This document shows positions 1-64,000 of a stretch of DNA of 64,000 nt, piece after piece. The notes below the pieces were generated by a model. It saw nothing but the letters and a program-made list of their open reading frames with translations. It was not told the origin of the DNA and made no database searches. Location of the stretch: positions 1 to 64,000 of the forward strand of contig JAISCT010000045.1 in the NCBI GenBank assembly GCA_031265355.1, written 5' to 3'. This DNA comes from Oscillospiraceae bacterium (GTDB lineage Bacteria; Bacillota; Clostridia; Oscillospirales; UBA929). Every line of letters begins with the position of its first letter. The first letter of the stretch is position 1. A program made the position numbers and the translations under genes.

Positions 1-107
1 GGAATAATGCTTCAGCATAAAAAGCCTTACAGTGCGATATTTCAACTGGCTTTAGCCTGAAAATACGACTTTCAGTCGTTTACCATCCCCTGCACTTCAG
101 TGCAGGT
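1..107 (+). mobile_element. Hairpin-rich end resembling an IS200/IS605-family right end (partial)
   Basis: The first ~107 bases hold a string of short hairpins with TTC/TTTA-type loops: GGCTTTAGCC near 48, CGACTTTCAGTCG at 66-78 and CTGCACTTCAGTGCAG at 90-105, ending in GTGTGGTTGAG. Such arrays are typical of right ends of IS200/IS605 elements, where they form the TnpA substrate and the TnpB guide RNA scaffold. No transposase is visible because the window begins here. The array stops exactly where a truncated AraC gene begins, consistent with insertion into that gene. The family assignment is by resemblance only. Confidence 0.4.
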
Positions 108-689
108 GTGGTTGAGTGGATGCACATCAACTGTCAAAACTGCGACTATTACTACGAGAGTCTCTTTCCAGACGGATTCTCTCTCCTCACCCCTGGCATG
201 GATTACGAGATGAAAGAGATGTTTGAAACACTCATCGCATCCTACGACGACACACACCCAGATGCGCTCTGCTTTATGAGCAATCATGTGAGCGGATTGC
301 TGACAAAAATGCTCACATACCGAGACATTCAGAAAAGGCAAGACTCTGAACATCGAGATATTATCGATGCGGTTGTGACCTATATCAAAGAGCACTTTCA
401 CCAGCCAATTGACGTGGAGGATATGGCACAGCGAGTCGGTTTGTCCAAGTATTACTTCATCAAACTGTTTCGGGAACGACTGCACACTACGCCCTATCAA
501 TACCTGCTGATCCATCGCATCAATGAATCCAAAAAGATGCTGATCTCGACGGAACGTAAGATTTTAGAGATTGCGTTTGCTGTGGGATTCTCCGAGAGCG
601 GACATTTCAGCAGGACATTTCGGCGTGTCACTGGGGTCGCGCCCTGCGAGTATCGGCGGCAGTGGCGCGACCAAAACGAGAGACTGTGA
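108..689 (+). CDS. AraC-family transcriptional regulator, N-terminally truncated
   Basis: The C-terminal ~100 residues are a clear AraC/XylS DNA-binding region with two helix-turn-helix motifs (around IDVEDMAQRVGLSKYYFIKL and ILEIAFAVGFSESGHFSRTF), ending in the usual P-x-E-YR stretch. The upstream part corresponds only to the tail of a sensory domain: the reading frame enters at a 'WMHINC' stretch resembling the middle of AraC cupin domains, so perhaps 80-100 residues are missing. The GTG at 108 lies inside hairpin DNA, has no convincing ribosome binding site, and the frame stays open to the window edge. It was probably the regulator of the sugar ABC operon downstream. Whether the remnant is expressed is unknown. 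Confidence 0.75.
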   Translation: MVEWMHINCQNCDYYYESLFPDGFSLLTPGMDYEMKEMFETLIASYDDTHPDALCFMSNHVSGLLTKMLTYRDIQKRQDSEHRDIIDAVVTYIKEHFHQPIDVEDMAQRVGLSKYYFIKLFRERLHTTPYQYLLIHRINESKKMLISTERKILEIAFAVGFSESGHFSRTFRRVTGVAPCEYRRQWRDQNERL

Positions 690-926
690 GGAGTGCCGTG
701 TGTCTCCCACCAAGGAAGATGGTGTGTATGCGCGCTTCAACAGTATTTGGCATATATGTTGCTGTAAAAGTAAGAAAGAGGAGAAACACCCCGTTTTTTG
801 GCGTCGATGAGGCGGCGCGCAGCCAAGCGTCGGCATCGGCGCTACATGGAGCAAACAGAGATGACGAGGGAGGTGTGTGTCCGGCGGTGTTTTATTTTCT
901 ACATCAAAAGTGTTTACTATTCTCCA
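690..926. other. Intergenic region without recognised gene
   Basis: Between the AraC remnant and the promoter of the ABC operon I see no convincing reading frame. ORFs here are short, overlap in several frames and lack ribosome binding sites. A G/C-rich patch at about 810-840 may be the terminator region of the AraC gene, but no clean stem with a T-run is present. Confidence 0.4.
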
Positions 927-954
927 TTTACTTTTGCGCGAAATACTTTACAAT
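927..954 (+). promoter_or_regulatory. Probable sigma-A promoter of the sugar ABC operon
   Basis: TTTACT at 927-932 and TACAAT at 949-954 are separated by 16 bases. A strong purine-rich ribosome binding site (GGAGGAGGTGA around 968-978) follows and precedes the ATG at 989. Confidence 0.5.
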
Positions 955-988
955 AAAATAGAGAAGAGGAGGAGGTGACTGCGGTAGT

Positions 989-2497
989 ATGGCAGCGATA
1001 GAGGCGAGAAAGATATGTAAAATATTTCCAGGCGTCAAAGCCCTTTCCGATGTGACACTGTCGGTAGAAAAGGGTGAGGTGCATGCGGTGGTTGGCGAAA
1101 ACGGCGCGGGTAAGTCGACGCTCATGAAGATTTTGGGCGGACTGTACAGCATGGATAGCGGCCAGATTTTGATCGGCGGCAAGGAGTGCGAGATCAAAAA
1201 TATCGCGGATTCACTGCGGCATGGCGTCAGCGTTATCTATCAGGAATTGAATCTCATGCCAGCACTGACAGTGGCGGAAAATATTTACATAAGTGGACTG
1301 CCGGGCCGGGCGGGCTGCGTCAATTACCGAGAACTGAATCGTCGTACACAGGCGCTGATCGACAGTCTTGGTTTGCAAATTCGGCCGGCAGATTACGTGA
1401 GTGCACTGAGTGTTTCCCAGCGTCAGATGGTGGAGATTCTCAAAGCGCTTTCGCACAATTCCGAGATCATCATCATGGACGAACCGACGGCGGCGCTGAA
1501 CAATCAGGAGGTGGAGACGCTCTACGGCATCATCCGGAGACTCCGCGCCGACGGCAAGACCATCATCTACATATCCCACCGTCTGCGCGAGGTCTTTGAC
1601 CTGTCCGATCGGGTGACGGTCCTGCGGGACGGCCAGTATATCGGCACCCGCGCCATCGGCGAACTCGACGAGCGCAAACTGGTCGAGATGATGGTGGGCC
1701 GCGATATCTCCCAGCTTTACCAATATGCCGTCCATCCGCTGGGCGATACGCTGCTGGCGGTCAAAGATCTGGGCAAGGAGGGGGTCTTCTCCGATGTGTC
1801 CTTTACTCTCCGGGCCGGTGAGGTGGTCGGCATGGCCGGGCTGATGGGTTGCGGCCGGGAGGATATCGTCAAAGCCATCTACGGCCTCGTGCGCCACGAC
1901 ACTGGTTCGGTGACCGTGAACGGCGAGACAGCCGACATCCGTCGCCCCACTGACGCCATCAGGAAGGGCATCGGGTTTGTGACTGACGATCGCAAGGACG
2001 CCGGTATCTTCGCGCTGATGACCGTCCGAGAGAACATCACCATCAATATCCTGCGCATAATCTCCAAGTTCCGGTTGATCTCCGCCAAAAAGGAACGCGA
2101 ATTGTTGGCATCGTACACGAAAAGCATGAACATGAGGTACGCAAACGAGATCCAGCGCATCATGAGCCTGTCGGGCGGCAACCAGCAGAAGTTCGTGCTG
2201 GCCCGCGCGCTGGCGTCCGGCTGCAAGGTGCTCGTCCTCTGCGAGCCGACCCGCGGCATCGACGTGGGCGCGAAGGCCGAGATCTATCAGCTGCTATCCG
2301 GGCTGTCCGAGCAGGGGTACGCCATTTTGGTGATCTCTTCCGAACTGCCGGAGATTATGTCCATCTGTTACCGTACACTGGTGATCTTCCAAGGCCGCGT
2401 CACCGGTAACATTCTGCGGGACGAGATGGATGAAAACCTTATCATGCGGTGCGCCACAGGCGGCGAGACTTATTTCAGCGAGGGGGCGGTGTTATGA
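989..2497 (+). CDS. Sugar ABC transporter ATP-binding protein (RbsA/MglA type)
   Basis: This 502-residue protein has two fused ABC ATPase domains, the usual form for monosaccharide importers of the ribose/galactose class. The N-terminal half carries an intact Walker A (GENGAGKST, residues ~37-45), the LSVSQRQ signature and the Walker B region IIMDEPTAAL. The C-terminal half has a degenerate Walker A (GLMGCGRED) and signature LSGGNQQK, as expected for RbsA/MglA. It would energise uptake through the two permeases encoded next. The stop overlaps the next start by ATGA, implying translational coupling. The substrate cannot be read from sequence; the two-permease layout resembles galactofuranose (Ytf) or AI-2 (Lsr) systems. 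Confidence 0.93.
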   Translation: MAAIEARKICKIFPGVKALSDVTLSVEKGEVHAVVGENGAGKSTLMKILGGLYSMDSGQILIGGKECEIKNIADSLRHGVSVIYQELNLMPALTVAENIYISGLPGRAGCVNYRELNRRTQALIDSLGLQIRPADYVSALSVSQRQMVEILKALSHNSEIIIMDEPTAALNNQEVETLYGIIRRLRADGKTIIYISHRLREVFDLSDRVTVLRDGQYIGTRAIGELDERKLVEMMVGRDISQLYQYAVHPLGDTLLAVKDLGKEGVFSDVSFTLRAGEVVGMAGLMGCGREDIVKAIYGLVRHDTGSVTVNGETADIRRPTDAIRKGIGFVTDDRKDAGIFALMTVRENITINILRIISKFRLISAKKERELLASYTKSMNMRYANEIQRIMSLSGGNQQKFVLARALASGCKVLVLCEPTRGIDVGAKAEIYQLLSGLSEQGYAILVISSELPEIMSICYRTLVIFQGRVTGNILRDEMDENLIMRCATGGETYFSEGAVL

Positions 2498-3474
2498 TGA
2501 GCAGACGGGCGAACATGTTTTGGCATTGCTGGGAAAAATTCGGAATCTTGGCCATTTTGGTCGTGGCGCTCATCGTCTTCGCCATCCTCACACCCAGCAT
2601 CCTGGCCGCCGGTAACCTGCTGAACGTACTGGCCCGTTCGGCCATCGTGGGCATCCCCGCGCTGGGCATGACGTTCGCCATCTGTTCGGGTGGCTTCGAC
2701 CTGTCGGTCGGCAGTATTGTGGGTCTGTCCACCTGTGTCTGGGCCTCTGCCTTGCCCGTGATGGGGCTGTTTCCCGCCACGCTGCTGACGCTTGCCGTGG
2801 GCGCCGTCTGCGGTCTGCTCAACGGGCTTGTTATCACCAAGCTGAAAATTGTGACCTTCGTGGCCACCTTGTCTATGAGCATGATCTTCCGGGGCGTCGC
2901 GCTGGTCTACACCGACGGTTCCAAGCAGATGCTCAACCGCTCGGAGCACCCCGAGGCCAAGTTCTTCTCCCAGAGCGTGAATGTGTTCGGCCAGCAAATT
3001 CAGCTGACGCAGATGCTTTTGCTGGCGGCGGTGTTCACTGTCGGATACTTCCTCTACCGGTACACCCGCTTCGGCGTCCACACCCGCAGCGTCGGCTCCA
3101 ACGAGGCATCCGCCCGCACCTCGGGCATCCGGGTGGACCGCACACTGATTCTTGTCTTCGTCCTCACCGGCGCGACCGCCGCGCTGTCCTCATTGATCAC
3201 GGCCTCCCAGCTCATGCAGGGCGCGGCTACATTGGGTGTCGGCTTTGAATTGGAAGTCATCACCGCCGCGATTTTGGGCGGCACCTCATTGGCGGGGGGG
3301 CGAGGAAATGTCTGGGGCTCCCTGATGGCCGCCGTTATGCTTACCCTCACGCGCAACGGATTGAATTTGTTGGGACTGCCTGACGAGTACCAGCGGCTGG
3401 CCATCGGCATCATTTTGCTGTTGGCCCTGGCCATCAGCGGCATACAGGAGCTCATGAAGGAGGCGCGCACATGA
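2494..3474 (+). CDS. Sugar ABC transporter permease 1 (RbsC type)
   Basis: This is a hydrophobic 326-residue protein of the BPD_transp_2 family with about eight to ten membrane segments and the conserved cytoplasmic loop 'AAILGGTSLAGGRGNVWG' that contacts the ATPase. The ATG at 2494 overlaps the TGA of the ATPase gene (ATGA) and is preferred over in-frame starts further upstream, which would add a charged, non-membrane extension. It likely pairs with the second permease to form a heterodimeric channel. Confidence 0.92.
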   Translation: MMSRRANMFWHCWEKFGILAILVVALIVFAILTPSILAAGNLLNVLARSAIVGIPALGMTFAICSGGFDLSVGSIVGLSTCVWASALPVMGLFPATLLTLAVGAVCGLLNGLVITKLKIVTFVATLSMSMIFRGVALVYTDGSKQMLNRSEHPEAKFFSQSVNVFGQQIQLTQMLLLAAVFTVGYFLYRYTRFGVHTRSVGSNEASARTSGIRVDRTLILVFVLTGATAALSSLITASQLMQGAATLGVGFELEVITAAILGGTSLAGGRGNVWGSLMAAVMLTLTRNGLNLLGLPDEYQRLAIGIILLLALAISGIQELMKEART

Positions 3475-4571
3475 AAAGCCTTGTCAAGAAAATTGATTTC
3501 CGTGAGTTGGGCATCTTTTACGCCCTGATTGTCTTGTGGCTCATTTTGTTTGCTGTGGGCGCGCCGGGGTTCCGGCAATTCTCTACTTACCAGTCCATCC
3601 TGCAAAAAGCATCTTTTATGGGCATCTGCGGCGTCGGCATGACGCTGTGCATCGCATCCAAGCACTTCGACCAGAGTATCGGGTCCATGTCGGCCTTCCT
3701 CGGCTGCACCTTTGTCATGCTGCTGCGGGTCTTCTCCGATCGCCCCCCGCAGGAACAAGTCGGCGTCACGGTTCGTCCGGACGGTGTGGAGTATCTGGGC
3801 ATCACCTGGGTGGGCATTCTGGCCACTTTTCTCATCATACTGGTGCTGGGCGTGGTGTGCGGCCTGTTCAACGGCGTGCTGGTCGCCAAATTGCGTATCC
3901 CAGCTTTTATCGCCACGCTGGGTACCCTCTATGTGCTGCGGGGTTCGGCCTACTTGGTCACCGACAGCCAGCCGTATGTCATCAACCAGCAGATCACCAC
4001 GGAGCAGTACGCCCTGTTCGATTATCTGGGTACGGGGACCATCTTGTGGCTGCCCTTCTCCTTCTGGGTGATGCTTCTGTGCGCCGCCGTGGGCGGGGTA
4101 GTCCTGCGTAAGATGAAATTGGGGCGCGATACGCTGGCCATCGGCAACTCGGTGGAGGCCAGCCGTATCTCCGGAATCAACATCGATAGGACCAAGATTT
4201 TGGTGTTTACGCTGCTGGGCGGTTTTGTCGGCATCGCCGCCATCCTTAACACCTGCTATCTGGCCTCGGAGAACGCCGGTATGCTCCAGGGCTTTGAGTT
4301 TGACGTCATCACCACCGTCGTGCTGGGCGGCACCGCACTGGCCGGCGGCAAGGGCAACATCTTCAATTCCATGTCGGCGGCGCTGTTCTTCGCGACGCTG
4401 ACTGTCGGGATGCCGCTCATCGGCATCGGTTCTTACCCACAACGCATCATTCAGGGCGCCATCCTGCTGTTCGCATTTTCTATCAACGAGATTCGCGCCC
4501 AAATGGAGAGCCGCCGCGTCAAGGTTGGTGCCCGCCGCGCGGCCGCGCTCAAAGCAGCTTCCCAATCGTGA
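3471..4571 (+). CDS. Sugar ABC transporter permease 2 (RbsC type)
   Basis: This is a second BPD_transp_2 permease of 366 residues, with the same loop signature (VVLGGTALAGGKGNIFNS) near the C-terminus and multiple membrane helices. It carries an extra periplasmic loop (around residues 85-110) compared with permease 1. The start overlaps the previous stop by ATGA. Two different permeases in one operon imply a heterodimeric translocation pore, as in YtfT-YjfF and LsrC-LsrD. The basic C-terminal tail is probably cytoplasmic. Confidence 0.92.
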   Translation: MKSLVKKIDFRELGIFYALIVLWLILFAVGAPGFRQFSTYQSILQKASFMGICGVGMTLCIASKHFDQSIGSMSAFLGCTFVMLLRVFSDRPPQEQVGVTVRPDGVEYLGITWVGILATFLIILVLGVVCGLFNGVLVAKLRIPAFIATLGTLYVLRGSAYLVTDSQPYVINQQITTEQYALFDYLGTGTILWLPFSFWVMLLCAAVGGVVLRKMKLGRDTLAIGNSVEASRISGINIDRTKILVFTLLGGFVGIAAILNTCYLASENAGMLQGFEFDVITTVVLGGTALAGGKGNIFNSMSAALFFATLTVGMPLIGIGSYPQRIIQGAILLFAFSINEIRAQMESRRVKVGARRAAALKAASQS

Positions 4572-4616
4572 GCAATTCCATTAATCTATCAAAATTTTGT
4601 TAAGGAGAGGTAAAAC

Positions 4617-6446
4617 ATGAAAAAACGCATCTTCGCGCTCTTCCTGTGCGCGGCACTGGTCCTCACGCTGGCCGCCTGCGCCACCAACGGTCCCGCCGTC
4701 TCGCCCGACGCCAGTACCGACCAACCAAGTGGCGGCGACAAAGGTACCGTCGGTTTCTCGGTCTACGACATGCAATATGAGTTCTTCCAGCTCATGGAGG
4801 AGGGTACCCGCACCGAGATCGAGCGGCTGGGCTACCAGTACCAGCTGCACGACCAGAAAAGCGACGAGACCGAAATGGTTACAGGCGCCATCAACCTGAT
4901 AAACTCGGGCATTCAGGCGCTGATCATCTCCCCCTGCAAGCCGGAGGCGCTCTCCAGCATCGTCGCGGCCGCCAAGGAGAAAAACATCCCGGTCGTCGTG
5001 GACGACATCGGCGGCGGTGGCGCCGACTACAACGCCATCGTCATCTCCGACTGTTACCAGGGCGGTCAGCAGGCCGCTGACTACGCCGCCGAATTGCTGA
5101 CCGGCAAAGAGGGCTCCAAGAATGTCGCCATCATCAAGTGTGAACCGGAGGCCGTCTACGCCATTCGCCGCGGCGAGGGTTTTAAAGCCAATATCACCGC
5201 CGCCGGGTACAGTGTGGTGGCCGAAGTCTCCGGCCACTCGAAAAGCGAAGAAGGTTACTCCATCATGCAGGACTTGCTGGCCTCCAATCCGGACATTGTG
5301 GCTGTCTTTGCCGAGAATGATCCGATGGCCGTCGGGGCGGCCAACGCTCTGGCCGACGCGGGCCGCAGCGATATCGTCGTCATCGGTTTCAACAACGACC
5401 CCGAAGCCGTGGACGCGATGAAGAACGGCATCATGGCCGCAACTGTGGCCCAGTATCCCGGTGAGATGGGTAAATTGACCGTGCAATTGGCCGACAAATT
5501 CATCAAAGGCGAGACCGTGACCTATGATAACCCGGACACCCGTGAAATCTTCGCGGAGGTACGGTTGATCAAAGCTGCCGACGTCACCGGCGAGAAGGGT
5601 ACCATCGGCTTCTCGGTCTACGACATGCAGTATGAATTTTTCCAAATAATGGAAAGAGGAACCCGCGCCGAGATCGAGCGATTGGGATATAAGTACCAGC
5701 TGCATGACCAGAAGAGTGATGAAACTGAGATGGTCACGGGGGCCATTAACCTGATAAACTCGGGCATCCAGGCGCTGATCATCTCCCCCTGCAAGCCGGA
5801 GGCGCTCTCCAGCATCGTGGCGGCCGCCAAGGAAAAGAACATCCCGGTCGTCGTGGACGACATCGGCGGCGGTGGCGCCGACTACGACGCCATCGTCATA
5901 TCCAACTGCTATCAGGGCGGTCAGCAGGCCGCCGACTACGCCGCCGAATTGCTGACCGGCAAAGAGGGCTCCAAAAAGGTTGCCATCATCAAGTGTGAAC
6001 CGGAGGCTGTCTACGCCATCCGCCGCGGCGAGGGCTTCAAGGCCAACATCACCGCCGCCGGGTACAATGTGGTAGCCGAAGTTTCAGGCCACTCCAAGAG
6101 CGAAGAAGGCTATTCCATCATGCAGGACCTGTTGGCCTCCAACTCGGACCTTGTGGCTGTCTTTGCCGAGAATGACCCGATGGCCGTCGGAGCGGCCAAC
6201 GCCCTGGCCGACGCGGGCCGCGACGATATCGTCGTCATCGGCTTTAACAATGACCCAGAGGCCGTGGACGCGATGAAAAACGGCATCATGGCCGCGACTG
6301 TGGCCCAGTACCCCGACGAGATGGGCAAGCTGACTGTCCAGCTGGCCGACAAGTTCATAAGTGGTCAGACCGTGACCTACGACGATCCGGCCACCCGCGA
6401 GATCTTCGCGGCGGTGAAACTGATCAAAGCGGCCGACGCGCGGTAA
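4617..6446 (+). CDS. Lipoprotein with two tandem sugar-binding domains (Peripla_BP_4 type)
   Basis: The product is 609 residues, about twice the usual length for this family. It starts with a lipoprotein signal (lipobox ending at Cys21) and a short linker. Residues ~42-326 and ~327-609 are two consecutive complete ribose-type binding domains, each opening with 'GFSVYDMQYEFFQ'. By eye they differ at only about 20 of ~280 positions, so this is a recent in-frame duplication. The DNA is also very similar between halves but carries many silent differences. A good ribosome binding site (AAGGAGAGG) precedes ATG 4617. The protein would capture sugar at the outer face of the membrane for the two-permease transporter encoded upstream. 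Confidence 0.92.
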   Translation: MKKRIFALFLCAALVLTLAACATNGPAVSPDASTDQPSGGDKGTVGFSVYDMQYEFFQLMEEGTRTEIERLGYQYQLHDQKSDETEMVTGAINLINSGIQALIISPCKPEALSSIVAAAKEKNIPVVVDDIGGGGADYNAIVISDCYQGGQQAADYAAELLTGKEGSKNVAIIKCEPEAVYAIRRGEGFKANITAAGYSVVAEVSGHSKSEEGYSIMQDLLASNPDIVAVFAENDPMAVGAANALADAGRSDIVVIGFNNDPEAVDAMKNGIMAATVAQYPGEMGKLTVQLADKFIKGETVTYDNPDTREIFAEVRLIKAADVTGEKGTIGFSVYDMQYEFFQIMERGTRAEIERLGYKYQLHDQKSDETEMVTGAINLINSGIQALIISPCKPEALSSIVAAAKEKNIPVVVDDIGGGGADYDAIVISNCYQGGQQAADYAAELLTGKEGSKKVAIIKCEPEAVYAIRRGEGFKANITAAGYNVVAEVSGHSKSEEGYSIMQDLLASNSDLVAVFAENDPMAVGAANALADAGRDDIVVIGFNNDPEAVDAMKNGIMAATVAQYPDEMGKLTVQLADKFISGQTVTYDDPATREIFAAVKLIKAADAR

Positions 6447-6452
6447 ATTGCG

Positions 6453-6488
6453 TACCGTCGGCGCGTCCGCGCGGACGCGCCGACGGTA
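6453..6488 (+). terminator. Perfect 18-bp-arm palindrome after the ABC operon
   Basis: A perfect inverted repeat (arms TACCGTCGGCGCGTCCGC) begins six bases after the stop codon. No T-run follows directly, so it may protect the mRNA 3' end while the next hairpin terminates transcription. Confidence 0.6.
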
Positions 6489-6508
6489 TGTTCCCAGAGA
6501 TCAATGGA

Positions 6509-6552
6509 GAACATGACCTCGGGTCTTTTGACGCCCGGGGCATGTTCTTTTT
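6509..6552 (+). terminator. Rho-independent terminator of the ABC operon
   Basis: GAACATG...CTCGGG pairs imperfectly with CCCGGGG-CATGTTC and is followed by TTTTTC. It lies between the ABC operon and the purH promoter. Confidence 0.75.
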
Positions 6553-6588
6553 CTTGCTTCTTCTCTCTCTCGTTCCCCGTGTGGTGGG

Positions 6589-6617
6589 TTGTCAAGCGGG
6601 CGCGTTTGTGATATGAT
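6589..6617 (+). promoter_or_regulatory. Sigma-A promoter of purH-purD
   Basis: TTGTCA at 6589-6594 and TATGAT at 6612-6617 have a 17-base spacer. The transcript would start about 45 bases before purH, so there is no room for a purine riboswitch. Confidence 0.75.
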
Positions 6618-6668
6618 ATGACACAGAAAGAAATTAGCGAAAACTGACGAATTTGGGGGAAAATTGTT

Positions 6669-8207
6669 ATGAAGCGGCGTGCGTTGTTCAGTGTGTCTGA
6701 CAAAACAGGCGTGGTGGAACTGGCCCGGCGGATTTCGGCGCTGGGGTATGAGATCGTGTCCACCGGAGGTACCGCAACCGCGCTCCGGGCGGGTGGCATC
6801 CCAGTGGTGGGCATCAGCGAGATTACGGGGTTTCCCGAGTGTCTCGACGGCCGGCTGAAGACGCTGCATCCCTTTGTGCACGGCGGTATTCTGGCCATGC
6901 GGGACAATCCTGACCATATGGCCCAGCTTGAACTGCTCGGCATCGATCCGATCGACATCGTCGTAATCAATCTCTACCCGTTTAAACAGACGATCCTCAA
7001 AGAGGATGTGCAGCTCGCCGAGGCCATCGAAAACATCGACATCGGCGGCCCCACGATGATCCGCTCAGCTGCCAAAAATTGGCAGGATGTGGTGGTCGTC
7101 ATCGATCCGATCGATTACGACATGGTGGCGGATGCGCTGGAGGAGGGCGGCGTAAGCAGGGAAACGCGGTTTGCGCTGGCCTCCAAAGTGTTTGAACACA
7201 CGGCGCACTACGACGCGCTCATTGCCGAGTATCTGCGGCACGAGACGGGCCAGCTGTACCCGGAGACGCTGACGCTGACGTTTGAGAAGGAGCAGGCGTT
7301 GCGCTACGGAGAAAATCCCAACCAGTCGGCGGCCTTTTATCGGGATGTGGGCCGCTGGGAGGGAACGCTGCCGGCCCTTGAGCAGATCCACGGCAAGGAA
7401 CTCTCCTACAACAACATAGGCGATCTCAACGGGGCGATCGAGCTCATCCGAGAGTTTGAAGAGCCCTGTGTGGTGGCCGTCAAGCATACGAACCCCTGTG
7501 GCGTGGGGCTGGGTCGCACGTTGTTGGAAGCATGGGAAAACGCCTACGCGGCCGATCCCGTGTCCATTTTCGGCGGTATTGTCGCGCTGAACCGCACCTG
7601 TGACGCCGAGACGGCCGCGCAGATCCACAAGATCTTCCTTGAGATCGTGGTGGCGCCGGCGTTCACCGACGAGGCGGTGGAGATCTTGAGCGTGAAAAAA
7701 AATCTCCGGCTGCTCACATTGGAGCTGATGGGCGACCCTCATATTCCGTTAGACTACGATCTGCGGCGCGTCTCCGGCGGGCTGTTGGTACAGAGCCGGG
7801 ACGATATTTTGTATGACGAGTCCGTGCCGCGTGTCGTGACCCGCCGCGCGCCCACGAAGGAGGAGATGGCCTCGCTTCATTTTGCCTGGAAGGTGGTCAA
7901 ATACGTCAAATCCAACGCCATTGTGCTGGTAAACGGCCGCCGTACGGTGGGCATCGGCCCGGGGCAGACGAACCGCGTCACGGCGCTGAGGCTGGCCATC
8001 CAATATGCCGGCGAGGCGGCCCGGGGATCTGTGATGGCCTCCGACGCGTTCTTTCCGTTTGAGGATTGCGTACGGGAGGCCGAGAAGGCCGGCGTCAGCG
8101 CGATCATCCAGCCGGGCGGTTCGGTGGGCGATCAGAAATCCATCGACGCGGCCGACGAGGCGGGCATCGCGATGCTCTTCACCGGAGTCCGGCATTTTAA
8201 ACATTGA
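6669..8207 (+). CDS. purH: Bifunctional AICAR transformylase / IMP cyclohydrolase PurH
   Basis: At 512 residues this has the normal PurH length and catalyses the last two steps of IMP synthesis in the cytoplasm. The N-terminal ~150 residues form the MGS-like cyclohydrolase domain (ALFSVSDKTGVVELAR, 'STGGTATALR'). The rest is the AICAR transformylase domain with the conserved KHTNPCG segment and the C-terminal 'QPGGSVGDQKSIDAADE' stretch. GGGGGAAAATTGTT precedes the ATG. It is followed by purD after a gap containing a long hairpin; the other pur genes are not in this window. Confidence 0.97.
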   Translation: MKRRALFSVSDKTGVVELARRISALGYEIVSTGGTATALRAGGIPVVGISEITGFPECLDGRLKTLHPFVHGGILAMRDNPDHMAQLELLGIDPIDIVVINLYPFKQTILKEDVQLAEAIENIDIGGPTMIRSAAKNWQDVVVVIDPIDYDMVADALEEGGVSRETRFALASKVFEHTAHYDALIAEYLRHETGQLYPETLTLTFEKEQALRYGENPNQSAAFYRDVGRWEGTLPALEQIHGKELSYNNIGDLNGAIELIREFEEPCVVAVKHTNPCGVGLGRTLLEAWENAYAADPVSIFGGIVALNRTCDAETAAQIHKIFLEIVVAPAFTDEAVEILSVKKNLRLLTLELMGDPHIPLDYDLRRVSGGLLVQSRDDILYDESVPRVVTRRAPTKEEMASLHFAWKVVKYVKSNAIVLVNGRRTVGIGPGQTNRVTALRLAIQYAGEAARGSVMASDAFFPFEDCVREAEKAGVSAIIQPGGSVGDQKSIDAADEAGIAMLFTGVRHFKH

Positions 8208-8214
8208 TGAACGT

Positions 8215-8258
8215 CGATGGTTCAGGTGTCAGAAGTACGTCTGACACCTGAACCATCG
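8215..8258 (+). repeat. Perfect 18-bp stem-loop between purH and purD
   Basis: CGATGGTTCAGGTGTCAG and its exact complement flank an 8-base loop. There is no T-run, and the purD ribosome binding site follows about 15 bases later. It could be an mRNA processing or stability element, or a relic of a small mobile repeat. I saw no second copy in the window. Confidence 0.7.
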
Positions 8259-8289
8259 TGCCGTTAAAGGCAGGGAGGAGAGGGTGCCC

Positions 8290-9540
8290 ATGAGAGTGCT
8301 TGTCGTTGGGTCCGGGGGGCGCGAACATGTTCTGTGCTGGAAGCTCGCGCAGAGCGGCAGCGTCACGAAATTGTACTGCGCGCCGGGCAACGCCGGCATC
8401 GCCCGGCTGGCTACGTGCGTGCCGGTGCGCGCCGCCGACGTGGACGGCATCGTCGCGTGGGCCAAGCGGGAAAAGATAGATTTTGTCGTCGTGGCGCCGG
8501 ACGACCCGCTGGCGCTGGGCTGTGTCGACGCGCTGGAGGCGGCCGGGGTTCCGGCCTTCGGTCCGCGCCGCGCGGCGGCGGAGATCGAAAGTTCTAAGAT
8601 CTACGCCAAGACGCTGATGCAGAAATACAACATCCCCACGGCGCGGTGGTGCGCCTTCGACCAACCGGACAGGGCGATCGACTACATCCGCGCCCAAGGT
8701 GCGCCCATTGTGGTCAAGGCCGACGGGCTGGCTTTGGGCAAGGGCGTCGTCGTCGCACGCACGGAGGACGAGGCGGTGCGCGCCGTGCGGGATATGATGG
8801 AGAACAAACGGTTCCGTGAGGCGGGCGCGCGGGTGGTCGTCGAGGAGTGCATGACGGGGCCGGAGGTCACCGTGCTGGCCTTTACCGACGGTAAGACCGT
8901 GGTACCCATGCCTTCTTCGCGTGACCACAAGCCCGTGTTTGACGGCAACCAAGGCCCAAACACCGGCGGTATGGGCGCGGTCTCGCCGGCCCCCGGCTAC
9001 ACGCCGGCGCTGGCGGCGCTCTGTGAGGAGACCATCTTCACGCCCACTGTCCGGGCGCTGGCCGCCGAGGGGCGGCCCTTCCAGGGCGTTTTGTATTTTG
9101 GCCTGATGCTGACAGAGCAGGGGCCGCGCGTCGTGGAGTACAACGCCCGCTTTGGCGACCCGGAGGCGCAGGCGGTGCTGATGCTGCTGGAGAGCGATCT
9201 TCTGGACATCCTGCTGGCCGTGCGCGGCGGCACGCTGGCGTCGGCGGACATCCGCTGGCGGCCGGAGGCCGCCTGTTGCGTCGTTCTGGCGAGCGGCGGC
9301 TATCCGGGCGCCTATCCGACGGGGCTGCCGATCACCGGTCTGCCGGACGACACCCCGGAGCGTGTGGTGTTTCACGCAGGCACGGTGCGGCAAGGCACGG
9401 ACTGTATAACCGCCGGCGGACGCGTATTGGGTGTGACAGCCCGCGCCCCAAGCCCAGAGGAGGCCCGCCGTCTGGCCTACGAGACGGCGGACGCCATCCG
9501 CTTCGAAGGCCTCCACATGCGCCGGGACATAGGGCTGTGA
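8290..9540 (+). CDS. purD: Phosphoribosylamine--glycine ligase PurD
   Basis: At 416 residues this has the expected GARS length. It is an ATP-grasp enzyme joining glycine to phosphoribosylamine in purine synthesis. Visible features are the N-terminal 'VLVVGSGGREHVLCWKLAQS', the ATP-grasp segment 'PIVVKADGLALGKGVVVA', 'SRDHKPVFDGNQGPNTGGMG' and the metal/ATP-binding 'EYNARFGDPEAQ'. ATG 8290 is chosen over GTG 8284 because GGGAGGAGAGG lies at better distance. It is co-transcribed with purH. Confidence 0.96.
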   Translation: MRVLVVGSGGREHVLCWKLAQSGSVTKLYCAPGNAGIARLATCVPVRAADVDGIVAWAKREKIDFVVVAPDDPLALGCVDALEAAGVPAFGPRRAAAEIESSKIYAKTLMQKYNIPTARWCAFDQPDRAIDYIRAQGAPIVVKADGLALGKGVVVARTEDEAVRAVRDMMENKRFREAGARVVVEECMTGPEVTVLAFTDGKTVVPMPSSRDHKPVFDGNQGPNTGGMGAVSPAPGYTPALAALCEETIFTPTVRALAAEGRPFQGVLYFGLMLTEQGPRVVEYNARFGDPEAQAVLMLLESDLLDILLAVRGGTLASADIRWRPEAACCVVLASGGYPGAYPTGLPITGLPDDTPERVVFHAGTVRQGTDCITAGGRVLGVTARAPSPEEARRLAYETADAIRFEGLHMRRDIGL

Positions 9541-9550
9541 AGTTGACTTG

Positions 9551-9598
9551 AATCGCTGAATCAGCACGATATGGTGTGGTGCTGTAAGAGTTGATTCG
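9551..9598 (+). other. Stem-loop downstream of purD
   Basis: GAATC...CAGCAC...GTGCTG...GATTC forms a nested imperfect hairpin just after the purD stop. It may end the pur transcript, although no strong T-run follows. Confidence 0.35.
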
Positions 9599-9632
9599 GA
9601 TTTATATATCAAAAAGAAGGGAGGCTGTGAAT

Positions 9633-10424
9633 ATGAAAAGATTTTTCAGTTCGATCACTTGTTGCACAATTTTTGGTATTGTTTTCTTCGCCGGATGTAC
9701 TGTAACAGATGTCTCACCGCAGACATCTGTCAGTGAATTGCCGGAGAGCACTGCTGAGACTACAGGGCATTATCTTGACGCATACTTGCCTTGGCAGATT
9801 GAAACCGCCAAGGCGCAGGGGATACGGGATGAGATGCTGCAAAGGAATATGGAAGAGTCCCTGGGGAATCTGGAAAAATTTATGACATCATTAAACGCGC
9901 CGCTGCCGCCGCAAAGTGCAAATGATAAAATTTTACTGGACGCTTTACTGGAAGAAAAGTTCAGCTCTCCCTTGGGACTGCGAAGCGAAATGGCTGTTTT
10001 GCTAACCGAGCAAAGGGGTGAAATATATTACAGTTATGTCATGTCTGCTACCGTTGAATATGGAGGTTCGTACGTTGTCGCCTGGGAATGGGACGGGGAC
10101 AATGTTCGTATCTTAGATAGAAAGGCTGATAACCAGCCGCATAGTGCGGTGGTGCAGCCAGCGGTTGAGGAAATAGCGGGCGAACACGTCATCTTTGGCA
10201 CATTAAGCAATGATGTATGGTATGGGGACGACCGATATCCTGCGCATTGCGGGACATTCAGCGTGACGATGGAAAATGGCGATATCATCACACAGGACGT
10301 ATCGAATCTGTCCTGTGTGATGGCATTTTTGCCGAAAAATGAAGAATATACATATTGGTCACTGACGGACACAAATGAGGCGTTGATTTGGGACAGCTTG
10401 GGAAGCATGTGGCAGGGAAAATGA
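9633..10424 (+). CDS. Putative lipoprotein of unknown function
   Basis: A 263-residue product beginning with a signal sequence and a likely lipobox (FFAGC, Cys22), followed by a Ser/Thr/Glu-rich linker and a soluble domain. ATG 9633 has a good site (AAGGGAGG); the longer reading from 9591 lacks one. I recognise no family. The codon use is visibly more A/T-rich than in the neighbouring pur and recA genes, suggesting acquisition. Its stop overlaps the start of the next small ORF by ATGA. Confidence 0.7.
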   Translation: MKRFFSSITCCTIFGIVFFAGCTVTDVSPQTSVSELPESTAETTGHYLDAYLPWQIETAKAQGIRDEMLQRNMEESLGNLEKFMTSLNAPLPPQSANDKILLDALLEEKFSSPLGLRSEMAVLLTEQRGEIYYSYVMSATVEYGGSYVVAWEWDGDNVRILDRKADNQPHSAVVQPAVEEIAGEHVIFGTLSNDVWYGDDRYPAHCGTFSVTMENGDIITQDVSNLSCVMAFLPKNEEYTYWSLTDTNEALIWDSLGSMWQGK

Positions 10425-10570
10425 CTTTTGCAAAAACCGCAACAGACCTCATGCTTACCGAGGATGAGTTTCATGCTGAACTTGAAAAAGGCTATGCGGA
10501 TATTGAAAAAGGCAATGTTCATCCTGCCGGAGAGGCGCTTGCTGCATTGCGCGGTGAGCTTGGGGTTTGA
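10421..10570 (+). CDS. Small ORF resembling the C-terminal half of a RelB/DinJ-type antitoxin
   Basis: 49 residues starting at ATG 10421, which overlaps the lipoprotein stop (ATGA). The body 'EDEFHAELEKGYADIEKGN' followed by a short tail resembles toxin-wrapping C-terminal regions of Clostridial RelB/DinJ or YefM antitoxins, while the DNA-binding N-terminus is missing. No toxin gene follows. It is probably an orphan remnant, though coupled translation keeps expression possible. The family assignment is by impression only. Confidence 0.45.
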   Translation: MTFAKTATDLMLTEDEFHAELEKGYADIEKGNVHPAGEALAALRGELGV

Positions 10571-10794
10571 TTTTTGAGAGATAAATTTTAGTTTCAAAAG
10601 AACACGGATAGACAGTCGGTGTCGAAGTACAGCGAATCAGTCAATCAGTTCGCCCCCTTCATCCGACCCGTCGAGCCCGTCGCTCCGGGCCGCACGGTGC
10701 GCGCCTTCGTCTGGGGAGCTGCCCGTATGCCGCTGGCTGTGCCGGCGGTGCGCGGCAGCTGAGGCCGCGCCGCCGTGCGTCGCTGAAATTTTCG
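10571..10794. other. Intergenic region without recognised gene
   Basis: The stretch between the antitoxin-like ORF and the DUF1385 promoter shows no supported gene. Its second half is G/C-rich and open on the minus strand, but those frames look like shadow ORFs: arginine-rich, with no ribosome binding site. Confidence 0.4.
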
Positions 10795-10823
10795 TTGCGC
10801 TTGTGCGCGCGGTTTGATATAAT
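10795..10823 (+). promoter_or_regulatory. Sigma-A promoter of the DUF1385 gene
   Basis: TTGCGC at 10795-10800 and a consensus TATAAT at 10818-10823 are separated by 17 bases, about 85 bases before the transcription unit's first codon. Confidence 0.75.
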
Positions 10824-10844
10824 GAGACAAAATGCCCGCGGGTG

Positions 10845-10875
10845 CGCCGGGCCGCCGTGTTTCGGCGGCCCGGCG
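10845..10875 (+). promoter_or_regulatory. Strong stem-loop in the DUF1385 5' leader
   Basis: CGCCGGGCCGCCG and its exact complement flank the loop TGTTT, placing a 13-bp G/C stem about 20 bases into the transcript. No T-run follows, so it is more likely an mRNA stabiliser or translational element than a terminator. Confidence 0.6.
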
Positions 10876-10917
10876 GTCTGCCCCGAACTTGTGAATCAGA
10901 AGAGGAACAAAGCCGTG

Positions 10918-11937
10918 ATGACAGAGAACGCAGCCACAGAGAAGAAAGACAGACAGGACAAGCAACGCAAGAAAAAGGACGAGACCTTCCGCACGATGAT
11001 CGGCGGACAGGCTATCATCGAGGGGATCATGATGCGCGGCCCGGACAAGATCGCCATGGTGGTGCGCGCGCCGGAGGGAATTGTCACGCAGGAGAAAGAG
11101 ATTGTGCCCTATAAGGACAAACACCCTGTGCTCGGTTGGCCATTTGTGCGCGGCGTGATCGGTTTTGTGGACTCCATGCGGCTCGGGATGAAGGCGCTCA
11201 TGTGGTCGGCCGAGTACTACCCGGAGGAGGCGCCGGAGGAGGCGCCGGCCAAGGAGCCGTCCCGATTTGCCAGCTGGCTCGACAAAAAGCTGGAGAGCGA
11301 GGCGGCTCAGAAGGCAGTACTTACATTTTCTATGGTGCTGGGCGTTGCGCTGGCCGTCGGGATCTTCATGTTGCTGCCCGCTTTTCTGACGGGTCTCATC
11401 GGTCGGGACGTGATCGGCGGTGTGTGGCGCAATCTGCTGGAGGGTTTGGTCCGTCTTGTCATCCTGCTCGGGTACTTATTCCTCGTCTCCCGCATGAAGG
11501 ACATCCAGCGCGTCTTTTCCTACCACGGCGCGGAGCACAAGACCATCGCCTGCTACGAGGCAGGTGCGGAACTCAGTGTAGACAACGTCCGGCGCTACCC
11601 CCGTCTGCACCCGCGCTGCGGCACCAGCTTTTTGTTCACGGTGGTTATCATCAGTATCTTCGTATTCTCCGTCATGGTGCCGTTTGACAACATGTGGCTC
11701 CGACTGGCCTCGCGGCTTGTGCTGTTGCCCGTCGTAGTCGCCATCAGCTACGAGGCCAACCGGTGGGTGGGGCGGCACGACAATGTCTTCACCCGTGTGA
11801 TCCGCGCGCCCGGGCTGTGGATGCAGCATCTGACGACGAACGAGCCGGACGACACCATGATCGAGGTGGGGATCGAGGCGTTGCAGCGCGTGCTGCCCAA
11901 ACAAGCCGGTGACGACGAATGGGGCAAATACAATTGA
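10918..11937 (+). CDS. DUF1385 family membrane protein (YqhQ-like)
   Basis: A 339-residue protein with the DUF1385 hallmarks: 'GGQAIIEGIMMRGPDKIAMV', 'RGVIGFVDSMRLGMKAL', 'YHGAEHKTIACYEAG' and 'HPRCGTSFLF'. Four hydrophobic segments (near residues 135-160, 175-195, 235-255 and 260-280) indicate an integral membrane protein. The family has no settled biochemical role. In Firmicutes it often lies beside prmC/prfA, as here with prmC. ATG 10918 is chosen because the longer frame upstream reads through the leader hairpin. The charged, lysine-rich N-terminus is probably cytoplasmic. Confidence 0.9.
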   Translation: MTENAATEKKDRQDKQRKKKDETFRTMIGGQAIIEGIMMRGPDKIAMVVRAPEGIVTQEKEIVPYKDKHPVLGWPFVRGVIGFVDSMRLGMKALMWSAEYYPEEAPEEAPAKEPSRFASWLDKKLESEAAQKAVLTFSMVLGVALAVGIFMLLPAFLTGLIGRDVIGGVWRNLLEGLVRLVILLGYLFLVSRMKDIQRVFSYHGAEHKTIACYEAGAELSVDNVRRYPRLHPRCGTSFLFTVVIISIFVFSVMVPFDNMWLRLASRLVLLPVVVAISYEANRWVGRHDNVFTRVIRAPGLWMQHLTTNEPDDTMIEVGIEALQRVLPKQAGDDEWGKYN

Positions 11938-12025
11938 CGATATCCAGACGCCGGACGGCGCGGGGTGTCGCCTGTAAAGATCTGCTTAGCCGTTCTTACA
12001 TTGATCCCTCTCAGGAGATGAGGCT

Positions 12026-12925
12026 GTGGCGAGGACCTACAACGATCTGTATCTGGATATGAGACAGCGCTTGCTTGGCAGCGGCGTCGCTATGGCGTCA
12101 CTGGAGGCGCGGGAGATCATACGTCACGCAACCGGACGGAATCGGGCGGCCCTCGCACGGGACCGTCATTTCTACGTCCCCCCCGAGGCGGAAGCGGCGG
12201 CGATGGTCCTGTTGGAGCGCCGGCTGGCCGGCGAGCCGATCGCCTACATCGTCGGCGAGTGGGAGTTCTTTGGGCTGACTTTTGTGGTCAACCCCGACGT
12301 GCTCATCCCCCGTGTGGACACAGAAGTGTTGGCGGACGCGGCCATCGCCGCCGCGCGGGCGTGCGGTCCGGGTGCCCGCGTGCTCGATTTGTGCGCCGGC
12401 AGCGGCTGTGTGGGCCTTGCCGTGGCGGTGTATGCCGCCGGGTGCCGCGTGGTGCTCGGCGATGTCTCCGATTTGGCGCTCAAAGTGGCGCGCCGCAATG
12501 TGCGCCGGCATGATTTGTCGGCCCGGGTGGCCTGTATGAACGTCGACGCACTTGCCTCCGCTCCGGCGTCTCTCGGCGCTTTCGACGTCCTCGTCTGCAA
12601 CCCGCCCTATGTCCCGGACGAAGAATGGAAAAATTTAGATCATTCGGTGCGCGACTATGAGCCGCGCCTCGCGTTGGAAGGCGGGCCGGACGGCCTGCAA
12701 TTCTACCGCTCGGTGGTCGCCGGTTGGCGGCCTGCGCTGCGGCGCGGTGGGCGGCTGCTTTTTGAGTGCGGCGTGGGGCAGGCGGAGGCCGTGCGCACTC
12801 TTTTGTATCGGGAGGCCTACGGCGGCATCGAAACGTTGCGCGACACGGGCGGCATTGAACGTGTCGTCATGGGTTCGCCCGTGTGGAACGAAGCCATCCG
12901 CGAGGGGATCGCGGAAATCGGATAA
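12026..12925 (+). CDS. prmC: Release factor glutamine N5-methyltransferase PrmC
   Basis: At 299 residues this is the normal length for PrmC/HemK, which methylates the GGQ glutamine of release factors using S-adenosylmethionine. The N-terminal helical domain is followed by the methyltransferase fold with motif I 'VLDLCAGSGCVGLAVAV' and the diagnostic NPPYVPDEEW motif that binds the glutamine. The GTG start at 12026 follows AGGAGATGAGG. The gene lies between DUF1385 and recA; prfA, its usual partner, is not in the window. Confidence 0.95.
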   Translation: MARTYNDLYLDMRQRLLGSGVAMASLEAREIIRHATGRNRAALARDRHFYVPPEAEAAAMVLLERRLAGEPIAYIVGEWEFFGLTFVVNPDVLIPRVDTEVLADAAIAAARACGPGARVLDLCAGSGCVGLAVAVYAAGCRVVLGDVSDLALKVARRNVRRHDLSARVACMNVDALASAPASLGAFDVLVCNPPYVPDEEWKNLDHSVRDYEPRLALEGGPDGLQFYRSVVAGWRPALRRGGRLLFECGVGQAEAVRTLLYREAYGGIETLRDTGGIERVVMGSPVWNEAIREGIAEIG

Positions 12926-12970
12926 AGGGCGCCTCGCACGAAACGGTGAGAGGTGTTATAAAGAAAAAGG

Positions 12971-14110
12971 ATGATGAAAATGGCGAATCTGCCCCGTTAC
13001 GAGGCCCCTGTGGACAACAAAAATTCTGACAACCGCAAAAAAGCGCTGGAGACGGCAATGGAGCAGATCAACCGGCAGCACGGAAAGGGCGCTGTTATGC
13101 GTCTGGGCGACAACGCCGGTATGGCCGTCAGCGCCATCCCCACCGGGTCGCTGTCACTCGACCTTGCATTGGGGATCGGCGGCGTCCCGCGGGGGCGGAT
13201 CGTCGAGATCTATGGGCCGGAGTCCTCCGGCAAGACGACGCTGGCCTTGCACATGATTGCCTCGGCCCAGCGGGGCGGCGGCGAGGCCGCCTTTATCGAC
13301 GCCGAGCATGCGGTGGATCCGGAGTATGCGCGCGCGCTCGGGGTGGATACGGACAGTCTGCTCATCTCCCAGCCGGACAGCGGCGAGCAGGCGCTTGAGA
13401 TCTGTGAGGCACTGGTGCGCAGCGGCGCGCTGGACATCGTTGTCATCGACTCGGTGGCGGCGCTTGTCCCGCGGGCGGAACTCGACGGCAACATGGGAGA
13501 GGCCGTGGTCGGGCTGCATGCCAGGCTGATGAGCCAGGCGATGCGCAAGTTGGCCGGGGCGCTTTCAAAGACCAACACGGTGGCGGTGTTCATCAACCAG
13601 CTCCGCGAAAAGGTCGGCATCACCTACGGCAATCCAGAGGTGACGACCGGCGGCCGCGCGCTGAAATTTTACGCCAGCGTGCGTATCGACGTGCGCAAGG
13701 GGCAGACCATCGAAGTGGGCGGAGAACCGGTCGGCAGCCTCACGAACATCAAAGTGGTTAAAAATAAGACCGCGCCCCCGTTTCGATTTTGTACGGTGGA
13801 GATCTTATACGGACAGGGCATCTCCCACGCGGGAGAACTGCTGGATCTCGGTGAGCGGTTGGACCTGGTGCAAAAGAGCGGCGCTTGGTATTCTTGCGGG
13901 GAGGTCCGGCTGGGGCAGGGGCGAGACAACGCGCGCGCCTATCTCGACGCGCACCCGGAGATGGCGGAGGAGATCGAAGCGGGCATCCGAGACAACGCGC
14001 TGTCGCTCGTCATGACAAAGGCGGCCAGCAAGAAGGCTGGCCGCGCGCTGACACCGGCAGGCAAGGGCGTCAAAGTGTCGGTCGACGACGAGAGTGACGG
14101 GGAGGATTGA
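12971..14110 (+). CDS. recA: Recombinase RecA
   Basis: A 379-residue RecA, slightly longer than the usual ~350 because of an extended acidic C-terminal tail (ending DDESDGED). The ATP site 'GPESSGKTT' lies near residue 83, followed by the Glu-containing '[10 protein letters not shown]', the L1/L2 region and '[10 protein letters not shown]'. It forms the ssDNA filament for recombination and triggers LexA cleavage. ATG codons at 12971, 12974 and 12980 are all possible; 12980 is best spaced from an AAGG element. recX and rimO follow closely. I found no obvious LexA/Cheo box in the short upstream gap. Confidence 0.97.
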
Positions 14111-14181
14111 CTTCATATCCCATAAAATGTAAGATAAAGAAGAAGCAATTGAACCATTGATGGAGAAAGAGGTGCGTTCGG

Positions 14182-14676
14182 GTGTGTGAATCTCCCCCTG
14201 TGAGGCTTGCGGTCGATCGACAGAACACGTCCGTACGAGAGGCGGCGCTGCGGCTGCTTGGCCGCCGGGCTTATGGCGCGCGGGAGCTGTTTGGCAGGCT
14301 GGTGGAGCGGGGATTCTCCGAAAAGCGCGCGCGTGAGGCGGTTGAGTGGCTGCTCTCGCTCGGATACCTGGACGACAGCCGGTATGCCGAGGCGCTGGTG
14401 CAGTCGTACACCGCGCGGAGTTGCGGCCCTCATCGGATCCGGCGGGAACTGCATCGCCGGGGGGTGGACACGGAGACGGCCGAGGCCGCGCTGATGCAGG
14501 CGCCGCCGCCTGAAGGGGTGATCGACGCCTTTTTGGCGCGTCTGCCGTTGGATGGGCCGCTCGATGACAGCCAGCGGCGGTGGGCCGCCAACGCGCTCTA
14601 CCGCAAGGGGTTTGATTGGGACGACATTCATGCGGGGCTGCTGCGGCTGGCGGACGAAGGGGAGAGACTGTCTTGA
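14182..14676 (+). CDS. recX: RecX regulatory protein
   Basis: A 164-residue protein with three-helix RecX repeats, including 'RRAYGARELFGRLVERGF', 'EWLLSLGYLDDSRYAEALV' and 'GPHRIRRELHRRGV'. RecX limits or modulates the RecA filament, and its place directly after recA supports the call. GTG 14182 follows AAAGAGG. The TGA stop overlaps the TTG start of rimO, implying coupled translation. Confidence 0.9.
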   Translation: MCESPPVRLAVDRQNTSVREAALRLLGRRAYGARELFGRLVERGFSEKRAREAVEWLLSLGYLDDSRYAEALVQSYTARSCGPHRIRRELHRRGVDTETAEAALMQAPPPEGVIDAFLARLPLDGPLDDSQRRWAANALYRKGFDWDDIHAGLLRLADEGERLS

Positions 14677-16007
14677 ACGGGCCCAAAGTCGCCATGGTGT
14701 CGCTCGGATGTGCGAAAAACCTGGTCAGCAGTGAACAGATGCTGTGGTTGCTCTCCGACATGGGCTGTCGCATCGTGCCGGAACCGTCTGGCGCCGATGC
14801 AGTGGTGGTCAACACCTGCGGGTTCATTGAGAGCGCAAAGCGGGAGGCCATCGAGACGATTTTGGAGATGGCGGCGCTCAAGAGCGCAGGCAAGCTGGGA
14901 AAAATTTTGGTGGCGGGCTGTTTGGTTGAGAGGTACCGCGGCGAAGTGCAAGATGAACTGCCGGAGGTGGACGGTCTTCTCGGCTGCGGCAGTTTCCACG
15001 AGATCCGGGAAGTATTGTTCGAGGCGCTTCAGGGCAAAACGCCAGCGCGCTTCGGCGCGCTGGCCGAGGAACCGCTGGATACGCCGCGGCTCGTGACGAC
15101 GCCGATTCACACCGCCTACCTCAAGGTGGCTGAGGGTTGCGACAACCACTGTGCGTACTGCGTCATCCCGTCGTTGCGCGGTCCGTTTCGCAGCCGTCCG
15201 ATGGAATCGCTCCTTGAGGAGGCGCGGCGGTTGGCGGCGCGCGGCGCCAAGGAACTCATCCTGATCGCGCAGGATACGACGCGCTACGGTCTCGATCTGT
15301 ATGGCGAACGCCGGCTGCCGGCGCTGCTGGATGAGCTGTGTCGCATCGAACCGCTGCACTGGCTGCGGTTGCACTACCTTTACCCGGACGCGATAGACGA
15401 CGCCCTGATCGAGCGGATCGCCCGGGAGGAGAAGATCGTAAAGTACCTGGACATCCCACTCCAGCACATCAGCGACAAACTGCTCACGGCGATGAACCGT
15501 CGGGGCACGCGGCGCGATATCGAGGCGCTGATCGGGACACTGCGCGCGCGCATTCCGGACCTTGTGCTGCGTACATCCTTGATCGTCGGCCTGCCCGGCG
15601 AAAGCGAGGATGAATTTGAGGAGCTGTGCGTCTTTTTGCGCGCGGTCCGGATGGAGCGGGTGGGCGTATTCCCTTATTCGGCGGAGGAGGGCACGCCGGC
15701 GGCCGGGATGCCGGACCAAGTGCCCGAAGAGGTCAAAAAACGCCGCGCCGAGGTGGTAACGGAGATACAGACGGAGATCATGGACGACTTCAACGCCGCG
15801 CTGCAGGGACGTATTCTCACAGTGCTCACGGAGGGATATGACCGCTACGCGGGCTGCCACATCGGCCGCTCCTGGGCCGACAGCCCGGATGTGGACGGCA
15901 AAGTGTACTTCACGGCCCGCGGCCGGGTGCCCGAGGGGGAGATGGTCCGGGTGCGCATCACCGGTACGCTGGAAGGGGACCTTTTCGGGAAGGCCCGCGG
16001 CGTCTGA
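14673..16007 (+). CDS. rimO: Ribosomal protein S12 methylthiotransferase RimO
   Basis: This radical-SAM methylthiotransferase of 444 residues thiomethylates Asp88 of ribosomal protein S12. Domains in order are UPF0004 ('VAMVSLGCAKNLVSSEQM' and 'VVNTCGFIESAK', supplying the auxiliary-cluster cysteines), radical SAM with CDNHCAYC near residue 156, and a C-terminal TRAM domain. The 'GCAKNLVSSE' opening favours RimO over MiaB/MtaB. The likely start is TTG 14673, overlapping recX (TTGA), with GGGGAGAG just upstream; longer in-frame starts would extend into recX. Confidence 0.95.
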   Translation: MNGPKVAMVSLGCAKNLVSSEQMLWLLSDMGCRIVPEPSGADAVVVNTCGFIESAKREAIETILEMAALKSAGKLGKILVAGCLVERYRGEVQDELPEVDGLLGCGSFHEIREVLFEALQGKTPARFGALAEEPLDTPRLVTTPIHTAYLKVAEGCDNHCAYCVIPSLRGPFRSRPMESLLEEARRLAARGAKELILIAQDTTRYGLDLYGERRLPALLDELCRIEPLHWLRLHYLYPDAIDDALIERIAREEKIVKYLDIPLQHISDKLLTAMNRRGTRRDIEALIGTLRARIPDLVLRTSLIVGLPGESEDEFEELCVFLRAVRMERVGVFPYSAEEGTPAAGMPDQVPEEVKKRRAEVVTEIQTEIMDDFNAALQGRILTVLTEGYDRYAGCHIGRSWADSPDVDGKVYFTARGRVPEGEMVRVRITGTLEGDLFGKARGV

Positions 16008-16078
16008 ATCGACGTCCGTCGTTCGGGCGCCGTACAGTGCCGTCTCCGGTTGACTTTCGACGAAGGGACTGACAAGCC

Positions 16079-16624
16079 TTGACTGTCGCCAGCAGCATCA
16101 CTTTGGCGCGTATCGCCCTGATCCCTGTGTTCATGTGGGCTATGATAAATCCCTTCCCTTACGCCGGCCTTCTTGCGCTGATCATTTTCATGGTGGCGAG
16201 CCTCACCGATGCGGTCGACGGGTACATCGCCCGGCGTATGAACCAAGTGACCAATTTTGGAAAGTTTGTGGATCCGCTGGCCGACAAGCTGCTGGTGACA
16301 TCGGCGCTGCTCATGTTTGTGCAGCGGGGCGAGATGTCGGCCTGGGTGGCTATGATCATCGTGGCGCGGGAGTTTCTCGTCACCTCGCTGCGTATGGTGG
16401 CCGTGGCCGAGGGGCGCGTCATCGCGGCCGGCTGGGCCGGGAAGATCAAAACCGTAGTGCAGATCCTCTGCATCGCCTTCCTGCTGACGGGCGAGGGCGT
16501 GGTAGAAATTTGGTCGGGGGTCACACTGGGCGCCGTGGCCGTGTGGCTGATGGCGGCCGCGGCCATCTGGTCGGGGGCCGTGTACATCGTGCGACACCGC
16601 GATGTATTGAAGAGCGCCCGGTAG
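16079..16624 (+). CDS. pgsA: CDP-diacylglycerol--glycerol-3-phosphate 3-phosphatidyltransferase PgsA
   Basis: A 181-residue integral membrane enzyme of the CDP-alcohol phosphatidyltransferase family, making phosphatidylglycerol phosphate. The catalytic signature D-G-x2-A-R-x8-G-x3-D-x3-D is present ('DAVDGYIARRMNQVTNFGKF' followed by VDPLAD). Five to six membrane helices are evident. The start is TTG 16079 with GAAGGGAC about ten bases upstream. Its place after rimO matches the common rimO-pgsA order in Firmicutes. Confidence 0.93.
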   Translation: MTVASSITLARIALIPVFMWAMINPFPYAGLLALIIFMVASLTDAVDGYIARRMNQVTNFGKFVDPLADKLLVTSALLMFVQRGEMSAWVAMIIVAREFLVTSLRMVAVAEGRVIAAGWAGKIKTVVQILCIAFLLTGEGVVEIWSGVTLGAVAVWLMAAAAIWSGAVYIVRHRDVLKSAR

Positions 16625-16710
16625 GCGTGTATGACGCACAAAGTGGGGGCAGGTGCGAATCCGAGCCCGCAAAGACGGCGCCGCAGCGCCAAAGGGGGAG
16701 CACAGGGGGA

Positions 16711-18123
16711 ATGCAGATGGAGATCTATAATACGCTGACCCGCCGCAAAGAGACGTTTGTCCCGCTTATACCCGGCCGCGTTTTGATGTACTGCTGCGGC
16801 CCTACGGTGTACAATCGGATCCATGTGGGCAACGCCCGGCCGCTCATCGTGTTCGATGTGTTGCGCCGTCATCTGGAAAAAAAGGGATACCTGGTGACGT
16901 TCACGCAGAATTTCACCGACATCGACGACAAGGTCATCGGCAAAGCGCTGGCGGAGGGCGTTTCGTACGACGAAATCGCCGCACGCTATATTGAGGAGTA
17001 CAAAGCGGATGCCCACGGGCTTGGCGTCCGTGACCCGGACATCGCGCCCCGCGCCACCGACAGCATGGACGCCATCTTGGCGCTCATCGGCCGACTGGTC
17101 GAGAAAGGGTATGCCTATCGGACGCCGGACGGCGTGTACTTCCGCGTAAATAATTTTCCAGAATATGGAAAATTATCCCAGCAGTCACTGGAGGATCTCT
17201 CCGCCGGCGCGCGGGTGGGGGTGGACGAGAGCAAGGAAAGTCCGTTCGATTTTGCGCTGTGGAAGGCGGTCAAGCCGGGAGAACCGTCATGGCCCTCCCC
17301 CTGGGGGCCGGGCCGTCCCGGCTGGCACATCGAGTGCTCGGCCATGTCGGCGGCGTACCTCGGGGAGACGATCGACATCCATTGCGGCGGGCAGGACCTT
17401 ATCTTCCCTCACCACGAGAACGAGATTGCCCAGTCGGAGGCCGCCTATGGCGTCCCGCTGGCCCGCTACTGGATGCACAACGGATTTTTGAGCATCGACA
17501 ATAAAAAGATGTCCAAGTCGCTGGGCAACTTCTTTACCGTGCGCGACGCGGCGGCGGTCTACGGCTACGAGACGATTCGCCTGTTCATGCTCTCCGCGCA
17601 CTACCGCAACCCGCTGAACTACTCCACGGAGTCACTGGAGCAAAACAAGGCGGCGCTTGTACGGCTGCACACCACGAACGACCATCTCATCTTCCTCGTC
17701 AAGCAGTCCCGCGAGGAGGCGATGACCCACGAGGAGGCCGGATTCGCCGAGCGCGTGCAGGGCTATGCCGCTCGGTTTGAGCGCGCGTTGGACGACGATC
17801 TCAACACGGCCGACGCCGTCGGCGTCCTCTTTGAGGCGGTGCGTGAGATCAACATCCGCACAGCCGGGCAGACCTCCCGTGCTCTGGCGGCGGCCCTCGC
17901 CGAGACGTTGCGAGGGATGACCGATGTGCTCGGTCTCTTGGCGTCCGAGGAAGAGGAGACGCTGCTGGACGCCGGTGTCGAGGAGATGATCCGGGCGCGG
18001 CAGGAGGCTCGGGTGTCCAAAAATTTTGTCGAGGCCGATCGCATCCGCGATGAACTGCGGGCGCGGGGTATTTTGCTTGAGGATACGCCTCAGGGCGTCA
18101 AATGGAAGCGAGACCGAGGTTGA
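16711..18123 (+). CDS. cysS: Cysteinyl-tRNA synthetase
   Basis: A 470-residue class I synthetase with the HIGH-type motif in 'PTVYNRIHVGNARP', the zinc-binding Cys residues near the start (YCCGPTVYN), 'GGQDLIFPHHENEIAQSEAA' and the KMSKS loop in 'IDNKKMSKSLGNF'. The C-terminal helical anticodon domain is present. ATG 16711 follows a GGGGGA-rich site; the frame stays open upstream through pgsA, but that sequence is a shadow of pgsA. The next gene is a phosphate transporter. Confidence 0.96.
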   Translation: MQMEIYNTLTRRKETFVPLIPGRVLMYCCGPTVYNRIHVGNARPLIVFDVLRRHLEKKGYLVTFTQNFTDIDDKVIGKALAEGVSYDEIAARYIEEYKADAHGLGVRDPDIAPRATDSMDAILALIGRLVEKGYAYRTPDGVYFRVNNFPEYGKLSQQSLEDLSAGARVGVDESKESPFDFALWKAVKPGEPSWPSPWGPGRPGWHIECSAMSAAYLGETIDIHCGGQDLIFPHHENEIAQSEAAYGVPLARYWMHNGFLSIDNKKMSKSLGNFFTVRDAAAVYGYETIRLFMLSAHYRNPLNYSTESLEQNKAALVRLHTTNDHLIFLVKQSREEAMTHEEAGFAERVQGYAARFERALDDDLNTADAVGVLFEAVREINIRTAGQTSRALAAALAETLRGMTDVLGLLASEEEETLLDAGVEEMIRARQEARVSKNFVEADRIRDELRARGILLEDTPQGVKWKRDRG

Positions 18124-18280
18124 GGCCGGCCGTATTTTTCGTGACATTGGCGGCGAAATATGGTATGGTGACAAGGAAGAGTCCTGTCGGACAGAACCGC
18201 CGCGTCTGCGGGACGGGCAAGCCCGGTCACGGACCGGTCCAATCTGTACCGGCGCAGCCCGCGACGGAAGGGAGACGCTC

Positions 18281-19333
18281 ATGAGCATCGAGATCGGCGA
18301 TTTTCTCTCCCAGCTGACCAGCAACCCCATGGTGGCTGTGACGGCCCTGCTGACGATGGGGGTCATCCTTGTCAACGGGTGGACGGACGCGCCCAACGCA
18401 ATTGCCACCTGTATCTCCACGCGGGCGATGAAGGCGTCCTCCGCCATCGCGATGGCGGCCGTGTGCAATTTCTTCGGTGTGCTGCTCATGACCCTTGTGA
18501 ACTCCCAGGTGGCGATGACTCTCTACCACATGGTCGATTTTGGCGCCAATTCGTCGGAAGCCTCCGTGGCGCTGTGCGCGGCGCTGTTCGCGATCGTCGT
18601 CTGGGCGACGGTCGCCTGGAAATTCGGCATCCCGACAAGCGAGAGTCACGCGCTGATCGCCGGTCTCTCCGGCGCGGCCATCGCGCTACACGGCAGTTTG
18701 GAGGGGATCAACCCGGAGGAATGGATCAAAGTCGTCTACGGGCTGCTGCTGTCCACGATCCTCGGCTTCGGGTCCGGGTTTGGCGCAGTCCGGCTGATTG
18801 AGCGCATTTGCCGCCCGATGGACCGTCAGAAGACAGTCGGCTTTTTCAAACGGGCGCAGGTCTTTGGGGGTGCGTCTATGGCGTTTATGCACGGCGCGCA
18901 GGACGGGCAAAAGTTTATGAGCGTCTTTATGCTCGGGATTTTCCTTGTAAACGGCTCCAGCCATGTGACGGATTTCTCCATCCCCATATGGCTCATGCTG
19001 CTGTGTTCGGCCGTCATGGGGCTCGGTACCTCGGTCGGGGGGTACCGCATCATCAAAGCGGTCGGACTCGACATGGTAAAGCTGCAGACCTACCAGGGTT
19101 TCTCCGCCGACCTCGCCGCCGCCGGTTGTTTGCTCTTCTCTTCGCTGACGGGCATTCCTGTCAGCACGACGCACACAAAAACCACGGCTATCATGGGTGT
19201 GGGCGCGTCCAAACGGCTCTCCGCCGTCAACTGGAGCATCGTGCGGGAGATGGTGCTGGCCTGGGTTCTCACCTTCCCCGGCTGCGGGTTGCTGGGGTAT
19301 ATTATGACCAAGTTTTTTATGTATCTCTTCTGA
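18281..19333 (+). CDS. pit: Inorganic phosphate transporter, PiT family
   Basis: A 350-residue membrane protein of the PHO-4/PiT family with two related halves, each with a signature stretch: 'VNGWTDAPNAIATC' near residue 40 and 'GIPVSTTHTKTTAIMGVG' near the C-terminus. About ten membrane helices are visible. It imports phosphate, probably with a cation. ATG 18281 follows GGAAGGGAG. The DUF47 gene that follows is the usual partner of this transporter class, so the two likely act together. Confidence 0.93.
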   Translation: MSIEIGDFLSQLTSNPMVAVTALLTMGVILVNGWTDAPNAIATCISTRAMKASSAIAMAAVCNFFGVLLMTLVNSQVAMTLYHMVDFGANSSEASVALCAALFAIVVWATVAWKFGIPTSESHALIAGLSGAAIALHGSLEGINPEEWIKVVYGLLLSTILGFGSGFGAVRLIERICRPMDRQKTVGFFKRAQVFGGASMAFMHGAQDGQKFMSVFMLGIFLVNGSSHVTDFSIPIWLMLLCSAVMGLGTSVGGYRIIKAVGLDMVKLQTYQGFSADLAAAGCLLFSSLTGIPVSTTHTKTTAIMGVGASKRLSAVNWSIVREMVLAWVLTFPGCGLLGYIMTKFFMYLF

Positions 19334-19393
19334 GCGGCGCCGGCGCCCGCCGTGGGGCGCGGACATCCGCCAGGGACCGAAAGGAGACAAGGC

Positions 19394-20029
19394 ATGGGAA
19401 AAGTACGGGGAGAAAAATTCGATTACTTCGCCTACTTTTACGCCTGCGGCTGCGCCGCACTGGAGGCCGCCACGTACCTGCATGAGACGTTTTCATCCTT
19501 CGACCCCGCCGCGCTGGCCCGGCAGGTGGACGAGCTGCACAAGATCGAAAACGATGCGGACGGCTTAAAGCACGATATGTTGCGGCATCTGGCGCACGAG
19601 TTCATGACGCCGATCGAACTGGAGGACATCATCTCGCTCTCGCAAGATCTCGACAATGTGGTGGATTCTATCGACGATGTGATGCAGCGTGTGAATATGT
19701 ACGCGGCCAACATCCGGACGCTGCGCCCGGATGTGCTGTCTTTCACGTCGCTCATCGTGCGCTGCTGCCAGGCGCTGGAGACGGCGCTGAAAGAGTTCAA
19801 ACATTTCCGCAAGTCGAAGACCATTATCTCCCTGCTGATTGAGATCAATACCATTGAGAGCGATGGGGACGCGCTCTTCGCGAAGAGCATGAAGCAGCTC
19901 TACACCGAGGACGCAGACATGCGTCACGTCATCATCTGGACCAACATCTTCGAGTGTCTTGAGAGCTGCCTTGATTTCTGCGAGGACGTGGCCGACATCA
20001 TCGAAGGCGTGATCATGAAAAACACCTGA
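19394..20029 (+). CDS. DUF47 family PhoU-like accessory protein
   Basis: A 211-residue, almost all-helical protein of the PhoU-like DUF47 family (Pit accessory). Conserved features include 'HKIENDADGLKHDMLRHL', 'FMTPIELEDIISLSQDLDNV' and the second-half 'INTIESDGDALFAKSM', which hold the E/D metal-binding motifs of PhoU-like bundles. It probably controls the phosphate transporter encoded 60 bases upstream. ATG 19394 follows a GAAAGGAG site. Confidence 0.92.
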   Translation: MGKVRGEKFDYFAYFYACGCAALEAATYLHETFSSFDPAALARQVDELHKIENDADGLKHDMLRHLAHEFMTPIELEDIISLSQDLDNVVDSIDDVMQRVNMYAANIRTLRPDVLSFTSLIVRCCQALETALKEFKHFRKSKTIISLLIEINTIESDGDALFAKSMKQLYTEDADMRHVIIWTNIFECLESCLDFCEDVADIIEGVIMKNT

Positions 20030-20064
20030 CGCCGCCGCCCGCGGCGAGAGGCGCAACGGGACCG

Positions 20065-20196
20065 GACCCCAAAAACGGACGGCTCTGCGCCGTCCGTTTT
20101 GTCCGCAGCGAGGGGCTGCGGCCCGTCTCGCTGAAAAAGACGATCCCGGCGCTCTACGAGGCCTTTGCGGTGCAGATGCATCCGCCCGCCGGTTGA
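20065..20196 (+). pseudogene. Possible C-terminal fragment of an unknown gene
   Basis: In the gap after the DUF47 gene one frame reads about 43 codons to a TGA at 20194-20196, ending with 'LKKTIPALYEAFAVQM' and a short proline-rich tail. Its third-position G/C pattern looks like real coding sequence of this genome, yet there is no start codon or ribosome binding site, and the frame runs through the terminator hairpin. It may be the tail of a deleted gene. No family is recognised. Confidence 0.3.
20072..20102 (+). terminator. Rho-independent terminator after the phosphate transport genes
   Basis: AAAACGGACGG pairs exactly with CCGTCCGTTTT around a seven-base loop, with T-rich sequence on one side and A-rich on the other. 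It could also work in the reverse direction. Confidence 0.75.
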
Positions 20197-20242
20197 TCAT
20201 CCGGCACGGCGCCGGGCATCAGGCGCTGTGAGAGGTGCGCAG

Positions 20243-20854
20243 ATGAACATTTCAATCTTGTCTCCAAAGCTGCTCTCGGTGACGGCGCCCGACGCCGTGT
20301 ACATGGGCGGTTCGCAGGAGTGGTACGAGGGGGCCTGGCAGCGGCGGGCCGGCTGCGGACCGACTGTCGCTTCGGGCCTCGTGTGGTATCTGGTCCGCTC
20401 GCGCCCGCGCCTCGCGCCGCTGTGTGACGTGGGGGACGCCGGACAGGTACGTTTTTTGGCGCTGATGCGTGATATGTTCGATTGCGTCACGCCGGGAAGC
20501 CAGGGTGTGAACACCGCCCGGCTCTTTTCGGACGGCGTGCGGCGCTATGGGGCGGCGCGCGGCGTGCCGCTCGCCGTGCGGACGCTTGAGATCCACCGGC
20601 GCGGCCCGGGCGCGTTGCGCGACTTCGCGGCGCGTTGTCTGCGTGACGATTTGCCAATGGGTTTTTTAAACCTCTCAAACGGCGCGCTGCGCAACCTAGA
20701 CAGTTGGCACTGGGTGCTCCTGTCGGCCTTGGAGACGGAGACGCTGACCGCCGAGATCTGCGACCAGGGACACGTGAAAGAGATCGACATGGCGATGTGG
20801 ATGCGGACCACGCTCCTTGGCGGCGCGCTGGTTGCCTTGGAGGCGGAGGCCTGA
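20243..20854 (+). CDS. C39-like papain-fold cysteine peptidase, putative
   Basis: A 203-residue protein without signal peptide. Its layout fits papain-like C39 enzymes: 'RAGCGPTVASGLVWYL' supplies a candidate catalytic Cys38 in the G-C-G-P-T context, and 'NLDSWHWVLLSA' supplies a candidate His156 followed by a hydrophobic strand, with Asp/Asn candidates later. The physiological substrate is unknown. It lies just after the phosphate genes and converges with the SSB-like gene. The function is inferred from motif spacing only. Confidence 0.6.
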   Translation: MNISILSPKLLSVTAPDAVYMGGSQEWYEGAWQRRAGCGPTVASGLVWYLVRSRPRLAPLCDVGDAGQVRFLALMRDMFDCVTPGSQGVNTARLFSDGVRRYGAARGVPLAVRTLEIHRRGPGALRDFAARCLRDDLPMGFLNLSNGALRNLDSWHWVLLSALETETLTAEICDQGHVKEIDMAMWMRTTLLGGALVALEAEA

Positions 20855-20867
20855 GCCGGCGCGCGTC

Positions 20868-21488
20868 TTACGGCGCCGCGGACTCCGGCAACAGAGTGCT
20901 CACCGATACTTCAAAAGCGACGCGCCGGACCTGGGTGTCGTCATCAAGCACCTTTATGTAGGTTCGGCTTTGGATGCGCCCCTCAAGAGCCAGACGGGTT
21001 CCCACCCGGCGGCCGGCGCATTGGCGCGCGCCCGCGCCCCAGGCGATGCAAGGCAGATAATCGGACCGCCCATAGGAGCGGCCGACTGCCAGAATGAGGT
21101 CGCAGATCTCGCGCCCAAGCGGCGTTTTGCGATAGATCGGCGTTTTGCAGAGTGCGCCCGACAGGAAGACTTTGTTTTCGTGGGCGTCGTGGCTCGGCGA
21201 CAGCGTGTGCGCCAGCACCGTAATGACCAGTTTGCTGCCGATGCCCGTTCTGTTGTTAAAAGAGCGCAGGGACCCTTCCGCCGCGAGGAAACGCCCCGGC
21301 GTGCAATCGCAGGCGTGTAGCGTCTCTCGGCTGACCAGTACGCGGACGACGTCGCGCGTGCCGGACAGTCGCTGGATGCCGAGCGTCAGCAGAAAATAGG
21401 AGCGGCCGTGACTTTCGTGTGAGAAAATCGGGGGGGACTCAACGAATCCCCGGAGGTACACGCTGTTGTGGGTCGTCTGTGTGGACAT
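20868..21488 (-). CDS. Single-stranded DNA-binding protein-like, two OB folds
   Basis: A 206-residue protein with two consecutive OB-fold units of the SSB/PriB type. The first opens with 'NSVYLRGFVESPPIFSHE', the second with 'NKVFLSGALCKTPIYRKTPL' and continues with 'CDLILAVGRSYGRSDYLPC'. Canonical SSB has one OB fold and an acidic C-terminal tip; this one lacks the tip, so it is probably an accessory ssDNA-binding protein rather than the housekeeping SSB. It forms a minus-strand pair with the unknown gene upstream, interrupting a long run of plus-strand genes. Confidence 0.7.
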   Translation of the reverse strand: MSTQTTHNSVYLRGFVESPPIFSHESHGRSYFLLTLGIQRLSGTRDVVRVLVSRETLHACDCTPGRFLAAEGSLRSFNNRTGIGSKLVITVLAHTLSPSHDAHENKVFLSGALCKTPIYRKTPLGREICDLILAVGRSYGRSDYLPCIAWGAGARQCAGRRVGTRLALEGRIQSRTYIKVLDDDTQVRRVAFEVSVSTLLPESAAP

Positions 21489-21571
21489 GGCAGGACACTC
21501 CCGTACAGAAGTTCATTTTGTGTTTTCAGAGGCCCGGTTTTGTGAGGCGCGGTGCGTCCGGCGGCTTTTTC

Positions 21572-22120
21572 TCATATATATGCGGCGCCCTGCGCGGCTA
21601 TGCCGGCGCCGCGCCGCGCGAACAGCGGCGGCAGTCGGGCCGGCGCCACCCCCGCCGCGAGGAGCGTTCCCACGCAGGCGAGGCACTGCCAGAGTTCCAG
21701 GCGCGGCGGGCGTCGCAGCGTGATCTCCTGCCGGTCGACGCGCCGCCCTGTGACGTCGACAATCTCGCGTTGGACGGCCAGGGCCAGACGATCGTCCGCC
21801 GCGCTGGACAGTGTGAGCGTGTCCCGCGCGGACAGTCCGTAAGTGATTACCTCACCGGCCCGTATCCGCCAAGCGCCCGCGTCCGTGCCGGGCAAAATCG
21901 CGATACGACTCTCAAAGCCTCTGTCCGTGCGAAAGCCGGGGACGGCGACCAGTGCGTCCGCACGGTAGTATGCGCCGTCCGGGTGCGGCCGGAGGGCGCG
22001 GCGTCCGGGCAGAAGAGCCACGGCCCGCCCCGCGGCGGCCTGTGCCAGCATCCGGCGCAACGCGTGCCGGATAGGGCAGACGCCGGGTTCTAAAATACCC
22101 ACGGTCCATATGGGTTTCAT
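21572..22120 (-). CDS. Conserved Clostridia protein of unknown function
   Basis: A 182-residue protein starting at ATG 22120 after an AAGGAGGAG site. It contains a stretch 'VITYGLSARDTLTLSS' followed by 'RLALAVQREIVDVTGR', which I associate with an uncharacterised Clostridia family but cannot name. A hydrophobic stretch near residues 150-165 precedes a basic C-terminus. It is immediately upstream of the SSB-like gene on the same strand and divergent from nfnA. No catalytic motif is evident. Confidence 0.55.
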   Translation of the reverse strand: MKPIWTVGILEPGVCPIRHALRRMLAQAAAGRAVALLPGRRALRPHPDGAYYRADALVAVPGFRTDRGFESRIAILPGTDAGAWRIRAGEVITYGLSARDTLTLSSAADDRLALAVQREIVDVTGRRVDRQEITLRRPPRLELWQCLACVGTLLAAGVAPARLPPLFARRGAGIAAQGAAYI

Positions 22121-22311
22121 GTGAACTCCTCCTTTGGCGCGCGGGGCGTTTCGCCGGCGGGACATCCGGTCGCGCGGCCGTTATCTATTCGCTGTGATTC
22201 GGGCGTGCCCGTGTGTAGTGTGCGCCGTTTTTGTGTTCCGATGCACGCGCCGTGCGCGCATCGCGCGGTAAAATTTTATCCCGGCGGGCGTGCAATATGG
22301 GTCATAGGACC

Positions 22312-22340
22312 TTGCGAATCGAGAGAGTTTTCTATATAAT
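22312..22340 (+). promoter_or_regulatory. Sigma-A promoter of nfnA-nfnB
   Basis: TTGCGA at 22312-22317 and a consensus TATAAT at 22335-22340 are separated by 17 bases and lie about 80 bases upstream of nfnA. Confidence 0.75.
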
Positions 22341-22419
22341 AATGTTTTGGATCCACGACATAGATATTTAGGGGCATCCGGTCGCGGGTTTTTGATTGGG
22401 ATATACGGAGGTATGTGTC

Positions 22420-23265
22420 ATGTATCGGATTGTCGAGGCGCAGCGGTACAACCCGCAGGTCAAACGGTTGACCGTTGAGGCGCCCAGGGTGGCCCGGCGC
22501 GCGCGGCCGGGCCAGTTTGTCATGGTGCGCGTGGACGAGCGCGGCGAGCGCATACCCTTGACCATCGCGGACAGTGACGCCGCTTCGGGCTGTGTCACTG
22601 TCATCTTTCAAGAGGTGGGCTGCTCCACCGCGATGTTGGGGGCTCTGGAGGCGGGCGACACCATCGCCGACGTCGTCGGACCGCTCGGCGTCCCCTCGCA
22701 TCTGGAGGGGCTGGGACGCGTGTGTGTGGTCGGCGGCGGGCTCGGCTGCGCCATCGCCTATCCGCAGGCCAAGGCGCTGTTTGGTATGGGTGCCCACGTC
22801 GACATCGTCGCCGGATTTCGCAGTGCGTCGCTGATCTTCTTGGAGGAGGAAATGCGCGCCGTCTCGCACAAACTCACGGTCTGTACGGACGACGGCTCCA
22901 ACGGGTGCAAAGGACTTGTCACCGACATCTTGAAGGCCGCTTTGGAGGAGACCGTTTACGATGCGGTCATCGCCATCGGGCCGCTGGTAATGATGAAGTT
23001 TGTCTGCCTGACCACCAAGCCGTATGCCGTTCCCACGATTGTCAGCATGAACCCGATCATGGTGGACGGTACCGGCATGTGCGGCTGCTGCCGCGTGACA
23101 GTGGGCGGAGAAGTCAAATTTGCCTGCGTGGACGGGCCGGATTTCGACGGCCATTTGGTGGATTTTGACGAGGCCATGCGGCGCAACACGATCTACCGGA
23201 CACAGGAACAGCGGAGCCTGCAAGAACACATCTGCCGAGGGGAGGAACGGCTCCATGCTCAATAA
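22420..23265 (+). CDS. nfnA: NADH-dependent reduced ferredoxin:NADP+ oxidoreductase subunit A
   Basis: A 281-residue ferredoxin-NADP reductase-type protein with an FAD-binding domain ('RPGQFVMVRVDERGERIPLT'), an NAD-binding domain ('CVVGGGLGCAIAYPQAKAL') and a C-terminal [2Fe-2S] cysteine cluster ('MCGCCRVTVGGEVKFAC'). With the next gene it would form the electron-bifurcating Nfn complex that balances NADH, NADPH and ferredoxin pools in anaerobes. ATG 22420 has GGAGG upstream. The gene overlaps nfnB by 11 bases. Annotation as a dihydroorotate dehydrogenase electron-transfer subunit would be the commonest misnaming. Confidence 0.9.
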   Translation: MYRIVEAQRYNPQVKRLTVEAPRVARRARPGQFVMVRVDERGERIPLTIADSDAASGCVTVIFQEVGCSTAMLGALEAGDTIADVVGPLGVPSHLEGLGRVCVVGGGLGCAIAYPQAKALFGMGAHVDIVAGFRSASLIFLEEEMRAVSHKLTVCTDDGSNGCKGLVTDILKAALEETVYDAVIAIGPLVMMKFVCLTTKPYAVPTIVSMNPIMVDGTGMCGCCRVTVGGEVKFACVDGPDFDGHLVDFDEAMRRNTIYRTQEQRSLQEHICRGEERLHAQ

Positions 23266-24646
23266 GTCGACGACAAAAACGCCCATGCCGGAACAGGAGC
23301 CGGCGTTGCGCGCCCGCAACTTTGAAGAGGTGGCGTTTGGCTACACACAGGCGCAGGCCAAGCGGGAGGCGGAGCGCTGTCTGCGCTGCAAGAACAAGCC
23401 CTGCGTGTCCGGCTGTCCCGTCGGGGTCGATATTCCCTCCTTTGTGGGGTCCCTGGCCGAGGGGGATACGGCCGCCGCGGCCGATGTGATCCGACGCGCC
23501 AATGCGCTGCCCGCTGTCTGCGGTCGGGTGTGCCCCCAAGAGACACAGTGCGAGCAGTTCTGTGTGCGAGGCCGAAACGGCGAACCGGTGGCCATCGGCC
23601 GGCTGGAGCGCTACACCGCCGATTGGGCCATGGAATACGGCGAGGACGAATCCCCCACCGACCCAAACGGTGTCCGTGTGGCGGTGGTCGGCTCGGGTCC
23701 GGCGGGGCTCACCTGTGCCGGCGCGCTTGCGCGCCTCGGTTGTGCGGTGACGGTTTTTGAGGCATTCCATAAGCCGGGCGGCGTGTTGGTGTACGGGATT
23801 CCCGAATTTCGTCTGCCAAAGGCCATTGTGGCCCGCGAGATTGCCCAATTGGAGGCGCGGGGCGTCGCCATCGAGACAAACTGCGTCGTGGGGCGCACGG
23901 TGACGGTGGACGAGCTCCTGACCGAGGGGTATCGGGCCGTGTTTGTGGGCTCCGGGGCCGGGCTGCCCACATTCATGGGTATCCCGGGGGAAAATTTAAA
24001 TGGAGTCTATTCGGCCAACGAATTTTTGACGCGCGTCAACCTGATGCGCGCCTTTGAAAAAGGAGCGCAGACCCCTATTCAGCCGGTGCGCCGCGTCGCC
24101 GTAGTCGGCGGGGGCAACGTCGCGATGGATGCTGCGCGCTGCGCGTTGCGCCTCGGCGCCGAATTGGTGAGCATTGTGTACCGCCGCGGCGAACAGGAGA
24201 TGCCGGCCCGGGCGGAGGAGATTCACCATGCCCGGGAGGAGGGCATTGCGTTTCATCTGCTCGTAAACCCGGTGTCGCTCGTCGGAGATGAACAGGGCTG
24301 GGTACGGGAGATAGTCTGTGTGGAGATGGAACTCAGTGAACCGGACGAGAGCGGTCGCCGCCGGCCTGTGCCCAAGGAGGGCAGCCGAGTGACGCTCCCG
24401 GTGGACGCCGTCGTCATGGCGATCGGTTCGTCGCCGAACCCCCTGATCCGGCAGACGACGCCCGACTTGGCCGCCAACCGGTGGGGCTGCCTTGTGGCCG
24501 ACGAGACAACGGGCCGTACCGCGAAGCGCGGTGTCTACGCCGGCGGTGACGCAGTGACAGGCGCGGCCACCGTCATTCTGGCGATGGGCGCCGGCCAGGC
24601 CGCCGCCCGCGCGATCTACGAGGACGTCACAAGCGGACGTATCTGA
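23255..24646 (+). CDS. nfnB: Nfn subunit B (glutamate synthase small-subunit-like)
   Basis: A 463-residue flavoprotein. The N-terminal domain carries two cysteine sets for [4Fe-4S] clusters ('[20 protein letters not shown]' and '[15 protein letters not shown]'). Two dinucleotide-binding folds follow ('[20 protein letters not shown]' and '[18 protein letters not shown]'). The family includes GltA/GltD-like proteins; placement directly after nfnA favours NADPH-linked NfnB over a glutamate synthase. ATG 23255 overlaps the nfnA end and follows GAGGGGAGGAAC. It is cytoplasmic. Confidence 0.9.
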
Positions 24647-24692
24647 ACAAATTCTTGCCGACCGCGCTGGTTGGCGGAGGGGAGGCCTGTCT

Positions 24693-27125
24693 GTGAGCGA
24701 GGCTGTGCGGCAGCAGATGCCGCTTTTGGCCCTGCGGGGTATCACGGTATTTCCCAAAATGCTGATCCATTTCGACGTGGGCCGGGAAAAATCGGTCCGC
24801 GCATTGGAGAGAGCCCTGTCGTCCGGACAGCTTATCTTTCTTGTGTCGCAGCGGGACATGGGCGCGGCCGACCCCACGTTGGCCGACCTCTACGAGGTGG
24901 GTACGGTCGCGCGCGTCTGCCAGATTTTGCGCCTGCCCGGCGAGAACATGCGGGTCCTCGTCGAGGGCCTGACGCGCGCGCGCGTCGTCGACATGGTGCA
25001 GTTTGAGCCGGAGTTCATTGTCGAGGTGCTGACGCTGACTGTTTCCCGGCGGCGCGCGTCCGTGCAGAAGCAGCAGGCGTCCATGCGCGCGGTCCGGGAG
25101 CTCTTTGAGACATATGCGCGGCTCACCGCTCGGATCGCGCCAGATGTGCTGACGAGCGCGGACGGGACACAGGACCCGGGGTACATGGCCGATTACATCG
25201 CCCAAAACATGGCTGTCCGCCACGAGGAGAAACAGGCGATCTTAGAGCAGCTCCACGGGATGCGGCGGTTGGAGCAGGTGATGTCGCTGCTGCAACAGGA
25301 GATTGAGATTCTGGAGATTCAGAGAGACATCCAGACCAAGCTGCACCAGCAGCTCGAGCAGCATCAAAAGGAGTATTACCTGCGGGAGCAGATCAAAACC
25401 ATTCAAACCGAGCTTGGAGAACGGGAGGATCTGGCCGACGAGGTGGATGCGTACCGGGCGAAGATCCACGCGTTGCGTCTGGACACGGAGATCGAGGAAA
25501 AGCTTCTGCAGGAGACGGGCCGGCTGTCGCGCATGACGCCCGGCTCCTCCGAGGCGACGGTGGTGCGCACCTGGCTCGATGCCTGCCTCGCACTGCCCTG
25601 GCGCAAGTCGACCCGGGACCGGCTCGACATTGCCGTGGCGGAGCGCCGGTTGAATGCCGATCACTACGGGCTTGTCAAGGTCAAGGAGCGCATGCTGGAA
25701 TTTTTGGCGGTGAAAGCGCTGACGCCGCATCTGCAGAGCCAGGTGCTCTGTTTGGTCGGCCCGCCCGGTGTCGGCAAGACCTCCGTGGCCCAGTCGGTGG
25801 CGCGGGCCATGGGACGCAAACTGGCTCGGCTGTCGCTGGGCGGTGTGCGCGACGAGGCGGACATCCGCGGGCACCGCAGGACCTACATCGGCGCGATGCC
25901 GGGGCGCATCATGAACGCGCTGCGGCAGGCAGACAGCCGCAATCCGGTGCTGGTGCTCGACGAGGTGGATAAGATGGGCCACGACTTCCGGGGCGATCCG
26001 GCGGCGGCCTTGCTGGAGGTGTTCGACCCGGAACAAAACGGGACTTTCCGCGACCACTACTTGGAGCTGCCGTTTTCGCTGTCGGAGGTCCTGTTTATCA
26101 CGACGGCCAACACGACGGAGACCGTCCCGCGCGCGCTGCTCGATCGCATGGAGGTCATCGAGCTCACGAGTTACACCGGTGAAGAGAAAGTGCAGATCGC
26201 GTCACACCACCTGCTGCCCAAGCAGTTGGCGCGCCACGGACTCAAACGGACGCAGCTTCGGCTCTCCGACGACGCGCTGCGCGAGATCATTGCCGCTTAT
26301 ACGCGGGAGTCGGGTGTGCGCGAATTGGAACGGATTTTGGCGGCGCTTTGCCGCAAGGTGGCGCGACAGATTGTGGCGGACGATGTGAAGCGGCGTTCAC
26401 TCGGGGTCGGAGATCTGATAGCGCTGCTCGGTGTGCAGCGCTATCGGACCGATCGTCTGCGCCGCGCCCCCGAGGTGGGCGTCGCCTCAGGCCTCGCGTG
26501 GACGCATGTGGGCGGCGAGCTGTTGGAGGTTGAGGTGGGCGTCGTCGACGGCAGCGGGAAGATCGACTGCACCGGTAATCTGGGCAATGTGATGAAGGAA
26601 TCGGCCCGGGCCGCGCTGACATACATCCGCAGCCGCAGTGTCGCGCTCGGCATCGAGGCGGATTTTTATAAGACCCGCGACATTCACATCCACTTTCCCG
26701 AGGGAGCCACGCCGAAGGACGGTCCCTCCGCCGGCATCACCATGGCGGTTGCCATGGTGTCGGCTCTCACGGGCGCGCCCGTGAGAGCCGAGGTAGCCAT
26801 GACGGGGGAGATCACGTTACGCGGTCGGGTGCTGCCCATCGGCGGGCTGAAGGAGAAGACCATGGCCGCCTTCCGGGCGGGCGTGCGTACGGTGATCCTT
26901 CCGCGTGAGAACGAGAAGGACCTGCAGGACATCGACCCCACCGTGCGCGGCGCGCTGCAGTTTCTGATGGTGGAACATATGGACGCGGTGCTCACCGCCG
27001 CACTGGACATGACATTGCGGGAGGGGCGGTCCCTGCGCAAGACGGCGCCTGTTCTGCCGGCCATGCCGCCGCTGGCGATGACGGCGGGGGAGGACATATG
27101 CCCACACGGCGAACCGGTGTGTTGA
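24693..27125 (+). CDS. lon: ATP-dependent protease Lon
   Basis: An 810-residue LonA protease. Domains in order are the N-terminal substrate-binding domain, a long coiled-coil ('[20 protein letters not shown]'), an AAA+ module with Walker [10 protein letters not shown] near residue 356 and Walker B '[11 protein letters not shown]', and the C-terminal peptidase domain with catalytic serine in '[11 protein letters not shown]' (~679) and the lysine ~40 residues on. It degrades damaged and regulatory proteins. The start is GTG 24693. The 3' end overlaps engB by 28 bases, a common lon-engB (ysxC) pairing in Firmicutes. Confidence 0.97.
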
Positions 27126-27721
27126 AGAGGCTCAATCTGCACCGGGCGGAGTTCGTTCTCTCTGCCGCCGCGCCGTCGCAGTTCATCCGGGACGGTCGGC
27201 CCCAGTTCGCGTTTGCCGGGCGGTCCAATGTGGGCAAATCCTCGGTCATCAACCGGCTCTTAAACCGCCGCAATTTCGCGCGGGTGGGGGACACGCCGGG
27301 CAAGACCGTGCACGTCAACTACTTTCTGATCGACGAGGCGGTCTATTTTGTGGACCTGCCCGGCTACGGCTACGCGCGGGTTTCCCACGGGGAGAAGCGC
27401 CGCTGGGCCGCGCTGATGGAGTCGTTTTTTACCGAGGCGCCCCTCACGATGGGACTGATCATCGTGGACATCCGACACACGCCCACCGCCGACGACAAGA
27501 CGATGACGGGTTATTTTCAGCAGACATGCGCGCCCTTCGCCGTGATCGCCAACAAGGCGGACAAAGTGAAGCCTTCGCAGAGAGCGGCGCGGCTGGAGGA
27601 CGTCCGCGCCACCCTGGTGCTTGACCCGGCGGTGGGGCTGATTCCCTTCTCGGCGCGGACAGGGTGGGGCCGGGACGAGGTACTCGCCCTGATCGACAAA
27701 ACGAGGGAGGCAGCCCCATGA
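27098..27721 (+). CDS. engB: Ribosome biogenesis GTPase EngB (YsxC)
   Basis: A 207-residue TRAFAC GTPase involved in late 50S subunit assembly. G1 is '[11 protein letters not shown]', the switch region T is in 'TPGKTVHV', G3 is 'DLPGYG', and G4 is 'NKADK'. ATG 27098 lies inside lon but is preceded by GGGGGAGGACAT, a strong binding site, so it is preferred over GTG/TTG codons near 27120. The stop overlaps the next gene by ATGA. Confidence 0.95.
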
Positions 27722-28479
27722 GATGGATCCGTTGCGCGCATCCCAGACACCGTGGCTGGGCGGTGGTCGAAGGGGCGTTGGTTCGTCCGCTCGACCGGGC
27801 GCCGTGGCTGCATCCGGCGCCGGGCACCGAGACCATTCCGTTGCGGGAGGTCAGGTTGTTGGCGCCTGCCGAGCCCTCCAAAATTGTGGCGGTGGGGAAA
27901 AATTACTCCGAACACGCGCGGGAACTGGGCGGAGAGGTGCCGGAGCACCCGATTCTGTTCTTAAAGCCGCCCACCGCCATCCAGGACCCGGACGCGCCCA
28001 TCGTGTACCCCCGTCTCGCGCGGCGGGTGGATTACGAGGGGGAATTGGCGTTCCTTGTCGGCCGGACGGCGCGCCATGTGCCGGCCGCGCGGGCCGCCGA
28101 TTACATTGTCGGATACACCTGTTTCAACGACGTGACGGCGCGGGACATTCAAACGGCGGACGGACAGTGGACAAGGGCCAAGGGCTTTGACACCTTCGCG
28201 CCCGTCGGGCCCTGGCTCGTGGGCGGCCTTGACCCCGCCAACCTGACGCTCACGACGCGGCTGAACGGGGTGGTGCGGCAGCGCGCGTCCACGGGGCAGT
28301 TTTTGTGGACAATTCCGGAACTGCTCGCGTTCATCACCGCCGGCATGACGCTGCTGCCGGGCGACCTTGTTACGACGGGTACGCCGGTGGGCGTCGGCCC
28401 CCTGTTGCCCGGCGATACGGTGGAGGTGGAGATCGAAGGCATTGGGCTGCTGCGCAATCCGGTGGAGGCGGAAAAGTGA
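27718..28479 (+). CDS. Fumarylacetoacetate hydrolase family protein
   Basis: A 253-residue FAH-fold protein with 'KIVAVGKNYSEHARELGG', the metal ligands in the E-x-E region ('VDYEGELAFLVGR'), 'GYTCFNDVTARDIQ' and the C-terminal 'TGTPVGVGPLLPGDTVEVEI'. These are typical of 2-hydroxyhepta-2,4-diene-1,7-dioate isomerase, acylpyruvase or oxaloacetate decarboxylase-like enzymes, which share a Mg-dependent enol chemistry. The exact substrate is not decidable. The start overlaps engB (ATGA). A 75-bp palindromic element follows the stop codon. Confidence 0.88.
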   Translation: MRWIRCAHPRHRGWAVVEGALVRPLDRAPWLHPAPGTETIPLREVRLLAPAEPSKIVAVGKNYSEHARELGGEVPEHPILFLKPPTAIQDPDAPIVYPRLARRVDYEGELAFLVGRTARHVPAARAADYIVGYTCFNDVTARDIQTADGQWTRAKGFDTFAPVGPWLVGGLDPANLTLTTRLNGVVRQRASTGQFLWTIPELLAFITAGMTLLPGDLVTTGTPVGVGPLLPGDTVEVEIEGIGLLRNPVEAEK

Positions 28480-28481
28480 GA

Positions 28482-28556
28482 TAGTACCTTGTTGCCGCGA
28501 AGCGGCAACAAAAAACAAGAATTTGGGTTGTGGGTTGCAGGTGCAACCCACATTAG
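28482..28556 (+). repeat. 75-bp palindromic element, copy 1 (upstream of lysA)
   Basis: The element contains two hairpins, GTTGCCGC-GAA-GCGGCAAC and a GTGGGTTGCA/TGCAACCCAC stem, joined by an A/T-rich linker. An exact copy lies in inverse orientation at 51206-51280. A 10-base direct repeat TGAGATAGTA flanks this copy (28477-28486 and 28558-28567). It sits between the FAH gene and the lysA ribosome binding site. Confidence 0.9.
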
Positions 28557-28588
28557 ATGAGATAGTATGGGATGTAAGGAGGATGGCC

Positions 28589-29890
28589 ATGAGCCTTTTC
28601 AGCGAATCTTTGGGTGTGGATGCAAAAGGGCATTTGACGCTGGGCGGAGTGGATGTGCCCGCGCTGGCCCGGAAGTACGGAACGCCGTGTTACCTGATGG
28701 ATGAGGATGGGATTCGAAAGACCTGCCGTGCTTTCAACGAGGCGATGCGGGCGCACTACGGCGGTGAATTTTTGATAGCTTACGCCAGCAAGGCGTTGTC
28801 CGTCTCCCATCTGTACCGGGTCATGTACGAGGAGAAGATGGGTTTTGACGTCGTCTCCGGCGGCGAACTCTACACGGCTCTGCGCGCCGGCGTCCCGGCC
28901 TCGGCTCTCTATTTCCACGGGAACAACAAGACGGAGGCGGAGATCCGCATGGGCCTTGAGGCGGGTGTGCGCCGTTTTGTCGTCGACAACCGGGAGGAGC
29001 TGGCGGCCCTGCACCGGCTGGCGGGGGAGAGCGGACTTCGGCCGGACATCTCATTTCGCATCAAGCCGGGCGTGGAGGCGCACACGCACGAGTTCGTCCA
29101 GACGGGCCGGATCGACTCCAAATTCGGCTTGGCGCTGGAGACGGGAGAGGCGGAGGCGGTCATCGGCGAGGCGTTGGCGCTGCCCCATGTGAACCTCGTC
29201 GGACTTCACTGCCATATCGGGTCTCAGATCTTTGACGCCGAGCCTTTCACCCATACGGTGGCCGTCATGATGACGTTCATGGCCGCCGTACGCGACAAAT
29301 TCGGCCACACGCTGACGGAACTCAACCTGGGAGGCGGGTTCGGTATCCGCTATCTGCCCTCCCACCGGCCGCGCTCCCTTGAGGAAGTCGTATCGCTCAC
29401 GGCCGGGGCCGTGACGGAGCACGCGCGGCGCCTCGGTCTGCCCCTGCCGGCGTTGGTGCTTGAACCGGGCCGTTTCCTGGTGGGGCCTTACGGGATCACC
29501 GTGTACACGGTGGGGTCGGTGAAAGAGATCCCGGGGGTGCGCACCTATGTGGCGGTGGACGGCGGCATGACGGACAATCCGCGCTTTGCGCTCTACGGCG
29601 CCGAATATGAGGTCGTGCTGCCGGAGCGGATGGAGGACCCGCGCGACACGGTGGTGACGGTGGCCGGCCGCTGCTGTGAGTCGGGCGACCTGTTGGCCCG
29701 CGACGTCGGCATCCCCGCGCCGCGGGCGGGGGAACTGCTGGCCGTGCTCGGTACAGGCGCGTACAATTACTCGATGGCGTCTAACTACAACCGTGTGCCC
29801 AGGCCCCCGATTGTCGCGGTGTCGGGTGGGACAGATCGGGCGATCCTGCGCCGCGAGACTTACGAGGATCTCGTGCGCAACGATCTGTAA
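28589..29890 (+). CDS. lysA: Diaminopimelate decarboxylase
   Basis: A 433-residue PLP-dependent fold-III decarboxylase making lysine from meso-diaminopimelate. The PLP lysine is in 'FLIAYASKALSV', 'HCHIGSQI' and 'NLGGGFGIRY' mark the barrel, and the second active-site region is 'GRCCESGDLLARD' with 'GTGAYNYSMASNYNR'. ATG 28589 is chosen because AGGAGG ends six bases earlier; ATG 28583 directly abuts that site. The frame stays open upstream through the 75-bp palindromic element, which forms the leader of this gene. Confidence 0.95.
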   Translation: MSLFSESLGVDAKGHLTLGGVDVPALARKYGTPCYLMDEDGIRKTCRAFNEAMRAHYGGEFLIAYASKALSVSHLYRVMYEEKMGFDVVSGGELYTALRAGVPASALYFHGNNKTEAEIRMGLEAGVRRFVVDNREELAALHRLAGESGLRPDISFRIKPGVEAHTHEFVQTGRIDSKFGLALETGEAEAVIGEALALPHVNLVGLHCHIGSQIFDAEPFTHTVAVMMTFMAAVRDKFGHTLTELNLGGGFGIRYLPSHRPRSLEEVVSLTAGAVTEHARRLGLPLPALVLEPGRFLVGPYGITVYTVGSVKEIPGVRTYVAVDGGMTDNPRFALYGAEYEVVLPERMEDPRDTVVTVAGRCCESGDLLARDVGIPAPRAGELLAVLGTGAYNYSMASNYNRVPRPPIVAVSGGTDRAILRRETYEDLVRNDL

Positions 29891-29942
29891 AATTACGGCG
29901 GGGGGAGAATCTCCGGCCGTTAAGACAAGGAGGGTGTCCACC

Positions 29943-30353
29943 ATGAGTGAAAAATCCGAAAATATCATCCACACCGACGAGAACGGAACCATCCACATCT
30001 CGGAGGACGTCGTCGCTTCGATCGCGGCGCTGGCCGCCACGGAGGTGGAAGGCGTGGCGTCGCTGTCGACCGGCACGGAGTGGCTGGGCCGCAAGAACCT
30101 GACCCGCGGCGTGAAGATCGTGCTGGAGGAGCGCCGGACTAGCCTGACCGTTTCGCTGTCGGTGCGCTACGGTTTCCCGGTGCAGACGGTGGCGCGCCAG
30201 GTGCAGGAGAAGGTGCGTGAGGCCGTGGAGTCCATGACCGGCCTTACGGTGACCGGTGTGGACGTCAACGTGAGCGGCGTCAGCTTTGACAAGTCCGCCA
30301 AAGAGCCGAAGGCGCCCAAAGCGGCGGGGCGCCCCCCCAAAGCGACGCCATGA
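29943..30353 (+). CDS. Asp23/Gls24 family envelope stress protein
   Basis: A 136-residue Asp23/DUF322 protein: 'TIHISEDVVASIAALAATEV', 'RGVKIVLEERRTSLTVSLSV' and 'MTGLTVTGVDVNVSGVSF' are the family core. A Lys/Pro/Ala-rich tail follows. Relatives are membrane-peripheral alkaline-shock or envelope-stress proteins, and one copy commonly precedes nusB in Clostridia, as here. ATG 29943 follows AAGGAGGGTG. The stop overlaps the nusB start (ATGA). Confidence 0.92.
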   Translation: MSEKSENIIHTDENGTIHISEDVVASIAALAATEVEGVASLSTGTEWLGRKNLTRGVKIVLEERRTSLTVSLSVRYGFPVQTVARQVQEKVREAVESMTGLTVTGVDVNVSGVSFDKSAKEPKAPKAAGRPPKATP

Positions 30354-30799
30354 CGAGGTCGGCCGCGCGCGAGATCGCCGTGCAGATTTTATACGCGCTC
30401 TCCTTCGAGGCGCAGACGGCGGAGGAAATCCTGACGGAGTGGCTTGCCGCCGCGTTTTATGAGCGCCTGGCCGAAGAGGACGAACTCTACGGCAGCCCGC
30501 CGGGGCCGGAGGAGGCGGAGTATATCCGCACGCTGGTGTTGGGGGTTGTGAACCACATGCCGGAGATCGACTCCTACATCGAGAAGTATTCGATTGGTTG
30601 GGAGTTTGGCCGGATCCCCCGGACGGCGTCCATGGCCATGCGCGTGGCCATGTATGAGGTGCTCTACCGGCCCGATGTGCCGAACGCCGCCGCGATCAAC
30701 GAGGCGGTGGAGATCGAAAAGCACTACGACACGCGCGAGGTTGTCTCCTTCGTCAACGGGATCCTTGGCACGTTCTCCCGTTCGGAGACCGTGCCGTGA
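30350..30799 (+). CDS. nusB: Transcription antitermination factor NusB
   Basis: A 149-residue helical protein with the NusB opening 'TRSAAREIAVQILYALSFE' and the conserved C-terminal 'PNAAAINEAVEIEKHYDTRE' and 'FVNGILG'. It binds boxA RNA with NusE and supports rRNA transcription antitermination. A small insertion (LYGSPPGPEEAE) lies in the middle. Start and stop both overlap neighbours (ATGA upstream, GTGA downstream), indicating a tightly coupled operon. Confidence 0.94.
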   Translation: MTRSAAREIAVQILYALSFEAQTAEEILTEWLAAAFYERLAEEDELYGSPPGPEEAEYIRTLVLGVVNHMPEIDSYIEKYSIGWEFGRIPRTASMAMRVAMYEVLYRPDVPNAAAINEAVEIEKHYDTREVVSFVNGILGTFSRSETVP

Positions 30800-31752
30800 G
30801 CCGCCGGTACCTCGGGATCGACACCAGCCACTACACGACGTCGTTGGCGCTGTACGACGCCGGCGCGGGCGAGATGCGTCAGGCGCGCCGCCCGCTCGCG
30901 GTGCCTGACGGGCAAGTTGGTCTGCGGCAGAACGAGACGGTGTTTCAGCATATGAGCGCGCTGCCGGGGCTGCTGGACGAACTGGCGGACGGAGCGGCGG
31001 CCCTGCCGTCGGTTGCTGCCGTCGGTGTGTCGGACCGTCCGCGCGACGTCGAGGGCTCCTATATGCCCTGTTTCACGGTCGGGTTCTCGGCGGCCCGCCT
31101 GCTCGCGCGAGGGCTCGGCGTGCCGGTGCGGACTTTTTCGCACCAGGCGGGGCATGTGGCGGCCGCGCTGTGGTCGGCGGGGCGGGAAGTGCTTGCGTCG
31201 GAGCCGTTCTTGGCCTGGCATGTCTCGGGCGGCACTACGGAGCTGTTGCTGGCGCGGCCTGACGAAGCGCGCGTATTTGCGCTGGAGAAAGTGGGCGGCA
31301 CCGAGGACCTGGCGGCCGGGCAGCTCGTCGACCGCGTGGGGCGGCGGCTGGGGCTTTCGTTCCCGGCCGGGCCCGCGCTGGAGGCGCTGGCGGGGGACAC
31401 CGTCTGGCGCGGACGGACGCCGGCGGTCTCGGAGGGGTCGTTTTCGCTCTCCGGCCTGCAGAACCGGGCCGAGAGGATGATTGACGAGGGCGCGGCGCCT
31501 GAGACAGTGGCGGCCTTTGTGTGCCATGCGCTGGCGCGGACGTTGTTTGAGGCCACCGTCCGATTGCTGGCGCGTCACCCGGGTTTGCCCGTATTGGGCG
31601 CGGGCGGCGTGATGGGAAATCGGATCATCCGGGACGCGATGCGCCCATTGGGAACAGCGTTCCCAACTGTTGAATATACGTCGGACAACGCCGCGGGCCC
31701 CGCGCTGCTGGCGGCTTGGACGGACGGTGAATCCAACCGCGCGGCGGGATAG
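30796..31752 (+). CDS. TsaD/Kae1/Qri7-family paralogue
   Basis: A 318-residue protein of the ASKHA-fold TsaD family: N-terminal 'YLGIDTSHYTTSLALYD', a metal-binding-type HxxxH in 'FSHQAGHVAAAL', the phosphate loop 'HVSGGTTELLL' and the C-terminal 'VLGAGGVMGNRIIRD'. True TsaD makes the t6A tRNA modification with TsaB, TsaC and TsaE. This shorter, diverged version beside nusB-xseA is a paralogue seen in Clostridia, and its substrate is uncertain. GTG 30796 overlaps nusB. Confidence 0.85.
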   Translation: MSRRYLGIDTSHYTTSLALYDAGAGEMRQARRPLAVPDGQVGLRQNETVFQHMSALPGLLDELADGAAALPSVAAVGVSDRPRDVEGSYMPCFTVGFSAARLLARGLGVPVRTFSHQAGHVAAALWSAGREVLASEPFLAWHVSGGTTELLLARPDEARVFALEKVGGTEDLAAGQLVDRVGRRLGLSFPAGPALEALAGDTVWRGRTPAVSEGSFSLSGLQNRAERMIDEGAAPETVAAFVCHALARTLFEATVRLLARHPGLPVLGAGGVMGNRIIRDAMRPLGTAFPTVEYTSDNAAGPALLAAWTDGESNRAAG

Positions 31753-31795
31753 AGACGTCCGTGCGGTGCGCCCGGCGGGGCGGGGAGGGGCGGAG

Positions 31796-32998
31796 ATGAC
31801 ACAGCCCATTTTGTCGGTATCCGACATCAACCAATACATCAAGGCGTGGATGGACGGGCAGCCGGTGCTGGCCCGCGTTTTGGTGCGCGGCGAGGTGTCG
31901 AACTATCGGAAGTATCCGTCCGGGCACCATTACTTCACCCTGAAGGACGCCGGCGGGGTGCTGCGCGCCGTCATGTTCCGCACCGAAGCCGCCTCGCTCC
32001 GGTTTGTGCCGGAGGACGGAATGACGGTGGTGGCCGGCGGGCGTGTGAGTGTCTTCCCCCGCGACGGACAGTACCAGATCTACTGCACGACGCTGTCGCC
32101 GGAGGGGATCGGAGACCTGACACTGGCCTTTGAACAGCTTAAAAAGAAGCTGCTGACGGAGGGGCTGTTTGATGGCGCCCACAAAAAGCCGCTGCCCCGG
32201 TTTCCCCGGATGGCGGCGCTGATCACGTCGCCGGTGGGTGCGGCGGTGCGGGATATGCTCCGCATCATGGAGCGCCGTTGGCCGCTGTGCCGGGTGTTGG
32301 TGGCGCCGGTGCGCGTGCAGGGTGAGGAGGCCGCGCCGGAGATCTGCCGGGCGATCGCTTATGTAAACAGACACCGGTTGGCGGACGTGATCATTGTCGG
32401 GCGCGGCGGCGGCTCGATGGAGGATCTGTGGGCTTTCAACGAGGAGAGCGTGGCCCGCGCCATCTTTGCCTCGGAGATCCCGGTGGTCTCGGCCGTAGGG
32501 CACGAGCCGGATGTGACCATTGCCGACTTTGTGGCTGATGTGCGGGCCGCCACCCCCACGCACGCCGCCGAGCTGGTGACGCCGGACCAGTCGGAGTGGC
32601 GGGTCTACGGAAGCACCTGCGCCGCGCGGCTGAACCAGACGGTCGGCGCATTGCTGCGGACCCGGCGGGAGCGGCTTGCGTCACTGGCCGCCAAGCGGGT
32701 GCTTACAAGCCCCGCCGTCTATGTGCAGGACAGGCGGATGCTGCTCGATCTCACACACCAGCGGCTTGTGGGCGCCGCGTCGGAGGTGCTGCACAGGCGT
32801 AAGCAGGGCTTTGTGGAACTTGTGGCCAAGCTCGATGCGCTAAGTCCGCTGTCGGTCCTTACGCGCGGCTACGCGATTGCCACGGGGCCGGACGGAAGGG
32901 TATTGAAGGAGGCCGGCGCCGTACGCCCAGGGGACCCCATTCGCCTGCGCCTCATGCGCGGAGAAGCCCATTGCATTGTGCAAGATACAGTGCAATAA
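31796..32998 (+). CDS. xseA: Exodeoxyribonuclease VII large subunit
   Basis: A 400-residue XseA with an N-terminal OB-fold ('ILSVSDINQYIKAWMDGQPV', 'VRGEVSNYRKYPSGHHYFTL') and the catalytic region with 'ALITSPVGAAVRDMLRIMER', 'IVGRGGGSMEDLWAFNEESV' and 'VGHEPDVTIADFVADVRAAT'. Exo VII degrades single-stranded DNA. ATG 31796 follows GGGGAGGGGCGGAG; the frame upstream is a shadow of the TsaD paralogue. xseB follows 20 bases later. Confidence 0.95.
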   Translation: MTQPILSVSDINQYIKAWMDGQPVLARVLVRGEVSNYRKYPSGHHYFTLKDAGGVLRAVMFRTEAASLRFVPEDGMTVVAGGRVSVFPRDGQYQIYCTTLSPEGIGDLTLAFEQLKKKLLTEGLFDGAHKKPLPRFPRMAALITSPVGAAVRDMLRIMERRWPLCRVLVAPVRVQGEEAAPEICRAIAYVNRHRLADVIIVGRGGGSMEDLWAFNEESVARAIFASEIPVVSAVGHEPDVTIADFVADVRAATPTHAAELVTPDQSEWRVYGSTCAARLNQTVGALLRTRRERLASLAAKRVLTSPAVYVQDRRMLLDLTHQRLVGAASEVLHRRKQGFVELVAKLDALSPLSVLTRGYAIATGPDGRVLKEAGAVRPGDPIRLRLMRGEAHCIVQDTVQ

Positions 32999-33018
32999 GA
33001 GCGGGGGAGGAAGTCCGA

Positions 33019-33267
33019 ATGGAAAAGACAAAAAAAGAAAAAACACCGTCTTTTGAGAAGGCGGTGACGCGGCTGGACGAGATTGTGGCCAAGTTAGAGA
33101 AGGGTGATGTTCCCCTGGAGGAAGCGCTGGCGCTGTTCGAGGAGGGGACGAAGCTTGTCGCGCTCTGCGGCGGTCTCCTTGACAGCGCGGAGCAAAAAGT
33201 CAGGATGCTGGCCCGCGCCCAGGAGGAGGACGATCCGGCCTTTGTGCCATTTGAACCGGAGGAATGA
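33019..33267 (+). CDS. xseB: Exodeoxyribonuclease VII small subunit
   Basis: An 82-residue helical protein with the family core 'SFEKAVTRLDEIVAKLEKGD', 'VPLEEALALFEEGTKLV' and 'LDSAEQKVRML'. It wraps the large subunit encoded just upstream. ATG 33019 follows GGGGGAGGAAG. Its stop overlaps the ispA start (ATGA). Confidence 0.94.
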   Translation: MEKTKKEKTPSFEKAVTRLDEIVAKLEKGDVPLEEALALFEEGTKLVALCGGLLDSAEQKVRMLARAQEEDDPAFVPFEPEE

Positions 33268-34163
33268 CGATGCCTGTGGATTTTCAATCTCAGTATGAGT
33301 CGTACCGCCAGATGGTGGAATACGGGCTTGCGGAATATCTGCCCAATACGCAGATCGCGCAGGCGAAGCTGCTGGACGCCATGCTCTACAGCGTCTTCAG
33401 CGGAGGTAAACGCATCCGGCCGGTGCTACTGTTGGCCTTTTGCGAGACGGCCGGCGGCGACACACGGGCGGCACTGCCTTTTGCCTGTGCGCTGGAGATG
33501 ATCCACACCTATTCGCTCATCCACGACGACCTGCCCTGCATGGACGATGACGACATGCGCCGCGGCCGCCCGGCGAACCACCGGATGTTCGGTGAGGCCA
33601 GCGCTGTACTGGCCGGCGACGCCCTGCTCTCCGCGGCGTTTGAGACGATGCTGGACGCCGACTATGTGGAGGATACGCCGCCCGCTGCGGTACTGTCGGC
33701 CGCCCAACGCATTGCGTGGGCGTCCGGCCTGTACGGTATGGCGGGTGGGCAGCTTTTGGATCTGGAGACAGAGACGTTTGACCAGAGCGTCGAAGGAATC
33801 ACGGCGCGGCACCTGCTCAAGACGGGTGCGTTGATCGAAGCGGCGGCGGAGGTCGGCTGCGAACTGGCCGGCGCCTCCCGGGAGCAGTTGGCGGCGGCGG
33901 CCAGCTTTGCCCGCTGCCTCGGACTGGCGTTTCAGATCCGAGACGATTTGTTGGACGAAGAGGGGGACCCGATGATCACTGGCAAGCTGACGGGTGTGGA
34001 CCGGGAAAACAACAAAGTCACCTTCCTCAGCCTCCTGGGCCGTGACGAGTGCGTTCGGATCATCGACGACCTGACGAGGGATGCCATCGGTTACCTCACC
34101 CCATTTGAAGACCGCGCTTTCCTAACCTGGCTGGCCGAGGACCTGGCCCACCGAAAAGGGTGA
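33264..34163 (+). CDS. ispA: Farnesyl diphosphate synthase-type polyprenyl synthetase
   Basis: A 299-residue trans-isoprenyl diphosphate synthase. The first aspartate-rich motif is in 'IHDDLPCMDDDDMRRGRP' (with the DDxxxxD spacing of bacterial FPP synthases), the second is 'IRDDLLDEEGD', and 'GGKRIRPVLLLAF' binds diphosphate. It condenses IPP with DMAPP/GPP to C15. The xseA-xseB-ispA order is conserved in Firmicutes; dxs, which often follows, is absent here. ATG 33264 overlaps xseB, and ATG 33270 is an alternative. Confidence 0.94.
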   Translation: MTMPVDFQSQYESYRQMVEYGLAEYLPNTQIAQAKLLDAMLYSVFSGGKRIRPVLLLAFCETAGGDTRAALPFACALEMIHTYSLIHDDLPCMDDDDMRRGRPANHRMFGEASAVLAGDALLSAAFETMLDADYVEDTPPAAVLSAAQRIAWASGLYGMAGGQLLDLETETFDQSVEGITARHLLKTGALIEAAAEVGCELAGASREQLAAAASFARCLGLAFQIRDDLLDEEGDPMITGKLTGVDRENNKVTFLSLLGRDECVRIIDDLTRDAIGYLTPFEDRAFLTWLAEDLAHRKG

Positions 34164-34268
34164 GACCCCGCCGTTACCGAAAACGCCGCGGTACTCCGCG
34201 CCACGTTTTGTCACGTTAAAGCATGTGTGAAATCAAGTGAAATTTACCAAAATATCCCTGGCCGCCTA

Positions 34269-34297
34269 TTGACTTTGATGAAAAATTATAGTATTCT
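34269..34297 (+). promoter_or_regulatory. Probable promoter of the GH3 leader
   Basis: TTGACT at 34269-34274 and TATTCT at 34292-34297, spacer 17 bases, in an A/T-rich context unlike the surrounding genome. Confidence 0.6.
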
Positions 34298-34377
34298 AAA
34301 AAAGAAGAGTTTTGTTTTTTGCGTGTCAAAGATATGACAACACCGATTTATGGCTGTGAAAAACGTCGACTTGTGTG

Positions 34378-34405
34378 AAAAAAGCTGGTTTTTGCCGGCT
34401 TTTTG
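34378..34405 (+). terminator. Terminator or attenuator within the GH3 leader
   Basis: AAAAAGCTGG pairs with CCGGCTTTTT around a T-rich loop, followed by further T residues. It lies about 80 bases after the promoter and 260 bases before the GH3 start, so it either ends a short RNA or attenuates GH3 expression. Confidence 0.6.
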
Positions 34406-34664
34406 TTGCGGTTATGCTTTTATGGAGGTGATTGCAGACATAAAATCGCGGCGGTGAACGGAGAAACGCTCGATCCCGTAAGTGCCCTGCCATTTTGCGG
34501 CGTGGCCGGTGCAGCGGTCGCGCGGGTGCCGATCTCTCGGCGCGACGCTTGCGGTTTTGGGATTGGCGACCCCCGCCCCGCAGGGGAACAACACGTTTGG
34601 AGCGGAGGGAGTGTCCCACGAGATAGGTGAGTTTGGAATACATAAATTCAGGAAGGATGTCAAG

Positions 34665-37600
34665 ATGTATAAGAAGAGAGGCAAGTTTAGGAAATTTCTG
34701 GCTGTCTGTCTGGCGTTGACGGTGGTCTTGGCGCCGTCGTTCGCTTCACCCGCGATCGTCGTCGCCGCGCCTGCCGAGGGCAACCCGGAGCTTTCCCGCG
34801 CCATCGGGCCGGAAGGCATGGTCCTGCTCAAAAACGACGCGGGCGCCGACGGCGCGCAGGTGCTGCCGCTGAAATCAACGGACAAGATTTCGGTTTTCGG
34901 CGGCGCGCAGATCAATACGATCAAGGGCGGTACGGGTTCCGGCGACGTCAACGTGCCCTACAACAGGAACATTCTCTACGGGATACGGCAAAAAGTCACC
35001 GCCGGCAAAGTCGCTCTCGACACGGCGACGTCCGCCCAGTATGAATCCGACACCGGCTACACGGCCACGGACGATTTCGTCCAGACGGCCAAAGACGCCG
35101 GCTCGAACAAAGCCGTCGTCGTTCTGAGCCGCAATTCCGGCGAAGGCGGCGACAGAAACGCCGGCAAAGGCGACTATTATCTTTCCGACGCTGAAACGGC
35201 GCTGATACAGCGCGTTGCGGCAACATTTGCGGACGTCGCCGTCGTGCTCAACATCGGCGGCGTGATGGATCTGACATGGGTCGATTCTTATCCGCAGGTC
35301 AAGTCGGTGCTGCTGGCGTGGCAGGCCGGTATGGAGGGCGGCAACGCCATTGCGGACGTTCTTGTCGGCGACGAGTACCCGTCCGGGCATCTGGTGGATA
35401 CGTTCGCCAAGTCCTATGATTACTACCCGTCGTCGACGGCAAGCGGTATCGGCGCGTTCGGCGGCGACGGCGACGTCTATTACGGCGAGGACATTTATGT
35501 CGGTTACCGTTATTTTGCCACGGCGGACCCGACGTATTCCAGAGTGCAGCATGAGTTTGGGTACGGCCTCGGCTACACGCGGCTCGACACGGTTCCGGCC
35601 ATCCGCGGTTCCGCGCCGGATTACGGCCCCGTGGCTGTGGAGGAAGGCAGTATCAAGGTTTCGGCGACCGTAACCAACGCTGGGACAGAATACAAAGGCA
35701 AAGAAGTGGTTCAGGTCTATTTCGAGGGGCCGAGCGGCGCTCTCAACAAGCCCGCCCGCGAATTGGCGGCTTTCGAAAAAACTGGGGACCTTGCCCCGGG
35801 CGCCTCGCAGACGCTCGAAATCAGCTTCCCTGTCAGCGACCTCTCGTCTTACGACGACTTGGGTGTGACCGGCCATAAATCCTGCTGGGTGATCGAGCCG
35901 GGGCGTTACTGGGTGTATGTCGGCAATTCGGTGAAAAACGCCGTGAAAGTCGGCTATTACGAAGTCGCGGATCTCATTGTGACCGAAGAGGCGCATGAAT
36001 ATCTCACGCCGTCGGCAGGCTTCGACGTCCTCATCGACCCCACAACCGGCGAGACGCGGCATAACGGCCCGGAAATTCCGCCCGTCACGTTTGCGATAGC
36101 AAATAACAAGACGTCTGTCGTCAACGCCTATGAGCCGTCCAAGAGATCGGCGGGGATCTCGTTCCCTGTGGGCACGGCGGCTGGCGTTCCGTCTGTCGTC
36201 GGCTTTGAAACGGCTACATGGCTTCAGTACAGCGTGACCGTTCAGCAGGCGGGGGATTATTACTTCTCAGCGACCTATTCCAACGGGAACCCGACCGTGC
36301 CCGATTCGTTCGACGTCTTCATCGACGAGGACCCGGTGAAGCTGAACGCGGAAAACGTCGCGCTTCCGAACACAAGCGAGTCGTCGATGTATCAGATGAA
36401 GGACAGTGCAAAGTATCTCATCGCGCTTCCGCAGGGCAGCCACGTGATCAAATTGGTTTCGAAGGCGGACAGCAACGGCTATCTCAACTTCCTGAACTTC
36501 CAGCCGAGCTGGATCGAGGCCGGTGTCGTCGCGGTCAATGCGCTGACAAGTTCCAAATTGACAATCGCCGACACGTTCCTTGAAAACCTCGTCGGGACTT
36601 CCGTGATGGAAACAATCCCGAACGGCGGCGGCGACAAATGCATAGGCGCTTTTCAGACGAACAGCACGCTGACCTACAAGCTGATTGTCGCGCAGGAAAA
36701 CGATTATGACATCACAATCGACTACGCGAACGGCAATGCGGCCATGACGGACTCGATCCGGTTCTACCTGACCGACAGCACGGACAACGTGACCGCGAAC
36801 CCGCTTGCGACGACCCCCGCCGCCGTCGCGATCACGCAGACGGCCAGCTCCGGTGCGAACCGTTACTACACGTTCGTGAGCAGCGACCCCTACACGGTGC
36901 ATCTGCCCGCGGGGACGTATTATTTCACCATCCAGTCACGTACGGGCTCGGCCGGCAACCTGCGTTCGCTTACGTTCAAGCCGTCGGCGTTTGCCGTTTC
37001 CAGTGCCCGCACAACGATGATAGGCGCATACCTGGCCTCGGCGATGACGTCGGCGATCAGGGTCGAGACGGTGCCCGCGACGGGTCTTCCGACGGTCGCC
37101 TATTTCAATAGCGGTGAGGCGCTGACGTACAAGCTCAGCGTCGAACAGGCAGGGCTTTATAAGTTCCAGCTGAACTACGCCAACGGGCGCGCCGCCATAC
37201 CCGACCCGTTCGCGATTACCGTCAACGGGAACGCGACGACCGCAAGCGGCGAATCCGCCGACATCAAAGTCGCCATGGCGCAAACCGGCGACGGCAGCGG
37301 TGCCGGCGCGTGGTACAATCCGGCGATGAGCGACATCTATCTGTTTGATCTGCCGGCCAGCGCGGTCACGCTGACGTTTACGGCCAAGACGAGCTGCGGC
37401 AATCTGAATTACTTCACGCTCCGCCCGGCGAGCCTGCCGGACGGCCTGTTTGAGATCTCGGCCACCGAAACGACGGTCTGCCCGGCGTATCCGCCGACGT
37501 CGCTCGTCAAGACGGGTTCGTTCGCGTGGGAGAACGTCCCCGGAACGGAGGATCAGTGCACAGGCAACTTTGACGCCGGCACGACGATAACGTATACCCT

Positions 37601-39677
37601 TGACGTGGCGGAGAGCGGCGCGTACAATCTGGTTTTCCGCCACGCGAACTATGCCGAGCGGCTCGGCGCCGTGGACGTTTCGATCGATGGGGAGAACACG
37701 TTCACCGTGAGCTTCTCGCAAACCGCGCCGGCGGGCGCCACCGGGGGCGCGGTGTACTATACGTTCGCCGACAGCGTGCCGTATCCCATCCAGCTGGCCG
37801 CCGGAAGGCACACGCTGACGCTGGTTTCCAAGACGACGGGTGCGGGCAACATCAGCGCGTTGAAATTCACGCCGGCGCTTGCCGCCAGCAGCGCGCCCGC
37901 CAGAGCGCAAACGGCGCCGCTCGCTTTTGAAGCCGCCGTGTCAAGCCTTGCGCAGGCCGGCGCCGCGCGCGGTTACACCTATGATCCTGCCGGATACACG
38001 CCGCTTTATTACACCGACCGCGAAAATTCGATCTTCAATCCGGGCGCGAGCGCCGGTCCGAAGCTCGTCGACGTGTATAACGGCGACATCACGCTTGACG
38101 ACTTCGTGCAGAATTTCACGCTCGACGAGATGGCCGAGCTTTCCCAGGGGCACGGGGCCGGCGTGCCGAGCGGCACAGGGACCCTGGGCGGCCTTAGCAG
38201 GCTTGGCGCGCCGGCGCTCGAAACCGCCGACGGCCCGGCCGGGCTGCGCATCGACAGCGCAACCGCCTGGCCGATTGGGACGATGCTCGCCTGCACGTGG
38301 AACACCCCGCTCATCGAGCGGATGGGCGAGGCCGTCGCGGCCGAGATGGTCGCCAACAGGGTGGATATCTGGCTTGCGCCGGGCATGAACATCCACCGCA
38401 ATCCGCTCTGCGGCCGCAATTTCGAGTATTATTCCGAAGATCCGCTTGTGACGGGCAAAATCGCCGCCGCCCTGACGCGCGGCGTCCAGTCCCGCGACGT
38501 CGGCGTGACGCTCAAGCACTACGCCGTAAACAACCAAGAGCAGAACCGCAACGGCGGCTCAAACTCAGTGCTGACAGAGCGCGCGGCCCGCGAGATCTAT
38601 CTGAAGGGATTTGAGATCGCCATCAAAGAGGGCGACCCGTTCTGCATCATGTCGTCCTACAACCTGATGAACGGCGTCGAAACGTCCGAGCGCTGGGATC
38701 TAATCACCGGCATCCCGACCGGCGAGTGGGGCTGGCACGGCATCATGATGACCGACTGGGGCAACGGTTCCAACAATGCCAGAGAAGCCGCAGCCGGAAA
38801 CGACATCAAGATGGCCAGCGGCAGCCCGTCCACGGTATCGGCGGCTGTCGCCGCCGGTACGCTCACGGAGGAGCAGCTCCGCGAGAATATGAAGGACATC
38901 CTCTATACGACCCTTCGTTCGCGCAAGCTGTTTGTCGAGGAGGAAATAAAAGTCGCGCCGATCCCGGCGGCCGGAACCATCCGTATCGAGGGCGAGGATT
39001 TCAACGAGAAAACCGGGAGTCCTCAGGCCGAGGGCGGCACAAATGCCAGCGGCGGCAGGGATCTCGGCTATATGGACGCGGGCGGCTCCGTGACGTACTA
39101 CATTGACGTCGCGAGAAGCGGCGCATACGAGTTCCTGTTCCGCTACGCGGGCAACAGCGGCGACGGCGGGCGTCTGGATATAGCCGTTGACGGGGTCGTC
39201 GTCTCCGCCTTCCAGGGCGGCCTGACAGGCGGTTGGCAGAATTGGGTATGGGCGGCAAGCCCGGTCACGGTTCCGCTGACGGCCGGTGAACACAGGCTCA
39301 GGCTCAATATCACCGCGAGCGGCGGCAACGTTGACTGCTTCGACGTCACACGCGCGCTCGCGCCGAACCTCTCCATCGACGACGGCTATCGGATCTATCA
39401 GTCGGCGGCCACAGTCGAGGCCGGCCAATATTCGCCGGAGTTCGCGATCATCAAGAACGATCCGGCGCCGGCTGGCGACGCGCTTCTGATCGCCGCCAGT
39501 TACGACGCCGCCGGCAGATTGATCGGAATTGACACAACGCCAGTTCCGGCTGCTGCAACAGGTTACACCATGGCCGTCGCGGCGCTCGCCAAACCCGAGG
39601 ACGCCGCCAACTGTAAGTTCTATATCTGGGACGGTCAGTACAGGCCGCTGACAGATCTGAATACGCTCGCCGAGTAA
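34665..39677 (+). CDS. Secreted multimodular GH3 glycosidase with reversed domain order
   Basis: A 1670-residue secreted enzyme. Order: signal peptide (1-~36); GH3 'C-terminal' sandwich domain (~45-300) with candidate acid/base Glu160 in 'NSGEGGDRN'; Fn3-like domain (~330-430); four related ~150-residue beta modules (~475-615, 620-772, 775-922, 926-1074), each with a Y-x-ANG or HANY core and a closing G-N-L/I motif, resembling CBM6/35; GH3 N-terminal TIM barrel (~1090-1425) with 'KHYAVNNQEQNR' and candidate nucleophile Asp1364 in 'GIMMTDWGN'; a CBM6-like module (~1432-1567); and a final Ig-like domain ending in a 'YIWDGQYRPL' motif. Canonical GH3 enzymes have the barrel first. It probably acts on plant or host beta-glycans; specificity is unknown. 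GGAAGG precedes ATG 34665. Confidence 0.9.
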   Translation: MYKKRGKFRKFLAVCLALTVVLAPSFASPAIVVAAPAEGNPELSRAIGPEGMVLLKNDAGADGAQVLPLKSTDKISVFGGAQINTIKGGTGSGDVNVPYNRNILYGIRQKVTAGKVALDTATSAQYESDTGYTATDDFVQTAKDAGSNKAVVVLSRNSGEGGDRNAGKGDYYLSDAETALIQRVAATFADVAVVLNIGGVMDLTWVDSYPQVKSVLLAWQAGMEGGNAIADVLVGDEYPSGHLVDTFAKSYDYYPSSTASGIGAFGGDGDVYYGEDIYVGYRYFATADPTYSRVQHEFGYGLGYTRLDTVPAIRGSAPDYGPVAVEEGSIKVSATVTNAGTEYKGKEVVQVYFEGPSGALNKPARELAAFEKTGDLAPGASQTLEISFPVSDLSSYDDLGVTGHKSCWVIEPGRYWVYVGNSVKNAVKVGYYEVADLIVTEEAHEYLTPSAGFDVLIDPTTGETRHNGPEIPPVTFAIANNKTSVVNAYEPSKRSAGISFPVGTAAGVPSVVGFETATWLQYSVTVQQAGDYYFSATYSNGNPTVPDSFDVFIDEDPVKLNAENVALPNTSESSMYQMKDSAKYLIALPQGSHVIKLVSKADSNGYLNFLNFQPSWIEAGVVAVNALTSSKLTIADTFLENLVGTSVMETIPNGGGDKCIGAFQTNSTLTYKLIVAQENDYDITIDYANGNAAMTDSIRFYLTDSTDNVTANPLATTPAAVAITQTASSGANRYYTFVSSDPYTVHLPAGTYYFTIQSRTGSAGNLRSLTFKPSAFAVSSARTTMIGAYLASAMTSAIRVETVPATGLPTVAYFNSGEALTYKLSVEQAGLYKFQLNYANGRAAIPDPFAITVNGNATTASGESADIKVAMAQTGDGSGAGAWYNPAMSDIYLFDLPASAVTLTFTAKTSCGNLNYFTLRPASLPDGLFEISATETTVCPAYPPTSLVKTGSFAWENVPGTEDQCTGNFDAGTTITYTLDVAESGAYNLVFRHANYAERLGAVDVSIDGENTFTVSFSQTAPAGATGGAVYYTFADSVPYPIQLAAGRHTLTLVSKTTGAGNISALKFTPALAASSAPARAQTAPLAFEAAVSSLAQAGAARGYTYDPAGYTPLYYTDRENSIFNPGASAGPKLVDVYNGDITLDDFVQNFTLDEMAELSQGHGAGVPSGTGTLGGLSRLGAPALETADGPAGLRIDSATAWPIGTMLACTWNTPLIERMGEAVAAEMVANRVDIWLAPGMNIHRNPLCGRNFEYYSEDPLVTGKIAAALTRGVQSRDVGVTLKHYAVNNQEQNRNGGSNSVLTERAAREIYLKGFEIAIKEGDPFCIMSSYNLMNGVETSERWDLITGIPTGEWGWHGIMMTDWGNGSNNAREAAAGNDIKMASGSPSTVSAAVAAGTLTEEQLRENMKDILYTTLRSRKLFVEEEIKVAPIPAAGTIRIEGEDFNEKTGSPQAEGGTNASGGRDLGYMDAGGSVTYYIDVARSGAYEFLFRYAGNSGDGGRLDIAVDGVVVSAFQGGLTGGWQNWVWAASPVTVPLTAGEHRLRLNITASGGNVDCFDVTRALAPNLSIDDGYRIYQSAATVEAGQYSPEFAIIKNDPAPAGDALLIAASYDAAGRLIGIDTTPVPAAATGYTMAVAALAKPEDAANCKFYIWDGQYRPLTDLNTLAE

Positions 39678-39699
39678 AGTGAATCATAGTTGACAAGAA

Positions 39700-41106
39700 A
39701 TGCCAAAAATCCGGACGTCTATCTTTTTTGATAGACGTCCGGATTTATTTGTAAACGCTGTCAAATGGCTCAAAACTGTCAAAAAGTATGCCTATGACAG
39801 GCTTATGCCGAACGCGACAAACGCGGAAAGGCTCGCATACTATCCGATGGCCACGGCCCAGGCCACGGAATTCTGGCGTGCCAGCCGATTCTATGCCGGT
39901 ATCCAGCAATTCTGTGGGCTTGGCTATTCAAAGCCCGGCCAAAGCGGCGCCACAAGCGACGTCTTAAGTCCCGACCTGACGGTACCGGTTATCCGTCCCG
40001 GAGTCAAGCAGTGGTTCACAAGTGCGTTCGCGCCGCTTGGCATAATCATTGAGCAATACGGCGATACGATAAGGCTCGAATGGGGCGAAAGTAAACCTAT
40101 ATCCGTTTCACTGATCAATGATCTCAATGAGGATATCGTCGATTTGCCCGTAACGCTTGCCGTTTACGGCGACGACGGTGATGTCCTTTACTCGGAGACA
40201 AAACAGTACAGCGTCCGCGAGGCGGGCTCGGCCAATCAGAGCGACGTGAACAGGGATGTCTTTCACTTGAGGCTGACGTCGCCAGGTCTGGAAAACGGCG
40301 ACTCGCTGCGCCTTGTCGCGTCTTATGAACGCGGAGGCGTAACCGTGACGAGTGTGAGGACGCTTGTGATGTCGAGTTCTTCAAAATCAGGATTTTTCGC
40401 TGCGACAGACGAGGCGCTCATAACAGGCGACTCTGCGAAAACAGTTTCAGTTGGTACGCTGCTGGAAAACTATCAGGAAAAGGAACAGCAGTGCGTGATT
40501 ACACTGGCCATTTATGACGCTGACGGACGGCTTGCCGTCATTGACAGTAAAATCTTGAATCTTGAAATTCATGAATCTGAGCGCTTAACGAACGCCATCG
40601 CCGGAATCGTGCTCCAAAAGGGCTATACCGCTAGCGTCTACATTTGGGACAATGGTTACGTACCCCTTGCCGCCGCACAGGGCTTGCCTTTAAGTCAGCG
40701 TGAAGAGACAATCTACAGCGCGGCGAATGCGGAATTCGGCGGAGGAGTACGCCTTACTACAAACACCGCGTCGCCTTCTGGATACGAATTGGGGTATATT
40801 GATCAGGCTTCTTCATTTTTCCAATGGAAAAACGTCATAGGCGGCAAACCGGGAGATAAATACCTGCTGAAGCTCTATTATGCCACCAATAACAATCCGG
40901 GAAGCTATAAAGTATTGGTAAATGGAGAGAATGCGGGCAGTGTTTCTTTCAATAAAACGGGCGGCTGGAGTAATTATTCCGGCATCGCTGAGCTTGAACT
41001 GGTTTTAACGTTGAATTCGGATAATACCAACGTGATTCGTTTTGAACGTGTGGCAAGCGAGGCCAACGTAGCTCAAATTTCGCTGGCGGCGATAACAGAG
41101 TACTAA
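39700..41106 (+). pseudogene. 5'-truncated glycoside hydrolase with C-terminal beta modules
   Basis: The 468-residue frame opens inside a hairpin element, so its first ~18 residues are repeat-derived. Homology-like sequence begins around 39755 ('VKKYAYDRLMP', 'YYPMATAQATEFWRASRFYA', 'SAFAPLGIIIEQYGD'), which looks like the tail of a glycosidase catalytic barrel, followed by an Ig-like domain, a domain ending 'YIWDNGYVPL' that matches the end of the GH3 protein, and a CBM6/35-like module. The catalytic part and signal peptide are gone. It is most likely a decayed fragment joined to the repeat by recombination. Any product would be cytoplasmic. Confidence 0.65.
39709..39744 (+). repeat. Hairpin element copy A
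   Basis: A 15-bp perfect stem (ATCCGGACGTCTATC) with a six-T loop, followed by TTTATTTG. It can serve as terminator of the GH3 gene. The same stem occurs at 41195 and 42096. Confidence 0.85.
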
Positions 41107-41123
41107 ACGCCGCAAGGCGCCGA

Positions 41124-41250
41124 TCACAATCAGGCCGATTGTGACGCTATGTAAAAGCGGCTGGCGCCGAGAAAATTGACAAAAATACTAAAAGATCCGG
41201 ACGTCTATCTCTTTTCGATAGACGTCCGGATTTGTTTCTATAGCCCGTCA
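41124..41250 (+). repeat. Hairpin element copy B (extended)
   Basis: The stem ATCCGGACGTCTATC...GATAGACGTCCGGAT (41195-41231) is followed by TTGTTTCTATAGCCCGTCA. About 70 bases before the stem lies TCACAATCAGGCCGATTG, which is nearly repeated before copy C. The element separates the truncated glycosidase from the toxin-antitoxin genes. Confidence 0.85.
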
Positions 41251-41286
41251 TCGCCCGGGACAGTGTAAAATCATCGGAATTACCTG

Positions 41287-41315
41287 TTGACATTGCAATG
41301 GATTTGGTATACACT
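41287..41315 (+). promoter_or_regulatory. Promoter of the toxin-antitoxin pair
   Basis: A consensus TTGACA at 41287-41292 and TACACT at 41310-41315, spacer 17 bases, sit just before the antitoxin ribosome binding site AAAGAGG. Confidence 0.65.
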
Positions 41316-41335
41316 GTAATAAAGAGGTGATCATT

Positions 41336-41608
41336 GTGGCGCAAATCAGCATACGTATAGACGATGAACTCCGTGAGCAAACAGACAAAATCCTTGGAGA
41401 ACTCGGCCTTAGCATTTCCGTTGCTGTCAGTATTTTTGCGCGGCAAATTGTAAGGTCGCGCGGGATACCCTTTCAGCTGACACTTTCGGAACAGCGTGCG
41501 GTCAATCGACAGGAAGCCGTTCGGAGGTTGTTTGAGAGCGCCGATGCGCATCCTGTCAAACTACCAGATGGTTATCAATTTAACAGAGATGAGTGCTATG
41601 ACGAATAG
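41336..41608 (+). CDS. RelB/DinJ-family antitoxin
   Basis: A 90-residue protein with the ribbon-helix-helix N-terminus typical of RelB/DinJ ('AQISIRIDDELREQTDKILG', 'SISVAVSIFARQIV') and the 'RGIPFQLTLS' linker, followed by a C-terminal toxin-binding tail. It would repress its own operon and neutralise the PIN toxin encoded next. GTG 41336 is preferred because AAAGAGGTG is well placed; GTG 41327 overlaps that site. The gene overlaps the toxin by 11 bases. Confidence 0.88.
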   Translation: MAQISIRIDDELREQTDKILGELGLSISVAVSIFARQIVRSRGIPFQLTLSEQRAVNRQEAVRRLFESADAHPVKLPDGYQFNRDECYDE

Positions 41609-42017
41609 GGTTTTTATAGACAGCAATGTTTGGGTATACGCTCTTGCCGAGACAGGGGACAAGCGAGACTCCATCGCTCGTAAATTCATTGACAGCGCCA
41701 TTCTTGATTCCGCGCCAGTAATATCGTATCAGGTTGTCAATGAAACGATGCGCGTGCTGAGAAAATTGGGAAAATGCGAAAGAGAGCTGCGAGAAATCAT
41801 CGACAATCTGTTCAGTATTTGCGAGGTTGTCGGATTCACAAAGGAATCCGTATTGCGTGCCTCGGAGTTACGTGAAACAATGTCTGTGTCGTATTGGGAC
41901 AGCCAGATTGTTGCAAGTGCCCTTCTTGCGGGATGCAGCGACCTTATAAGCGAAGACTTGCAAGATGGCTTTCTCATACAAGAGACGTTGACGGTGAAAA
42001 ACATATTTAAAGACTGA
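41598..42017 (+). CDS. PIN-domain toxin (VapC-like ribonuclease)
   Basis: A 139-residue PIN-domain protein with acidic active-site residues in the expected places: Asp in 'VFIDSNVWVYAL', Glu in 'SYQVVNETMRV', Asp in 'VSYWDSQIVASALLAG' and Asp in 'LISEDLQDG'. Such toxins cleave RNA, often tRNA. ATG 41598 overlaps the antitoxin end, the standard layout for a type II module. A RelB/DinJ antitoxin paired with a PIN toxin is a recurring mixed combination. The pair is bounded by hairpin copies B and C. Confidence 0.87.
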   Translation: MTNRVFIDSNVWVYALAETGDKRDSIARKFIDSAILDSAPVISYQVVNETMRVLRKLGKCERELREIIDNLFSICEVVGFTKESVLRASELRETMSVSYWDSQIVASALLAGCSDLISEDLQDGFLIQETLTVKNIFKD

Positions 42018-42044
42018 GGGTTCGCGTGATGCCAAGACAACCCT

Positions 42045-42150
42045 TCACAATCAAGCCGATTGCGGCGTCGCGGGAATTACCCCCAAATGCCACAAATCCG
42101 GACGTCTATCTTTTTCCAATAGACGTCCGGATTTGTTTCTATAGCCCGTC
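42045..42150 (+). repeat. Hairpin element copy C (extended)
   Basis: Stem ATCCGGACGTCTAT...ATAGACGTCCGGAT (42096-42132) is followed by TTGTTTCTATAGCCCGTCA as in copy B, and preceded at 42045 by TCACAATCAAGCCGATTG. It lies directly after the PIN toxin gene. Confidence 0.85.
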
Positions 42151-42158
42151 ACTGAATA

Positions 42159-42218
42159 CCATTTCCGCTGACGCTTTCGGAACAACCCCTTGCGGAACGG
42201 CATGCGGTTAATCGGCAG
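42159..42218 (+). pseudogene. Fragment of a RelB/DinJ antitoxin gene
   Basis: The sequence after copy C (CCGCTGACGCTTTCGGAAC... then GCATGCGGTTAATCGGCAGG) matches the antitoxin gene segment at about 41474-41515 (CAGCTGACACTTTCGGAAC, GCGTGCGGTCAATCGACAGG), with a short insertion. So a second, mostly deleted copy of the antitoxin once followed copy C, as the intact one follows copy B. Confidence 0.65.
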
Positions 42219-42222
42219 GATA

Positions 42223-42675
42223 ATGGATATATTGATAAAACCGGATCTGAATTTCGTCCCGCAGGACATACAATTCAAATATACCAAAATCACCACCCGT
42301 GCCGAGTTCTGCGCGCTGGTCGTCACGCTCTACGAAACCATCATCGATACGGAAATTACCGGACGCAGTGAATTTGACGATACCAACGACATCAATGTGG
42401 AAAAGGCGGCATACATCGGCGTAGTCAACGGCACCAGTCCAGGCAAGTTTGCCACCTACATGTCGTTGACACGGGAGCAAGCGGCCACTATGCTGGCACG
42501 TCTGGCCATTGCCATTGGCAAACCGTTCCCGCAAAAAGCCACTACCTTCGGTGATAAGGGCAACATTTCGGATTGGGCGCTGGAGGCCGTCGCTCATGCG
42601 CACATACGGGAACACTTATTCTTTCAATCCTTGTTGGAGCATCAAATGCTTGATTGGTATGAGGATATACCCTGA
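42223..42675 (+). pseudogene. SLH-domain protein remnant, truncated and frameshifted
   Basis: The frame encodes S-layer homology repeats: 'TTRAEFCALVVTLYETI', 'MSLTREQAATMLARLA' and 'ISDWALEAVAHA'. The N-terminal bulk of any surface protein is missing. Near 42600 the SLH sequence switches to the +1 frame, where 'TYGNTYSFNP' continues the third repeat, so the original reading frame is broken. The remnant ends inside the 3' end of ispF on the opposite strand. SLH repeats anchor proteins to cell-wall polymers; this copy is non-functional. Confidence 0.75.
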
Positions 42676-43151
42676 TTTTTCGTGTCGAACAGGAGGGCGA
42701 CGGCGTGGGCGGCGATGCCCTCGCCGGCTCCTGTGAAACCCATCCCTTCCTCCGTCGTGGCCTTGATGCCGATCTGATCGGGGTCGCATCCCAGCGCGCG
42801 CGCGAGGTTGCGCCGCATCGCCGCCCGGTGGGGGGCGAGCGCCGGGCGCTGCGCCACCACCGTGACGTCGACGTTGCCGACGGCAAAGCCGCGCGCCGTC
42901 AGCATCTCCGAGACACGCCGCAAAAGGTCGAGGCTGCACGCCCCCCGGTAGGCCGGGTCGGTGTTTGGGAACCAGTGCCCAATGTCCTCGAGCCCCGCCG
43001 CGCCCAGGAGCGCGTCCATCACGGCGTGGCAGAGCACGTCGGCGTCCGAATGGCCCTCAAGGCCCAGGGGGGATTCGATCTCTACGCCGCCCAGTACGAG
43101 CGGCCGCCCGGCCGTCAGGCGGTGTGCGTCATAGCCGTGCCCGATCCTCAT
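42642..43151 (-). CDS. ispF: 2-C-methyl-D-erythritol 2,4-cyclodiphosphate synthase
   Basis: A 169-residue IspF of the MEP isoprenoid pathway. Metal ligands are in 'RIGHGYDAHRL' and 'EGHSDADVLCHAVMDALLGA'; 'DIGHWFPNTDP' and 'GIKATTEEGMGFTGAGEGIA' are diagnostic. The last ~12 residues (after FDTKNQ) look unrelated to the family and overlap the SLH remnant, so the natural 3' end was probably replaced during a rearrangement, apparently without loss of the catalytic core. The start overlaps the ispD stop (ATGA). Confidence 0.94.
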   Translation of the reverse strand: MRIGHGYDAHRLTAGRPLVLGGVEIESPLGLEGHSDADVLCHAVMDALLGAAGLEDIGHWFPNTDPAYRGACSLDLLRRVSEMLTARGFAVGNVDVTVVAQRPALAPHRAAMRRNLARALGCDPDQIGIKATTEEGMGFTGAGEGIAAHAVALLFDTKNQGISSYQSSI

Positions 43152-43879
43152 GGTGCACCTCCCTCCGGCGCCCGGGCCCGGCGGGTCAGCAGGGCCTCAC
43201 AGATGATCAGATCCTCGGGCGTCGTCACTTTGATGTTTTCATAAGAGCCCTCGGAGAGGCACACGCTCATGCCCATCCGCTCAAGGGCGGCGCAATCATC
43301 CGTGATCTCCCAGCCCTCGCGCAGCGCCCGTGTCAGCGCGCCTTTGATGAGGCCGATGTCGAACACCTGAGGAGTCTGCACGAGCATCAGGCCGGAACGG
43401 TCGGGCGTGGAGAGCACCCGGGACAGGTGCACCTCCTTAACCGTGTCCTTGGGCGGCACGGCGGGCGCCGCCGCGCCGGTCTTGGCGGCCAGTCTGACGG
43501 TCCTTGAGATGAGAGCCGGCGTCGCCAGCGGCCGCGCGCCGTCGTGGACGGCCGCGAGCGCCGCAGACGGAGAGACCGCCAGGAGTCCGTTTAGTACGGA
43601 GTGCGCGCGGCTGTCGCCGCCGTGTACGATGTGGCGCACCTTCGACAGGCCAAAACGCAAAACGAACGCGCTGATTGTTTCAAGGGCGTCCGGGCGTGCG
43701 GCGACGACCACCTCGTCGATGTCGGGGCAAGCTTCCAGAGCGCGCAGCGTGTGGACGAGCAGGGGAGCGCCCGCCGCCTCATAAAGAAGCTTGTCCGTTT
43801 CTCCCATGCGGCGCGAACGCCCGGCCGCCGGCACCACTGCGGCACAGTGCGGGCGCCGCGCCTGTTTTTGTCTGTTCAT
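43148..43879 (-). CDS. ispD: 2-C-methyl-D-erythritol 4-phosphate cytidylyltransferase
   Basis: A 243-residue IspD with the nucleotide-binding opening 'AAVVPAAGRSRRMGETDKLL', 'VHDGARPLATPALI', 'TVKEVHLSRVLSTPDRSGLM' and 'EGSYENIKVTTPEDLIICEA'. It activates MEP with CTP. ATG 43879 is chosen; the frame extends upstream past a terminator hairpin without a better site. It is coupled to ispF by an ATGA overlap, as in many bacteria. CarD is encoded upstream on the same strand. Confidence 0.94.
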   Translation of the reverse strand: MNRQKQARRPHCAAVVPAAGRSRRMGETDKLLYEAAGAPLLVHTLRALEACPDIDEVVVAARPDALETISAFVLRFGLSKVRHIVHGGDSRAHSVLNGLLAVSPSAALAAVHDGARPLATPALISRTVRLAAKTGAAAPAVPPKDTVKEVHLSRVLSTPDRSGLMLVQTPQVFDIGLIKGALTRALREGWEITDDCAALERMGMSVCLSEGSYENIKVTTPEDLIICEALLTRRARAPEGGAP

Positions 43880-43943
43880 GCCATCGATCCGTTTCACGAT
43901 AAAATATACAATAATTTCCATACCTGCATGGACCTGTTGACAA

Positions 43944-43970
43944 AAAGAAGCCTCGGTCCGAGGCTTCTTT
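43944..43970 (-). terminator. Terminator between carD and ispD
   Basis: AAAGAAGCCTCGG and its complement meet around a single base, followed on the minus strand by TTTTTG. It ends the carD transcript and implies a separate promoter for ispD-ispF. Confidence 0.8.
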
Positions 43971-44022
43971 ACAACTGAGGAACTGTTAAACAATTCTTCA
44001 AGGAAAGAGAGGACGCGCGGCG

Positions 44023-44499
44023 TCAAGCCATGGCGGTGTTGATACGCCGCTCCACGTCTTCGTAGCTGACGCTCTGCGCGAGCACGATCTCCGAAATCAA
44101 GATCTGCTTGGCTGCGTGCAGCATCTTGCGCTCGCCGGTGGAAAGGCCGCGCTGCCGCTCCCGCGACATGAGGCCCTTGACCACTTTGGCCACTTCCATG
44201 AGATCGCCGCTCTTGATGCGAAGCATGTTCTCACGGTAGCGGCGGTTCCAGTTTTGCGTCATGTCGATCTCGATGCCGGACATCGACTCGATGATCTCTT
44301 CGGCGCTCTCCGAGTCGATCACGGGACGCACACCAATTTCGTCACTGTTGTTGATAGGAATCATCACAAGCATGCCGCCCAGCGGCATCTTGATCACGTA
44401 ATATTGCCTGTAGATACCATCCACTTTTTGGCTGATGATATTGTCCACGACCCCCGCGCCGTGCATCGGGTGGACAATCTTGTCTCCCACAGAAAACAT
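44023..44499 (-). CDS. carD: CarD family transcriptional regulator
   Basis: A 158-residue CarD/CdnL-type protein. The N-terminal Tudor-like RNA-polymerase-interacting domain shows 'FSVGDKIVHPMHGAGVVDNI' and 'YYVIKMPLGGMLVMIPINN'; a helical C-terminal domain follows ('NRRYRENMLRIKSGD', 'LSTGERKMLHAAKQILISE'). CarD proteins bind the RNA polymerase beta subunit and stabilise open promoter complexes. ATG 44499 follows GGGAGGAAGG. Next to ispD in Clostridia this is a common arrangement. Confidence 0.93.
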   Translation of the reverse strand: MFSVGDKIVHPMHGAGVVDNIISQKVDGIYRQYYVIKMPLGGMLVMIPINNSDEIGVRPVIDSESAEEIIESMSGIEIDMTQNWNRRYRENMLRIKSGDLMEVAKVVKGLMSRERQRGLSTGERKMLHAAKQILISEIVLAQSVSYEDVERRINTAMA

Positions 44500-44702
44500 G
44501 ACCCTTCCTCCCAGCTCTTCGTATTCCGTACTCCTCCAAACAAAACAATTTAACCGGCCCGGGACCGCAGGCGCCCGGACCCCGTACTGCGTTCGACATC
44601 TTGTCGCCGCCACCGCATGCGGACAATAAGATAGGGTAGGTATGGGGGTAGGCAGAAGAAAATAATCTTTTTCTATTTCTCTCTTGACATTCACCCACTT
44701 AT

Positions 44703-44731
44703 ATTATAAATTATTCAGTTGAATTTTTCAA
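44703..44731 (-). promoter_or_regulatory. Sigma-A promoter of carD
   Basis: On the minus strand TTGAAA (44726-44731) and consensus TATAAT (44703-44708) have a 17-base spacer. The transcript would have a ~195-base leader before carD, in which I see no riboswitch I can name. Confidence 0.75.
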
Positions 44732-44848
44732 GCCCGATTGGTAAAAAAGATACAACTTTTTAAAATGAATTTCCACATAAGTGACAAAAGGAGGCAAAAA
44801 CCCACCTTAAATGGCCAACGTGGGCCGGTGAATGACGCCAAAAGAGGA

Positions 44849-44880
44849 AAAAACTACCCCCGAGGGCGGGGGTAGTTTTT
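44849..44880 (-). terminator. Terminator of the oxidoreductase operon
   Basis: AAAAACTACCCCC and GGGGGTAGTTTTT pair around a six-base loop. The symmetric A/T ends allow termination in either direction. It lies just after the last gene of the ferredoxin oxidoreductase operon. Confidence 0.85.
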
Positions 44881-44898
44881 GCAAAAAACGGTGGTTCT

Positions 44899-45435
44899 TC
44901 AGCCGGGAAAGGCGGCGCCCACCTGCAAAGCCTGGATGTTTTTGTCAAACAGAGCCCGTTTGCGCTCGGGCACCACCTTGCCCATCGCGACCGGGAGATC
45001 CTCCGGCCGGCACAGGCCGCAGTCGGCGATGACCTTGCCCAACATAACCATGTTGGCGAGTCCGGGCAGACCGTGTGTGTCCGCCAGCTGCGTGGCGGGG
45101 ATGTAGACGCTGGTGACGTCCTCCCGCGCGACCCGGCGCGTGATCAGCGCACTGTCCACGAAGATCCGGCCGCCGGGCGCCGTGGCCCCCTCGAATTTGT
45201 CCAGCGAGGGCAGGTTCATCGCGATCAGGATGTCGGGGGTGTCGACAATGGGAGATCCGATGGGCGTGTCACTCAAAATGACGCTGCAGTTGGCCGTGCC
45301 GCCGCGCATCTCCGGGCCGTAGGAGGGGAGCCAAGAGACCTCCTTGCCGGTCAGCATGTTGGCGTAGACCAGGAACTTGCCGGCAAACAGAATGCCCTGC
45401 CCGCCGAAGCCGGCGATGAGGATCCGCTCATGCAT
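44899..45435 (-). CDS. 2-oxoacid:ferredoxin oxidoreductase gamma subunit
   Basis: A 178-residue protein of the POR/KOR gamma family, with the opening 'ILIAGFGGQGILFAGKFL' and 'EVSWLPSYGPEMRGGTANC'. Gamma subunits bind the CoA moiety and complete the catalytic complex. It is the last gene of a four-gene operon (ferredoxin, alpha, beta, gamma). The subunit order and sequence style point to a branched-chain 2-oxoisovalerate (Vor) or 2-oxoglutarate (Kor) enzyme rather than pyruvate oxidoreductase. Confidence 0.9.
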   Translation of the reverse strand: MHERILIAGFGGQGILFAGKFLVYANMLTGKEVSWLPSYGPEMRGGTANCSVILSDTPIGSPIVDTPDILIAMNLPSLDKFEGATAPGGRIFVDSALITRRVAREDVTSVYIPATQLADTHGLPGLANMVMLGKVIADCGLCRPEDLPVAMGKVVPERKRALFDKNIQALQVGAAFPG

Positions 45436-46201
45436 CGCCGCTCACCTCCCCGGCCGCCGCGTCTCTCTCTTTGTCCTTGTATACGCCCGGCGGGTAGTAG
45501 GGGATCATGTTCTCGCGCAGCCAAGAGAGCGCCTGCACGGGGTCTAGGCCCCAGTTTGTGGGGCAGGTCGACAGCACCTCAACAAGGGAGAAACCGCGCC
45601 CCGCCAATTGGGTCTCGAAGGCGCGGCGTATGGCCTTCTTGGCCGCCCGCACGTTTTTCACGCTGTCGACGGACACCCTCTCGGCGTAAGCCACGCCGTC
45701 GACGGAGGCGAGGATCTCGCAGATGCGCAGCGGGTAACCGGCTACCGACACGTCGCGGCCGTATGGGGAGGTCTGTGTGACCTGCCCGGGGATCGTCGTG
45801 GGCGCCATCTGCCCGCCTGTCATGCCGTAGATGGCGTTGTTTACAAAGATGACGGTGATGTTTTCCCCGCGTGCGGCGGCGTGGATGGTTTCGGCGGTGC
45901 CGATGGCGGCCAGGTCGCCGTCTCCCTGATAGGTGAAGACGACGCAGTCCGGACGGGCGCGTTTGAGACCCGTCGCCACGGCCGGCGCACGGCCGTGGGC
46001 CGCCTGTACCATGTCGCAGGCGAAGTAGTTGTAGGCCATTACGGCGCAACCCACCGGCGCGACGCCCACCGTGCGGCCGGTTGTGTCCAGCTCATCGAGC
46101 GTCTCGGCCACCAGGCGGTGGATGATGCCGTGCGTACAGCCTGGGCAGTAGTGTAAAATGGCGTCCGTCAGGCCGGGGGTTTTCTCAAACACAGTTTGCA
46201 T
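45428..46201 (-). CDS. 2-oxoacid:ferredoxin oxidoreductase beta subunit (TPP-binding)
   Basis: A 257-residue beta subunit. It carries cluster cysteines in 'YCPGCTHGIIHRL', 'VGCAVMAYNYF', and the thiamine pyrophosphate region 'FTYQGDGDLAAIGTAETIHA' with 'FVNNAIYGMTGGQMAPTT'. It catalyses decarboxylation of a 2-oxoacid with transfer of electrons to ferredoxin. The start overlaps the alpha-subunit stop by one base (TGATG) and the 3' end overlaps gamma. The longer upstream frame is a shadow of the alpha gene. Confidence 0.92.
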   Translation of the reverse strand: MQTVFEKTPGLTDAILHYCPGCTHGIIHRLVAETLDELDTTGRTVGVAPVGCAVMAYNYFACDMVQAAHGRAPAVATGLKRARPDCVVFTYQGDGDLAAIGTAETIHAAARGENITVIFVNNAIYGMTGGQMAPTTIPGQVTQTSPYGRDVSVAGYPLRICEILASVDGVAYAERVSVDSVKNVRAAKKAIRRAFETQLAGRGFSLVEVLSTCPTNWGLDPVQALSWLRENMIPYYPPGVYKDKERDAAAGEVSGDA

Positions 46202-47265
46202 CACCGCACACCTCCCGCGATTTCTTCGATTTTGGCCAGGATTTCTTCGGGCGTCGGCACCATGCCGCCCACGCGCTTGCAGAGGGCGACGGGTCGGCGG
46301 CAGCGGATGGCCAGTTCCACATCCTCGATCATTTGACCCATGCTCATCTCCACCGTCACAAAGGCGCGTGCGGTGTCGGCTGCAGCGGCGAAGGCCTTTT
46401 TGGGGAACGGCCAGAGCGTGATGGGGCGCAAAAGGCCGGCGCGGATCCCGCGCGACCGGGCGGCCAGAATCGCATTTTTGGCGATGCGTGCGCATGCGCC
46501 GTAGGCGGCGATCACAATCTCGGCGTCGCTCAGCATGAAGGCCTCATAGCGGGTCTCATGGGTCTCGATGCGCGCGTAGCGGTCATAACGCTCAAGGTTG
46601 GTCCGCTCCAGTTCCTCCGGCTGAAGGAACAGAGAGTTGACGATGTTGTGAGGCCGCGCGCCGCCGGTGCCTGTGGTGGCCCAGTCTTTGGGCGGCAGGT
46701 CTGCGGCGTCCGGCTTCGAGAGAGAGACGGGTTCCATCATCTGACCCAGAATGCCGTCGGCCAGGATCATGGCGGTCATGCGGTGACGGTCGGCCAGATC
46801 AAAGGCGGCGTGGGTGAGGTCGACCATCTCCTGCACGGAGCCTGGCGCCAATACGATCAGGTGGAAGTCGCCGTGGCCTGTGCTGCGCGTGGCATGGAAG
46901 TAGTCCGCCTGGGAGGGCTGGATACCGCCGAGGCCCGGCCCCCCGCGCTGGATGTTGATGATCACGGCCGGCAGGTCGCAGCCGGCCAGGTAAGAGAGTC
47001 CCTCGCTTTTCAGCGCGATGCCGGGGCTCGAGCTGGACGTCATGACCCGCCGGCCGGCCGCCGACGCGCCGATGACCATGTTGATGGCGGCGATTTCACT
47101 CTCCGCCTGAAGATACAGACCGTCCACTTTCGGCATGCGGCGGGCCATGTAGGCCGCGACTTCCGTCTGTGGCGTGATGGGATACCCGAAAAAGAAACGG
47201 CAGCCCGCCTGAATCGCCGCTTCCGCAATGGCTTCGTTGCCTTTCATCAATACTTTTTCCGTCAT
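46201..47265 (-). CDS. 2-oxoacid:ferredoxin oxidoreductase alpha subunit (VorB/KorA type)
   Basis: A 354-residue alpha subunit with the opening 'KGNEAIAEAAIQAGCRFFFG', 'YPITPQTEVAAYMAR', 'TSSSSPGIALKSEGLSYLAG' and 'RGGPGLGGIQPSQADYF'. These features match enzymes annotated 3-methyl-2-oxobutanoate dehydrogenase subunit VorB. It generates reduced ferredoxin from 2-oxoacids derived from amino acids. It is co-transcribed with a 2x[4Fe-4S] ferredoxin just upstream. Confidence 0.92.
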   Translation of the reverse strand: MTEKVLMKGNEAIAEAAIQAGCRFFFGYPITPQTEVAAYMARRMPKVDGLYLQAESEIAAINMVIGASAAGRRVMTSSSSPGIALKSEGLSYLAGCDLPAVIINIQRGGPGLGGIQPSQADYFHATRSTGHGDFHLIVLAPGSVQEMVDLTHAAFDLADRHRMTAMILADGILGQMMEPVSLSKPDAADLPPKDWATTGTGGARPHNIVNSLFLQPEELERTNLERYDRYARIETHETRYEAFMLSDAEIVIAAYGACARIAKNAILAARSRGIRAGLLRPITLWPFPKKAFAAAADTARAFVTVEMSMGQMIEDVELAIRCRRPVALCKRVGGMVPTPEEILAKIEEIAGGVR

Positions 47266-47275
47266 ATTCTCCCCC

Positions 47276-47482
47276 TCACTTTTCTACTGTGATGACCGTG
47301 TCCGGGCACATCATCGCGCAGAACGCGCAGGCAATGCAGGCGTCCTGGTCCACGATCACGGCAGGGTGAAAGCCCCGCGCGTTGAGCGTGTGCTCGGAGA
47401 GGGCCAGAATCTTTTTGGGACAGGCCGACACGCACAGAGAACACCCCTTGCAGCGGTCGGCGTCAAACGTCACCTTTGACAT
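47276..47482 (-). CDS. 2x[4Fe-4S] ferredoxin subunit of the oxidoreductase
   Basis: A 68-residue ferredoxin-type protein with two C-x2-C-x2-C-x3-C-P motifs ('CKGCSLCVSACPKKIL' and 'CIACAFCAMMCPDTVI'). It is the delta subunit that passes electrons from the catalytic subunits to ferredoxin. ATG 47482 follows AAGGAGG. It is ten bases from the alpha subunit gene. Confidence 0.93.
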   Translation of the reverse strand: MSKVTFDADRCKGCSLCVSACPKKILALSEHTLNARGFHPAVIVDQDACIACAFCAMMCPDTVITVEK

Positions 47483-47516
47483 CGTTTTCCTCCTTCTTTT
47501 CCCAACATCATATATA

Positions 47517-47542
47517 AAACGCGCCGGGGGCCATCCGGCGCG
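47517..47542 (-). terminator. Hairpin between the ATPase gene and the ferredoxin gene
   Basis: On the minus strand CGCGCCGG pairs with CCGGCGCG around a short loop and is followed by TTTTAT. It would terminate or reduce transcription from the ATPase gene into the oxidoreductase operon. Confidence 0.65.
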
Positions 47543-47571
47543 CAGTTTGCCAGGACATGGCATCCAAAATT

Positions 47572-48249
47572 TTATAGCACCCACTCGGGTTTGTGAAAGA
47601 TGTGCAGCGGAAAGGGGTTTGGCACGAGATCCGCCACCGCGGGCAGCAAGTCCGCCCGCACGGCGGTCAGGACGATGGGCAGGCCGGTCTCCCGCGCGAG
47701 CGTCTCGGCATAGGGCAGGGAGGCGGTCACATCCTCCGGCGTCGTCTCCGGGCCGAGATTTGCGTTGTTCACAATTCCGGTGAAGCATATATGACCGGCC
47801 GCCTCGATCTCCTTCATGACGGCGAGGGCGTCGTCGGTGTGACCCGTGAGCGGGCGGTAGGGGTTGACGACCCACAACACGGCTCGGTCCTGCAGCGCGG
47901 CGATCCGGCCGGCGTAACGGCCAAGCGCCAGCGCACCCCGGTCGTCGCCGCCCACGTCGACGACGGCGCACAACGTGTCGTCGTCGAAAATCTGCCCCAT
48001 CTCGGGGGGAACGGCAGGAGCGTCCAGGTTGGAACCGGCAAAGGCCGAGGAGATCAGGCGGACGTCCGCCTCGCGCAGCCAGGCGGACGCGTCCTTGGCC
48101 CGGTAGTAAGGGTTTACGATGTCCAGGTCCGCCAGCGCCACCGGGGCGCGGACCGCGCGCCACCGGAGCGCCAGATTGACGGCGAGGTGCGTCTTGCCGC
48201 TACCGTAATGTCCAGCCAGGACGATGAGCCGCAGAGAGGAGAAATCCAT
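47572..48249 (-). CDS. MinD/ParA-like P-loop ATPase
   Basis: A 225-residue P-loop protein with Walker A 'GHYGSGKTHLAVNLALRW', 'VALADLDIVNPYYRA' and 'CAVVDVGGDDRGALALGR' as Walker B-like. It is shorter than typical MinD. Similar ATPases accompany ferredoxin oxidoreductase operons in Clostridia and might assist cluster or complex assembly (inference). It lies upstream of the ferredoxin subunit, separated by a terminator-like hairpin. Confidence 0.75.
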   Translation of the reverse strand: MDFSSLRLIVLAGHYGSGKTHLAVNLALRWRAVRAPVALADLDIVNPYYRAKDASAWLREADVRLISSAFAGSNLDAPAVPPEMGQIFDDDTLCAVVDVGGDDRGALALGRYAGRIAALQDRAVLWVVNPYRPLTGHTDDALAVMKEIEAAGHICFTGIVNNANLGPETTPEDVTASLPYAETLARETGLPIVLTAVRADLLPAVADLVPNPFPLHIFHKPEWVL

Positions 48250-48398
48250 GCCATCACAGCCTATGGGTGTTTGTATTTTATGTTCCGTTCAACAAATGCC
48301 CCTCCACAAAACGTCGGGGGTGTGGAGAGGCGGTTGCGCGCGGAAGCGGCGCCTCAGGGAGTCCGCGCCAAATGACAGGAGGGTTTTTTCTGAACCAT

Positions 48399-48641
48399 TC
48401 AGTCGAGGTAGTGCTTCACAAGCTCCTGCAGCAATTCATCTCTATCGATCTTGCGGATGAGGCTGCGGGCGCCCAAGTGATTTGTGATGTAGGTGGGGTC
48501 CTCTGACAGAAGATACCCCACGATCTGGTTGATGGGATTATATCCCTTTTCCTGCAGAGCGTTGTACACGGTGGTCAGGGTTATTTTCATCTCCTTTGCG
48601 AGGTCGTCCACAACGGTGAATTTGCGTGTGTTGTCGTCCAA
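48399..48641 (-). CDS. ireB: IreB family regulatory phosphoprotein (UPF0297)
   Basis: An 80-residue protein very close to the IreB/UPF0297 consensus: '[20 protein letters not shown]', '[20 protein letters not shown]' and '[20 protein letters not shown]'. In enterococci IreB is a substrate of the kinase IreK in cephalosporin tolerance. The start must be TTG 48641, which gives the canonical N-terminus and has GAAAGGGG upstream; longer ATG starts read through the promoter. It usually sits beside alaS/ruvX, but here it stands alone after pheT. Confidence 0.93.
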
Positions 48642-48707
48642 ACCAGTCGCCCCTTTCCATCGTCCGCCCGCGATCCGGCCACCCGGTCCGCATACTTTCT
48701 TTTGTCT

Positions 48708-48737
48708 ATCGTACAACAGTTGTTTCCGTTTTGTAAA
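48708..48737 (-). promoter_or_regulatory. Promoter of ireB
   Basis: On the minus strand TTTACA (48732-48737) and TACGAT (48708-48713), spacer 18 bases, between pheT and ireB. Confidence 0.6.
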
Positions 48738-48815
48738 GGTTTTTTTTTGGAGGTCGACGCCCGGGCGCCCGACAAACAAGCATTCGCGAGTTGTTGTTTA
48801 GCAGTTTCTTATTCC

Positions 48816-51185
48816 TCAGTGCCGCAGAGAGACCCCAAAGGCAGTCTGCAGCGCGTCGAGCGCGCGGCACAGCAACACATCGGCCTCTTCGTCGGTCAGT
48901 GTCCTGTCGCCGGCCCGCAGGGCCAGCGCGAAGGCTACGCTCTTCTGCCCGGCAGGGATCTGGCTGCCGGTGTAGACGTCAAAGACACGGCAGTCCACCA
49001 GCAGCGCGCCGATGCTCCCGCGGATCACCGCCGCAAGTTCGGCCGCCGGCGTCTCGGCGGCGCACACGACGGCAAGGTCGCGCGAGACGGCGGGGAAGCG
49101 CGGCAGGGGGGTGAACGTCTCCGCTTGCGTTTGTACGGAGAGCATGGTCAGAAAATCCAGCTCGGCCGCGACGGTTCGCTGAGAGAGGCCAAAGGCCTCC
49201 GCCACCGTCGGGTGCACCTCGCCCAATACGCCCAGCGTGACGCCGTCCGCGCGTACTTCGGCGCAGCGGCCCGGGTGGTAAGAGGGGTCACAGGCCCGCG
49301 CAAAGGAGACGTTCGGGAGCCGCAGACCGTCTAAAATTGTCTCCACCGCGCCTTTGAGCGCGAAGAAATCCCGGTCTCCGTAGGCGCCCAGTGTCAGGAT
49401 GGGGCGCTCTTCCGGAAGAGCGGCGTCGGCGGGCCGGTAGGTCTGCGCCAGCTCGAAGAACGCCACCTGCCTATTGCGGCCGGCCTCGTTGCGCCCCAGC
49501 GCGTCCAGCATGGAGGGGAGGGCGGTGGTGCGCATGACGCCGGTGTCCTCTCCCAGCGGGTTTTCGATCCTCACACAGCGGCGGCGCGCGTCCGATGCCG
49601 GGAGGGCCAGCTTGTCAAACCAGGACGGACTGACAAACGAATAGGTCAAAATCTCGCTGTACCCCGCGGCGCGGCAGAGCGATCGCGTCAGGCGTTCTCC
49701 ACGCTGCTTCTCGGTGAGCAGGCCGAGCGATCCCCCGGGCAGCGGCGCCGGCGTGATGGCGTTGTAACCGTAAAACCGGGCCGCCTCCTCGGCCAGATCG
49801 GCCGTGCCTTCCACATCGGCACGCCAGGACGGCACCGTCACCGTTTTGTCTTGCACGGAAAACCCGAGCCGGGTCAGATAGGCGGCGATCTCGCCGGCGG
49901 AGAGCTGCGTGCCCAGCAGGGCGTTGATCCGGCTGGGGTCAAGCGGCAGCACGCGGGGTGCCGTGTCCACGTGGCAAACGTCGATCCGTCCGTCGCAGAC
50001 CGTACCCGCGCCCAGCTGCTCGACCAGCTCGCAGGCGCGGTCGACGGCGGAGATGGTGGACGTGGGGTCAAGGCCCTTCTCAAAGCGGGACGAAGCGTCC
50101 GTACGCATGCCGAGCGCCAGCGCGGTGCGGCGCACCGAGGGGCCATTGAAGTTGGCGGATTCGAATACGATGTCGCGCGTCTCCTTCGTGATCTCACTGT
50201 TCGCGCCGCCCATGACGCCGGCCACGCCGACCGGGCGCTCGGCGTCGGCGATGAGCAGCATGGAGGTCTCCAGCGCCCGGGCCCGGCCATCCAGCGTCTC
50301 CAATGTTTCCCCGGGCTGGGCGCGCCGCACGACGAGCCGGCCGTTTTCCAGGCAGGCGTAATCAAACGCGTGCATGGGCTGGCCGTATTCCAGCATTACA
50401 TAGTTTGTGATGTCCACGATGTTGTTGATCGGGCGCACGCCGGAGGCGCGCAGGCGCTCCCGCAACCAGCGGGGCGACGGGCCGACCTTCACGCCGCGCA
50501 CCATGCGCGCCGTGTAACGCGGGCAGAGCGCGGCGTCCTCGACGAACACCGACAGGAGCGCCCCGATGTCGCCGCCGCCGCCCGCGACGGCGGGGTCGCG
50601 GAGGGAGAGCGGTTTGTCAAAGGCGGCGGCGCTCTCACGCGCCAGACCGATCACGCTCAGACAGTCGGACCGGTTGTTCGTGATTTCAAATTCCACGACA
50701 TATCCCGCCAGCCCCAGGACCGTCCGGATGTCCTGCCCGGGCGTCCCGGGTTCCTCGACCAGGAAGATGCCGTCCTCCCGGGCGTAAGGAAAGTCGTTCA
50801 GTGTCAGGGACAACTCCGACAGGCTGCAGAGCATCCCCTCCGAGGCGACGCCGCGCAGCTTGCCCGTGCCGATCTCCTTTCCGCCCGGCAGCCGCGCCCC
50901 GTCCAGGGCCACGGGTACGAGGGCGTCCGGCGTCACGTTGGAGGCGCCGGTCACGATCTGTACCGGGGCTGCCCGGCCCACGTCCACCTGGCAGATGGAG
51001 AGGCGATCGGCGTCGGGGTGCGGCGTCACGGAGAGCACCCGCCCCAGTACCACATGTTGGATCTCGGCGCCGAGCTCCTCCACCGTCTCCACTTTGGAGC
51101 CGGAGAGAGTCATCGCCTCTGCGTATTCCTTGGGCGAAACGGCCGTGTCGACAAATTCAGACAGCCATTCCAGCGAAAGTTTCAT
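48816..51185 (-). CDS. pheT: Phenylalanyl-tRNA synthetase beta subunit
   Basis: A 789-residue PheT with the full bacterial domain set: N-terminal region ('MKLSLEWLSEFVDTAVSP'), tRNA-binding EMAP-like domain ('VVLGRVLSVTPHPDADRLSI'), B3/B4 editing domain, B5 domain, catalytic-like core, and the C-terminal ferredoxin-fold anticodon-binding domain ('PLPRFPAVSRDLAVVC'). ATG 51185 follows GGAGAAGGG. The frame remains open upstream through the 75-bp palindromic element, giving a possible but unlikely 34-residue extension. It is co-transcribed with pheS. Confidence 0.95.
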   Translation of the reverse strand: MKLSLEWLSEFVDTAVSPKEYAEAMTLSGSKVETVEELGAEIQHVVLGRVLSVTPHPDADRLSICQVDVGRAAPVQIVTGASNVTPDALVPVALDGARLPGGKEIGTGKLRGVASEGMLCSLSELSLTLNDFPYAREDGIFLVEEPGTPGQDIRTVLGLAGYVVEFEITNNRSDCLSVIGLARESAAAFDKPLSLRDPAVAGGGGDIGALLSVFVEDAALCPRYTARMVRGVKVGPSPRWLRERLRASGVRPINNIVDITNYVMLEYGQPMHAFDYACLENGRLVVRRAQPGETLETLDGRARALETSMLLIADAERPVGVAGVMGGANSEITKETRDIVFESANFNGPSVRRTALALGMRTDASSRFEKGLDPTSTISAVDRACELVEQLGAGTVCDGRIDVCHVDTAPRVLPLDPSRINALLGTQLSAGEIAAYLTRLGFSVQDKTVTVPSWRADVEGTADLAEEAARFYGYNAITPAPLPGGSLGLLTEKQRGERLTRSLCRAAGYSEILTYSFVSPSWFDKLALPASDARRRCVRIENPLGEDTGVMRTTALPSMLDALGRNEAGRNRQVAFFELAQTYRPADAALPEERPILTLGAYGDRDFFALKGAVETILDGLRLPNVSFARACDPSYHPGRCAEVRADGVTLGVLGEVHPTVAEAFGLSQRTVAAELDFLTMLSVQTQAETFTPLPRFPAVSRDLAVVCAAETPAAELAAVIRGSIGALLVDCRVFDVYTGSQIPAGQKSVAFALALRAGDRTLTDEEADVLLCRALDALQTAFGVSLRH

Positions 51186-51205
51186 CCTGCATCCATTCCC
51201 TTCTC

Positions 51206-51280
51206 CTAATGTGGGTTGCACCTGCAACCCACAACCCAAATTCTTGTTTTTTGTTGCCGCTTCGCGGCAACAAGGTACTA
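51206..51280 (-). repeat. 75-bp palindromic element, copy 2 (upstream of pheT)
   Basis: An exact reverse complement of the element at 28482-28556, lying between pheS and pheT and oriented toward pheT as copy 1 is toward lysA. It contains the same two hairpins. Confidence 0.9.
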
Positions 51281-51302
51281 ATGTCAATCGCCTGACGGAC
51301 CC

Positions 51303-52322
51303 TTAGAATTGCCCGAGAAAGCGCATGTCGTTTTCAAACAGGAGCCGCATGTCGTCGATGGAGAACCGGCCCAGCGTGATGCGCTCCAGCCCGATGCCGA
51401 AGGCAAAACCGGAATAGACGTCCGGGTCGATGCCGCAGAGCGACAGGACCTTCGGGTGTACCATGCCGCAGCCGAGCAGCTCAATCCAGCCCTCGCCCTT
51501 GCAGACGCGGCAGCCGGCTCCGCGGCACATGTAGCAGCAGATATCCACCTCCGCCGAGGGCTCGGTGTAGGGGAAGTGGTGCGGCCGGAGGCGCGTGCGC
51601 GTCCCGGGGCCGTAGATGGCCTTCATCAGGGTATCCAATGTGTGCCTCAGGTGGCCCATCGTGATGCCGCGGTCCACGACAAGGCCCTCAATCTGATGGA
51701 ACATCGGCGAGTGGGTGGCGTCCACTTCATCTTTGCGGTACACGCGGCCCGGCGAGATGATACGGATCGGCGGGCGATTGACCAGCATGTGGCGGATCTG
51801 TACAGACGAGGTCTGGGTGCGCAGTACGATGTCGTCCGCGATATAAAAGGTGTCTTGCCGGTCCCGTGCCGGGTGGTTCTCATCTGTATTGAGCGCCGTA
51901 AAACAGTGCCAGACGGTCTCTACCTCCGGCCCCTCGACCACGCAAAATCCCATGCCGAGGAAGATGTCCTTGACGTCGTCCAGCACGCGCGTCATCGGGT
52001 GGACACGGCCCAGCGGCGGCGCTTGCCCCGGTAGGGTGACGTCCAGAGTCTCCGCCAGCAGGCGCTCGGAGAGCTGCGCCCGCTGCAACTCTTCCAGCCG
52101 CGTTTTGAGGAGGGCGTCGATCTCCTGCCGAATGACGTTGGCAAGCTGCCCAACCGCCGGCCGCTCCTCGGGAGACAGGCTGCCGAGCCGCGCGAGCTGC
52201 GACGTGAGCGCGCTCTTTTTCCCTAAAAATCGGATACGCAGAGCCTCCAGTTCTTTCGAGTCCCCGGCCTGCGCCAACGCGGTGAGCGCCTCGCTTCGGA
52301 TCTGCTGTAAAGCCTCTCTCAT
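51303..52322 (-). CDS. pheS: Phenylalanyl-tRNA synthetase alpha subunit
   Basis: A 339-residue class II synthetase subunit. It has the N-terminal coiled-coil ('LEALRIRFLGKKSALTSQLA'), motif 2 ('RVYRKDEVDATHSPMFHQIE'), a four-cysteine patch ('CYMCRGAGCRVCKGEGW') and motif 3 ('GFAFGIGLERITLGRFSIDD'). It pairs with PheT to charge tRNA-Phe. ATG 52322 follows GGGGGAGAA. A chorismate mutase gene lies 51 bases upstream on the same strand. Confidence 0.96.
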   Translation of the reverse strand: MREALQQIRSEALTALAQAGDSKELEALRIRFLGKKSALTSQLARLGSLSPEERPAVGQLANVIRQEIDALLKTRLEELQRAQLSERLLAETLDVTLPGQAPPLGRVHPMTRVLDDVKDIFLGMGFCVVEGPEVETVWHCFTALNTDENHPARDRQDTFYIADDIVLRTQTSSVQIRHMLVNRPPIRIISPGRVYRKDEVDATHSPMFHQIEGLVVDRGITMGHLRHTLDTLMKAIYGPGTRTRLRPHHFPYTEPSAEVDICCYMCRGAGCRVCKGEGWIELLGCGMVHPKVLSLCGIDPDVYSGFAFGIGLERITLGRFSIDDMRLLFENDMRFLGQF

Positions 52323-52373
52323 AAGTTCTCCCCCTGTGATAATGCACAATGGACAATTGTTTGCCGTGATGGG

Positions 52374-52667
52374 TCAGTTTGCCGGTTCGCAGTGGCCGGA
52401 CAGACCCGTCTCCCGGCGCTGGTAGGCGCGGGAGAGCTGCCCCAGACAGGCCTGGAGCAGACGGGCCTCCTCGGCCAATTCGGGCGGTACCCGCGCCGCG
52501 GCGGCCTCCATCAAAAAGGCCTCCCGCTCTTGATCGAAGATCGGCTGGCCGAGTATGGCCTTGACGCGCGCTATCTCCGCAGACAGATGCATACGATATG
52601 TAAACAGCCCAAACAGGGCGCCGTCGATTTTGTCGATCTCGTCCCGCAGATCATTCAACGTAGGCAT
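52374..52667 (-). CDS. Chorismate mutase (AroQ type)
   Basis: A 97-residue helical protein of the AroQ class: 'LNDLRDEIDKIDGALFGLFT', 'YRMHLSAEIARVKAILGQPI' and 'DQEREAFLMEAAA' give the conserved Arg, Lys and Glu active-site positions. It converts chorismate to prephenate, the first committed step to Phe and Tyr. ATG 52667 follows GGAAGGAGG. Clustering with pheS-pheT suggests joint control of phenylalanine supply and tRNA charging. Confidence 0.88.
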   Translation of the reverse strand: MPTLNDLRDEIDKIDGALFGLFTYRMHLSAEIARVKAILGQPIFDQEREAFLMEAAAARVPPELAEEARLLQACLGQLSRAYQRRETGLSGHCEPAN

Positions 52668-52731
52668 AGGACCTCCTTCCGCCCTGCTCTGCAGGGCCGG
52701 ACCACCACCCGCCCGAGTCATAGTGCCTTCC

Positions 52732-52760
52732 ATTATAACGCTTTCTTCGTCCAGAATCCA
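52732..52760 (-). promoter_or_regulatory. Possible promoter of the chorismate mutase-pheST operon
   Basis: On the minus strand a consensus TATAAT (52732-52737) lies 17 bases from a weak -35 (TGGATT, 52755-52760). It is downstream of the terminator hairpins, so the operon may start here. Confidence 0.5.
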
Positions 52761-52778
52761 GCCCCAAAAGAAAAAAAC

Positions 52779-52874
52779 AAAAAGGCCACCCTTCAAATGG
52801 CGGCATTGGCTCCAGACGGCGCGCAGCGCCGTCAAAAAAAGGCCACCCTTCAAATTGCGGCATTTGAAGGGTGG
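52779..52874 (-). terminator. Double terminator / candidate attenuator
   Basis: On the minus strand CCACCCTTCAAAT pairs with ATTTGAAGGGTGG, followed by CCTTTTTTT (52834-52874). A G/C hairpin comes next, then a second copy of the ATTTGAAGGGTGG arm followed by CCTTTTTG. The 29-base repeat (52779-52807 and 52836-52864) has one mismatch. It could end the ispE-spoIIR transcript or act as alternative terminators upstream of chorismate mutase. Confidence 0.65.
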
Positions 52875-53132
52875 AAGAATGAAGAAGAGAAAGGGTAGTG
52901 GGGTAAATTGTTTAGAGTCCTCTCCGGAATGGGAAGTTCCAAACTCACCTCATCATACAATTCCGCTCGCGCGGTACTGGAGAGACCTCTCACCCGCAGT
53001 GTACCACGTCTCCACCACCCAATGCTACTACCCATATGGGTAGATTTTCCCATTTATTCTATATAATGGGAACAACAAGATGAGGTTTGGAAGCTTTTCC
53101 CTACCCGTACGGGTAGGGAAACCAATATTTCC
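52875..53132. other. Intergenic region with nested palindromes
   Basis: No gene is supported here. The region holds CTACCCATATGGGTAG (53028-53043), TTCCCATT/AATGGGAA arms at about 53047-53072, TTCCCTACCCGTACGGGTAGGGAA (53097-53120), and an outer inverted repeat between TTCCAAAC-TC-ACCTCATC (near 52939) and GATGAGGTTTGGAA (near 53080). Confidence 0.6.
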
Positions 53133-53759
53133 CTAATTGGAGAAAAAAGCCTGACAGGCCGCCCACCATTCGAGGCATTTGAATTTGAACACGCAGGATG
53201 CGTCCCGGCCGGTGATCAGATCCGTTTGCGCCGGGGTCAGCCCGCCCGTCAGCGCGGTTTGTGTGACGGTCTCGCCGGAGGCCGCGAGACACAAGGGCGG
53301 GAAGACGACGCACCACCAGTTTTGACCGTTGCCGTCGCCCAGAGTGACGCGCAGCGCGTCGTAAGACCCGGCCGGCAGGGAAAAGCCGGGGTATGTTTTG
53401 GTGGGAAAGAACATCTCTGTGAGCTCCGCGCGCGCTGGCAAATCGAAACCCTCCGCGCGCAGTACGGCGCGCGCCTCCGCCTCCAGGGCGGGCAGATGTA
53501 CTCGCAGCCGCGCGGCGGCCTCCTCCGGATCGGCCGCGCCGGCCACCAGCGGCGCCGCGCAGGCGAGTACGCGGTCCCGCACTTTCAGTTTCACGGCCTG
53601 GTCCGCCGGGTCGTCTGTGTGGGCCACGACATGCAGCCGCAGCACATGCTCCGACAGCGCCGCGGCCTCTCGATCCAGCAGATGCCCCGTCGTCACGGCC
53701 AGCACGAGGCCGACAGCCAGCGCGATCTCCCAAGGGCGCGCCCGTGTGCGGTGTCTCAT
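53133..53759 (-). CDS. spoIIR: Stage II sporulation protein R
   Basis: A 208-residue SpoIIR-family protein with a single N-terminal membrane/signal segment ('WEIALAVGLVLAVTTG'), followed by 'LSEHVLRLHVVAHTDDPADQ', 'KLKVRDRVLA' and the C-terminal 'LRVTLGDGNGQNWWCVVFPP' with 'LC'. SpoIIR is secreted from the forespore to trigger SpoIIGA-dependent activation of sigma-E. It is the clearest sign in the window that this organism belongs to a spore-forming lineage. ATG 53759 is preferred; the longer frame lacks a binding site. Confidence 0.92.
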   Translation of the reverse strand: MRHRTRARPWEIALAVGLVLAVTTGHLLDREAAALSEHVLRLHVVAHTDDPADQAVKLKVRDRVLACAAPLVAGAADPEEAAARLRVHLPALEAEARAVLRAEGFDLPARAELTEMFFPTKTYPGFSLPAGSYDALRVTLGDGNGQNWWCVVFPPLCLAASGETVTQTALTGGLTPAQTDLITGRDASCVFKFKCLEWWAACQAFFSN

Positions 53760-53842
53760 AAAAAAATCCCCCTGTCCTCTCAGTTTTTCTCTGAAAGTAT
53801 GGACAGGCGGCGGGTTTTTTATACAACGACTTTGAATGGATT

Positions 53843-54727
53843 TCACGGCGCGCCGTCGTCGGACAGGGCGGTCAGCGGACGGGCCAAAAAGGTCTCCGGG
53901 TACTGGGCGCGCAGGACCTCGTGGACGGCGTGCGCCGCGCCGGCGTCAGAAAACAGGCCGTACACGGTGGGGCCGCTGCCGCTCATCAGCGTGCCCAGCG
54001 CGCCGGCGTCGAGCAAGATGCTGCGGATGTCCGCAATCTCCCGCCGCCCGTGAGGGATCAAAGATTCGAGCACGTTGAACAGTCGCTGGGACAGTGCCCG
54101 CAAATCGCCCTCCTGCAGCGCCCGCAGCGCGCCGTCATGGTCCGGACGCCAAGCGAGGCGGGCCGCGGACACCCGGGAGAAAACCGTGGCCGTCGAAAGG
54201 GAGAACAGCGGTTTGCACAGGACGATGTGGCATGCGGGCAACGGTGGGACAGGGCGCAACCGCTCGCCGCGCCCCTCGGCCAACTGGGTGCCGCCGCGCA
54301 CGCAGAAGGGCACGTCGGAGCCCACCTGAGCCGCCAGCGTTTCTAAGTCGTCGTGGGACAGTCCGGTCTGAAAGAAGCGGTTGAGGAGCCGCAGCGCCGC
54401 CGCGGCGTCCGCGCTGCCGCCGCCCATACCGGACCCCACGGGGATGTGCTTCTCTAGGTGGAGGTGGAGGCCGGGCGGCGTGAGCCTGCTGCGGGCAAAG
54501 AACGCCGCCGCCGCCGTATGAACCAGATTGCGCCGGTCGGTCGGCAGGAAACGGAGGTTCGACGTGATGCCGAGACCGGGCTGCTCCCGCCGGGTGAGCG
54601 TGAGTTTGTCGCAGAGAGAAATAGACTGCATCAGCGTCCGCAGGTCGTGAAAACCGTCCGGGCGCCGCCCCAATACATCCAGAGTCAGGTTGATCTTGGC
54701 TGGAGCCCGCTCCGACATGGCCGCCAT
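53843..54727 (-). CDS. ispE: 4-diphosphocytidyl-2-C-methyl-D-erythritol kinase
   Basis: A 294-residue GHMP kinase with 'APAKINLTLDVLGRRPDGFH' at the N-terminus, the ATP loop 'PVGSGMGGGSADAAAALRLL' and the C-terminal 'GALGTLMSGSGPTVYGLF'. It performs the ATP-dependent step of the MEP pathway between IspD and IspF. ATG 54727 follows GGAGGACTTTTT. It is upstream of spoIIR on the same strand. Confidence 0.95.
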   Translation of the reverse strand: MAAMSERAPAKINLTLDVLGRRPDGFHDLRTLMQSISLCDKLTLTRREQPGLGITSNLRFLPTDRRNLVHTAAAAFFARSRLTPPGLHLHLEKHIPVGSGMGGGSADAAAALRLLNRFFQTGLSHDDLETLAAQVGSDVPFCVRGGTQLAEGRGERLRPVPPLPACHIVLCKPLFSLSTATVFSRVSAARLAWRPDHDGALRALQEGDLRALSQRLFNVLESLIPHGRREIADIRSILLDAGALGTLMSGSGPTVYGLFSDAGAAHAVHEVLRAQYPETFLARPLTALSDDGAP

Positions 54728-54794
54728 AAAAAGTCCTCCCACACACAAGAGGGGCGCCGCGCGCCCCTGAATACCAAAATATGGAAAAACAATG

Positions 54795-56648
54795 TTACAG
54801 ATCTTTCACGTATCCCTCGTTGCCGGCGTAGTAGTAGGGGACAAAAGACTTCTGAAAGGTCTCGGGAGAAGTGGGCCGCCCAAATAGGAAACCCTGCAAT
54901 TTGTCGACTTTTAAGTCGCGCAGGGCGTGGTACTGCATCTGCTCTTCGACGCCCTCGGCGCAGATCACCCGCTGCAGGCTGTGCGCCAACTCCACGATGG
55001 TGGACACAAAGGACTTGTTATATCCGGTGTCGGCCACGCCCTTCAGAAAAGAACGGTCGATTTTGATCTCGTCAATCGGGAGCGTCTGTAAGTGGCTGAG
55101 GGACGAATACCCCGTGCCGAAGTCGTCGAGCGCGATCCGCACGCCCCTGTCCCGCAGGGACTGCAGGATCTCGCAGGCCTCCCCCATGTTGTTGATGACG
55201 GAACTCTCCGTGATCTCCAACGAGAGGCTACCCGGCGCGAGCTGGAAGCGCTCTAAGATGGAGAGGATCCGTTCGGGAAGCATCCGGTCGAGCAGCTGGT
55301 GCGCCGAGAGGTTCACGTTGATGAGGAAATTCTTGTCGGCGTTTAGGCGGAGCCACGCCGTGGTCTGACGCACAGCCGTCTCCAGCACCCACAGCCCCAC
55401 ATGGCTGATGAGGCCGGACTTTTCGAGCAGCGGGACTACGCGGGCCGGAGGGATGTAGATGCCGTCCGGCGTCTGCCAGCGCAGCAGTGCCTCGGCGCCG
55501 GTGCACTGCCGGTTCTCGGCGCTGACAATTGGCTGGTAAAACACCTGAAACCCGTGAAAATTGTTCTCCACCGACTGGTGCAGCAGCACATCCAGCTCCA
55601 GCTGCTGCATGTAAGTATTGCGGTCCTCAATGGTGAAATAGGAGTAGCCGTCCCACAGCTTGGCCTTGGCTTTGCTGAGGGCGACGTCGGCGCATTTGAG
55701 CAGCTCGTCCACATTGCGTCCGTCGTCCGGGAAACAGGCGGCGCCGATGGAGAGAAAATAGCGCACACGCTGACCGCAGACATGAATCGGCTGTTCGGAG
55801 ATCCGCAAAAACTCCTCGACGAATTTGTCCACCGCGGCGCGGCGCGACCAGGGCCACACCGCTGCGAATTCATCACCGCCGAAGCGGTAGAGCCGCGCGA
55901 GCTGAGGCAGCTTGTCCCGCATCAGCGCGGCAAGCTCGGTCAGGATCATGTCGCCCAACGAGTGGCCGTACATATCGTTGATATTTTTGAAATTTTTGAT
56001 GTCGATGATGATGATGGTGCTCTGGATGCTCTGGCTCATCAGTTCTTTCATGTCGCTGTAAAAGGAGAGGCGGTTCGGCATGCCTGTCAGCGGGTCGATG
56101 AGGGACTGCTGCCGGAACAGCTGCGCGTAGCTGTCGATCTCGCCCTGTGCGGCGGACGTGAGCTCCTCGGTGATGTTGCGCACCGAGCCGCACAGGAGCA
56201 GAGGCTTGCCGTTTTGCAGATGCAGACCCTCGCCGGTGCAGCGCACCCACAGGTGGCCGCCCTTGTGCGCCGGGAGGCGGAAGTCGCAGGAGATGCGCGC
56301 CGTCTGCCCGGATTCGAACCGGCGTAGCGCGCCCAGCCAGACGTCGAGGTCGTCGGGAAAAATTACATTGGAAAAGCTTGAGACTGGTGTCCATTCGGCC
56401 GAAGGGAGCGGAACCATTTCCAGGCACTCCTGCGAAAAAGTCAGCGTGTCCATCTCATAGTCGAGTGTAAAATGACAGACGGAAACGGCCTCGGAAATCA
56501 AGCGCCATTTGACGAGCTCAAAATCCTGACCGGCAAAGCGCGTAGACAAGCTGCATATCGTCTTCAATGTACCAGTCCTCCAGTACATGGACAAGGGGAA
56601 AGAGTTCTCAAAGTCCACTGAAATTCCCTTCGAAGCGGCCGCGGACAA
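54795..56648 (-). CDS. PAS-GGDEF-EAL cyclic-di-GMP signalling protein
   Basis: A protein of up to 617 residues without membrane segments. A PAS-like domain (~45-160) is followed by GGDEF (~185-345, intact FGGDEF at 256-261, no obvious RxxD inhibitory site upstream) and EAL (~365-605, EALLRW at 386-391, 'DDFGTGYSS'). Both diguanylate cyclase and phosphodiesterase motifs look intact, so net activity cannot be told. The start is uncertain: the promoter at 56665-56693 leaves only a ~10-base leader for ATG 56648, whereas TTG 56567 has GGAGG nine bases upstream and keeps the PAS domain. Confidence 0.92.
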   Translation of the reverse strand: MSAAASKGISVDFENSFPLSMYWRTGTLKTICSLSTRFAGQDFELVKWRLISEAVSVCHFTLDYEMDTLTFSQECLEMVPLPSAEWTPVSSFSNVIFPDDLDVWLGALRRFESGQTARISCDFRLPAHKGGHLWVRCTGEGLHLQNGKPLLLCGSVRNITEELTSAAQGEIDSYAQLFRQQSLIDPLTGMPNRLSFYSDMKELMSQSIQSTIIIIDIKNFKNINDMYGHSLGDMILTELAALMRDKLPQLARLYRFGGDEFAAVWPWSRRAAVDKFVEEFLRISEQPIHVCGQRVRYFLSIGAACFPDDGRNVDELLKCADVALSKAKAKLWDGYSYFTIEDRNTYMQQLELDVLLHQSVENNFHGFQVFYQPIVSAENRQCTGAEALLRWQTPDGIYIPPARVVPLLEKSGLISHVGLWVLETAVRQTTAWLRLNADKNFLINVNLSAHQLLDRMLPERILSILERFQLAPGSLSLEITESSVINNMGEACEILQSLRDRGVRIALDDFGTGYSSLSHLQTLPIDEIKIDRSFLKGVADTGYNKSFVSTIVELAHSLQRVICAEGVEEQMQYHALRDLKVDKLQGFLFGRPTSPETFQKSFVPYYYAGNEGYVKDL

Positions 56649-56664
56649 GTTAAGACATATTTAG

Positions 56665-56693
56665 ATTATATCGGCTTGTTCCTCACATTGCAA
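56665..56693 (-). promoter_or_regulatory. Sigma-A promoter of the GGDEF-EAL gene
   Basis: On the minus strand TTGCAA (56688-56693) and consensus TATAAT (56665-56670) are 17 bases apart. Confidence 0.7.
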
Positions 56694-56956
56694 CCATGTT
56701 TGTCCGGTCGATATTCTAAGAATGTATAATTTGCACAATTCAGATGCGTTCGCAGGCTTTTCGAGAAGACTGAAATTTCCATACAAAAGGGAATGTTTTT
56801 ATATTATTGAAAAAAATACCCGATATATCAAGCAAATTTTTATGCATAAAATTTCTATTTGTCATGTAAATTGACGCGCTTCCAGAAACTTCAGATTGAA
56901 TTTTTATCGAAATCGTCAATTGTTGAGAATCTACGGTTCTTTCTCTGAAGATGTGC

Positions 56957-57004
56957 GGCAATGGCGTCTTATCGGTATCGTATACCGGACAAGACGCCAT
57001 TGCC
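56957..57004 (-). other. Long stem-loop downstream of the cysteine-rich gene
   Basis: A 14-bp perfect outer stem (GGCAATGGCGTCTT with its complement) encloses a second CGGTAT/ATACCG stem. No T-run follows on the minus strand. It probably marks the 3' end of the gene at 57059-57886. The rest of 56700-57058 is A/T-rich and shows no gene I can support. Confidence 0.55.
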
Positions 57005-57058
57005 AAATACAGGTCGGCGATATCGATCAGCTGCGCCGGCGGTGGCGCGGCAATTGAC

Positions 57059-57886
57059 CTATGGATAGACGGGCATATCCTGCGGTCTGTAAGCGGTTTT
57101 GGCGTGCGGCGGGAAAAATTCATCCACCGGAAATTGGATGCGTTCAAACAGTTCACAGGGGGAGTCGTCGAGGGAACAAATGGATTCTTTTTCCGGTATG
57201 CAGAAGTCGTAGCACGGGACAACAAGCTGGTTGTCGCGTTCCAGGCGAATGATGGAAAACTGCCCCAGGGTGACGCAGATGAACGGCCGTCCGGTTTGAT
57301 CCAGCAATTCGTCGTCGAAGAACCCACAGATAAACGGAGGGATGTCGCATATCCGAGTGCTGCGGTAGGACACGGCCTGGCAGCTGGGGTCCACCAGTTT
57401 GGCGTCGAGCAGTATGGGGTCCACCACTTCGCAGACGGCGGTCGGCATTTTGGCCGAGCGGACTGTCTCCTCGTCCGCGCAGCACAGCATCATTTTGGAG
57501 CTGTAAATCTTTGAGTTGCCCTCGCTGCCAAACAGGATGACGCGTTTGTCGAAGGTGCCGAGACCCGTCACCAGGACAGGTTTTCCGATGCAGGTGAAGA
57601 CATGCACGGCAATGCGGTAAAAGAATCTCACGTCCACGGCGTAAAAGCCCTTGTTGAACGGGACGGGGTCCACATCGACGTAGACCCAGAGCAAGTTGGC
57701 TTGGCCGCACTTGATGTTGACGGCCTGATCGATGATGTCCTGTACCTCACAGGTGGTGTGAAGCCGGATGTTTTCCACACAGTCCTTGTCTTTGCAGGCG
57801 TCGTAGATCTTGCTCGTGTGGATGCACACGGCCTCTCCGATGCTGTTGGCCGCCGTGGTGGGCTCGGGGATAAATGTATCGGCCAT
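57059..57886 (-). CDS. Cysteine-rich conserved Clostridia protein, unknown function
   Basis: A 275-residue protein starting at ATG 57886 after GGGAGGTAAGCG. It opens with 'ICIHTSKIYDACKDKDC'-like sequence (here VCIHTSKIYDACKDKDC), then 'LLWVYVDVDPVPFNKGFYAV', 'VLVTGLGTFDKRVILFGSEG' and about a dozen cysteines spread along the chain. There is no signal peptide or membrane helix. I associate this pattern with an uncharacterised family in spore-forming Clostridia, perhaps a spore-coat type protein, but cannot name it. It is monocistronic. Confidence 0.6.
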   Translation of the reverse strand: MADTFIPEPTTAANSIGEAVCIHTSKIYDACKDKDCVENIRLHTTCEVQDIIDQAVNIKCGQANLLWVYVDVDPVPFNKGFYAVDVRFFYRIAVHVFTCIGKPVLVTGLGTFDKRVILFGSEGNSKIYSSKMMLCCADEETVRSAKMPTAVCEVVDPILLDAKLVDPSCQAVSYRSTRICDIPPFICGFFDDELLDQTGRPFICVTLGQFSIIRLERDNQLVVPCYDFCIPEKESICSLDDSPCELFERIQFPVDEFFPPHAKTAYRPQDMPVYP

Positions 57887-58119
57887 ATCGCTTACCTCCC
57901 ATGTCGCAGATGGGGTACCTTTGCAGGCGCCCGAATGTGGCATTATCGCTATTATGCTATGCCGCGCGCGCCCGGCGGGTGCACAGCAAAAAGGCCGCGG
58001 ACGTCTCAGACGTCTACGACCTCATACGGGAAAGAGCAAACGGACATTTCTCACCGCGGCGGCCGGAGGCGGCGTTGGGCACAGCGTTGTCAAAAAGCGC
58101 CCAAAGGGAAAAACGACGC
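57887..58119. other. Intergenic region
   Basis: No gene is supported between the cysteine-rich gene and the DEAD-box helicase. On the minus strand a TTGACA-like element (around 58085) and a CATAAT (around 57955) are too far apart to be one promoter. Several short direct repeats of GACGTC occur near 57998-58020. Confidence 0.3.
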
Positions 58120-59280
58120 CTATACGGCGGCCGGCCTAGGGACAAGGGCGTTGCTGTCGTCGAAATACAAGGGCACCATCTGCGATTTTGTGTATTTGGC
58201 AATCTCCTTCAGCCGGGGGGCGTCAAAGGGTGTGAAAAAGGTGTAGGACACCCCGTGCTGCTTGGCCCGGCCCGTGCGGCCGATGCGGTGCAGGTAATAT
58301 TCGTTTTCGTTGGGGATGTCGTAATTGAACACGGCGTCGACACCGCTGATATCAAGACCGCGCGCCGCCACATCGGTGGCCACGAGCATGTCGATCCCGC
58401 CCTTGCGGAAGGTGGCCATCACACGTTCGCGCGTGCTCTGCTGGATGTCCCCGTGGATGCAGTCGGCCCGACAGCCTTTCGCCACCAGATTTTTGGTCAG
58501 CCGGTGTACCAGGTGTTTGGTGTTGCAGAAGATGATGACTTTGTGGTAATGTTTGGAGCGAATCACGCGGAGCATGTCGTCCGTCTTGTTGCCCCGCACC
58601 TCGATGCTGTACTGCTCGATGGGCGGTTTGTCGTCTTCGACGTCCTGCACGCGGATCTCCACCGCGTCTTCCTTCTGGTAGACCCAGGCGATATCCATGA
58701 CCTCGCGGGAGATGGTGGCCGACATGAGCGCCAAGTGACGGCGGTTTTCCGTCCGGTCCAGAATGCGGGTGACGTCCCGGACAAAACCCATGTCGAGCAT
58801 CCGGTCGGCCTCGTCCAGCACGGCCGTGTGCACGCAGTCCAGCCGGATGGTGTGCCGGTCGAGGTGGTCTTTGAGCCGGCCGGGCGTGGCCACGACGATC
58901 TGTGGGTGCTGCTTCAGCGCCTTCATCTGGATGTCGATCTTTTGGCCGCCGTAGATGGCGACGGTGCGGATCCCCTGGAGGTACAAGGAGAGCTTGCGGA
59001 TCTCGTCACAGATCTGCAGCGTCAGTTCCCGCGTCGGACAGAGAATCAGTGCCTGGATGCATTTGTCGTCCGGGTCGATGTGCTCAAGGATGGGGATGGC
59101 GAAGGCGATGGTCTTGCCGGTGCCTGTCGGAGCTTTGGCGATGACGTCCTTCCAGTCGAGGAGCGCCGGGATGGCCTCGGCCTGTACGGTGGTCATGGCG
59201 GACAGCCGCTGCCGCTGCAATGCACGCAGGATCTCCCCCGACAGATTCAGTTCTGAAAACGTTGTGATACTGTGTTCATC
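58120..59280 (-). CDS. DEAD-box RNA helicase, start codon unclear
   Basis: About 380 residues with the helicase motifs in order: Q-motif 'TTVQAEAIPALL', motif I 'APTGTGKT', motif II 'VLDEADRM', motif III 'LMSATIS', motif V 'ATDVAARGLDI' and motif VI 'HRIGRTGRAKQHG'. It has no long C-terminal extension, so a compact CshA/RhlE-like enzyme. The coding frame reads 'TTFSELNLSGEILRALQRQR' upstream of the first usable in-frame start (TTG 59220), and that sequence belongs to the conserved N-terminus. The only well-placed ATG (59279) is one frame off, so either a frameshift or a non-standard start exists. Confidence 0.88.
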   Translation of the reverse strand, partial: DEHSITTFSELNLSGEILRALQRQRLSAMTTVQAEAIPALLDWKDVIAKAPTGTGKTIAFAIPILEHIDPDDKCIQALILCPTRELTLQICDEIRKLSLYLQGIRTVAIYGGQKIDIQMKALKQHPQIVVATPGRLKDHLDRHTIRLDCVHTAVLDEADRMLDMGFVRDVTRILDRTENRRHLALMSATISREVMDIAWVYQKEDAVEIRVQDVEDDKPPIEQYSIEVRGNKTDDMLRVIRSKHYHKVIIFCNTKHLVHRLTKNLVAKGCRADCIHGDIQQSTRERVMATFRKGGIDMLVATDVAARGLDISGVDAVFNYDIPNENEYYLHRIGRTGRAKQHGVSYTFFTPFDAPRLKEIAKYTKSQMVPLYFDDSNALVPRPAAV

Positions 59281-59309
59281 CTTTCTATAATGGGCGATGG
59301 GTATGTTTT

Positions 59310-59467
59310 AAGTGCTGAGTGCTGAGTTCTGAGTGTTGAGTGTTCGTATGGGCGGCGGATGAGGCATATGAATGCAGTATAACACAGCGCGGGAAAAAAT
59401 GCAAATCAAACAGGTTCCCCGTTTCCCGGTTCCCCCACTCAGAACTCAGAACTCAGCACTCAGCACT
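59310..59467. repeat. Inverted array of heptamer-like repeats
   Basis: At 59310-59342 the sequence runs as TGAGTGC/TGAGTTC-type heptamers (AGTGCTGAGTGCTGAGTTCT and onward). At 59434-59467 the complementary array CACTCAGAACTCAGAACTCA and onward appears. The arrays face each other around ~90 bases between the helicase and HAD genes and could fold into one long hairpin. Confidence 0.75.
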
Positions 59468-60126
59468 CTTCTTTCCGCGCCAGCACCTGCTGGCGCGGAA
59501 AGAAGATACGCACGGAGCGCGTCGACGGAGTAAAACACGCGGTCCGGTTTGGCCGCGAGGACGTCCGCCTCTTGGAGCAGGCTGCTCCACAGGGCGGAGA
59601 GAGCCGGGATGCCAGCCCGGCGCGCCGAGAGCACGTCGTGGGCGGTGTCGCCCACGTACACCGCCTCGTCGGGCCGCAGCGCGAAGCGCGTGAGGACCGC
59701 CAACATGCCTTCGGTCTTTCGTACCCCGGTGGGGGAGCCTGTCTCCACCATGTCGAAAACACTCTCAAGGTCCAGATGCCGCAGGGAGATCCGACAGCTC
59801 TGACGGCCTTTGCCGGTCACCAGAGCGAGTAGGAATCCCCGGTGCTTCAAGTCGGTGAGCAGAGACCGGATCCCGTCGAAGGGGGCGGGATACCGCGCGT
59901 GCAGCGCCTCATAGGAGGCCAGGTAGTCTCGAACGCCCCGGTCGTAGTGCTCCGGGATCAGAGCGAGGATCGTGCCCTCCTCCGAAGGTCCGAAGGTGGC
60001 CACGATCTCCGCGTCCGAAATGGGCCGGCCGGCCAGCGGCGCAATGGACTGCCGGAAGGCCTCGATACACAGGGGCAGCGTGTCGCAGAGGGTCCCGTCG
60101 AGGTCAAAGAGTACGGCTTTGAGCAT
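59446..60126 (-). CDS. HAD-family hydrolase (phosphoglycolate phosphatase-like)
   Basis: A 226-residue HAD hydrolase with motif I 'AVLFDLDGTLCDTL', motif II 'LALVTGKG', the conserved lysine region 'VRKTEGMLAVL' and motif IV 'AVYVGDTAHDVLSARRAG'. A helical cap fits the Gph/PpaX group. The last residues (RRVLSAEF) are encoded by the heptamer repeat array, so the original C-terminus was altered. It lies 36 bases after the isomerase/acyl-CoA synthetase fusion on the same strand. Confidence 0.88.
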   Translation of the reverse strand: MLKAVLFDLDGTLCDTLPLCIEAFRQSIAPLAGRPISDAEIVATFGPSEEGTILALIPEHYDRGVRDYLASYEALHARYPAPFDGIRSLLTDLKHRGFLLALVTGKGRQSCRISLRHLDLESVFDMVETGSPTGVRKTEGMLAVLTRFALRPDEAVYVGDTAHDVLSARRAGIPALSALWSSLLQEADVLAAKPDRVFYSVDALRAYLLSAPAGAGAERRVLSAEF

Positions 60127-60162
60127 GAGCGCCTCCTGTTGACATGTCTGTTCTCTCGGCGT

Positions 60163-62697
60163 TTAGGCCGTTTCGATCTTGCTGGCCTCCTGGAGGCCCA
60201 GGAATTCGATGGCGTCCTGGACCATTTTGTACTTCAGAATTTTGCCTGCGGCGTTCATCGGGAAATCGCTTACAAAACGCACGTACCGCGGCGTTTTGTG
60301 TCTGGCCATGTGGCTGCGGACGAACTCTTGGATCTCCGCTTCGGTGGCCTCGACGCCCTCTTTCAGGACGACGCAGGCCATGATTTCCTCGCCGTACTGC
60401 TTGTCCGGCACGCCGATGACCTGCACATCCTTCACCTTTTCGTAGGTGTAGATGAAATCCTCGATCTCTTTCGGGTAGATGTTTTCGCCGCCGCGGATGA
60501 TCATGTCTTTGATGCGGCCGGTGATCTTGTAGTTGCCGTCCGGGCGGCGGCGGGCCAAGTCGCCCGTGTGCAGCCAGCCGTCGGCGTCGATGGCGGCGGC
60601 GGTGGCGGCTGGCATCTTGTAGTAGCCCTTCATGATGTTGTAGCCCCGGGCCACAAATTCGCCGTCCACGTCGTCGGGCAGGTCCGCCCCCGTCTGGGGG
60701 TCCACAATCTTACATTCGATGCCCGGCAGCGGCCCGCCGACCGTATTCACCTTGACCTCGATCGAGTCGTCAGAATTCGACATCGTGCAACCGGGCGAGG
60801 ATTCGGTCTGCCCGAATACACTCGTGATCTCCGTCATGCGCATCCGGTCAACCACGTCCCGCATGACCTTGACGGGGCAGGGGCTGCCGGCCATGATGCC
60901 CGTGCGCATATGAGAGAAATCCGTTTTGGGGAAGTCCTCGTGTTCCAGCATCGCGATGAACATTGTCGGCACGCCGTGGAAAGCCGTGATCTTTTCCCGG
61001 GTGATGCAGTCGAGAGATTGCTTTGGCGAAAAATAGGGCTGCGGGCACAGCGTGACGCCGTGTGTCACGGAGGCGGTCATCGCCAGCACCATACCGAAAC
61101 AGTGGAACATTGGCACATGGATCATCATCCGGTCCGCTGTGGAGAGGTCCATACGGTCGCCGATGTTTTTACCGTTGTTTACCACGTTGTAGTGGGTCAG
61201 CATGACGCCTTTGGGGAACCCGGTCGTACCGGAGGTATACTGCATGTTGCACACGTCGTGGCGGCTGATCGTCGCCATGCGCTGGTATACGGTCTCAAGA
61301 GGCGTCCGATCGGCGGCTTGCAGCGCCTCGTCCCAGGTGAGGCAGCCGGGCAGGGGGGTGTCGGCGGTGATGATGCGGCGCAGGAAGGGGAGACGCTTGG
61401 CGTACAGTGGATCGCTCGCCTTGTGGGCGGCGAGCTCCGGGCAAAGCTCCTGGATGATGCCCCGATAGTCGGAGTCCTTGAAGCCGTCCACCATGACGAG
61501 GGTGTGCGTGTCGGACTGGCGCAGCAGGTACTCCGCCTCGTGGATCTTGTAGGCGGTGTTGACGGTGACCAAAATGGCGCCTATCTTGGTGGCGGCCCAG
61601 AAGGTGATGTACCAGGCCGGCACATTTGTGGCCCAGATGGCCACTTTGTCGCCCCGCTTCGCCCCCAGAGAAAGGAGCGAACGGGCGAAGAGGTCCACAT
61701 CGTCCCGAAACTCGCGGTAGGTCCGCGTGTAGTCGAGGGCCGTGTAGCGGAAGGCGTATTGGTCGGGAAATTCCTCGACGACCCTGTCGAGGAGCTGCGG
61801 GAACGTGAGATCGATGAGGGTCTCCTTCTCCCAGATGAAGTGACCGGTGCCTGCCCGGTTGCTGAAGAGCCGTTCGTGCCCGTTCGTGGTCTCGGTGTAG
61901 CGGCTCATGTAGTACGCGTAGTGCGGAATGACGACGCCGGCGTCCTCCAGGTCGTCTGCCCAGCGCTTGACCCACTCGAGCGAGATGTAACCGTCGTAGT
62001 TGATAGAACGCAGCGCGCCGATCATCTCGTCGATAGGCAGGTCGCCCTGGCCCATCAGGCGGTAACGGATCGCCCCGCCCTCCGCGACGGAGTCCTTCAC
62101 GTGGACGTACTTGATGTAGGCTCCGAGGTTTTGCACCGTCTGCTCCGGCGTCTCGTTCGCAAAGCGGTACGGGTGGTGTATGTCCCAGAGGGCGGCCACC
62201 GCGTCGTGGGCCACGCGTTCAAGCAGAGCGCTCAGCCGGGCTGTGTCGCTGTAGACGCCGTTCGTCTCGACCAGCAGTGTGACGCCGTGTGCCGCGGCGA
62301 TGGGGGCGAGGGCCTGCAGCTGCGAGAGAACCACCTCGTCGTCCACCGCGGCGCCGTCCGGCCGAGCGTCCAGGTCGGCCAAAATGCGCACAAAGGGCGT
62401 GCCAAGGCGGCTCGCCAGAAGGATGTATTCCGTGACGATCTCGATGTTTTCGGCCCGGCGGTCCACAAATTTTAGGCAGGCGTGGGAGGAGAAACAGGCG
62501 ATGGTCAGACGCAGGGAGGCCAGCCGCCGGATGGTGGATTCTAACTCGCGTTCGGAGAAGGGTTGCGCGCGCACGGCGAAGATGTCTTCGCCCAAACCGC
62601 GGATCTCAATGCCGTCGAAGCCAAAATCCTTCGCGGCGGCGGTGACGTCCGAAAAGCTCCAGTTGGGGCAGGCCAGGGTGGAAAACGCGATTTTCAT
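60163..62697 (-). CDS. Fusion of a sugar-isomerase-type TIM barrel with an AMP-binding acyl-CoA synthetase
   Basis: One uninterrupted 844-residue frame. Residues ~1-280 form a xylose-isomerase-like TIM barrel (IolE/hexulose isomerase type): 'FGFDGIEIRGLGEDIF', 'VTLLVETNGVYSDTARL', 'ALWDIHHPYRF' and 'YISLEWVKRWADDLEDAGVV' carry likely metal-binding Glu/Asp/His. Residues ~300-844 form a complete adenylate-forming ligase with 'YTSGTTGFPKGVMLTH' (~486), 'SVFGQTESSPG', 'GWLHTGDLARRRPDGNYKIT', 'GRIKDMIIRGGENIYPKEIE' (~735) and catalytic lysine in 'NAAGKILKYKM' (~817). It resembles FadD-type medium/long-chain synthetases. ATG 62697 follows CAGGAGG. A T-box leader precedes it. The substrate is unknown. 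Confidence 0.9.
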   Translation of the reverse strand: MKIAFSTLACPNWSFSDVTAAAKDFGFDGIEIRGLGEDIFAVRAQPFSERELESTIRRLASLRLTIACFSSHACLKFVDRRAENIEIVTEYILLASRLGTPFVRILADLDARPDGAAVDDEVVLSQLQALAPIAAAHGVTLLVETNGVYSDTARLSALLERVAHDAVAALWDIHHPYRFANETPEQTVQNLGAYIKYVHVKDSVAEGGAIRYRLMGQGDLPIDEMIGALRSINYDGYISLEWVKRWADDLEDAGVVIPHYAYYMSRYTETTNGHERLFSNRAGTGHFIWEKETLIDLTFPQLLDRVVEEFPDQYAFRYTALDYTRTYREFRDDVDLFARSLLSLGAKRGDKVAIWATNVPAWYITFWAATKIGAILVTVNTAYKIHEAEYLLRQSDTHTLVMVDGFKDSDYRGIIQELCPELAAHKASDPLYAKRLPFLRRIITADTPLPGCLTWDEALQAADRTPLETVYQRMATISRHDVCNMQYTSGTTGFPKGVMLTHYNVVNNGKNIGDRMDLSTADRMMIHVPMFHCFGMVLAMTASVTHGVTLCPQPYFSPKQSLDCITREKITAFHGVPTMFIAMLEHEDFPKTDFSHMRTGIMAGSPCPVKVMRDVVDRMRMTEITSVFGQTESSPGCTMSNSDDSIEVKVNTVGGPLPGIECKIVDPQTGADLPDDVDGEFVARGYNIMKGYYKMPAATAAAIDADGWLHTGDLARRRPDGNYKITGRIKDMIIRGGENIYPKEIEDFIYTYEKVKDVQVIGVPDKQYGEEIMACVVLKEGVEATEAEIQEFVRSHMARHKTPRYVRFVSDFPMNAAGKILKYKMVQDAIEFLGLQEASKIETA

Positions 62698-62752
62698 AGA
62701 AAAACCTCCTGACAAAAGTCACGTGACACTTAAACCATCAGTGTCTGGAGGC

Positions 62753-63070
62753 AAAAAAACTTCGCCTCCTGTGCGTCACAAGAGACGAAGATGTCACATC
62801 TCCGCGGTACCACTCTCGTTTGGAACAATGTCCCCACTCAACGCATCGTGACGGGCCGAACCCAAAAGGACACGCGCCACAATGCCTTCCCATGATAACG
62901 GCGGGAGACCCGGTCACACCTACTGCCGCGCGCCCGAAAGCGGCGGGTTCAGCTGACTGCTCAAGGGGGAGTGCAGGACCGCATTTGTGCGCTGCCTTTC
63001 ACCAAACGGCAGTTCTCTGTGCCACGCCCGCGGACCGCTTGCGCCCTGTCATCGCATTTTGGCAGATTCG
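62753..63070 (-). ncRNA. T-box riboswitch leader upstream of the isomerase/acyl-CoA synthetase fusion
   Basis: On the minus strand the transcript shows a Stem I region ending in 'GTGACCGGGTCTCCCG'-like sequence, the T-box AGAGTGGTACCGCGG (62802-62816) that pairs with uncharged tRNA, and a terminator CTTCGTCTC...GAGGCGAAG followed by seven T (62753-62790). The terminator ends about 55 bases before the fusion gene's ATG. The specifier codon could not be assigned with confidence by eye. Confidence 0.88.
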
Positions 63071-63076
63071 CTTTAC

Positions 63077-63105
63077 AGTATACGCCGCGTTTTTCAGTTT
63101 GTCAA
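63077..63105 (-). promoter_or_regulatory. Sigma-A promoter of the T-box leader
   Basis: On the minus strand a consensus TTGACA (63100-63105) and TATACT (63077-63082) with a 17-base spacer, immediately upstream of the T-box RNA. Confidence 0.85.
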
Positions 63106-63151
63106 TCAAAATTTTCTTCCTTTTTCTTCCTGGGCGATTCAAATCATCGAC

Positions 63152-63463
63152 TCACTCCGAGGCGGGTTCTGTGGGGGCGGCGGCGCCGCTGTATTCGCGC
63201 AAGCCGGATTCCGTCTGTTCGTAACTCGACACCGCCATATCCGTCAAGTGGTGCAGGCGGTTGATTTTCAGCAAGATGCTGTTCAGCGAGGTCTGAATGT
63301 TCTGAAACCCGGCCGCAATGTCCTCGCGGGAGGCAAGTTCGGGGAGCAATTGGCGCGCCAAAAGTTCCAAACTGTCCCCCATGATCTGCAGGCGGCGATA
63401 GATCATATACAGATCGACGTTGGCTTTTTGTACATCGGAGAAACGGATGTGTATGTACGACAT
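63152..63463 (-). CDS. Small helical protein, WXG100-like
   Basis: A 103-residue, mostly helical protein without signal peptide. It begins 'IHIRFSDVQKANVDLYMIYR' and ends with a YxxTE-like pattern ('SSYEQTESGLREYSG') reminiscent of ESAT-6/WXG100 substrates of type VII secretion. GGGAGGGACCC precedes the ATG. It is the third of three small helical genes in a row on this strand. Family assignment is by architecture and context rather than strong motif. Confidence 0.55.
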   Translation of the reverse strand: MSYIHIRFSDVQKANVDLYMIYRRLQIMGDSLELLARQLLPELASREDIAAGFQNIQTSLNSILLKINRLHHLTDMAVSSYEQTESGLREYSGAAAPTEPASE

Positions 63464-63522
63464 GGGTCCCTCCCTCTTTGTCCTTCCGGCTTCACGCCGC
63501 GCACGTTGTCTTTGCCGTCACG

Positions 63523-63786
63523 TCACCACAAGATTTCCTGTTCGACCAATTGAGAGACACCGTCTTGCATGGTCATTTGCAGCATGTCGAGCCGACCGGC
63601 CAAGTCGTCGAACTGACACTGCAGCGCTTCAATGATATGATTGATCGGCTTCATCTCGGAGGAGATCCACGCGGCGTTTAGTTTTGTGCTGTACGCGGCG
63701 AGTTCGTCTCTGAGCGCTCGAATGGTATCGGTTTGTTCCCCGACTGCCTTTACCTGGGAGGCAGCCAAAACAATATCGGCCGGCAT
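63523..63786 (-). CDS. WXG100-like small protein
   Basis: An 87-residue two-helix protein with a central turn 'KLNAAWISSEMKPINHIIEA', placing W where WXG100 proteins have their W-x-G turn (here W-I-S). Helical hairpins of this kind dimerise and travel through type VII secretion machines. GGAGGTGATTTTGC precedes the ATG. It is flanked by two further small helical proteins, but no EssC or other secretion component is in the window. Confidence 0.6.
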   Translation of the reverse strand: MPADIVLAASQVKAVGEQTDTIRALRDELAAYSTKLNAAWISSEMKPINHIIEALQCQFDDLAGRLDMLQMTMQDGVSQLVEQEILW

Positions 63787-63844
63787 GCAAAATCACCTCC
63801 AAATGACCCCAAACCTGCCTGCACACAGCCCGCGGACGACGTCC

Positions 63845-64000
63845 TTATAAGAACTGCCCCGCGTTGCTGCTGATGGTGCGCTCCAGCGTCGCATACTGTG
63901 AGACAGCGCCCTCCAAAAAACGCGCGTATGACTCAATAACATCGCGGTGCGCGTCGAAACGAGGCTGCATCGCGGTGATCTTGACACGCAAAACGTCCGA
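63845..64000 (-). CDS. C-terminal part of a third WXG100-like protein (runs off the window)
   Basis: The last 51 codons of a minus-strand gene read 'VKITAMQPRFDAHRDVIESY' and then 'LEGAVSQYATLERTISSNAG', ending at TAA 63845-63847. The helical pattern and the 'Y-x-x-x-E' tail resemble WXG100 proteins. The start lies beyond the window. It precedes the two other small helical genes, consistent with one operon. Confidence 0.55.
   Translation of the reverse strand, partial: SDVLRVKITAMQPRFDAHRDVIESYARFLEGAVSQYATLERTISSNAGQFL

Follow-up and report, generated by a model that had tools for sequence, protein, structure and literature searches.

A GH3 enzyme of unusual length is encoded in the window, by which we mean the whole stretch of 64,000 nucleotides of Oscillospiraceae bacterium DNA that was analysed. 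Most probably it is a secreted exo-beta-glycosidase of the permuted GH3 type, in which linker 2, the connector between the Fn3 domain and the barrel, has been expanded by four CBM6/35-like modules, the two catalytic halves of a single chain come together in the GlyA1 manner, and the modules tether the enzyme to glycan. The architecture is rare, recurrent and conserved, and is not a freak of one genome.

The gene is an uninterrupted open reading frame of 1670 codons on the + strand (to which all coordinates below refer), running from the ATG at 34665 to a stop codon ending at 39677, and its product is about 176 kDa. A GTG at 34482 offers an alternative, longer start, which is unnecessary because the proteins of congeners align from the methionine at 34665 and GGAAGG precedes that ATG. 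From its N-terminus the protein comprises a signal-peptide-like stretch, a GH3 sandwich, an Fn3 domain, four CBM6/35-like modules, a GH3 barrel, a fifth CBM6 and a C-terminal beta domain. The first of these (residues 1-35; 34665..34769), read by eye from its basic start, hydrophobic core and AXA-like end, suggests that the protein is secreted. With the full protein as query, Pfam finds GH3_C at residues 52-281 (2.6e-39), an Fn3-like domain at 347-422 (1.5e-18), GH3_N at 1178-1413 (1.9e-25) and CBM_6 with five stretches (8.8e-39); it finds no dockerin. This order agrees with the preliminary description, made from the letters of the DNA, in which the sandwich came first and the barrel last; the Fn3-like domain and the four homologous beta modules that it placed between the halves are likewise recovered by Pfam and an iterated profile. 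It had overlooked the fifth CBM6 (residues 1443-1562; 38991..39350), which matches Pfam CBM_6 on its own (4e-18), and the C-terminal beta domain (residues ~1566-1670; 39360..39674), in which a Pfam search gave no match and which resembles stretches in other giant hydrolases of the same genome.

The protein is a GH3 enzyme, since PF00933 and PF01915 both score above cut-off and the candidate catalytic residues align. It belongs to the known permuted subfamily (ABS-FLD-ABB), which was defined by GlyA1, a ruminal beta-glycosidase (PDB 5K6L-5K6O; PMC5104943). Membership follows from the sandwich-Fn3-barrel order, from its place within the tree of permuted GH3s and from the best match of its barrel, 5k6l. 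In a sequence search of solved structures the top match, and hence the closest solved relative by sequence, is the Paenibacillus barengoltzii beta-glucosidase (5WUG, 5WVP), also of permuted order, with GlyA1 close behind; the named GH3 relatives of the host genome are mostly from Clostridia and Paenibacillus, from which the label 'Clostridia-type' used below is deduced. Both the alpha/beta sandwich (Glyco_hydro_3_C, residues 52-281; 34818..35507) and the (alpha/beta)8 barrel (residues 1133-1425; 38061..38939) align nearly full length to 5wug and 5k6l, and in an AlphaFold2 model of residues 786-1670 the barrel matches 5k6l with a Z of 38.9 (rmsd 1.9 A over 304 aligned residues). Both halves are complete, as judged from HMM coverage and the modelled barrel.

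All nine catalytic and subsite -1 residues of GlyA1 are identical in the window protein: D532, R597, K630, H631, R641, Y677, D709, W710 and E143 correspond to D1189, R1251, K1284, H1285, R1295, Y1332, D1364, W1365 and E160, respectively. The alignment thus bears out the two residues already proposed as candidates, namely E160 as acid/base (35142..35144; motif SGEGGDR) and D1364 as nucleophile (38754..38756; motif MTDWGNG), and neither of the defects that could have undone the assignment, an incomplete half or a missing catalytic residue, was found. In GlyA1, the D709A mutant loses detectable activity (PMC5104943). GlyA1 Trp-711, of the +1 subsite, is replaced by Gly. The nine residues are kept across insert-bearing relatives, with Glu at the position of E160 wherever it is covered. 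In L210, Glu seems to take the place of R1295, but this exception stems from a shift in the alignment: an Arg is present at the same offset in its KHFAANNRENER. Full-length NCBIfam equivalog models match the window protein below cut-off. The most likely predicted activity is that of an exo-beta-glycosidase of the beta-glucosidase type on plant cell-wall oligosaccharides, and the full protein would be expected to be catalytically active.

The insert, of 640 residues, sits in linker 2, the surface connector leading from the Fn3-like domain (residues 347-422; 35703..35930; PF14310) to the barrel, and so lies outside either catalytic domain. Three more permuted GH3s are encoded in the same genome (contigs C9, C42 and C2), all without the insert. 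Alignment to them shows that the insert begins past the first half of linker 2, which is conserved (residues 435-485; 35967..36119; dN/dS 0.10-0.13; equivalent to GlyA1 411-443), and that it ends just ahead of the barrel. The linker 2 of GlyA1 has about 57 residues and no modules; its first half wraps the core and its second half is an extended arm that clasps the barrel on the surface (PMC5104943). By alignment, the modules take the place of this arm. The preliminary description held that the active site must form across a very long insertion. The insert does lie between the halves, but it is in a surface connector and not in a catalytic domain, and because the GlyA1 connector runs over the surface, formation of the active site is less problematic than had been implied.

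In GlyA1 the arm further holds an extended beta7-alpha7 loop in place (PMC5104943). This loop has 12 residues in the window protein versus about 22 in GlyA1, and it is short in every insert-bearing protein measured and in many insert-free permuted GH3s. A link between the insert and the short loop was considered and rejected, because relatives that lack the insert but sit nearby in the tree share it; the short loop is a background trait and at most permissive. A GlyA1-type connector, that is, a short linker clasping the barrel together with an extended loop, is absent from the window protein, whose Fn3-to-barrel gap is 708 residues. Such a connector is a trait of GlyA1 itself and does not define the permuted subfamily. 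Since insert-free permuted GH3s often share the short loop, the window protein is a variant that is still within the subfamily.

Other characterized enzymes resemble the window protein in part. GlyA1 also carries a C-terminal module, predicted to be CBM6/35, comparable to the C-terminal CBM6 here, and in the P. barengoltzii enzyme, unlike the window protein, the Fn3 domain and the barrel have no modules inserted between them. The rumen beta-glucosidase BrGH3A shares the permuted order, but has 814 residues, no inserted modules and no signal peptide (PMC11233000). In the PA14-bearing GH3s of canonical order, Kluyveromyces marxianus BglI (3ABZ) and Streptomyces DesR (4I3G), an extra domain is accommodated in the catalytic assembly with the active site intact; there, however, it is one PA14 inside a loop of the sandwich domain. 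A search of open-licence papers gave no description of modules inserted in linker 2 of a permuted GH3.

Orthologues with the insert are present in three congener species at 82-89% identity and dN/dS 0.17-0.23, which indicates that the architecture is not due to chance. Against the congener G004 (82% identity, overall dN/dS 0.23), dN/dS is 0.13-0.15 in the sandwich, the Fn3 domain, the first half of the linker and the barrel, 0.20-0.30 in the modules, 0.30 in the tether that follows them and 0.45 in the C-terminal domain. The pattern against G003 is the same (0.10 in the barrel, 0.20-0.39 in the modules). Taking the congener comparisons together, the catalytic parts and the first half of the linker are at 0.10-0.15 and the modules at 0.18-0.39. 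Constraint is about the same on the two catalytic halves and weaker on the modules, as is expected if one shared active site still forms.

The iterated profile finds four inserted modules, at residues 496-613 (36150..36503), 644-772 (36594..36980), 796-920 (37050..37424) and 951-1069 (37515..37871), all of which match the CBM6/35 profile. Taken singly against the Pfam CBM_6 cut-off, modules 1 (1.6e-9) and 4 (1.6e-10) pass, module 2 falls under it (0.0026) and module 3 has a weak CBM_35 match alone. An AlphaFold2 model of module 3 (pLDDT 76, from a six-row alignment) has as its best fold match the Clostridium thermocellum CBM35 (2W47/2W1W; for 2w47, E 8.5e-7, 26% identity), and also matches CBM6 structures; in the longer model (786-1670), modules 3 and 4 were effectively modelled from single sequence and confidence there is low. 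The inserted modules of the window and of other lineages form one profile family, in a clade separate from the C-terminal CBM6 (support 100/99), and several of them have a QTGDGSG..WYN motif in common. In a tree of the modules, M2 and M4 group (94/88), and M1 and M3 show no clear grouping, for which reason duplication of an M1M2 pair to give M3M4 was rejected.

On the main reading the inserted modules would bind carbohydrate. The alternative that they are structural spacers or protein-contact modules in which carbohydrate binding has been lost is possible, though less likely. The C-terminal CBM6 (M5) and the inserted modules of several relatives have an N-terminal EAE-type motif that is missing from modules 1-4, which may therefore have lost sugar binding; moreover, modules 2 and 3 are under the Pfam cut-off and module dN/dS exceeds that of the catalytic domains. 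On the other hand, the CBM35-like fold is retained, as is, in modules 2-4 but not in module 1, an aromatic pair (YY or WY) at a conserved position, and most amino-acid changes in the modules are still purged by selection.

How the halves would come together can be pictured from GlyA1. The first, conserved half of linker 2 would stay wrapped on the catalytic core, and the four modules would loop out as a side arm. They are followed by an Ala/Pro-rich, poorly conserved tether (residues 1076-1132; 37890..38060; 61% identity to the G004 orthologue vs 92% in the barrel), and an Ala-rich stretch occupies this position in other insert-bearing proteins too. Being flexible and about 55 residues long, the tether would give the barrel slack to dock back on the sandwich, whereupon E160 and D1364 would form one GlyA1-like active site in one chain. 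The inserted modules and the C-terminal CBM6, up to five in all, could then keep the enzyme attached to insoluble glycan, close to the oligosaccharides that it would cleave. The docking within one chain is our inference, and a connector of about 708 residues in place of about 75, with a flexible tether, would also permit an active site built from the sandwich of one molecule and the barrel of another, in a domain-swapped dimer or oligomer. We regard such swapping as unlikely, the first half of linker 2 being conserved as in insert-free enzymes, which fits ordinary docking in-chain. An extension of the same idea, in which modules and tether decouple the halves so that neighbouring chains share active sites and a cross-linked, substrate-bound multi-enzyme array results instead of a monomer, is quite unlikely. 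That the halves no longer cooperate and the protein is a non-catalytic binding protein has only the great length of the insertion in its favor, and is very unlikely considering that all catalytic residues are conserved here and in the insert-bearing relatives and that constraint is strongest in sandwich and barrel. The preferred reading remains the secreted enzyme with its two halves docked in one chain.

The preliminary description called the insert unusual, and rare it is: among 96 permuted GH3s, which were gathered from searches and are not a random draw, 88 have an Fn3-to-barrel distance of 44-153 residues and the other eight one of 354-711, the connector of the window protein having about 708. 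It is not unique, as two or four modules occupy the same site elsewhere. Querying 295 genomes of the same order with the inserted modules found the insert in only two genera, the window's and one other, and the same query turned up nothing more in 398 genomes of the phylum. At class level, a search with the whole protein contributed G578, from another family, and a query from the G578 protein then yielded G1183, G1193 and G1263. In total, inserted modules are present at 13 loci, which come from ten genomes belonging to six genera in three families. Nine of these loci lie outside the window and the three congeners, in two further families, and have two or four modules at the same place. Confinement of the insert to the window's genus, which had held over 80 named-genome loci, was overturned by the inserted-module and two-module-relative queries. 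Among viral contigs, two weak relatives were the only ones found. Members of the window's genus and one G1183 protein have four modules, and all other complete proteins have two; the G002 and G1263 loci are interrupted by contig ends or gaps. It is hardly conceivable that misassembly or an artefactual gene fusion in a single genome accounts for the architecture: the same order and insert recur in the three congener orthologues, in one of which (G003) the neighbourhood upstream of the gene is conserved, and the insert is at the same site in other genera.

In trees of the catalytic domains, from which the insert was left out, proteins with the insert share one neighbourhood, interspersed with some that lack it. 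A single origin of the insert was not upheld, as three gain or loss changes are needed and a fuller tree forces at least two on well-supported branches; one gain followed by losses, or transfer, is possible. The four modules of L209, from another lineage, group together, which suggests that the two four-module forms expanded separately. Relatives L186, L210 and L211 carry a C-terminal dockerin, and L209 a probable one just below the Pfam cut-off. The dockerins point to plant-fibre degradation and suggest that the insert architecture may also serve cellulosomes.

Several features of the locus and of related genes may be recorded here. A near-perfect palindrome, ATCCGGACGTCTATC-N6/7-GATAGACGTCCGGAT, is found at 39709-39744, 41195-41231 and 42096-42132; the genome has no other copy, and all three lie a short way downstream of the GH3 gene, flanking an ORF of 468 aa together with a PIN-domain gene. 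In G003 there are two copies only (C261), flanking a different, 1856-aa gene in the same place, so the palindrome looks like a locus-specific cassette boundary. The 468-aa ORF (39700-41106) has a C-terminal CBM6-like stretch and no full-length family match; its true start is probably further down, since its first codons run through the palindrome, and it may be a gene fragment, though not clearly a remnant of the 1856-aa gene of the congener. A dispersed inverted repeat (CTAATGTGGGTTGCACCTGCAACCCACA...) occurs at 28484-28554 and 51205-51284 in opposite orientations, and also at the congener locus L057. Across the genome there are 19 matches to the GH3 barrel. Most of them lie in giant ORFs (1100-2400 residues), which include a 2218-aa protein with two barrel matches (C2, L013) and a 2290-aa protein with a second, partial sandwich match (C63, L011). 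In a Eubacterium sp. MAG, a protein of 2097 residues (L097:4707-10997) consists of tandem permuted GH3 units, in the order sandwich-barrel-sandwich-barrel.

The Fn3-to-barrel connector is thus a site that takes module pairs or quartets in several Clostridia-type lineages. The permutation of GH3 may offer a place where modules can be added without breaking the shared active site, and the natural variants with none, two and four modules are a ready set for testing whether the modules help against insoluble fibre.
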